This document shows positions 1 to 27,811 of a DNA stretch of 27,811 nucleotides, piece by piece. The stretch's first letter is position 1; each line of letters begins with the position of its first letter. The notes beneath the pieces were generated by a model. The model was not told the DNA's origin and searched no databases. It saw nothing but the letters and a program-made list of their open reading frames with translations. The position numbers and the translations under genes are program-made. Source of the stretch: a virus; IMG/VR virus record IMGVR_UViG_3300020472_000137, positions 1 through 27,811 of that record; one strand, given 5' to 3'.

Positions 1-42
1 TGTACCCCGAAGGCGTACACTACTATTTAACCATAAAGCATT

Positions 43-66
43 AAAAAAGAGGATGTTGTATCCTCT
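43..66 (-). terminator. Intrinsic terminator after purS
   Basis: Read on the minus strand, a 7-bp perfect stem (AGAGGAT/ATCCTCT) closes a 5-nt loop and is followed by a run of six T. It lies about 20 nt beyond the purS stop codon and probably ends the regA-proximal ncRNA/purS transcript. Confidence 0.85.
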
Positions 67-86
67 ACATATTTATTCGGTTTACT

Positions 87-407
87 CTAATCAAATAAAT
101 GATGCTTAGATGTGCCAGCATTATCATTTGATATATCTCCTATTCCAGTTTCTTCAGTTTCTTCTAACTCATAACTCCAATCTTCTATGACTGTATTAGA
201 AAGCATTCTATCAGATAAAAGATCCATTTCTTCTCTTGCTATCTCTTCAGTCTCTGCATCAAACCAAAAGTCTATTGCTTTACCAATCCTCAACAAATGT
301 GGTTTAAGATTAGGAGCAACTATATGTGTATTTTTCATAACTGCATTACCAGCAGCATCAGATACAGATCCTCTTAATCTGACAAAGACTAATGCTTTGA
401 ATCTCAT
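87..407 (-). CDS. purS: PurS subunit of phosphoribosylformylglycinamidine synthase
   Basis: This 106-residue protein matches the small PurS family. Visible signatures are an opening beta strand (FKALVFVRLR), the DAAGNAV helix start, LRIGKAIDF in the middle and SDRMLSNTVIEDW near residues 65-78. PurS is normally about 80 residues; here an acidic tail of about 25 residues is added. In bacteria PurS joins PurL and PurQ to convert FGAR to FGAM in de novo purine synthesis, which takes place in the cytosol. No purL or purQ is in this window, so the protein may work with host subunits or with phage genes elsewhere. The gene is the last of its unit: a structured leader and a strong promoter precede it and a terminator follows. 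The ribosome-binding site is weak (GAGTGGA just before the ATG). Confidence 0.85.
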   Translation of the reverse strand: MRFKALVFVRLRGSVSDAAGNAVMKNTHIVAPNLKPHLLRIGKAIDFWFDAETEEIAREEMDLLSDRMLSNTVIEDWSYELEETEETGIGDISNDNAGTSKHHLFD

Positions 408-420
408 ATATCCACTCTCA

Positions 421-628
421 AAAATATTGGGGTGGGAGGTTGGAATTCTGTATTACCAACAAAGAACGGGCATTACTACAGTAGTAAATTTTACGTCCTT
501 GCCTGAGACCCGACTGGTAAGTCGATTCTACTCTTGCGAGTAGCAGCACCACCTGTGTCTCGTCACCTTAACCAGCTATATGCCAGAAAGTTTATTCAGT
601 CACTCCCCGTTGAACCCGTCGATTCAAC
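421..628 (-). ncRNA. Structured non-coding RNA or purS leader (unknown class)
   Basis: No convincing gene lies between regA and purS, yet the stretch is clearly GC-richer than its surroundings and full of inverted repeats. Hairpins on the minus strand are: GTTGAA/TTCAAC at the predicted 5' end (627-609); CTACTC-GCAA-GAGTAG, a perfect GNRA tetraloop hairpin (543-528); CGACT-TACC-AGTCG (524-511); TTACTA/TAGTAA (487-473), itself enclosed by GGCA/TGCC (503-469); and GTTGG/CCAAC (460-439). GAGAC (561-557) can pair with GTCTC (509-505), enclosing the two central hairpins as a multi-branch junction. It could be a riboswitch-like leader of purS or an independent small RNA. I cannot match it to a named family. 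Confidence 0.6.
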
Positions 629-634
629 AAATAT

Positions 635-662
635 ATTATAGCATAAAAAAAGAGGGTGTCAA
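635..662 (-). promoter_or_regulatory. Strong sigma70-type promoter for ncRNA/purS
   Basis: The -35 box is a perfect TTGACA (662-657) and the -10 box a perfect TATAAT (640-635), with a 16-bp spacer. This is the best host-type promoter in the window. The predicted start is near position 628, just before the first hairpin of the structured RNA. The -35 box lies inside the stem-loop of the terminator that ends the regA unit. Confidence 0.85.
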
Positions 663-669
663 CCCCCTT
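645..669 (-). terminator. Intrinsic terminator at the end of regA
   Basis: On the minus strand GGGGGT and ACCCTC form a 6-bp stem (one G-U pair) around a TGAC loop, followed by seven T. The stem overlaps the regA stop codon and shares bases with the -35 box of the next promoter. Confidence 0.75.
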
Positions 670-1108
670 CTTCTCCTGATTCTGGTTTCTTTTTCTTTGC
701 TCCTATATTATACTTAGTTTCTAAAATCCAATCTCCTTTATCCTTATAAGATAAAACCTTGATCTGATTAAGAGGAGCAATGTCCTGTATCTTAGCACTA
801 TCTACAATACCAACCAATCCCCAATCAGCAAGCAACTGAGCAATACGATTCCTACGCTGTACATCATTAGATGTAAGGTTAGCGTGTTTCCCATCAAGGG
901 CAAACAATTCCTTAAAATGAACAAGGAAATACCTTCCTTGCTTATGCAGTATATGGCATGATTGATATATCTTTTTCTCTTTTCTTGATGCTACACCAAT
1001 TCTTGTAAGGGTTTCTCTTACCTTTAGGAAGTCATCTGGCTCATTCAGAGTCACTTCTACCATTTGATCCGCAGACCAATTCACTTCAGGTTCCTTAACC
1101 ACACTCAT
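659..1108 (-). CDS. regA: RegA translational repressor
   Basis: This 149-residue protein resembles T4 RegA, which binds AU-rich translation start regions of early mRNAs and represses their translation. Visible family features are the VEVTLNEPDDFLKVRETLTRIG opening region (residues about 17-38), a CHILHKQGRYFLVHFKELFALDG core and the RNRIAQLLADWGLV segment. It is longer than T4 RegA (122 residues) because of an N-terminal extension and a lysine-rich then acidic tail (AKKKKPESGEEGG). It overlaps the gp62 stop by ATGA, which keeps the T4 order 44-62-regA and suggests coupled translation. A terminator overlaps its stop codon. Confidence 0.93.
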   Translation of the reverse strand: MSVVKEPEVNWSADQMVEVTLNEPDDFLKVRETLTRIGVASRKEKKIYQSCHILHKQGRYFLVHFKELFALDGKHANLTSNDVQRRNRIAQLLADWGLVGIVDSAKIQDIAPLNQIKVLSYKDKGDWILETKYNIGAKKKKPESGEEGG

Positions 1109-1488
1109 TGCTTTCCTCCAGTTTCAAATTTAGATCTTATAAAATTAAGTTGTTGTTTAGTTAGGATTTTCAATGCTTGTTGTGCCTTTTCATTACTATA
1201 ACCATAGTAACGTTTTACATAATCAAGATCTTTAATCTTATCTTTCCTGAGCCAAGGAGAGAACCTCTTCTTAGATCGTAAACTATTTAGATAAAAATCA
1301 TATTGAATCTTTTTTGGTAGGAACGAATACCTATTCATCTCATTAGAAAACATTATAGAATCAAGATGTCCAGAATAAATCCTATTAACAATATAAGGAT
1401 TATATTCCTTTTCCAATGAAGGATCTTCATCAATCAAATTTTTCTTTGTTAGGTTGATTGAATTCAACCAATCTTTTAATTCAGTCAT
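1105..1488 (-). CDS. gp62: Clamp loader small subunit gp62
   Basis: A 127-residue protein directly upstream of regA, as in T4. In T4, gp62 joins four gp44 subunits to load the gp45 sliding clamp onto primed DNA. The sequence fits the short marine version: an opening MTELKDWLNSIN segment, a YIVNRIYSGH segment near residues 33-42, and a C-terminal half rich in K, R and Y with YYGYSNEKAQQALKIL near residues 94-109. T4 gp62 is 187 residues, so this form lacks a third of that length. It is separated from its partner gp44 by about 2.8 kb of inserted genes. It starts within the ATGA that ends the small gene before it. Confidence 0.88.
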   Translation of the reverse strand: MTELKDWLNSINLTKKNLIDEDPSLEKEYNPYIVNRIYSGHLDSIMFSNEMNRYSFLPKKIQYDFYLNSLRSKKRFSPWLRKDKIKDLDYVKRYYGYSNEKAQQALKILTKQQLNFIRSKFETGGKQ

Positions 1489-1616
1489 TTAGGTAATTTA
1501 CGATTAAAGTTCCAGTAATCAAATTTCTGCAAAGTATAGTATACACCCATTAGAGTTCTTTTGACAAACTCTTCAAAGAATATTATAGAAAGAAAAATTA
1601 TCTTTTCTATATCCAT
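1485..1616 (-). CDS. Small hypothetical protein, 43 residues
   Basis: Not recognised. This small ORF runs from an ATG that overlaps the end of the preceding oxygenase gene by 10 nt to a TGA that overlaps the gp62 ATG (ATGA). That exact fit between two real genes is the main evidence that it is translated. The N-terminal 14 residues are hydrophobic and the C-terminal half is aromatic and basic, ending in NFNRKLPK. An internal ATG would give a 21-residue form. It could instead only carry ribosomes across to gp62. Confidence 0.55.
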   Translation of the reverse strand: MDIEKIIFLSIIFFEEFVKRTLMGVYYTLQKFDYWNFNRKLPK

Positions 1617-2158
1617 AATTTGTATGCTAATGAAATCCTTAATCCATTAAAAAATCTAGATGGTGCATCTGCATAATGCCATATACTACCAGGAAAAAGA
1701 ACTGCTCTATTAGGTTTATATGAAATTATACGAGAAGTTTCCATATTTGGATTAACAAAATTATTACCTTCTGGAAGTTTATTGAGTTCCTGTTCCATAA
1801 AAATTAAATGTCCTTGCCAATTAACATTCCATTCTTGATTTGCATAATATAAAAATGTCAGATCACCATCATCAGTATGTGGTGTACCACATTGACCAGC
1901 AGTTTGACCATTAGCATATACTCTATCAATCTTACTAAATTTTCTATCTAATTTCTCACATATTTTCTCATAAAGAAAATCTGTAAAATATTCCTGTTCA
2001 TCTAATCCATCATAGTGCCAAAATATTTCAGGTTTTTCTGGTACTCCACCACTAAGACCCCAACGGGCAACCATCAATTTTTTAAATACTTCTAAATGAA
2101 TTTCTTTAGAAAAGAAATTATCATAAACTTGAACTTTAGTAGGTACTTCGTGTTTCAT
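1607..2158 (-). CDS. 2OG-Fe(II) oxygenase, HxD type
   Basis: A 183-residue protein with the jelly-roll pattern of Fe(II)/2-oxoglutarate dioxygenases. Proposed iron ligands are His94 and Asp96 (PHTDDGD) and His161 (SIWHYAD), and Arg174 (GLRISLAYK) probably binds 2-oxoglutarate. It closely resembles the gene at 15091-15633: both carry RVYANG, HTDxG, TFLYY and a terminal GLRxxxAxKL. Such enzymes hydroxylate proteins, nucleic acids or small molecules; the substrate here is unknown. It follows two small ORFs with a 2-nt gap and overlaps the next small ORF by 10 nt, so it belongs to the gp44-gp62 operon stretch. Confidence 0.85.
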   Translation of the reverse strand: MKHEVPTKVQVYDNFFSKEIHLEVFKKLMVARWGLSGGVPEKPEIFWHYDGLDEQEYFTDFLYEKICEKLDRKFSKIDRVYANGQTAGQCGTPHTDDGDLTFLYYANQEWNVNWQGHLIFMEQELNKLPEGNNFVNPNMETSRIISYKPNRAVLFPGSIWHYADAPSRFFNGLRISLAYKLWI

Positions 2159-2160
2159 AA

Positions 2161-2307
2161 TTAAGTCAATTCTTTAATCTTATATTTCCAATACTCTCTA
2201 TCATCTTCAGTAATCCAAGGAGAATGAACCATTACATGAGCATGTTGTAACCAATGTTTTTTAGTCCAATCCTTTCTGGGTTTATCAATATAATCCTTTA
2301 AACTCAT
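2161..2307 (-). CDS. Small hypothetical protein, 48 residues
   Basis: Not recognised. The ORF begins at an ATG sharing ATGA with the stop of the 57-residue gene before it and ends 2 nt before the next oxygenase, so the spacing supports translation. The protein is rich in K, W and H: DYIDKPRKDW near the start, then KKHWLQHAHVMVHSPW, then EDDREYWKYKIKEL. It has no signal peptide or membrane segment. Confidence 0.65.
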   Translation of the reverse strand: MSLKDYIDKPRKDWTKKHWLQHAHVMVHSPWITEDDREYWKYKIKELT

Positions 2308-2477
2308 AAAGCAGGACGCTTTTGCTTTTCATCTCTTAATGAAATTATTATTCTATTATTTTCATAATCAGCAGAGAACTCAAGTGTTGCATCGTGAGGC
2401 CACATTAATTCCTCATACAATGCATTAAGTCTTTCCATATCTTGATATAGATCATTAACGTAATGTTCTTCATCCAT
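2304..2477 (-). CDS. Small hypothetical protein, 57 residues
   Basis: Not recognised. The ORF begins inside the last codons of the DNA methyltransferase gene (8-nt overlap) and ends in an ATGA shared with the next small ORF. The N-terminal part (MDEEHYVNDLYQDMERLNALYEEL region) looks like an amphipathic, acidic helix. A short beta-like stretch follows (NNRIIISLRDE) with a basic end. A small adaptor or regulatory protein would fit, but nothing more specific can be said. Confidence 0.7.
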   Translation of the reverse strand: MDEEHYVNDLYQDMERLNALYEELMWPHDATLEFSADYENNRIIISLRDEKQKRPAL

Positions 2478-3333
2478 TAGTAGATACCTCTGGTAATTCG
2501 TAATTGAATAACAATAACTCTTTTCTTTCTTGCTGATCTCTCATATATTCTCCAACTGAACGCATAGTGTAAGTTAATTTAAACTCACTTGCTTTCCAAT
2601 CTTTGAATCTATCTTTGACTAACTGATCAGAGTTGTAACTAATTAGCATATTAATGTTGTTATGTTCTTCACAATCAGCAGCAAATTTGTCGTGATCAAA
2701 ACTTTTATGCATTGCTCCCTTATGCCCATAAAGATTGTCTTTAATATCATATGGAGGATCTAAGTACATAAACAACCCCTCATGAATATCTGTTCTGAAA
2801 CAATATTCATAAGAATATGAATTGATATGCCAGTGTGAGATAATCTCAGAATACTCTGGTAGTTTCTCAATACCTCTCATAGAGAAATTAGAATCACTTG
2901 CTTGTGCTGAGAATGAAGAACTCTCAGTAAGACCAGAGAAACTACACTTATTTACAACATAAAAAGCAACTGCCCTATCAAGATTAGTCTGTGTATTATC
3001 ATTAATAATATCTTTCATCTCTGCAAATAAACATCTTGCAGAATCTTGATTAGGATGAGCAATTTTAAGGTTCTTTAGATTAGTAGATAATTCATCACCA
3101 AACATCTGGAGATTCATCCAGAAATTAATTAAAGGTTCATAAAGATCATTAACAGTAATCTTTAGATGTGGATATAACTTACTAACGTGTATCGCAACAC
3201 TTCCACCACCTAAGAATGGTTCACGAAATTCTACATACTCCCTAAGATCTGGAAAAAATTGTCCCATCTTAGTACAAGCACGAGATTTACCACCAGGATA
3301 TCTAAGTGGAGTTTTTAGACCCTTTTTGCTCAT
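2470..3333 (-). CDS. dam: DNA adenine N6-methyltransferase, Dam (D12) class
   Basis: A 287-residue protein with the motifs of the D12/Dam adenine methyltransferases. The N-terminal motif is PLRYPGGKS (residues 9-17), the S-adenosylmethionine-binding motif I is FLGGGSVA (40-47), and the catalytic motif IV is DPPY (192-195). VVNKCSFSGL (about 126-135) is a further family segment. The likely product is N6-methyladenine in a short recognition site, often GATC, but specificity cannot be read from the sequence. No restriction endonuclease is nearby, so it is an orphan enzyme that may protect phage DNA or mark replicated strands. It overlaps the preceding 70-residue ORF by 32 nt and the following ORF by 8 nt. 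Confidence 0.92.
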   Translation of the reverse strand: MSKKGLKTPLRYPGGKSRACTKMGQFFPDLREYVEFREPFLGGGSVAIHVSKLYPHLKITVNDLYEPLINFWMNLQMFGDELSTNLKNLKIAHPNQDSARCLFAEMKDIINDNTQTNLDRAVAFYVVNKCSFSGLTESSSFSAQASDSNFSMRGIEKLPEYSEIISHWHINSYSYEYCFRTDIHEGLFMYLDPPYDIKDNLYGHKGAMHKSFDHDKFAADCEEHNNINMLISYNSDQLVKDRFKDWKASEFKLTYTMRSVGEYMRDQQERKELLLFNYELPEVSTNG

Positions 3334-3514
3334 AATTTAATTCTAATTGAAATTCTGTTTCAAACTTATTGTAAGTTGGTTCATGAAATGCACAATACTC
3401 ACTAAAGGTAATCATCATCTCCTTACGTGATAGTCTACAATGTTTTGCTGCCTTTGGCAAGTTCCATTTAGCAGAAAACAACATTTCCATTGCTTCTCTT
3501 GTTTCAGTTCTCAT
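3302..3514 (-). CDS. Small hypothetical protein, possible helix-turn-helix
   Basis: A 70-residue protein joined to the preceding oxygenase by TAATG and overlapping the methyltransferase start by 32 nt. Residues about 18-40 (WNLPKAAKHCRLSRKEM segment) have the spacing of a helix-turn-helix, with the NLPKAAKHC helix, a turn at RLSR and a second helix, much like short Fis- or resolvase-type DNA-binding units. The tail is acidic then basic. I infer a DNA-binding role with low certainty; I have not placed it in a named family. Confidence 0.75.
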   Translation of the reverse strand: MRTETREAMEMLFSAKWNLPKAAKHCRLSRKEMMITFSEYCAFHEPTYNKFETEFQLELNYEQKGSKNST

Positions 3515-4071
3515 TATGAATAAGTTATAACCATAACAACTCTTCTTTGTTTTGGTGCAGGTTGATGTATAGAATGATATAAACCATCAAAAATTATAAT
3601 ATCATCTTCAAGAGGTTTATATCTCTGCATAGATTTATCTTTACCGTAAACATCAATCTCACCATTATCAAAAGAATTAAAATAAATCAAACAATTCTTA
3701 TGATCCCAATTATAATGATCCAAATGTAGAGGACTTGGTTTACCATCATAATAATGTATTTGATTAACTACACACCTATAAAGTTGATTATAATCAACTT
3801 TATTATAAGAAAATATTTGTCGAATAACTTCAAATGTAATATCTGCGTATTGAGATGTTGTTTGTGGAATTAAAAATTCTTCTTTAGCATCTGCAGCTAA
3901 AACAATAGGATGTTGATATATTGGATTATTTGAAAATCCTTCTTGATCAAGAAGTGGATTAGTGGAATGTTCTAAGTACTTCCACATAAAATTAACGGAA
4001 AGTATTTCTTTCTTTAAAATACTATATTCCTTACTTTTAGGATTTTTTAATTTTTTAATAAAATCTGTCAT
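3514..4071 (-). CDS. 2OG-Fe(II) oxygenase-like protein, HxD type
   Basis: A 185-residue protein using the ATG at 4071; a longer reading from a TTG at 4092 is less likely. The second half carries a dioxygenase core: LHLDHYNWDH with likely iron ligands His116 and Asp118, LIYFN, then EDDIIIFDGLYHSIHQ with the distal His at 166 or 169, and RRVVMVITY with the 2-oxoglutarate arginine. The pattern is close to the prolyl-4-hydroxylase-type phage oxygenases. The substrate is unknown. It overlaps the 67-residue membrane protein before it by 17 nt and is joined to the next ORF by TAATG. Confidence 0.78.
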   Translation of the reverse strand: MTDFIKKLKNPKSKEYSILKKEILSVNFMWKYLEHSTNPLLDQEGFSNNPIYQHPIVLAADAKEEFLIPQTTSQYADITFEVIRQIFSYNKVDYNQLYRCVVNQIHYYDGKPSPLHLDHYNWDHKNCLIYFNSFDNGEIDVYGKDKSMQRYKPLEDDIIIFDGLYHSIHQPAPKQRRVVMVITYS

Positions 4072-4258
4072 TAGGATTATAATCCCTTCCAATTTCTACG
4101 TCAATAGCATCAAAGATTCTAAGTAATGCACCTGCATATAATCTATATCCTGAACCAACATATAATTGACCAAGTACAACTGATGTTGTTGCTACACCCC
4201 AAAAGATGTAATAAAATTTTGATTTAACTTGTGCCTTTTGCTTTTCTTTGGTTATCAT
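4055..4258 (-). CDS. Small membrane protein, 67 residues
   Basis: One hydrophobic segment is visible, about residues 14-34 (YYIFWGVATTSVVLGQLYVG), preceded by a lysine-rich N-terminus. The protein may be a single-pass inner membrane protein with the basic end inside the cell. The C-terminal part (RIFDAIDVEIGRDYNPNDRFY) is polar. It overlaps the 41-residue ORF before it by 35 nt and the following oxygenase by 17 nt. Its function is unknown; a role near the membrane-associated replication complex would be only a guess. Confidence 0.75.
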   Translation of the reverse strand: MITKEKQKAQVKSKFYYIFWGVATTSVVLGQLYVGSGYRLYAGALLRIFDAIDVEIGRDYNPNDRFY

Positions 4259-4349
4259 TTTGTATTCTCCATTGTGTAATTAAGATGTTCAATTCAGAAA
4301 TTCGCTCCTCTGCGATTTTAATTTTTTCGTCAAGGTTAGTTTGCTTCAT
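4224..4349 (-). CDS. Small hypothetical protein, 41 residues
   Basis: Not recognised. The ORF starts in the ATGA that ends gp44 and runs to a TAA inside the next gene, which it overlaps by 35 nt in another frame. Its first 30 residues (NLDEKIKIAEERISELNILI segment) have heptad spacing of I and L and could form a short coiled coil. The tail is lysine-rich. The exact stop/start overlap with gp44 is the main evidence for translation. Confidence 0.6.
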   Translation of the reverse strand: MKQTNLDEKIKIAEERISELNILITQWRIQNDNQRKAKGTS

Positions 4350-5287
4350 TTAAACTCACACTCTACCATTATTTCGGTAAGACACGCAAGCATATTTATC
4401 TCTTGATCTGCTACAAATGCTATTTGGTACTGGTACTTCGCAATAATAAGAATGGCAGCAGGAATAGTGGAAGGGACAAGGGATTCGTAAAGACTATCGT
4501 AGAGGCGACGCAATAATACAGTAGGATCATTGTCCAAGTTATTGACACACCATTTACGTACTTCTGGAAAGTTCTTCGCTTTGAGGTTTTTCGTAAGCTC
4601 ATCTACTTTAACGTCACTAAAATGTGCAAGTATTCCACTATCTATCTTACCTCCCACCGAGTATCTTTGACACTCATTGAGAACCCTACGCCAATCGGGA
4701 AAGTGCTTGTTGATAAGTTCGGCAAGTACTTTCTTATCAGCCTCAACCCGTTCTTGCTCCAGTATGTAGTTAACTCTAGTGAAAAACTTGGCAGCAATTC
4801 CTTGTTTTTGTTTTCCATTTACTGAAAAGTCAATGACAGCACAACGACTATGGAGTGGTTCGATGATCTTATTCTTATAGTTGCAGGTGAAGATAAACCT
4901 ACAGTTTCTTTGGAACTCCTCAATACTCGCTCTGAGAAGGAGTTGTACATCGGGAGTGGTATTGTCTGCTTCATCGATGATGATAACTTTGTGTTTCGAC
5001 TCACTCGTGAGAGATACCGTAGACGCAAAGTTCTTGGCATTATTCCTAACAGTGTCAAGAAAACGCCCCTCATCCGATCCGTTAATGACATAATAATCTG
5101 CCCCTAACTGGTTACATAAACATTTAGCAACCGTGGTCTTTCCAATACCTGGAGGACCTGAAAGAAGCATATTAGGAATCTCACCCTTAGATAAAAAATC
5201 CTGAAAAGTTTTTTTAATGTTTTCAGGTAAAATACAATCTTCAATTGTCTGGGGTCTGTATTTTTCAACCCAAATAAAGTCACTCAT
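4346..5287 (-). CDS. gp44: Clamp loader large subunit gp44 (AAA+ ATPase)
   Basis: A 313-residue AAA+ ATPase of the RFC/gp44 family, which opens and loads the gp45 clamp. Visible motifs are an N-terminal FIWVEKYRP box (residues 4-12), Walker A GPPGIGKT (44-51), Walker B VIIIDEAD (101-108), sensor 1 FIFTCNY (131-137) and the SRC arginine finger motif (147-149). T4 gp44 is 319 residues. The start was chosen at the ATG at 5287, which gives the canonical SDFIWVEKYRP opening; a 17-residue longer reading would run far back into the preceding gene. It overlaps that oxygenase gene by 8 nt and shares ATGA with the 41-residue ORF after it. Confidence 0.96.
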   Translation of the reverse strand: MSDFIWVEKYRPQTIEDCILPENIKKTFQDFLSKGEIPNMLLSGPPGIGKTTVAKCLCNQLGADYYVINGSDEGRFLDTVRNNAKNFASTVSLTSESKHKVIIIDEADNTTPDVQLLLRASIEEFQRNCRFIFTCNYKNKIIEPLHSRCAVIDFSVNGKQKQGIAAKFFTRVNYILEQERVEADKKVLAELINKHFPDWRRVLNECQRYSVGGKIDSGILAHFSDVKVDELTKNLKAKNFPEVRKWCVNNLDNDPTVLLRRLYDSLYESLVPSTIPAAILIIAKYQYQIAFVADQEINMLACLTEIMVECEFK

Positions 5288-5837
5288 AATTAAAAATAGG
5301 ATCAATTGGATTGACCTTGTTAAGATCAACATCCCCAAGATTCAAATTAATAGCAATAGTAGTTTTCCTAGTATCACTTCTAATAAGAGGAGATCTATGT
5401 ATTATATACGATGGAAATATTATAACATCACCTTCACCACATTCCATTTGAAAAGTATCTTTTTTTTGAATATCGACAAATTCTGTACTATATTTTGCAT
5501 CATCCAATTCAACAAAATATGACATGGAAATACTAGAATTTCCATGAAAATGCCAACCGTGAAAATCATTATTATTATATTGTTGGAACCACACACCCAT
5601 TATTCCAAAATTTCCTGCCCAATATTTGTGACAAATTTCATCCCACAAAGGAGTTAAATTTTGACTTAGAACATTAAAATATTCAGGAAATGATTCCAAA
5701 TTATCATAGAAATCTGTTTTAGTTACATAATCTGGACTTGAATTTATTTGTTCATAATCGGATATAAGATCTAATAAATTAGATTTTATTTTTGAATGAC
5801 ATTCAAGTTTATGTTTCCAAACAAGATCTCTACTCAT
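5280..5837 (-). CDS. 2OG-Fe(II) oxygenase-like protein, HxH type
   Basis: A 185-residue protein with a dioxygenase jelly-roll core. It shows GWHFHGNSS with the metal-binding region at His96/His98, then a beta strand SMSYFVEL, GEGDVIIFPSYIIHRSP with distal His147, and RKTTIAINLNLG with Arg157 as the probable 2-oxoglutarate contact. The first motif is H-x-H rather than H-x-D/E. It stands between the sliding clamp unit and gp44, in ATGA overlap with the 50-residue ORF before it and 8-nt overlap with gp44 after it. The substrate is unknown. Confidence 0.78.
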   Translation of the reverse strand: MSRDLVWKHKLECHSKIKSNLLDLISDYEQINSSPDYVTKTDFYDNLESFPEYFNVLSQNLTPLWDEICHKYWAGNFGIMGVWFQQYNNNDFHGWHFHGNSSISMSYFVELDDAKYSTEFVDIQKKDTFQMECGEGDVIIFPSYIIHRSPLIRSDTRKTTIAINLNLGDVDLNKVNPIDPIFNYE

Positions 5838-5986
5838 AATCTTCTCGCATTACCACATCTTTTAGCAGTTGGATATTGTGCATCAAATATTTTACCAGCA
5901 TAAACTTGGTTATCTGCTTGCACAATAGCCTTATGATATTTGGTTCCTGTAGTAGGTAATCTATATGTTACTTCCCAATTTGCCAT
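5834..5986 (-). CDS. Small conserved-looking protein between gp45 and gp44, 50 residues
   Basis: This ORF begins 2 nt after the gp45 stop and ends in ATGA shared with the next gene. The protein reads like a short beta-hairpin domain followed by a helix: NWEVTYRLPTTGTKYHKAIV, then QADNQVYAGKIFDAQYP, ending in GNARRL. A protein of this style sits beside the clamp genes in T4-like marine phages as I remember them, but no function is known to me. It may be co-expressed with the clamp. Confidence 0.75.
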   Translation of the reverse strand: MANWEVTYRLPTTGTKYHKAIVQADNQVYAGKIFDAQYPTAKRCGNARRL

Positions 5987-5988
5987 AA

Positions 5989-6654
5989 TTATCCAAAAGT
6001 AGAATCTGGTTCTAAAGCAATATAATACTTAAGATTATAAGTACTATTTTTAAATTCAGATAATAACTTTGAAGAAACCACAACATCATAAGAACCAGGA
6101 ATGATCTTGATATTTTCGACCTTAAAGTTAAAACTAAACTCTTTATCAGTTTCTCCTACATCAACAGAATAACTATTTGATGTATCATTCTTCTTATCTC
6201 TAACAACAAGTTTAACCACACCTGCTTCACCAACAACACAAAGATCTGGTAATTGATATACTGCTGCTGCTTTAAGCAACTTATCCAAAGCACTACTTTC
6301 CAATTCAAAATGAACATCCTCAGAAGGAAGTGTTATTTGCTTATCAGGTGGTGAAATAATAACCTGCGGATCTGCAAAGAAATATTTTACCTTTCTTCTA
6401 CCTTCACGGATTGTAAGATAAGATTCTTCAGAAAAATCCATCTCAGGATCTTGATGTAAACTCAATCCATTCAAGAACTGATTAAGATCATAGACTCCAA
6501 ATTGTCTAGGAAAATCTTCTTCAATCTCTGCCTCTGCTAAAATATTTTTAGCAACGGACATTGTACGAAGTTGTGTTCCTTCCTTTACTAGAATAGAATT
6601 ATTAATTCCAGCAAAGTTCTTAAGAACAGTTAAAGTCTTTTCAGAAAGTTTCAT
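5989..6654 (-). CDS. gp45: DNA polymerase sliding clamp gp45
   Basis: A 221-residue protein matching T4 gp45 (228 residues), the trimeric ring that tethers the DNA polymerase and, in T4, activates gp55-dependent late transcription. Visible features are the MKLSEKTLTVLKNFAGIN opening, the repeated beta-alpha-beta clamp pattern and the terminal YYIALEPDSTFG. The ATG at 6654 is preferred over a GTG six bases upstream because MKLS is the usual family start. It overlaps the DUF3310 gene by 14 nt. gp55 is also encoded in this window, so the clamp could couple replication to late promoters as in T4. Confidence 0.94.
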   Translation of the reverse strand: MKLSEKTLTVLKNFAGINNSILVKEGTQLRTMSVAKNILAEAEIEEDFPRQFGVYDLNQFLNGLSLHQDPEMDFSEESYLTIREGRRKVKYFFADPQVIISPPDKQITLPSEDVHFELESSALDKLLKAAAVYQLPDLCVVGEAGVVKLVVRDKKNDTSNSYSVDVGETDKEFSFNFKVENIKIIPGSYDVVVSSKLLSEFKNSTYNLKYYIALEPDSTFG

Positions 6655-7255
6655 AACCACGGGTAGTTGTTTCTTTTAATTGCCCACTGAAGTGATAAAG
6701 TAGGAGTGTATAGTGTAGTGCTTTTAGTATATCACGTTTTGCTTGTCCCTTCTTATCATAGCGACTTAGATACTTGATTGCATTAGAACGGCAGAAAGAT
6801 TCCGCATCGCCAACCGATTCGATAAGATCAAGTGTTTGGACGTTGTTTTCTTTGGAAGTATAGTGTCCACCATATGTCGTGGAGATATAATCCTGAAGAG
6901 CTTTAATAGATTCATCTTCTTTATATTTTCTAGTTGAGGAATCTTCTATTCCAGGTGTTGGATTTTCATCCATACCACCAAATGTAACTACATTATCATT
7001 TATATAATTAGGATAATTCGACATATCAATAGATATTTCGTCATAGTTAGTAGGATCAACAAAATACGCAGTAGTATCTGCTGATGCAGTTGTTAATCCT
7101 ATATGAATATCAGAAGAAAAATCAGTAATATATTCATCCGAAATTTCTATATTTGTTATAGGATCAAAGTCATCACTTTTTTGTGAGGTTGTTTTATCAT
7201 CACTCATCGTATCTTTTCCATAAAGTTCATCGTAAAGTAGTGCCCAAGCATTCAT
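6641..7255 (-). CDS. DUF3310-domain protein (phage nucleotide-kinase-like)
   Basis: A 204-residue protein in two parts. The N-terminal 110 residues are acidic and low in complexity. The C-terminal part, from about residue 130, fits the DUF3310 family: HYTSKENNVQTLDLIES, then SFCRSNAIKYLSRYDKKGQ, then DILKALHYTLLLY. DUF3310 occurs in many phages and includes the T7 gp1.7 nucleotide kinase, so a nucleotide-related role is possible. The start is uncertain. The promoter just upstream predicts transcription starting at about 7255, which would make this ATG leaderless; an internal ATG at 7207 with GGA upstream would give 188 residues. Confidence 0.78.
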   Translation of the reverse strand: MNAWALLYDELYGKDTMSDDKTTSQKSDDFDPITNIEISDEYITDFSSDIHIGLTTASADTTAYFVDPTNYDEISIDMSNYPNYINDNVVTFGGMDENPTPGIEDSSTRKYKEDESIKALQDYISTTYGGHYTSKENNVQTLDLIESVGDAESFCRSNAIKYLSRYDKKGQAKRDILKALHYTLLLYHFSGQLKETTTRGYETF

Positions 7256-7261
7256 AATGGT

Positions 7262-7290
7262 ATTATATCAAGTGTTTGGAATTTAGTCAA
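7262..7290 (-). promoter_or_regulatory. Sigma70-type promoter for the DUF3310-gp45 unit
   Basis: TTGACT (7290-7285) and TATAAT (7267-7262) are separated by 17 bp on the minus strand. The -35 box overlaps the last codons of the oxygenase gene before it. It probably drives the clamp and clamp-loader genes in the early or middle phase by host RNA polymerase. Confidence 0.8.
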
Positions 7291-7880
7291 GAGATAAAAC
7301 CATGATAATCTAAATTTCCAACTAAAGCAATTCTTTCCTCACTTCCATTATCCTCTGCATTAACTCCATGAGTTGAATGTGCAGAAAACATAGTAAGATA
7401 ACCTTCTCTTGCTGGAATTTCTTCCCCATTAACATTTAAAGGAGCTGAATTTTCATCAGCTTTAGAATAATAACTAAAACTAATTGAAGAAGGAAAATGA
7501 TTATGAGGACTAACACCTTGCTGACCATTATAAACAATACCCCAACATTCTTCTAAATGAAAACCTTCTGGATTCCATCTTCCTGTATTAAGAGTATGAT
7601 TTAAAATTTTATCATACTTATCATCATCAATCGTTGAATCTAAAGCAGATGTAATTGCAACTCTTGGAGTAATACTTAAAACTAATCTTAAAATTTTTGT
7701 TACTGCCTCATTATTAAAGGTGTGAAGATTAAATGGTGTAATAGATGCAGCACGTTCACTATCCATATTAAATTCCCTAACCTTTTTAGAAAGATTTGAT
7801 TTTATAAAAGAATTAATAAGAGGATTTAACTCTCGAATATCAATTCCAAAATCAGCAACATTAATTTGAGTAATTATCAT
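7287..7880 (-). CDS. 2OG-Fe(II) oxygenase-like protein, HxH type
   Basis: A 197-residue protein with a dioxygenase core in its second half. It shows SPHNHFPSSISFSYY with His126/His128, GYLTMFSAHSTHGV with distal His171 near residues 160-173, and ERIALVGNLDY with Arg183. The usual FPS before the distal histidine is replaced by FSA. The N-terminal 100 residues are not recognised. It overlaps the previous oxygenase gene by 4 nt (ATGA), so the two are probably co-translated. The substrate is unknown. Confidence 0.75.
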   Translation of the reverse strand: MIITQINVADFGIDIRELNPLINSFIKSNLSKKVREFNMDSERAASITPFNLHTFNNEAVTKILRLVLSITPRVAITSALDSTIDDDKYDKILNHTLNTGRWNPEGFHLEECWGIVYNGQQGVSPHNHFPSSISFSYYSKADENSAPLNVNGEEIPAREGYLTMFSAHSTHGVNAEDNGSEERIALVGNLDYHGFIS

Positions 7881-8548
7881 GAAGAAATAGGATAATTTGA
7901 AAAATAATTTATTTCTGCTGACACATCATTAATAGTTAATTCATGAACATTAAATGAAATTGTTATTCGTTCAGCATCACTTTTAAATGGATAAACAGCA
8001 TGCCAAAGATCTGAAGGAAACAAATACATATAACCACTCTTAGGGCGAACAAGAATATGCTGATTACCAAAAATAAATTCTAAACAACCACAAGCTTTTG
8101 CTGTATAATCACTAGTTTCTCTTTCATTTTCTATTTTATCAGGAATATCAACAAAAACTACAGCACTAAGTCTTCCAGAATGATTATGTATTGGATTAAA
8201 TTCACCATTTTTTTGATAGTTAATCCAAGGACCTTCTCCTAAATTATAGGTTACTTTTGCTTCATTAATATTAAAAGGTACTTCTTCAATAAGACAACAA
8301 TTCTTAATACTATTATGTCGACTATGCTTTTCATGTAGATAATTTAAAATATGTTCATTAAGAAAACCAACAAACTTATCTGGATCATATGGTGATAATC
8401 TTTGTTCATCTATATTACCAACCAAATATTCTTTAGCAGATAATGAAGTTCGATGATCATCAACACCTTCAAGAAGGAAATCGTGAAATTTCCCTCTTAT
8501 ATCTGCCTTATAAATCAAAGGTCCAAATGGTGTGCAAACACTATGCAT
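7877..8548 (-). CDS. 2OG-Fe(II) oxygenase-like protein, HxH type
   Basis: A 223-residue protein. The core reads NPIHNHSGRLSAVVFVDIP with His121/His123, then CLEFIFG, then SGYMYLFPSDLWHAVYPF with distal His183, then ERITISFNVHEL with Arg194. This matches the phage oxygenase family in which an FPSxLxH segment carries the distal histidine. It overlaps the cobS-like gene by 8 nt and the next oxygenase by ATGA, so an ATPase and two oxygenases form one translational chain. The substrate is unknown. Confidence 0.8.
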   Translation of the reverse strand: MHSVCTPFGPLIYKADIRGKFHDFLLEGVDDHRTSLSAKEYLVGNIDEQRLSPYDPDKFVGFLNEHILNYLHEKHSRHNSIKNCCLIEEVPFNINEAKVTYNLGEGPWINYQKNGEFNPIHNHSGRLSAVVFVDIPDKIENERETSDYTAKACGCLEFIFGNQHILVRPKSGYMYLFPSDLWHAVYPFKSDAERITISFNVHELTINDVSAEINYFSNYPISS

Positions 8549-9641
8549 TTATATCCTCATTAGGTAATTCAAAATCAGCATCTACCTTGTCATACAACTC
8601 AAGGAATGCTTGCTTTGTTTCATCATCGAAACGATTGATGCAAACTTTAATTGCCTTTGCCTTATCATTAAAGATACCAAAAGCACGAACAATGTGAACT
8701 AATCTACGAGTACTGATAATCTCATCGATACCACCATCATAGAATGTTTTGCGAATAATGTCACCCCAATCTACAAGTCTTGCAAGAAAATCAGTATCAG
8801 TAATACCTAATTTAGAAGAAACTCCACTAAGAATCTTCTTCTCTACAGAAGGTGCTGGATAGTCTTGCTCAAAAGTTACAGGGAATCTTTCAAGGAATGC
8901 TTCATTAAGAACATTAGTTCCTATGAATCTACCATCATCGGAACCTTTCCCCTTTGTGTTAGCAGTTGCAATAACATTGAATCCTACCGAAGGTCTGACA
9001 AACCTACCGATTTTTTTGAGGAACACGCCTTTGCCTTCAAGTATGGGTTGGAGGCATAAGATTTTGTTACTAGCCAAGTCAACCTCATCGAGTAACAAGA
9101 TTGCTCCTCGTTCAAGTGCTTCAATGACAGGTCCGTTATGCCAAACTGTTGCCCCATCAACAAGGCGAAACCCACCCAAAAGATCGTCTTCATCAGTTTC
9201 AATAGTAATGTTTACACGAATAAGTTCTCTCTTTAATTGAGCACAAGCTTGCTCTACACCAAATGTTTTACCATTACCTGAGAGTCCAGTAATAAATGTT
9301 GGATAAAATTGCTTTGATTTTATTATATTCTTAACATCATTAAATGAACCAAACTTAACAAAAGTATCATCTGTTTCAGGAACAAGATCTTGTTCTACAC
9401 GAGAAGTAACTGCAGGTGCAGCAAATGCTTTTTCTATCTTCTCAACTTCTTGAATTGTAACTTCAAGATTCCACTTACCTTTTGCTACATTATACTTCTT
9501 TAATTTCTTAGTAACTGTTTGGTAGGAAATATCATTAACTGCACAAAATCCACGGATATCAGCAGCAGTGAATTCTGTTCCATATGATCCTCTTAGTCCA
9601 TCAACTATTTGATCTTCTGTCATTTTAATTTCAAATGCCAT
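8541..9641 (-). CDS. cobS: CobS-like AAA+ ATPase (MoxR/cobaltochelatase family)
   Basis: A 366-residue AAA+ ATPase. Walker A is GLSGNGKT (residues 119-126) and Walker B is ILLLDEVD (181-188); FNVIATANTKGKG carries sensor 1. The first 80 residues form a small helical domain. In aerobic cobalamin synthesis CobS works with CobT and CobN to insert cobalt. Marine T4-like phages commonly carry cobS, often without the other subunits. Here a large VWA-domain protein lies upstream at 10819-13002, so a MoxR/VWA-type remodelling pair is as likely as a metal chelatase. A -10 element and a terminator lie just upstream, so it starts a new transcription unit. Confidence 0.88.
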   Translation of the reverse strand: MAFEIKMTEDQIVDGLRGSYGTEFTAADIRGFCAVNDISYQTVTKKLKKYNVAKGKWNLEVTIQEVEKIEKAFAAPAVTSRVEQDLVPETDDTFVKFGSFNDVKNIIKSKQFYPTFITGLSGNGKTFGVEQACAQLKRELIRVNITIETDEDDLLGGFRLVDGATVWHNGPVIEALERGAILLLDEVDLASNKILCLQPILEGKGVFLKKIGRFVRPSVGFNVIATANTKGKGSDDGRFIGTNVLNEAFLERFPVTFEQDYPAPSVEKKILSGVSSKLGITDTDFLARLVDWGDIIRKTFYDGGIDEIISTRRLVHIVRAFGIFNDKAKAIKVCINRFDDETKQAFLELYDKVDADFELPNEDINA

Positions 9642-9668
9642 AATGTAGTGCTTTATTTAGTTGAACAT

Positions 9669-9674
9669 ATTATA
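9669..9674 (-). promoter_or_regulatory. Candidate -10 promoter element for cobS
   Basis: A perfect TATAAT lies 27 nt before the cobS ATG and 4 nt after the T-run of the upstream terminator. No -35 box is visible; the terminator stem occupies that place. Promoters lacking a clear -35 are usual in Prochlorococcus. Confidence 0.5.
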
Positions 9675-9678
9675 AGAC

Positions 9679-9702
9679 AAAAAAAGGGGTCTTACGACCC
9701 CT
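9679..9702 (-). terminator. Intrinsic terminator after the 126-residue late gene
   Basis: A perfect 7-bp stem AGGGGTC/GACCCCT with a GTAA tetraloop is followed by a T-run on the minus strand. It lies 25 nt beyond the stop codon of the 126-residue gene and separates the late unit from cobS. Confidence 0.9.
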
Positions 9703-9726
9703 AATGTACCACTTTATTAACTGGTA

Positions 9727-10107
9727 CTAACTATCCATATTAGCAATATATTCTTCTAATTGCTCTACAAGTTTTGGTTGAGATAATCTTCTATCCAATT
9801 CAATACCAACACTTCTACCAATTTCTTCTAACTTAATTTTTGAAAGATACTTTAACTCTGGTAGATCAACAGGTGGAGAAGAAATTGTGTCTGCTACTTC
9901 TTCTTCAGGTCTAGGTGGTTCCTGACCATTAGCTACTGGCATTTGATCCAATGGATTCTCAAATGCAGGATGAGTAGGAAGTACATCTACAGGAGCTTCT
10001 ACTACTGGTTCTGGGGGAGCAGGGGGAGCAGGGGGAGCAGTAGTTTCAACAACTCCTGTCTCATGTGTTGTTGTAGCCAAACCAGCCAATTCAGAAAACT
10101 TACTCAT
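9727..10107 (-). CDS. Proline-rich small protein with SAP/HeH-like C-terminus, 126 residues
   Basis: The N-terminal part is a flexible linker rich in A, P, E and V (APPAPPAPPEPVVEAP near residues 24-40). The C-terminal 40 residues (LKYLSKIKLEEIGRSVGIEL, then DRRLSQPKLVEQLEEYI) have the helix-extended turn-helix pattern of SAP, HeH or Rho-N type nucleic acid-binding units. It is the second gene of a unit that starts with an exact late promoter at 10287-10294 and ends in a strong terminator, so it is probably made late. A virion or DNA-packaging accessory role is an inference. AGAGGA lies 14 nt before the ATG as a possible ribosome-binding site. Confidence 0.8.
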   Translation of the reverse strand: MSKFSELAGLATTTHETGVVETTAPPAPPAPPEPVVEAPVDVLPTHPAFENPLDQMPVANGQEPPRPEEEVADTISSPPVDLPELKYLSKIKLEEIGRSVGIELDRRLSQPKLVEQLEEYIANMDS

Positions 10108-10135
10108 AACTTTACTTAATTCCTCTAGTTATTTA

Positions 10136-10264
10136 TTATTCAGAAGTCTCAGCTTTAGGAGGTTCTTCTGTATTTGTTTCTGGTGCAGATTCTTCCTTTG
10201 GTGCATGAACCTTAGCATATGCAGCCAATAACCCTTCTGCGTCTTTAGGTGTAATTCTAGGCAT
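10136..10264 (-). CDS. Small late protein, 42 residues
   Basis: Not recognised. The protein begins PRITPKDAEGLLAAYAKVHA, a short helical segment, and ends in an acidic, proline-rich tail (KEESAPETNTEEPPKAETSE). The ATG lies 22 nt after an exact TATAAATA late promoter, and the next gene follows 28 nt after the stop. The two genes share a P/E-rich composition. The late promoter suggests a virion or assembly-linked product. Confidence 0.7.
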   Translation of the reverse strand: MPRITPKDAEGLLAAYAKVHAPKEESAPETNTEEPPKAETSE

Positions 10265-10286
10265 AGTAAAAATTGTAAGGTATTTT

Positions 10287-10294
10287 TATTTATA
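10287..10294 (-). promoter_or_regulatory. T4-type late promoter (TATAAATA)
   Basis: An exact TATAAATA overlaps the stop codon of the gene at 10290-10811 and lies 22 nt before the 42-residue gene. This is the octamer recognised by the T4 late sigma factor gp55, whose homologue is encoded at 18637-19116. Confidence 0.75.
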
Positions 10295-10811
10295 TAACCC
10301 AATTTGGTTGTCTGGATGGGTCACGAAGATAATTAGATGCAACCCAAGGTTTGCTCCTAATGTAATTTTTGTAAGCAGTAAAAGTGTCAATGCTTGTGTC
10401 ATGTTTATATTCATCAGGCATTGCCCTAGTAAATGGTGTCAACTTTGATGTATGAATTGCATCAAGTGGAAAGAGTTTATCTGCATATGCAAGAGTATGT
10501 AAACAAGAATGTATTTTTGCATATCTATTAGAATACTCTTCACACAATGCTAAACCATGTTTAATTAACCATCGTGCATTTGCTACTGTCTCGTTTGCCC
10601 ATACAGTACAAGGATGATTACGAAAAGCACCCTTGTCAGTTGCATATGGTGTGCCATCTTTCTTAGGTAATTTACCATATCCACGACCCCACTTTTCTGA
10701 TGCTACAATAGAAAGCATTTGACATGTTTCTAATGGCATCTTGACTACATGCTTATCAGGTAGAACTTGAGCAGATTTATAAGGTGATGGATCAGTTACA
10801 AAAATATTCAT
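10290..10811 (-). CDS. Conserved phage protein of the DKHVVKM family
   Basis: A 173-residue protein that opens MNIFVTDPSPYKSAQ and continues DKHVVKMPLETCQMLS (about residues 19-34), HPCTVWA (66-72) and ANARWLIKHGLALCEEY. These blocks mark a widespread phage and bacterial family that I recognise by its opening pattern but whose biochemistry I cannot state. Some records carry a pyrimidine-dimer glycosylase label, which I cannot confirm because the protein does not resemble T4 DenV. Conserved D, H, K, W and R residues suggest an enzyme or nucleic acid-binding protein. It starts 7 nt after the VWA gene, so the two are probably co-transcribed. Confidence 0.75.
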   Translation of the reverse strand: MNIFVTDPSPYKSAQVLPDKHVVKMPLETCQMLSIVASEKWGRGYGKLPKKDGTPYATDKGAFRNHPCTVWANETVANARWLIKHGLALCEEYSNRYAKIHSCLHTLAYADKLFPLDAIHTSKLTPFTRAMPDEYKHDTSIDTFTAYKNYIRSKPWVASNYLRDPSRQPNWVI

Positions 10812-10818
10812 ATTTTTA

Positions 10819-13002
10819 TTATACCACCAAATCTACAAATTCTCCAAGAATCTTTTTATTCATCTTTTTACCCTTTAAACTCTTAAAGAATGCTCTTTTA
10901 ATTTGTGCTTTTGTAGCATCACTCTCAACTTCAAACTCATCATCAATTGATAAAGCAGCTGCTGATAATCCAAAATAACTATCATATCCAGAACATTGAA
11001 TACTGAATGACTTACTTTTTTTCCAATCCTTTGTTGCTCTTTCAAACTCCTTTCCAGAATATCCACAATACTGGCGAATAAAATAATTACCATCTCTAGG
11101 AGATAATAAACGAATACCAACAAAATTCATATCAGTAAATTTATCCTTTAGATTTCTTATTAAAATTGAAGTACTTTCTCTCCAATTATCAGTAAATTTA
11201 TAAACATTACCAGTTGTTCTATCCCTCAAAAAAGTATTCCATCCAACGTAATTAGTTCCTAAAAAAGGATCTTCTTCCCAAGGTCTTTGCACTTCTCTGT
11301 GATAACGTATTGGATTTGCTTCACCATCAGTAAGAATTACACACTGAACTTTTTGTAATTGATATTTCTTTTTAAATTGAGGAAGAATCTTATGTAAACA
11401 AACAAGTGTTTCATTTAAAGGTGTTCCTGAAAGATTCATTCCTAATGGAACACCATACTGAGTCCAGTTATTTCTATTAAAGGTTTTAGCACATCTGAAA
11501 ATATTAAGCATTTGCTTTTCTAATTCTTTTCCATTTACATCACTAGTAAATAAATTCATTAAACTGAAATTATGCTCTAATGCTGCTACTCCTGATTTTG
11601 CCACATAAGATGAATGGCAATTTGGTTTACCTTCTTCATCACAATTTGGGAAATTTAAAGTAAAAGCATATACTTCAAATGGAATAGAAACTTTTCTACA
11701 AAACCAAATTAAATTGTAAAGTTGTTTAATAGTATCTTCCATTACATCTGCCATCGATCCAGACCAATCAAGAATAAACACTAACCCATGATTTTTTCCA
11801 TCAGGAACTACATTTATCTTTTTGAAAAGATCTTCATTAAAATTATAAGTATGAAGTTTTGATGTATTAAGAATACCTGTTTTTGCTACTGTAGAACGAG
11901 CATATGAATCAGCAGCTTTCTTACACTCAAATTCTTTAACCAAATAACTTACTTCTTTCTGTGCTGATTTTTTAAATTTAGCATATTGAAGATCAACTTC
12001 AGAGAATACTGTTAGATTTTCTAATTCTTCTTCAGTTACATCATACCTATATGGTTTTTTATCTTTATAATCTTCCCAATTTCTATGACATAAATGATGA
12101 ATTAATTCATTAGAAATAATTATTTTATCTAAATTTATCTCAGGAAGTTCTACATAATGATTTTCAGTACTATTATTATCAACCAAATCTTTAACAGCAT
12201 TATTAAAAGATTCTACTGTTTCAACATCTGGTTCAAGATTCTCAAGTTGTTCTTGCAATTCTTCTATAGTTGGTTGAACTTGAGATGATGATTGTGTAGT
12301 TTGATACTCTACATCAATTTTATTTCCATCTTCACCATCATCCTCTTCATCATACTCACTATCATCTTCACCTAAATCTGGACGACCAGATCCTTTTATA
12401 TCTACACCAATACTCTCTGCAGATTCTGCTTCTGCAATCTGTTCTTTAAGATCATCTTCCATTTGATCCTGACAATAAGAATAAAGAACTTTAGCAGCAT
12501 TTACAGCATCATCAAAAGACTCTGAATTTCTAACTAAATCGACAATCTCCTTTTCAGAAACTGAAAAAGATATATCAACGAATGAACCAATCTTAAAGTA
12601 TAAATTAATCCTATCAGCAAGATTAAAGTCAGCAATATTTTTATCAACAACATCAAAGAAATCATCATCACTCAACTCATGATAACCGTTATAGAAAGTT
12701 TTTGCAATACCCCCATATCTACGCCTCATTAATTTTTCAATTCTTACATCTTCTGTAATGTTTATAAAAGTATGAGGAACATCTTTAGGTGGTTCTACAT
12801 CAGGGGTATAAAGGGCGTGTCCAACCTCATGAGAAACTAAAGCATCATAAACATTATTACTTGCCTTTTCCCACATAGGAAGTGTTAAAACCCTTGTATG
12901 TACATTAAATTCAGCAGTTTCTACTTTCTTATGCTCAACTATAAGATCTTCAGTAGCAAGAAGTTTAGCAAGTTGTGATTTAATTTCGTGGCAAACAGGC
13001 AT
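10819..13002 (-). CDS. VWA-domain protein with metallopeptidase-like HEVGH motif (CobT-like)
   Basis: A 727-residue protein in three parts. The N-terminal region has HEVGHALYTP (HEVGH at residues 58-62) and the downstream NITEDVRIE (81-89), a pair that resembles a zinc peptidase site with a third Glu ligand. A very acidic linker follows (about 181-265, including ten or more D/E between 211 and 226). The C-terminal half is a von Willebrand A domain with the metal-binding DWSGSM (412-417) and VILTDGEAN. This layout resembles CobT-like or MoxR-partner VWA proteins. The CobS-like ATPase lies downstream at 8541-9641. Together they may form a chelatase or a protein-remodelling pair. AAGGAA precedes the ATG. 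Confidence 0.82.
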   Translation of the reverse strand: MPVCHEIKSQLAKLLATEDLIVEHKKVETAEFNVHTRVLTLPMWEKASNNVYDALVSHEVGHALYTPDVEPPKDVPHTFINITEDVRIEKLMRRRYGGIAKTFYNGYHELSDDDFFDVVDKNIADFNLADRINLYFKIGSFVDISFSVSEKEIVDLVRNSESFDDAVNAAKVLYSYCQDQMEDDLKEQIAEAESAESIGVDIKGSGRPDLGEDDSEYDEEDDGEDGNKIDVEYQTTQSSSQVQPTIEELQEQLENLEPDVETVESFNNAVKDLVDNNSTENHYVELPEINLDKIIISNELIHHLCHRNWEDYKDKKPYRYDVTEEELENLTVFSEVDLQYAKFKKSAQKEVSYLVKEFECKKAADSYARSTVAKTGILNTSKLHTYNFNEDLFKKINVVPDGKNHGLVFILDWSGSMADVMEDTIKQLYNLIWFCRKVSIPFEVYAFTLNFPNCDEEGKPNCHSSYVAKSGVAALEHNFSLMNLFTSDVNGKELEKQMLNIFRCAKTFNRNNWTQYGVPLGMNLSGTPLNETLVCLHKILPQFKKKYQLQKVQCVILTDGEANPIRYHREVQRPWEEDPFLGTNYVGWNTFLRDRTTGNVYKFTDNWRESTSILIRNLKDKFTDMNFVGIRLLSPRDGNYFIRQYCGYSGKEFERATKDWKKSKSFSIQCSGYDSYFGLSAAALSIDDEFEVESDATKAQIKRAFFKSLKGKKMNKKILGEFVDLVV

Positions 13003-13025
13003 AGTTAATTCCTTTTGATGTACCT

Positions 13026-13031
13026 ATTATA
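13026..13031 (-). promoter_or_regulatory. Candidate -10 promoter element for the VWA gene
   Basis: A perfect TATAAT lies 23 nt before the VWA gene ATG and 6 nt after the stem of the hairpin at 13038-13058. There is no clear -35 box. The arrangement repeats that at 9669 and 635. Confidence 0.5.
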
Positions 13032-13037
13032 CGAAGA

Positions 13038-13058
13038 AACCCTCCGCTTGGGAGGGTT
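13038..13058 (-). terminator. Terminator-like hairpin before the VWA gene
   Basis: A perfect 8-bp stem AACCCTCC/GGAGGGTT with a 5-nt loop lies 14 nt beyond the stop of the preceding gene. The tail on the minus strand is only TCTTC, so it may be a weak terminator or a processing site. Confidence 0.65.
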
Positions 13059-13072
13059 GAGTAGACACTTTA

Positions 13073-13756
13073 TCAACTGTCTACGTCTTTCTCTAAGAAA
13101 AATACTTGATTACACCTATAATTTTCCCAATGTACTTGTGGATAAGAGAACAGAGGTATATCTCTAAAGAATCTATCATTAACAATATTCATACTATGAG
13201 GGAACTTAGAACCATCAAAAAGGACTAATGAATTATATTTGGATTTAAAAGTTTTTAAAACAGAATAGAGTTCTTTTGGTCTCCAAGACAAATAATGTTC
13301 TGGTGCAGATAATCTATATTTCCATTCTGGATTCTTACAAACTTCTGGATCAAAAAGATTAGTTCCAGAATCTTCCTCATTTTTATTAAAGTAGACTATA
13401 CCATTCCAACCAAGATCTAAATGAGGCCACCAAAAACAGTTTTTATAATCATTAAAATCATTCTTAGAGAATCTAGACATGTTAGTATAAATGATAGATT
13501 CATAACCCACTCCACACAAATTACCTAAAAACTCATAAATATCCTCCAATCTATCGTCTTTTAATATCAATCTCCTCTCATTAAAATACAAACTATTATA
13601 TGATGGACTTTCTTTAATTTTCCATAAAGGAACTTCTCGGTTAAAAAGATAATCAGCAACTTCTTCAGGATTTTTATAAAAATTATCTATAATATAAATC
13701 TTTGTTCCTAATAAAAATTCCTCATTTACTTCAAGATTCTTATTTAATTCAAACAT
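13073..13756 (-). CDS. 2OG-oxygenase-like protein (DUF6445-like), HxD type
   Basis: A 227-residue protein whose core reads WWPHLDLGWNGIVYFN (His112, Asp114), GTNLF, then LVLFDGSKFPHSMN (distal His187) and RCNQVFFLEK (Arg214). The HxD...H...R order fits an Fe(II)/2-oxoglutarate enzyme, and the WNGIVYFN and RCNQVFFL blocks recall the DUF6445 family. The N-terminal part contains YIIDNFYKNPEEVADYL, a common opening of such hydroxylase-like proteins. It overlaps a small ORF by 13 nt at its start, and a hairpin with GAGG lies just before its ATG. The substrate is unknown. Confidence 0.75.
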   Translation of the reverse strand: MFELNKNLEVNEEFLLGTKIYIIDNFYKNPEEVADYLFNREVPLWKIKESPSYNSLYFNERRLILKDDRLEDIYEFLGNLCGVGYESIIYTNMSRFSKNDFNDYKNCFWWPHLDLGWNGIVYFNKNEEDSGTNLFDPEVCKNPEWKYRLSAPEHYLSWRPKELYSVLKTFKSKYNSLVLFDGSKFPHSMNIVNDRFFRDIPLFSYPQVHWENYRCNQVFFLEKDVDS

Positions 13757-13902
13757 AATATAAAAGAACCTCGCTTTTTAGGCGAGGTATATAAATGACT
13801 AATTAACTGTTTGCGTCTTTCTTTAGCACTTCGGAGTGCTTGCGGTTTAAGATGGCGTTTCTGTTCCTTCTTAGAATGATGCTGCCAATTCGGTATATTC
13901 AT
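13744..13902 (-). CDS. Small basic protein, 52 residues
   Basis: The ORF starts in the ATGA that ends the preceding oxygenase gene and runs without a stop through two hairpins into the next gene. The first 35 residues are very rich in K, R, H and Q (IPNWQHHSKKEQKRHLKP, then ALRSAKERRKQL), as in small RNA- or DNA-binding proteins. The last 15 residues (SPKKRGSFILCLN) are encoded by the terminator-like hairpin and its tail. That is unusual and suggests that an earlier stop codon was lost or that the hairpin acts mainly on RNA. Translation is supported by the ATGA overlap only. Confidence 0.6.
   Translation of the reverse strand: MNIPNWQHHSKKEQKRHLKPQALRSAKERRKQLISHLYTSPKKRGSFILCLN
13761..13788 (-). 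terminator. Terminator-like hairpin within the 52-residue ORF
   Basis: A perfect 7-bp stem ACCTCGC/GCGAGGT with a 7-nt A-rich loop is followed by TCTTTT on the minus strand. The 3' arm contains GAGG, the nearest ribosome-binding site to the ATG at 13756. The hairpin may end transcription, mask that site, or both. Confidence 0.6.
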
Positions 13903-14495
13903 TGGTAGTTGTAGCTTGAATCTCCATGATACACCTTACCGTGTGGCATGAAGTTCATTGCAAGGGAATACCTATATTTATCGGTATCATTTTCCACCGT
14001 CCAATGGAACATATGACTCGGAAATATTAGCATTGTACCTTTTTTGATTTGAATTTCTGCCTTACCATAAGGTATGAACTGAGGATCAGTGCATTTAAAT
14101 CCAATATCAATTTGAGGTTGATCTGCTTTCTCAAATATGATTGATGATGTATTTTCATACGGATAAAAAACAGCACTCCACATACAGTTAGTATGTTTAT
14201 GCCTATAAATCACAGAACCAGGAGATGTACGTGTCCACCAACTAGTAGTCATTTTCATTGGAAGTTCATATCCAAGAGTTTCTAGACACAAATTAACCTT
14301 AGCATCAAACTGTCCAGAAATATACTTATACGATCTTAATATAAATTTATCACTACTTGCATCATTAGCTTTATTTGTCCATTTAATATCTTCTAGAGTT
14401 TTCAAAGAAGGTTTAATCAACTCTGTTGCATCTATCTGATAAAGAAGTGTAGGAAATAATCTGAGTATTCCCATCTCAACATTTTTCTTACCCAT
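13899..14495 (-). CDS. 2OG-Fe(II) oxygenase-like protein, tandem copy B
   Basis: A 198-residue protein paralogous to its upstream neighbour at 14498-15112. Shared blocks are FPTLxY, KMTTSW, HTNCxWS, a distal FPSHMFH segment and the end MPxGxVxxGDSSxNY. Core residues are His99/His101 (RHKHTN), FPSHMFH (158-164) and Arg175 (YRYSLAMN). The first motif lacks the usual H-x-D aspartate. It begins 2 nt after its paralogue and ends in ATGA shared with the small basic ORF. The substrate is unknown; the duplication suggests two related substrates or a heteromer. Confidence 0.8.
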   Translation of the reverse strand: MGKKNVEMGILRLFPTLLYQIDATELIKPSLKTLEDIKWTNKANDASSDKFILRSYKYISGQFDAKVNLCLETLGYELPMKMTTSWWTRTSPGSVIYRHKHTNCMWSAVFYPYENTSSIIFEKADQPQIDIGFKCTDPQFIPYGKAEIQIKKGTMLIFPSHMFHWTVENDTDKYRYSLAMNFMPHGKVYHGDSSYNYQ

Positions 14496-14497
14496 TT

Positions 14498-15112
14498 TTA
14501 ATAATTAAAAGAAGAATCTCCACATACAACTTGTCCATCTGGCATATAATTCATTGCCATAGAATATCTTATCTTATCTTTTGAATTACATACAACCTTA
14601 TGTTTTAATATACTCGGAAATAATAACAATCGTCCACTTTGACAAGGAAATCCAACATCGCCATATTGACCTAATTCAGAACTTGAACTATTAGATGGTA
14701 CATGAATTGCTGGAGTATCTTTTATAAAAGTTAACATACCATTATCTTCCTCAAAATAAAATACAGAACTCCAAATACAATTTGTATGATTATGAGTTTC
14801 AATATGTCCATATGGAGCAATCCTAGTAAACCAACTAGTAGTCATCTTAAAAGAAGTTTCAAATTCAGATTCTGCTAAAGCATCATTTACTCTATTTTCA
14901 AATTCTTTAACTAACTCAGTATTAGTATTACTTAAAGCATATAAATCTTCAGATTGACCATGATATTGACTATCATTAAAAACAATATCTTTAGCTATTT
15001 TTTTTACGTCATCAATTAAATCAGAACAATCTAAAACATAAACCAATGTTGGGAAAATGTTAAATCTATAATTGCCATTATCAAATTTTGTTACGTTACC
15101 TTGAGTTTCCAT
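14498..15112 (-). CDS. 2OG-Fe(II) oxygenase-like protein, tandem copy A
   Basis: A 204-residue protein paralogous to the gene at 13899-14495. It carries NIFPTLVYVLD near the start, KMTTSWFTRIAP (89-100), ETHNHTNCIWSSVFYF (His107/His109), LLLFPSILKHKV (distal His171) and IRYSMAMNYMP (Arg182). A serine-rich insertion (SNSSSSELG near 140-148) distinguishes it from copy B. It overlaps the previous oxygenase by 22 nt, so three oxygenase genes follow each other without spacers. The substrate is unknown. Confidence 0.8.
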   Translation of the reverse strand: METQGNVTKFDNGNYRFNIFPTLVYVLDCSDLIDDVKKIAKDIVFNDSQYHGQSEDLYALSNTNTELVKEFENRVNDALAESEFETSFKMTTSWFTRIAPYGHIETHNHTNCIWSSVFYFEEDNGMLTFIKDTPAIHVPSNSSSSELGQYGDVGFPCQSGRLLLFPSILKHKVVCNSKDKIRYSMAMNYMPDGQVVCGDSSFNY

Positions 15113-15633
15113 GCTATTGTTACCCTTAATCCATAAAATAATCTAGTAGTTGATTCTGCATAATGATACAGATTTGATGGAAAAAATACACCAGTATTTG
15201 GTTTAGGATAATAGTTATAATGATTTCCATCATTATCTAAAATCCATATAGTAGATCCACCCCACTCATTATACCATTCAGAATTACCATAATACAAGAA
15301 AGTATAATGCCCAGTATCAGTATGATCTTGATGAACCTGTCCTTGAGTACCAAAAAGATGCCCATTAGCATAAACTCTTTTTAACTCTAAATCAGATTTA
15401 TCAATTTTACTTTTTATTGTTTCAAATAATTCTTCACTATAAAAAGAATCATCATCCAATTTCATCTTCCAAAAAGGAATAGAATCCACTTCTGCATTTG
15501 ATAGATTTCCATAATACCATTTCTCAACTTTAGGAAGTTCCCATATCTTACGACACTGTTCTTCAGAAAATAAATCAGAAATAATCTTTATGGAATTTTT
15601 ATTTCGTATACCTAACTCTGATAATTTAGTCAT
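15091..15633 (-). CDS. 2OG-Fe(II) oxygenase, HxD type
   Basis: A 180-residue protein related to the oxygenase at 1607-2158. Iron ligands are probably His104 and Asp106 (HTDTGHYTFLYY) with distal His157 (FFPSNLYHYAES), and Arg170 (YGLRVTIAWKL) probably binds 2-oxoglutarate. A WGGST segment sits between the motifs, as in small phage prolyl-hydroxylase-like enzymes. It overlaps the gp46 stop region by 8 nt and the next oxygenase by 22 nt, so it is the first of a block of oxygenase genes attached to the recombination operon. Confidence 0.86.
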   Translation of the reverse strand: MTKLSELGIRNKNSIKIISDLFSEEQCRKIWELPKVEKWYYGNLSNAEVDSIPFWKMKLDDDSFYSEELFETIKSKIDKSDLELKRVYANGHLFGTQGQVHQDHTDTGHYTFLYYGNSEWYNEWGGSTIWILDNDGNHYNYYPKPNTGVFFPSNLYHYAESTTRLFYGLRVTIAWKLKVT

Positions 15634-17344
15634 TAGTTATCATCCTAGAGAATCCCTTTATTTTTTCAAACTTAATAACATTAGCAAACTTATCATGCAA
15701 ATCTGCTTTATGTGATATAACAAATACATTAGCATCCTTGATTACAAAACGAATAATCTTAAGAAACTCATCTGTACCAAACCCATCAAGAGAACTATCA
15801 AATACCTCATCCATAATTAATAGATTGGTATTTACAGAATTCTTAACTCTAGCAACTTCCCTCCAAGTGAATAAAAGTGCAAGGTCAATCCTCATCTTCT
15901 CACCCTCAGAAAAAGAAGCATATGAAAACCTTTCGTGAATTGGTGATTCAATAGATTCATTAAACTCCTCATCAAGTTTAAAATTGATATAAAAATCCAT
16001 CATCTGCAAGAAACGATTTACTTGCTGATTGATAAGAGGAAGATACTTCTTAATTATTTTTGTCTTTACTCCATCATCCTTCAATAAAGAATATGCAAAA
16101 TCATAATTTATAATTTCAGTTTTCTTTGTTGATATTTTTTCAAATACTTGTTGGAGATTTTCATTAAACTCTGCTAATTTGTCATGCTCAGTATTTCTGT
16201 TTGCAAGTTGGTCGGTAATAGTTTGAATTTCCGATTCCAGATCCCTGATTTGTCGTTGACACCCAGAGATGCGAGTATTGTTTTTAGAAATGCCATTATT
16301 GAGTTTAGTAATCTCCTTAGATAAAGTGGTAAATTGACGTTCTCGTTCCTCTTCTTTTTGAATTGCATCTTCAAGTTCTTTATACCCAGATTGCAACTCC
16401 TTTGCTTTAGTTTGAACGTCATCAATTTTATTTAAACGAAATGATTCTTCTATATCTTGAGTACATGTGGGACAAACCGTATTATCTGTAAAAAACTTAT
16501 GTTCTTTAGTAATAGTAGATACTTTTTGAGTAATTTGACCCTTAAGTGTGTTTAGTTTCTTTAACTTTTTATTCGATCCTGTTACTTTCTCTTGCTCTTT
16601 TACACGATCAGAAGAATTAGCTTCTAATATCTGATTATGTTCTAAATGGGTATCTACTTCAATAGTTAACTCTTTTATTTTTCCATTCTTTTCTTCTATA
16701 TCATTTTTCCCTCGACTTTCTATTGAATTAATAAAGTTCTTTTGCATCTCAACTTTATCTTTTATAGTCTCTTTACTAAATTCTAATGTTCTTATATCAT
16801 CTCTTTGACCACGAATCTTTTCTTTAATAATATTATTCATAGCAGAAAATATACGAATATCTAATAGATCCTCAATAACTTCTCTGCGGTTTGATCCTGA
16901 TAGTTGCATAAAAGGAACAAAAGCACTACTACCCAATATAACAATCTGAGTAAATGATTTATAATTAACCTTAAGAATATTCTCCTCAAGCATTTTTTGC
17001 ATTACACGATCATCTGCCTCCTTGTGCATAGGAGTTCCATCTACAATTATTAAAAAAAGATTAGGTTTTATTCCTCTTTTTACAATATATTCTTTATTAT
17101 TGATACTGAATTCAACTTCTACAAGACAATCTTTCTCATTCGTACTATTTGCCAACTGTCCCTTATTAATCTTACGAAAGGGTTTATTAAACAAACTAAA
17201 AGTAAGAGCATCAAGAACTGTTGATTTACCAGTACCATTAGTACCAATAATCAAATTAGTAGAATTCTGTTGAAGATTAACTTCAGTAAATTGATTACCT
17301 GTACTAAGGAAGTTTCTCCATCTAATTTTCTGAAATATTATCAT
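15626..17344 (-). CDS. gp46: Recombination endonuclease subunit gp46 (Rad50/SbcC-like)
   Basis: A 572-residue SMC-like ATPase. Walker A is GTNGTGKST (residues 34-42), a zinc hook CPTC lies at 293-296 between two long coiled-coil arms, and the C-terminal lobe has the ABC signature SFSEGEKMRIDLALLF followed by Walker B LLIMDEVFDSSLDG. T4 gp46 (560 residues) forms a complex with gp47 that resects DNA ends for recombination-dependent replication and degrades host DNA. It overlaps the preceding DUF3110-like gene by 23 nt and the first oxygenase by 8 nt. Gene 47 lies upstream, as in T4, with one extra gene in between. Confidence 0.96.
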   Translation of the reverse strand: MIIFQKIRWRNFLSTGNQFTEVNLQQNSTNLIIGTNGTGKSTVLDALTFSLFNKPFRKINKGQLANSTNEKDCLVEVEFSINNKEYIVKRGIKPNLFLIIVDGTPMHKEADDRVMQKMLEENILKVNYKSFTQIVILGSSAFVPFMQLSGSNRREVIEDLLDIRIFSAMNNIIKEKIRGQRDDIRTLEFSKETIKDKVEMQKNFINSIESRGKNDIEEKNGKIKELTIEVDTHLEHNQILEANSSDRVKEQEKVTGSNKKLKKLNTLKGQITQKVSTITKEHKFFTDNTVCPTCTQDIEESFRLNKIDDVQTKAKELQSGYKELEDAIQKEEERERQFTTLSKEITKLNNGISKNNTRISGCQRQIRDLESEIQTITDQLANRNTEHDKLAEFNENLQQVFEKISTKKTEIINYDFAYSLLKDDGVKTKIIKKYLPLINQQVNRFLQMMDFYINFKLDEEFNESIESPIHERFSYASFSEGEKMRIDLALLFTWREVARVKNSVNTNLLIMDEVFDSSLDGFGTDEFLKIIRFVIKDANVFVISHKADLHDKFANVIKFEKIKGFSRMITND

Positions 17345-17600
17345 CTATCTTAGGAGGTATAACGATATCATTTGGCGTTATCACAGCGTATTTGTAATTA
17401 TAGCGTCTACACGTAATAATTGCAAGGTTATCATCAACCTCTATAACATCCATCTCTTTATCTTCCTGATCTTCAATTTGCATTGCATATCTATTAGCAT
17501 CATCCTTCTTTTGAAATAGGAATAATACTTTTTCTCCATACTTATTTGCAACAGCATAAGCACCTTCATCACCTTTTCCTTTTAAGGTAAGAAGATACAT
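17322..17600 (-). CDS. DUF3110-like protein between gp47 and gp46
   Basis: A 92-residue protein. Its core (GAYAVANKYGEKVLFLFQ, then KKDDANRYAMQIEDQEDKEMDVIEV) matches the pattern of DUF3110, a small domain found mainly in cyanobacteria and their phages: a beta strand, then EDDAxRYA and an acidic helix. The C-terminus ends in a proline-rich IVIPPKIDD segment. The function is unknown. It is joined to gp47 by a one-base TAATG-type overlap and to gp46 by 23 nt, so it is tightly co-expressed with the resection nuclease. It may regulate that complex, but this is an inference. Confidence 0.72.
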   Translation of the reverse strand: MYLLTLKGKGDEGAYAVANKYGEKVLFLFQKKDDANRYAMQIEDQEDKEMDVIEVDDNLAIITCRRYNYKYAVITPNDIVIPPKIDDNISEN

Positions 17601-18640
17601 TAATCTACCTCACAAGCTTCTGCATATATTTTTTGAAAGATACCTTTAATTAATGTTTTATCACCTTCAAAATCAGACTCATCAATATAACGATTTAAAA
17701 CACTAATAGTATTTTCATCTTCTTCTGCTACAAAATCTTCACTTTCCTGAAGAATATAATTTTCTATGATTTTAATATCATGTATTCCAGTAGAATATAA
17801 TTTATCTATAAACTTATCAAATAATTTTTGATCCGTTTTCTTTCTTACAATAACTTTTACAATTTTATTCTTTAACTCTTTAGTATTAAATAACTTATAA
17901 TTATGATCCTCATAATAAATCTTATAGAATAATCTATATGGATTATTAATATGAGAATGTTCTAAAGTTTCCGTATCAAATATTGTAAATCCTCTAGAAT
18001 CTTCACAGTCATTCCAGAACATCTCATAAGGATTACCAAGATAGTAAATATTACCAACATTGGATCTTGTATGATAATGTCCTGAGAACGTTTTCTTAAA
18101 TTTTTTAAATGGACTAATATCCATACCATGATCCATCACATGACCAGCAGTAGCAACAAACCCATTCAATTCAAGATGCCCCATACAAACAGGTGATTGT
18201 GATGCTTTGATCAATCCAAGACTTGCTTCCTTATTCTCTTCATTAATCCAAGGCACAAGAAGAATATTACATCCACCCACTTCAATAGAAGTTGTTTCTG
18301 AATAGGTTGTTATATTAGTATATTCTTTTAATAACAGATCTATAGTATTAACTTCATTCGTATCTTTATAATATGCAGTATGATTACCAACTATACTATG
18401 AAGTGTGATTCCCATTTCTTGGAGCTTATCAAAGTAAGTCTCCTTTGCCCAATCAATAGACCATAAATCTACAGATCTACGATTATCGAAAGTATCACCC
18501 ATATCGATGACAGTATCGATTTTGTGTTCTTCCAAATATGGGAAAAAAACATTATCGTAAAACTTTTTGAAATAATCATGAAAGGATTTCGATCCTTTAC
18601 GAGCACCAAAGTGTTGATCTGTTATTATCGCTATTTTCAT
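17600..18640 (-). CDS. gp47: Recombination endonuclease subunit gp47 (Mre11/SbcD-like)
   Basis: A 346-residue calcineurin-type phosphoesterase. Metal-binding motifs appear in order: TDQHFG (Asp8, His10), MGDTFDNRR (Asp49), VGNHTAYY (Asn86, His87) and FSGHYHTRSN for the last two histidines. T4 gp47 is 339 residues and is the nuclease partner of gp46 in end resection and host DNA breakdown. It overlaps gp55 by ATGA and is followed by the DUF3110-like gene, so gp55, gp47 and gp46 form one operon behind the promoter at 19155-19183. Confidence 0.96.
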   Translation of the reverse strand: MKIAIITDQHFGARKGSKSFHDYFKKFYDNVFFPYLEEHKIDTVIDMGDTFDNRRSVDLWSIDWAKETYFDKLQEMGITLHSIVGNHTAYYKDTNEVNTIDLLLKEYTNITTYSETTSIEVGGCNILLVPWINEENKEASLGLIKASQSPVCMGHLELNGFVATAGHVMDHGMDISPFKKFKKTFSGHYHTRSNVGNIYYLGNPYEMFWNDCEDSRGFTIFDTETLEHSHINNPYRLFYKIYYEDHNYKLFNTKELKNKIVKVIVRKKTDQKLFDKFIDKLYSTGIHDIKIIENYILQESEDFVAEEDENTISVLNRYIDESDFEGDKTLIKGIFQKIYAEACEVD

Positions 18641-19116
18641 CTATTACCAGACTTATACTGAATATTATCTTTAATAGTATTATAATCAGAACTTGATGAG
18701 GTTAATGCTCCTTCATCAACTACCATAACTTCATCATATCCAGTCTTCTCAATTATCTTTGTCTTAATTTCTAATTGCTTCTTCTCTTTCTGAATCCTTC
18801 TTAGAAAAGCATAATGAATAATTTGTGTAAAATACGCAAAAGGGTTCTTTGACTTAGCAGGATCAAAGTTATGAATATACTGAACACAGTTCTCTATACC
18901 ATCAGAGATCATATCATCCCTAAACATATAGTTTACAAAGTTTGGTTTATATGAAAGGTGTGTAGCAATCTTTAAAAAACAAGATCCAAGGTAATTACTA
19001 ATACGAGGTTTAGGTAAATCTTTTGATTTTGCTACAGCAACGTCAGCACGATAATCTATTAACGCTGCTAAGAGTTCTTTATTATTAACGTAATGCTCAG
19101 ATTTTTTCTTTGCCAT
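18637..19116 (-). CDS. gp55: Late-transcription sigma factor gp55
   Basis: A 159-residue protein with a sigma70 region 2-like segment: DDMISDGIENCVQYI then FDPAKSKNPFAYFTQIIHYAFLRRIQKEK (about residues 68-112). T4 gp55 (185 residues) directs host RNA polymerase to TATAAATA late promoters, with gp45 as activator. Four exact copies of that octamer occur in this window at plausible distances from genes, which supports the function. A good sigma70-type promoter precedes the gene, so it can be made before late genes. It overlaps gp47 by ATGA. Confidence 0.92.
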   Translation of the reverse strand: MAKKKSEHYVNNKELLAALIDYRADVAVAKSKDLPKPRISNYLGSCFLKIATHLSYKPNFVNYMFRDDMISDGIENCVQYIHNFDPAKSKNPFAYFTQIIHYAFLRRIQKEKKQLEIKTKIIEKTGYDEVMVVDEGALTSSSSDYNTIKDNIQYKSGNR

Positions 19117-19154
19117 AACACTTTCATATCCTTTGACTATTTAATGTTGATAAT

Positions 19155-19183
19155 ATTATAACATTAATAACAAGACTTGACAA
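19155..19183 (-). promoter_or_regulatory. Sigma70-type promoter for gp55-47-46
   Basis: TTGTCA (19183-19178) and TATAAT (19160-19155) are separated by 17 bp on the minus strand, 38 nt before the gp55 ATG. An inverted repeat touches the -35 box and may regulate it. Confidence 0.78.
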
Positions 19184-19210
19184 GGTATTAAAATATCAGT
19201 AGAATACCTT
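19182..19210 (-). repeat. Inverted repeat next to the gp55 promoter
   Basis: AAGGTATT and AATACCTT form perfect 8-bp arms around a 13-nt AT-rich spacer. It lies between the end of the upstream gene and the -35 box of gp55 and overlaps the box by 2 nt. No T-run follows, so an operator or RNA processing hairpin is more likely than a terminator. Confidence 0.55.
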
Positions 19211-19232
19211 TGTAAGGGTTGATGGGAAATAG

Positions 19233-19634
19233 CTAGCTTTCTATATTAAGTTTATATAATTCTTCAAGCTTTATACGGGCTTCGTCTACTGTTGATATAA
19301 ATCCCATTTGCGGATTGATGGATACTTTTCCATCAATTTCAATATCTAAACTATCATCTTCTAGATATCTTTGATAAAAATTAATCATTTGTTCATCTTT
19401 AACTTCTGACATAGTAACGATTCTATCATAGTTAATAATAAACATATCTTCATTAGATAATTCTAACCAAGGTTTTACTTTTACGTATTGTCCAGTACCA
19501 TTATTTAAAACTTTCATAATAACTGGTTTTTGTACTAAAAGCATAGGAGATCCATTATTTTCTTCTACGGTAATCATAGCGAAAATTTCTTCCCCTGTTA
19601 TTAATTTTATGATTCCGTAGAATTCTTCTCCCAT
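19233..19634 (-). CDS. Conserved phage protein, Sm-like fold candidate
   Basis: A 133-residue beta-rich protein. The pattern YGIIKLITGEEIFAMI, then LLVQKPVIMKV, then KPWLEL, then MFIINYDRIVTMSEV, then MINFYQRYLE near residue 100 fits a widespread phage family that I associate with an Sm/Hfq-like fold. The exact family name is not certain. The C-terminal 30 residues are a mixed tail. It is joined to uvsW by TAATG, so it is co-translated with the helicase. An RNA- or protein-binding role is an inference. Confidence 0.8.
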   Translation of the reverse strand: MGEEFYGIIKLITGEEIFAMITVEENNGSPMLLVQKPVIMKVLNNGTGQYVKVKPWLELSNEDMFIINYDRIVTMSEVKDEQMINFYQRYLEDDSLDIEIDGKVSINPQMGFISTVDEARIKLEELYKLNIES

Positions 19635-21097
19635 TATCTTTTTAGTGGTATGTTTACAATATCATAGTTAAAATTTTCTTCATTATAAATTTTAATTCTT
19701 TCAATTAAATGATTTAAGGTGTAATTTTTTCTAGACTTAGTGCTAATATCATCAGCAATATCATACAAAGTAGCTCTAGTTTTTTGATTACCTTTTCTTA
19801 AAACCCTCCCTATAGATTGTAAATTTCTAATTCTTGATTTGGATGGTGAAGCAAATATTATGTTGTGTAAATTTTTGATATTAATCCCAGTGGAAAAGGT
19901 TCCATACGAGGCCACGATAATAGCATTATCCTCTTGCTCAGTGATTTCTCGAACTCTCTCTCGGTCCTGGGTGTCCACTCCACCATGAACAAAAAAGACA
20001 TGTCTTTCCTCCACAACATTACTATTTATCATTTCATAAAGAGGTTCACCGTGTGCTTCTACCCTAGCAAATAGAATAAGAGTGTTACCTTTAAGATCTA
20101 AAGCAAGATTACGAATTAATCTATTTCTTTTCTGATGACCAATAATATATTGAACTTCATCTTCAAAGCATTCAAATTTATTCGGTGGGTGTTTCAATAG
20201 AAGCACATTAATATCTAATGTAGCAAGATGCCCTTTTTTCATAAGTTCATCTGTTTTAATAATTTTATAAGAAGGACCAAACAACCCCTCTAACACCCAC
20301 TTATGAGTTTCTGATCCATCTAAAGTTCCTGTAAATCCAAAACGATACTTGGCATTACCCAACTTAGTCATAATGGCAACAAGAGATTTAGATTTGAATT
20401 GATGTGCTTCATCACCAACCACTACATCAAATCTTTCAAAATACTTTCTTGGTAGTTTGTATATGGATTGCCAGGTAGTAATAATAACCTGCGAATCAGT
20501 TTCTCTTTCTCTACCAGCATAAACTTTATGGCAATATGATCCTACATTCCATCCATAATCAGCAAAGTCTTTATACATCTGCTCTACAAGGGATGTTGTA
20601 GGCACTACAATCAATGTATTCTTCTTATTCTCAACAAAGTACCTAATGATAGAATATATCATCAACGACTTACCAGAAGCAGTAGGAGATACTAATAACT
20701 TTCTATTATTTCTAAGAGCATCATAAACACCATCAATTTGATAATCTCTAGGTTTGTGCTTAGAAATAGCAGTCATATAATCTTTTACACCTTCCTTAGA
20801 GATCTTATCATTAACCTCAAAAGGAAGACCATAATACTTACTTTCTACAAATTCGTAAGTATATCCATGATCCTTACAAAACTGTACTATTCTATCTAAT
20901 AATCCAATATAAACTTCACCACTCTGAGTATTGAATAACCTTATCTTTCCGTCCCAATATTTCTTTTGGTACGTTGGCATAAACTTTGCACCAGGTACCT
21001 CAAAGGTAAATTGATCCGCAAGTTCATAATACACATGCGGTTCTGCATCTACTTTTAAATAGACTTCATTCTTTTTTGATATAATCAAATGACTCAT
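19634..21097 (-). CDS. uvsW: UvsW helicase (recombination and branch migration)
   Basis: A 487-residue superfamily 2 helicase. Walker A is SPTASGKS (residues 137-144), motif II is GDEAH (228-232), motif III is FGFTGT and motif VI is QSIGRVLRKG. The first 110 residues match the UvsW N-terminal domain (YWDGKIRLFN). T4 UvsW (503 residues) unwinds R-loops and branched DNA and switches replication from origin- to recombination-dependent. A perfect hairpin with the ribosome-binding site in its loop precedes the ATG. The gene is joined to the Sm-like protein by TAATG. Confidence 0.96.
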   Translation of the reverse strand: MSHLIISKKNEVYLKVDAEPHVYYELADQFTFEVPGAKFMPTYQKKYWDGKIRLFNTQSGEVYIGLLDRIVQFCKDHGYTYEFVESKYYGLPFEVNDKISKEGVKDYMTAISKHKPRDYQIDGVYDALRNNRKLLVSPTASGKSLMIYSIIRYFVENKKNTLIVVPTTSLVEQMYKDFADYGWNVGSYCHKVYAGRERETDSQVIITTWQSIYKLPRKYFERFDVVVGDEAHQFKSKSLVAIMTKLGNAKYRFGFTGTLDGSETHKWVLEGLFGPSYKIIKTDELMKKGHLATLDINVLLLKHPPNKFECFEDEVQYIIGHQKRNRLIRNLALDLKGNTLILFARVEAHGEPLYEMINSNVVEERHVFFVHGGVDTQDRERVREITEQEDNAIIVASYGTFSTGINIKNLHNIIFASPSKSRIRNLQSIGRVLRKGNQKTRATLYDIADDISTKSRKNYTLNHLIERIKIYNEENFNYDIVNIPLKR

Positions 21098-21120
21098 AAT
21101 CCTATACCTTCATAGGATTA
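21097..21120 (-). promoter_or_regulatory. Hairpin with ribosome-binding site in its loop, before uvsW
   Basis: An 8-9-bp perfect stem (AATCCTAT/ATAGGATT) encloses a 6-nt loop GAAGGT that is the only good ribosome-binding site for uvsW. The 3' arm ends directly at the uvsW ATG. It may present or control the site, for example as a target of a translational regulator. Confidence 0.6.
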
Positions 21121-21129
21121 TTTAGAGAC

Positions 21130-21435
21130 TTAATTTTGGGACTTATTTTTTATTTTACTTTTATAATCAAAAATTGCAGCTGTAACTTTACTTGCTGCAT
21201 CCATACCATCATTAGGATCAGCATTTGCTCGTGGATTCCTTGATCTCTGAGGTAATTCTGAACCTGATACGTTACTGGTTACAAGTTTTACAGCGTCTTT
21301 AGCATATGATGGAATTGTTTTTGTCTTTGCTTTTGCGGTAATTGCATTGGTTCCACCACCACCGCCACCTAATCCTGGTAAACCTTTTTTGATATTGGTG
21401 TGGTCATAACCAAAAAATTCTTTAAAGGTTTTCAT
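21130..21435 (-). CDS. Small late protein with glycine run, 101 residues
   Basis: The protein begins MKTFKEFFGYDH, an opening seen in many small marine myovirus proteins. A run of six glycines (23-28) is followed by a basic stretch (AITAKAKTKTIPSYAKDAVK) and a C-terminal helix ending in YKSKIKNKSQN. It lies in ATGA overlap with the 51-residue gene before it, downstream of an exact late promoter, so it is probably made late. The glycine-rich and low-complexity composition would fit a structural or DNA-associated protein. No function is recognised. Confidence 0.75.
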   Translation of the reverse strand: MKTFKEFFGYDHTNIKKGLPGLGGGGGGTNAITAKAKTKTIPSYAKDAVKLVTSNVSGSELPQRSRNPRANADPNDGMDAASKVTAAIFDYKSKIKNKSQN

Positions 21436-21587
21436 CCTGAAATAGTATCAAACCAATCTTGACTCATACCAGCAATAATCTTATCTGCTCCTTCATGGTC
21501 TGCAGCATACTTTTCTTCAATAAGATGTGCCACAACCCTTTTATAGTTCTCGTGGATCTTCTTGCTTTCTTTTGGAGTAGGTTTCAT
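21432..21587 (-). CDS. Small late protein, 51 residues
   Basis: Not recognised. The ORF reads KPTPKESKKIHENYKRVVAH, then EEKYAADHEGADKIIAGM, ending SQDWFDTISG, and looks fully helical. It begins 24 nt after an exact TATAAATA promoter and ends in ATGA shared with the 101-residue gene. Helical small proteins of this kind occur in marine T4-like phages near uvsY. The late promoter suggests a role in assembly or in the virion. Confidence 0.75.
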   Translation of the reverse strand: MKPTPKESKKIHENYKRVVAHLIEEKYAADHEGADKIIAGMSQDWFDTISG

Positions 21588-21611
21588 CTTCTAATATTAG
21601 ATCTACTCATA

Positions 21612-21619
21612 TATTTATA
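21612..21619 (-). promoter_or_regulatory. T4-type late promoter (TATAAATA)
   Basis: An exact TATAAATA octamer lies 24 nt before the 51-residue gene and 2 nt after the uvsY stop codon. It probably drives the 51- and 101-residue genes and perhaps uvsW read-through. Confidence 0.78.
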
Positions 21620-21621
21620 AT

Positions 21622-22050
21622 TTACATCCCTGCTTGAAACTTATTCCATTCAATTGCATTTTTAATTTGAAATGTTCTATTGGAAATATTCTTTATAACT
21701 TCCTCAAGAAATTTTAATGTAGCATCATAATATCTTATTTTAAGATCTATTTTTTGAACTTTTTCATCCGCATCCATATATCTTTGTATAGCATCTTTTT
21801 CTCTTACCTTATATCCAAAAGGTTCCTCAATATAAACTTCTGCTGGTGCTTTTCCAGTATAATAATTATGCCTTTCTAATCTAACTTTATTATATTGTTC
21901 TCTTGCCTTTTCACGCAATAAAGTAATAGTATTATAAACTGTATAATACTTTGCGTGTAATTGGGGAATCTTCAGTGATTCATCATGTAGATTATCAGGG
22001 TCAATGACAGAATCTTTCTCCCACATCTCCTGAATTTTATCAAGATTCAT
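21622..22050 (-). CDS. uvsY: UvsY recombination mediator
   Basis: A 142-residue mostly helical protein matching T4 UvsY (137 residues), which loads the UvsX recombinase on single-stranded DNA coated with gp32. Visible family features are the MNLDKIQEMWEKDSVIDPDNL opening region, QLHAKYYTVYNTITLLREK near 30-48, and the terminal FQIKNAIEWNKFQAGM. It overlaps gp3 by ATGA. UvsW follows two genes later, keeping the order of recombination genes seen in marine T4-like phages. Confidence 0.93.
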   Translation of the reverse strand: MNLDKIQEMWEKDSVIDPDNLHDESLKIPQLHAKYYTVYNTITLLREKAREQYNKVRLERHNYYTGKAPAEVYIEEPFGYKVREKDAIQRYMDADEKVQKIDLKIRYYDATLKFLEEVIKNISNRTFQIKNAIEWNKFQAGM

Positions 22051-22586
22051 TTAGAACTAGTAATTTCGTATATAGTATACTTGAAAGATGCCTCTGCTGT
22101 AAAGTACTGAATATCAGTATTAGTTGCATCAAAATCGAGTGATGTTAATGAAATGGGAAATAGATCTTTAAATTTAACTTTTACTATTTCTCTAAGATTG
22201 CTATTTAATATTCTAAGAGTTCCATCACAAAATGCTTCTTTAGGATCTCTCTGGGAAGCACTATCAGTTGTTAAATCCTTATACTGTTTAGTAGATTCTG
22301 GAAATCCTAAACCATATAACCAATCATAAACTGACATATAGTTTTCCATATCTTCATCAACCAAAAACCTAAGTGTAAAATCACCATAAGTTAATTTTTC
22401 ACCAGGAAGATCAATATCCTTTAGATATGATGGTTGAGTAGCAACTGCTAAAGATAACTCTGGTATTCTAGCACTATTTGAGAAAAAATCTACCTTTGGG
22501 TACTTGGCAAGATTAAACTTAAAACCTATACCAGATAGATAATTCCTATTTTGTATTTGAGTTACAAACGGTCCAGATGCAGCCAT
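22047..22586 (-). CDS. gp3: Tail completion and sheath stabiliser protein gp3 (probable)
   Basis: A 179-residue protein in the position of gene 3 in marine T4-like phages, between gp23 and uvsY. The size matches T4 gp3 (176 residues), which caps the tail tube. Segments such as GIGFKFNLAKYPKVDFF, the ELSLAVATQPS strand, YGDFTLRFLVDEDMENY and YDWLYGLGFP resemble tail-tube-type beta folds. The alternative call is a gp19-like tube protein. The assignment rests partly on gene order, so the family is firm but the exact number is less so. Confidence 0.75.
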   Translation of the reverse strand: MAASGPFVTQIQNRNYLSGIGFKFNLAKYPKVDFFSNSARIPELSLAVATQPSYLKDIDLPGEKLTYGDFTLRFLVDEDMENYMSVYDWLYGLGFPESTKQYKDLTTDSASQRDPKEAFCDGTLRILNSNLREIVKVKFKDLFPISLTSLDFDATNTDIQYFTAEASFKYTIYEITSSK

Positions 22587-22600
22587 TATTATTTTTTTAA

Positions 22601-23047
22601 CTATTTAGAAGATCTTTGGGTAAAATCAATACCTTCCATATGATCATACTCATGTTGGAATATTCTTGCAATAAATCCTTCTAATTTAATTTTATGCAAT
22701 TTCTTACCCTCATCTTCATATTTAACGACAATTGTAGATGGTCTTGATATATTCAATTGTAGACCAGGATATGAAAGACATCCCTCTTCATAAGATATTA
22801 ATTTTTTAGATTCTTTTATAATCTTAGGATTAAAACAAGTTATAGTTTCTTCACTCTCTATATCACTCATCATTACAAATGCTCTTTCATTTATACCTAT
22901 TTGATTTGCAGAAAGACCTACACCACCATAATGAAACATATTTTCTGTAAGAGTATATGATAACTTAGAACGATCTAAATTATAACTACATTTTTTAATT
23001 TTTTGATGTAGTAAAACATCATCAATAGGAATTAAATTCTTTATCAT
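22601..23047 (-). CDS. def: Peptide deformylase
   Basis: A 148-residue enzyme with all three deformylase motifs: GVGLSANQIG (residues 42-51, the usual GxGLAAxQxG), EGCLS (88-92, with the metal-binding cysteine) and QHEYDH (131-136, HExxH). It removes the formyl group from nascent proteins. Cyanophages carry it often, and a role in keeping photosystem D1 synthesis going is the usual proposal. It is short because it lacks the C-terminal helix of longer bacterial forms. It is joined to the oxygenase before it by TAATG, and both follow the terminator after gp23. Confidence 0.95.
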   Translation of the reverse strand: MIKNLIPIDDVLLHQKIKKCSYNLDRSKLSYTLTENMFHYGGVGLSANQIGINERAFVMMSDIESEETITCFNPKIIKESKKLISYEEGCLSYPGLQLNISRPSTIVVKYEDEGKKLHKIKLEGFIARIFQHEYDHMEGIDFTQRSSK

Positions 23048-23676
23048 TATTCTACAGTTAAATTAAAAGATATTGCTATCCTATCATCATCTACTTCATT
23101 AGTTAAAACACAATGTTCTAAACAAGATGGGAATAAGTACATATTTCCTTCTATAGGTTCTCTTCCTGTAGCTTCACCACCAGTATATCTTTCTACAAAA
23201 AATCTATTACCATAAGTATATCCTTGTCTAGGATCGGCAAAACTTATACTACCACATTTACCTTTTGGAACTTTAACATAATAAACCCCAGATATATCAC
23301 ATCCTGGATGATTATGAGAACTATTATATGAATATTTTCCATTTACCATTGTCCATATACCTAAACTTATAATTTTAGAAATTGCTGGATAAAATGGTAA
23401 GTTTGGTAATATAAATGTAATCTTATCTATTAGTGGTTGATATATTGAACTTATATCATTATTATATTGAATTTGAGAGTGCCATCCACCCCAATTAGAT
23501 AAACTAATACCATCTTTATCATCTTCTTTTAATTTATAGATATCTTCTTCTAACTTTCTATTATCTATTCCATCAATACTAATTTCAAACAATGGTGTTT
23601 GATATAACATTTGATGAACTATTGTACAATCTTTTAACTCTAAAGTTTGATTTGGTACACGAATATGTTTATCCAT
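23047..23676 (-). CDS. 2OG-Fe(II) oxygenase, HxH type, upstream of deformylase
   Basis: A 209-residue protein from the ATG at 23676; a TTG two codons earlier is less likely. The core is SSHNHPGCDISGVYYVKVP with His121/His123, SISFADPR, then EGNMYLFPSCLEHCVL with distal His188, and DRIAISFNL with Arg199. This is the clearest member here of the phage 2OG oxygenase family with SGVYY, FADPR and FPSxLxH blocks. It opens a cassette with peptide deformylase. AGAAG lies before the ATG. The substrate is unknown. Confidence 0.86.
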   Translation of the reverse strand: MDKHIRVPNQTLELKDCTIVHQMLYQTPLFEISIDGIDNRKLEEDIYKLKEDDKDGISLSNWGGWHSQIQYNNDISSIYQPLIDKITFILPNLPFYPAISKIISLGIWTMVNGKYSYNSSHNHPGCDISGVYYVKVPKGKCGSISFADPRQGYTYGNRFFVERYTGGEATGREPIEGNMYLFPSCLEHCVLTNEVDDDRIAISFNLTVE

Positions 23677-23696
23677 TTTCAACTTCTAATAATATT

Positions 23697-23705
23697 ATTA
23701 TACCA
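23697..23705 (-). promoter_or_regulatory. Extended -10 promoter for the oxygenase-deformylase pair
   Basis: TGGTATAAT is an extended -10 element, 20 nt before the oxygenase ATG and just after the capsid terminator. No -35 box is seen. It could let these two genes be made outside the late phase. Confidence 0.55.
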
Positions 23706-23714
23706 TATTTAGAC

Positions 23715-23743
23715 AAAAAAAGAGGGTTCTTGCGAACCCCCTC
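23715..23743 (-). terminator. Intrinsic terminator after gp23
   Basis: GGGTTC-GCAA-GAACCC forms a perfect 6-bp stem with a GNRA tetraloop. Further G/C pairing outside it is followed by TC and seven T. It begins about 22 nt beyond the capsid stop codon. Confidence 0.92.
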
Positions 23744-23765
23744 GGTTAAAATATAAGCAACTCGC

Positions 23766-25172
23766 TTACATAAGATTTGTAACTTTAACACGTCTGTAGT
23801 AGCGGTTCTTGTTACGAGTAAGAACACCAAGTCCTTGGTTAGTTGCATCTCCTTGTGAGAATGGGTTCTCGACAATGCCGTAGCGAGTCTTGAATCCAAT
23901 TTTTGGTTGGAATGTATCCTGACCAACTGCACGAACCATCTGTAGAGGAACGTATGGGCAGTAGAACAGTCCAGCGTCATAAGGTGAAGAACCTTTGTAA
24001 CCGATAACGTAGTACTGGTTAGCAGATACGTTAGCAGAATAAGGATCGATGTATACACGATACTTACCTTGTAGAACACCAGCAAATGTGTTGCCTGTGT
24101 CGTCTACATTAAGGTTAGAATTTAGTGCAGGGGTGTAATCAAGAACACCAGCCATTGTTAGGGCACTAGCAACGTCTGCAGAGCAGAGGATCATGTTGCC
24201 CTTTCCACGACGAGTTCTTTGGGCGATGGCGTTAGCGTCTCTTTCCATTTGGAAGATCAATCCCTTGAACTTCTCAACGCTCCATCTTCCGTTTGAATCG
24301 GTGTCTAGGTCGAATGTACCACCAGTAGCAACGTTTGCCTGAGCACCAGGTTCTGCTACGTTGTAGATAGTACGGATAACCTCACGGTTGATCTCAGCAA
24401 GTATCTCTGTAGAAAGGATATTTGCTAACTCAGCCTCAGCATTCAATCCGTGGATTGCTTTGAGGTCTTGAGCGAGTTCTAGTGAGTACTCAGCTTTCAA
24501 CGCACGAGACTTCGCAGTCACGGTGACTTTCTCGATTGAGAATGCCATCTGGTTGAACTGATCGCCAGCCCCGTCTCCGAGATCTTCAGCAGTATCAGTA
24601 CGCATACCCTGACCAACGTTATAGTCAGTAGCGTTTCCTTGAGCAGCAGTAGGATTAAGCAATCCAGGATTAGAACCCTGTTGTGCTGTTGTACCTAAAC
24701 CAACGGTAGTGTTAACATCGCCAGTATCAACATCAAATCCATCATTCTGTCCTGAGAATGCTGTATCTGCTTCGTTGAATAATGCTTCTGTTCCGCTTTG
24801 AGTCTTGTAACGAGATCTCATTGCGAAGATTAGTCCAGTAGGACCATTCATTGGTTGAACACCAGCTAGGTCATATGCGACCAAGTTTGGCATTGAACGT
24901 CTGATTAAAGAAATCAGAACTGGGTCGAAACCAGCAACAGGACCAGCGGCTGCGGCATCAGCAGAGAAACCTGCTGCACTACCAGAACTACCAGTGTTTA
25001 CGTTGGGGGCTTCTGATAAGAAGTTACGCTCTTCACGTAATTCCTTTTCTTGGTTTTCTAACAGGACTGCGGTAACTGCTCTTCTATGAGAATCTTTGAT
25101 TGGATCAAGTCCATCATAATCGAGAATTGGGGCCCACTTTTCCTGTAGATGTTCAGAATTGTACATCTGCAT
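23766..25172 (-). CDS. gp23: Major capsid protein gp23
   Basis: A 468-residue protein matching T4 gp23 (521 residues). Visible blocks are IRRSMPNLVAYDLAGVQPMNGPTG, AKSRALKAEYSLELAQDLKAIHGLNAEAEL, ILAEINREV, FAGVLQGKYRVYIDPY and FQPKIGFKTRYG, all also recognisable in T4. The N-terminal part is a propeptide; LSE followed by Ala (residues 52-55) fits the T4 prohead protease rule of cutting after Glu in an (I/L)xE site. Codon and GC use are richer than in neighbours, as expected of a very highly expressed gene. AGAGGT precedes the ATG and a strong terminator follows. Confidence 0.97.
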   Translation of the reverse strand: MQMYNSEHLQEKWAPILDYDGLDPIKDSHRRAVTAVLLENQEKELREERNFLSEAPNVNTGSSGSAAGFSADAAAAGPVAGFDPVLISLIRRSMPNLVAYDLAGVQPMNGPTGLIFAMRSRYKTQSGTEALFNEADTAFSGQNDGFDVDTGDVNTTVGLGTTAQQGSNPGLLNPTAAQGNATDYNVGQGMRTDTAEDLGDGAGDQFNQMAFSIEKVTVTAKSRALKAEYSLELAQDLKAIHGLNAEAELANILSTEILAEINREVIRTIYNVAEPGAQANVATGGTFDLDTDSNGRWSVEKFKGLIFQMERDANAIAQRTRRGKGNMILCSADVASALTMAGVLDYTPALNSNLNVDDTGNTFAGVLQGKYRVYIDPYSANVSANQYYVIGYKGSSPYDAGLFYCPYVPLQMVRAVGQDTFQPKIGFKTRYGIVENPFSQGDATNQGLGVLTRNKNRYYRRVKVTNLM

Positions 25173-25212
25173 TTGAAATTTTACCTCTTGTTTGAAATTA
25201 ATAATTTAAAAA

Positions 25213-26349
25213 TCACTTTTTAGCAGCTCTAGAAAGTGTATTCAGATAGGCTTGCATTCTAGGAGTATGCTCCTCGACTGCAACTTCGTCAGTTGAAACC
25301 TCTTCTGAAAGATTTTCAGAGGTGCTCTTTGGAGTACTTGCACTCTTTGTAGGGAAATAAGATTCCTTCAAAGTGCCAAGCTTCTCACGATAGTCTGACT
25401 CACTTTCAAACTCAACATTCTCGGCAAGACTAGCAAGTTTTTCCTTCTGAGTGTCTGCAAGACCTTCAGCAACATCTGCAAAAATTACATCTGCTGTGGA
25501 TTCTGCTAATCTAGAGTTTAGAGCAACATTTCTTTCAATCTGCTCATTGAGTTTATTCTCCATTTCATCAAGCTTATCTACCATGCTATTAAGCACATCA
25601 TATTTTTCTTCAGGGATAGTTACATAATGTTCTTCAAATAGACTCTTCATTCCTTCTAGGAATGACTCAGTCATTTCTGTCTTAAGACCGTTCTCTACTG
25701 CGAGTTTGTTTTCTTGCACCCACTCGTCAGCAACATACTCAAGGTAAGAATCAACTCTTTCTGTAAGTCCTTTCTTAATTGTGTCTAGTTCTTCAACTAG
25801 AGCATTAGCATAAGACTCATTGAGTTCTTCTTTAATATCAGCAACCTTAGATTTGATTGCGGTCTCGAAAATTGTACGTGCCTTGTCTTGGAACTCTTCG
25901 GAAAGTTCTTCTCCTTCTAGAAGTGCCTGAACGTCTGCATCAACGTCATAGGTTTCTTCTTCTTCGATAACTTCCTCTTCGGTAGTTTCCTCTTCGGCTA
26001 CGATTTCTTCTGTAGAAGATTCTTCTTCAGATACTACTTCGTCTGTGGTAGTTTCATCTTCAGAAACGACCTCTTGCCCATCTTCTAGTTCGTCGGAAAC
26101 TGCTTCTGCAGCACCAGCTTTAGAATTAACGACATCCTTAACTTGTGCTAATGTTGCACCAGGTGTCTTAAGTTTGTTACTATCGTCATCTGGACGAGAG
26201 TTTTCTGGGGTAGGTCCACCAAGATCTTCCCAAGTGGCAGGAGTACCACCTGTAGTAAGTTTTGGCATTGCTTCAGCAGAAGCAGCACCCTTGGTCACCT
26301 GGTTTTCTTCGATGTTTTCCATTTCGTTTAAATTTTTACCAACGGACAT
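25213..26349 (-). CDS. gp22: Prohead scaffold protein gp22
   Basis: A 378-residue protein in the gp22 position. It forms the internal core around which the prohead assembles and is later digested by gp21. The N-terminal half has a long acidic run built from short repeats of E, T, V and S (VVSEDETTTDEVVSEEESS and similar, about residues 90-145). The rest is helical and rich in E, L and K, with coiled-coil tendency (MVDKLDEMENKLNEQIERN). T4 gp22 is 269 residues, so the acidic part is an extension. A late promoter lies 27 nt upstream. Confidence 0.9.
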   Translation of the reverse strand: MSVGKNLNEMENIEENQVTKGAASAEAMPKLTTGGTPATWEDLGGPTPENSRPDDDSNKLKTPGATLAQVKDVVNSKAGAAEAVSDELEDGQEVVSEDETTTDEVVSEEESSTEEIVAEEETTEEEVIEEEETYDVDADVQALLEGEELSEEFQDKARTIFETAIKSKVADIKEELNESYANALVEELDTIKKGLTERVDSYLEYVADEWVQENKLAVENGLKTEMTESFLEGMKSLFEEHYVTIPEEKYDVLNSMVDKLDEMENKLNEQIERNVALNSRLAESTADVIFADVAEGLADTQKEKLASLAENVEFESESDYREKLGTLKESYFPTKSASTPKSTSENLSEEVSTDEVAVEEHTPRMQAYLNTLSRAAKK

Positions 26350-26376
26350 GTGTTCTGATTCGTAAGAATCTTTTAT

Positions 26377-26384
26377 TATTTATA
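26377..26384 (-). promoter_or_regulatory. T4-type late promoter (TATAAATA)
   Basis: An exact TATAAATA lies 27 nt before the gp22 ATG and 12 nt after the gp21 stop. It probably drives gp22 and gp23, because no exact late octamer is found directly before gp23. Confidence 0.82.
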
Positions 26385-26396
26385 GTTTTGTTAAAC

Positions 26397-27047
26397 TTAG
26401 AGGTTATTTAGAAAATTGTTGAATAGACCCAACTTGTGCTCCTCTAAAGCACGTTGATCAACTAAAGTGTTAATTGATTTCTTTGTTTTCTCAGCAAGTT
26501 GTTCACGGAGAAGTCCTCCATCCCAAACCCACTCTTTTCCTTCCATAATTCCATTCACAAATGCGTCTGGAGCAGAAGGATCAGCAACGATATCAGCAGC
26601 AGTTGATAATTGAAAATCTTCACCAACAACTTTATATCCTCTATGATCTTCCTTAAGTGATCCAACTCCACGAGATGAAACACCTAATTTAACACCTTCA
26701 CTAAGTAAAGATTTTGCAATCTTACCCATAGGAGTTTCAAGAAGTTTTGCCTTTCCTCTAAAATTATTACCTTCTTGTGTAAGAGATGTAATTTTATGAG
26801 AAACACGATCAAGATTAACTGTAGGACCTTCTGGATGACCTAATTCACCAAGAGCACGTCCACTTTTAATAAAATTTTCGTTATATCTTTTAACTTCATT
26901 ACATAAAGTCCTAATAGGATATAATCTACCATTACGATTTTTCATCTCACCTTGAAGAAAGACTCCTTCAATATGAAGAGATTTATCTTTTCCCCTTCCC
27001 TCAGTAATGATTTTTACGTTAGAGATTTCTTCTGTGATGAGTTTCAT
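26397..27047 (-). CDS. gp21: Prohead core protease gp21
   Basis: A 216-residue serine protease of the T4 gp21 family (212 residues in T4). It shows the substrate-binding and catalytic blocks: NRNGRLYP (38-45), GELGHPEG with His71, LGVSSRGVGS with the serine at 124 or 125, and ADIVADPSAPDAFV with a conserved aspartate. In T4 it activates itself in the prohead and cuts gp22, gp23, gp67 and other core proteins. It overlaps the small core protein by ATGA. gp22 follows after a late promoter. Confidence 0.95.
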   Translation of the reverse strand: MKLITEEISNVKIITEGRGKDKSLHIEGVFLQGEMKNRNGRLYPIRTLCNEVKRYNENFIKSGRALGELGHPEGPTVNLDRVSHKITSLTQEGNNFRGKAKLLETPMGKIAKSLLSEGVKLGVSSRGVGSLKEDHRGYKVVGEDFQLSTAADIVADPSAPDAFVNGIMEGKEWVWDGGLLREQLAEKTKKSINTLVDQRALEEHKLGLFNNFLNNL

Positions 27048-27232
27048 TGTTCCTGTTCAGTAGATTCTTCTGGTGCTTCTGATTCTGAATCTTGAAAAAA
27101 TGATTGACCCGCTATATCAGGTTTCATAGATTCAATACGACCAGCAGATCTAGCGTACAGATGATCTTTTATTCTATCTGTAATATCTGCTGCAGATGCA
27201 TCAGTTGCGATCAAATCAACAATATCTTCCAT
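27044..27232 (-). CDS. Small prohead core protein (gp67-like position)
   Basis: A 62-residue protein between portal and protease, where T4 has gp67 and gp68. It has a helical first half (MEDIVDLIATDASAADITDRIKDHL region) and a very acidic C-terminal tail (SESEAPEESTEQEQ), like the acidic core peptides of T4. Sequence similarity to T4 gp67 is not obvious to me, so the call rests on position, size and acidity. A late promoter lies 24 nt upstream, and it overlaps gp21 by ATGA. Confidence 0.72.
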   Translation of the reverse strand: MEDIVDLIATDASAADITDRIKDHLYARSAGRIESMKPDIAGQSFFQDSESEAPEESTEQEQ

Positions 27233-27256
27233 AAGATTTAATAAGTATATATTTCC

Positions 27257-27264
27257 TATTTATA
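27257..27264 (-). promoter_or_regulatory. T4-type late promoter (TATAAATA)
   Basis: An exact TATAAATA overlaps the gp20 stop codon and lies 24 nt before the small core protein gene. It probably drives that gene and gp21. Confidence 0.8.
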
Positions 27265-27811
27265 ACTCAGCTGTCTTACTATCTTTCATATACTTTTTAT
27301 CAATCTCAGCAGCCTGTGCTTGTAACTCTGGATCTACTTGCTCTTCACCCATAGAAGCTGGGTCACCTTCTGCACCCATTTCACCCTCTTGAGGTAATGG
27401 TTCTCCAGTAATTGGATCTAACATTGAAGGGTCTGGAAGTATTCCTTTTTGAATTTCATCCTCAATCTGCATATCAATTTCTTCTATTTCTTGATCAGAT
27501 TGACGTAAAATTCTCTTGCGTACATACTCTGTAGAATAATACTTACCAACCCAAGGTTCGATAGTAGCAAGTTGTCCTAACCTACTTTCCATCATTTCAG
27601 ATTCTTTTAATTCTGCAAATTGGTTATCATATAAGAAATCATATTGAATATGATCTTCCATTGTTTCCCAATCTTCAGGAGTAACAATATTCTTAAGAAT
27701 TAACTGAGTCTTAAGCATATCATTAAACATATTTGCAAAACGCTTTCTTAAACGTCCTACAAACTTAGCAAATTTAAGTTCATCTCTTAAGATCTCTGAT
27801 GAACGACCTAA
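27260..27811 (-). CDS. gp20: Portal vertex protein gp20 (C-terminal part, cut by window edge)
   Basis: The reading frame is open to the window edge, giving the last 183 residues of the portal protein. It begins LGRSSEILRDELKFAKFVGR, a conserved block in T4-like portals, continues ILKNIVTPEDWETMEDHIQYDF and YSTEYVRKRILRQSDQEI, and ends in an acidic, proline-rich tail. T4 gp20 is 524 residues; the rest lies beyond position 27811. gp20 forms the dodecameric ring at the head-tail vertex that initiates capsid assembly and DNA packaging. The first ATG at 27730 is internal and not the start. Confidence 0.95.
   Translation of the reverse strand, partial: LGRSSEILRDELKFAKFVGRLRKRFANMFNDMLKTQLILKNIVTPEDWETMEDHIQYDFLYDNQFAELKESEMMESRLGQLATIEPWVGKYYSTEYVRKRILRQSDQEIEEIDMQIEDEIQKGILPDPSMLDPITGEPLPQEGEMGAEGDPASMGEEQVDPELQAQAAEIDKKYMKDSKTAEL

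Follow-up and report, generated by a model that had tools for sequence, protein, structure and literature searches.

The manA RNA between regA and purS of a P-SSM2-like cyanophage: a conserved structured RNA that may be an autonomous phage gene rather than a riboswitch

Introduction

In the virus DNA presented above (a contig of 27.8 kb, hereafter the window), regA and purS are separated by a region that raises the question what kind of RNA is made there. A sequence-only reading had proposed a structured RNA of no known family behind a strong promoter, either the leader of purS or an independent small RNA of the phage. Here we identify the RNA, compare it with its relatives in other phages and weigh the two options.

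Results and discussion

A full-length manA RNA

A search of Rfam contradicted the idea that the RNA is without a known family. The manA model (RF01745) matches the minus strand of the window at 626-429 with 182.2 bits (cut-off 55.2, E 1.7e-49) over its full length (model positions 1-192 of 192), and the window RNA is a member of this family; other Rfam families gave, at a relaxed threshold in this region of the window, weak matches only, all below the cut-off. The nearest isolate is Prochlorococcus phage P-SSM2, whose RNA is 99.1% identical and occupies the same locus, with regA on one side and purS (annotated purL) on the other, and the virus that hosts the window element is a T4-like cyanophage close to P-SSM2. 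Given the full-length match and the P-SSM2 copy at the same locus, the family was already known (since 2010) and the window copy is ordinary for it: it has the same fold and occurs in the same kind of phage as the RNAs of Weinberg et al. (2010), and the RNA itself is no different. Its presence in marine T4-like cyanophages fits the description of the family, and so does, in the window, the potential 5' UTR position (the RNA ends 21 nt before the start codon of purS), a position that across the family holds for part of the copies only.

The features of the locus are collected in Table 1. The promoter (TTGACA-16 bp-TATAAT, minus strand) agrees with the consensus at 12/12 positions, and transcription would be expected to start at about 628. 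The enrichment in G+C that had been remarked on (0.43-0.45 in the region versus 0.27-0.38 nearby) and the lack of a convincing gene on the minus strand between regA and purS were both confirmed. What had been overlooked is that regA ends in a terminator-like hairpin of 13 bp with the -35 box within it.

Table 1. Features of the regA-manA-purS locus in the window
Feature	Position	Strand	Evidence or remark
regA (translational repressor), gene preceding the RNA	659..1108	-	PF01818, E 5.1e-45; phrog_242
Terminator-like hairpin and U tract	645..674	-	overlaps the regA stop codon; loop and 3' arm hold the -35 box
-35 box TTGACA	657..662	-	
-10 box TATAAT	635..640	-	
manA RNA (RF01745), full length	429..626	-	182.2 bits; covariation
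P1, 5' terminal hairpin	611..626	-	sequence-variable
GGGAG, 5' strand of the long-range closing helix	603..607	-	
CUCCC, 3' strand of the long-range closing helix	434..438	-	
Multi-branch domain, closed by GAGAC/GTCTC, with three hairpins	505..561	-	helices 5 to 8
purS, first gene past the RNA, 21 nt downstream	87..407	-	PF02700, E 2.4e-13; phrog_1282

Elsewhere on the minus strand of the window many ORFs have the appearance of small 2OG-Fe(II)-oxygenase-type proteins, namely those at 1607-2158, 3514-4092, 5280-5837, 7287-8548, 13073-15633 and 23047-23682; the one at 1607-2158, the only one of them searched, gave a weak PF13640 match below the cut-off. In P-SSM2 (L281:3294-7000), hsp20, a gene with the label ferredoxin/purM and purM come after purS, an arrangement that suggests a purine gene block after manA in the P-SSM2 lineage.

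Sampling of manA copies

Copies in viral contigs were found through exact matches to a conserved 20-mer or to a variant form, through relatives of purS and through isolate phages, and were located with an iterated nucleotide profile. Removal of near-duplicates left 125 copies with full flanks, which were drawn by conserved sequence and among the matches listed. A scan of 84,980 species genomes with the exact pattern gave 17 loci, only four of which (L128, L129, L131 and L137) were among the loci with a manA RNA. At first sight these four look like phage contigs or like phage in single-cell or metagenome assemblies, and a cellular origin of manA was provisionally rejected on that ground; the contigs of L131 and L137, both of which carry manA, are filed as a Prochlorococcus single cell and a gammaproteobacterial MAG, respectively. 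Gammaproteobacterial manA RNAs, which the 2010 paper includes, did not turn up in this sampling.

The fold is supported by covariation

At its 5' end the manA fold has the P1 hairpin, followed by the closing helix GGGNG/CNCCC, within which lie a hairpin interrupted by an internal loop, a multi-branch helix that bears three hairpins, and two more hairpins. The structure was corrected in Rfam 14 (PMC7779021). We aligned 38 diverse copies with MAFFT, in which P1 (helix 1) is poorly aligned, and projected the Rfam structure from the window copy. Pairing is kept in 90.6% of the cells of this alignment; column shuffles reach 77.9%, and slid controls no more than 47.4%. Both sides have changed in 32 of the 55 pairs, and 274 cells are compensatory versus 89 in shuffles. 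Covariation in manA is thus very strong and demonstrates a conserved multi-branch structure.

The details of the fold that had been read from the single sequence fared unequally. The hairpin with the GCAA loop belongs to the Rfam consensus structure, and the GAGAC/GTCTC helix that was thought to close a multi-branch junction (561-557 with 509-505) is helix 5 of that consensus and carries compensatory changes. The pairing of GACGGG (620-615) with CCCGTT (470-465) that was to join the two ends is absent from the consensus fold, these bases being part of P1 and of helix 9; the true long-range helix is GGGAG/CUCCC. The sequence GAATCGAC does occur twice (521-528 and 618-625; at least two copies were seen in 1 of 100 shuffles), but it is not a conserved feature, because the first copy lies within the sequence-variable P1, and a functional repeat was rejected for this reason. 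In a larger set, the variable position of the closing helix is occupied by an A-U pair in 96 copies and by U-A in 19, and is mismatched in 5. We rejected CCUCC as a mimic of an anti-Shine-Dalgarno sequence, since in the 19 copies its U changes to A together with the partner base.

The folding energy of the region is ordinary for its composition (z = -1.22, with 20 of 200 shuffles folding equally well), so that support for the structure comes from covariation and not from thermodynamic stability. That ordinary energy, together with an ORF of 118 amino acids on the opposite strand, would suit the view that the region has no RNA function, being either a G+C-rich spacer whose hairpins arose by chance or a piece of a gene that went unrecognised. 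Such a view is refuted by the strength of the Rfam match and by the pairing and two-sided changes described above, and we give it practically no credence. A structured RNA behind a strong promoter, as first proposed, is borne out by the Rfam match, the covariation and the promoter match.

A putative dedicated promoter, often fused to an upstream terminator-like hairpin

Promoter and terminator calls were pattern-based. A sigma-70-type TTGACA/TATAAT promoter with at most 1 mismatch in 12 positions is found within the 80 nt before the closing helix in 118 of the 125 copies, whereas regions preceding other ORFs of these contigs yielded one in 3.5% of cases and shuffles never did. The -10 box ends at a nearly fixed distance, 19-31 nt before the closing helix, so that transcription would start at P1. 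By this consensus, 118/125 copies would have the promoter of their own that is expected of an autonomous small RNA gene. A promoter-like match is absent from two copies, L114 and L043, and on inspection of the sequence both have a tRNA-like sequence just upstream of manA.

In the window the -35 box and the terminator-like hairpin that ends regA use the same bases (674-635, minus strand), and the fold of 636-676 has an energy of -15.2 kcal/mol (z -3.67). In 61/125 copies the -35 box is likewise part of a hairpin of the preceding gene that resembles an intrinsic terminator. Such a fusion would insulate the RNA from upstream transcription and at the same time supply it with its own promoter.

No fixed partner gene downstream

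The ORFs downstream of the collected copies fall into 36 unrelated clusters, including gp32, transaldolase, PurS, a protein matching Hsp20 in PHROG, many small ORFs without an assigned function, and mannose-6-phosphate-isomerase-like cupin and 2OG-oxygenase-like proteins, some of these neighbours being named from a reading of the sequence without a family match. Of these, gp32, transaldolase and PurS recur, and metabolic genes are frequent. With 36 clusters, tRNAs and terminators following the RNA, the downstream genes lack the functional coherence expected for a metabolite riboswitch. Among isolates the RNA precedes purS (P-SSM2 and P-SSM5), a Nol-like carbamoyltransferase gene (P-SSM7), transaldolase (P-RSM6), gp32 (P-HM2), small ORFs after gp23 (P-HM1, P-RSM4, MbCM1, S-SSM5, MED4-213 and P-RSM1), small ORFs after pstS (P-SSM4, P-SSM3 and P-RSM3), an 81-aa ORF near transaldolase (P-TIM68) or tRNAs (S-SSM7 and ACG-2014f). 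By the covariance model, each of the 17 carrier phage genomes examined has a single copy.

A tRNA, a terminator, a late-promoter-like motif or a second RNA module stands before or at the next ORF (within 150-200 nt) in 72/125 copies, and in the other 53 (about 40%), the window copy included, an ORF follows directly with no separating feature. Terminators are enriched downstream of manA (22/125 versus 27/608 before other ORFs), and so is the late-promoter-like motif [CA]TAAATA (36/125 versus 102/608), which we take to be the cyanophage late promoter. G is almost absent from the first ten or so positions past the closing helix, and this linker could be a cleavage site. In ACG-2014f (L447) a divergent manA RNA (1501-1711) is placed between tRNA-Arg (1426-1499) and tRNA-Asn (1713-1784) with spacers of 1 nt, and in S-SSM7 tRNA-Gly starts at the last base of the RNA. 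In such positions tRNA processing would release the RNA, and these two copies are hard to reconcile with a control of translation.

These surroundings bear on the main rival of an autonomous RNA gene, a cis-acting leader that does not depend on the identity of its gene and confers put-like resistance to terminators or protects the mRNA from decay, so that any gene may follow. A position immediately behind a strong promoter and the lack of a partner gene are what such a leader would have, the terminators just downstream are what an antiterminator would read through, and the copies directly followed by an ORF are in line with it as well. However, the ACG-2014f copy sits inside a tRNA operon, in many copies the next gene has late-promoter-like motifs of its own, there is only one copy per genome, and in P-HM2 that copy precedes just one gene, the last of its strand block. 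We regard a leader of this kind as improbable, though still a better candidate than a classical riboswitch.

Two further RNA elements were observed near manA. A conserved module of 40 nt (RACCTAAGATGCAACTC..GAGTSGGGCAGATGGTY) lies 5-17 nt past manA in 109 of its 121 exact matches (L012:3486-3540, L020:8945-9000 and about 100 other loci, none in the window). Its outer stem covaries (GACC/GGTC with AACC/GGTT), it often ends with a run of U, its internal loop looks like a kink-turn by eye, and a comparison with Rfam gave no match. In one contig, matches to the glutamine riboswitch (L058:1194-1242 and 1707-1802, minus strand) flank a manA RNA.

Tests of the riboswitch view

Weinberg et al. (2010) presented manA as a cis-regulatory element and probable riboswitch, with genes of nucleotide and sugar metabolism downstream (PMC2864571). 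Rfam likewise classes it as cis-regulatory, and the cis label was repeated in the S-CREM1 paper (PMC9964418) and in a 2025 review (PMC12197685). Within the literature searched, to which most subscription journals do not belong, we found no proposal of manA as an autonomous gene. In the published interpretation a metabolite bound by the fold would regulate whichever gene comes next, in the window purS; besides the gene context, the complexity and strong conservation of the fold speak for it.

A control of this type would be expected to leave traces downstream of the RNA. Across the copies we found no conserved expression platform that competes with the aptamer, the one possible case being P-SSM7, in which CCCTC of the CUCCC strand could pair in an immediate terminator. 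In complementarity to downstream DNA, the CNCCC strand shows no preference for that of its own copy over that of the others (-4.93 versus -5.31 kcal/mol), and switching of a Shine-Dalgarno sequence or a terminator through this strand was rejected for want of excess complementarity. Shine-Dalgarno motifs are in fact rarer after manA than elsewhere (9/85 versus 137/608).

Nor is the RNA tied to purS. It stands directly upstream of purS in only 13 of 73 testable purS loci; in most purS loci without it, the start of purS overlaps or abuts the preceding gene. In P-SSM7, purS is found at about 19.5 kb and the only manA at 171.5 kb. As most purS loci do without the RNA, a purS-specific leader was rejected. 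Together with the single copy per genome, the unrelated downstream features (tRNAs and terminators among them) and the want of a conserved platform, this makes a cis-acting riboswitch an unlikely reading, and the less likely of the two cis-acting ones.

Comparison with other RNAs sharpens the difference. PhotoRC-II (RF01717) is, like manA, a structured RNA of the same cyanophages and of the same size range or smaller, but it always stands directly before psbA, whereas manA has no fixed partner gene. We found it in 19/21 of these phages, with psbA directly after it in 19/19, a control in the same genomes of how a gene-tied element keeps its gene; manA does not. The glutamine riboswitch is a validated riboswitch class. 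Its RNA (glnA RNA, RF01739) also occurs in cyanophages and lies near manA in a few contigs, and no sequence relation between the two was found. The put RNA of phage HK022 is a processive antiterminator. It resembles manA, as a comparison of the way of working only, in that it is an RNA of a phage, follows a promoter directly and does not depend on which gene lies downstream; unlike it, manA can also sit within a tRNA operon.

manA as a candidate autonomous RNA gene

The comparison thus moves RF01745, hitherto described as a cis-regulatory riboswitch candidate, towards an autonomous RNA gene. We think it probable, though by no means certain, that manA is a noncoding RNA gene of the phage with a dedicated promoter, which is not a riboswitch and acts in trans. 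The host RNA polymerase with a sigma-70-type factor would start a few nt before P1 at this promoter, and the RNA of about 200 nt would fold into the conserved multi-branch structure, closed by GGGNG/CNCCC, that the covariation demonstrates. It may then be freed from the downstream sequence by tRNA processing, by a terminator or by cleavage in the G-poor linker, and would act in trans, most likely through a protein partner of host or phage.

In the window, where promoter, RNA and purS are contiguous and 21 nt separate the RNA from the start codon, transcription could run on into purS, and the RNA would then also head the purS transcript. Since transcription can continue in this way, purS is probably co-expressed with the RNA without being its specific target. 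Of the two roles initially considered, the comparison favours the independent small RNA; that of a purS leader is less probable but may still apply in this one genome because of that contiguity.

Distribution over phages

All 13 tested phages isolated on Prochlorococcus carry manA, 12 of which had been picked through BLAST matches; P-RSM1, chosen without prior BLAST knowledge, also carries it. Among the records named after Prochlorococcus that contain a relative of gp23, 20/24 have a blastn match to this RNA, and the remaining four would be explained by Syn1 and Syn33, phages that were obtained on Synechococcus and in which the covariance model finds no manA. In 13 tested phages isolated on Synechococcus manA was not found, in contrast to the carriers S-SSM5, S-SSM7 and S-TIM4 (the last by blastn). 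ACG-2014f carries manA as well and its record states no host. On the reading preferred here, manA would be an RNA gene mostly of Prochlorococcus phages. A fuller statement, that it is a single-copy, self-promoted and trans-acting RNA gene of practically every T4-like phage isolated on Prochlorococcus, that it fits into tRNA operons and that many copies are extended by the 40-nt module, we hold to have slightly better than even chances.

If manA is reclassified in this way, an RNA that has been a riboswitch candidate since 2010 would no longer be searched for a ligand and would become a testable phage RNA gene. Prochlorococcus is among the most abundant photosynthetic cells on Earth, and the presence of manA in all tested phages isolated on it suggests a role that is tied to this host.
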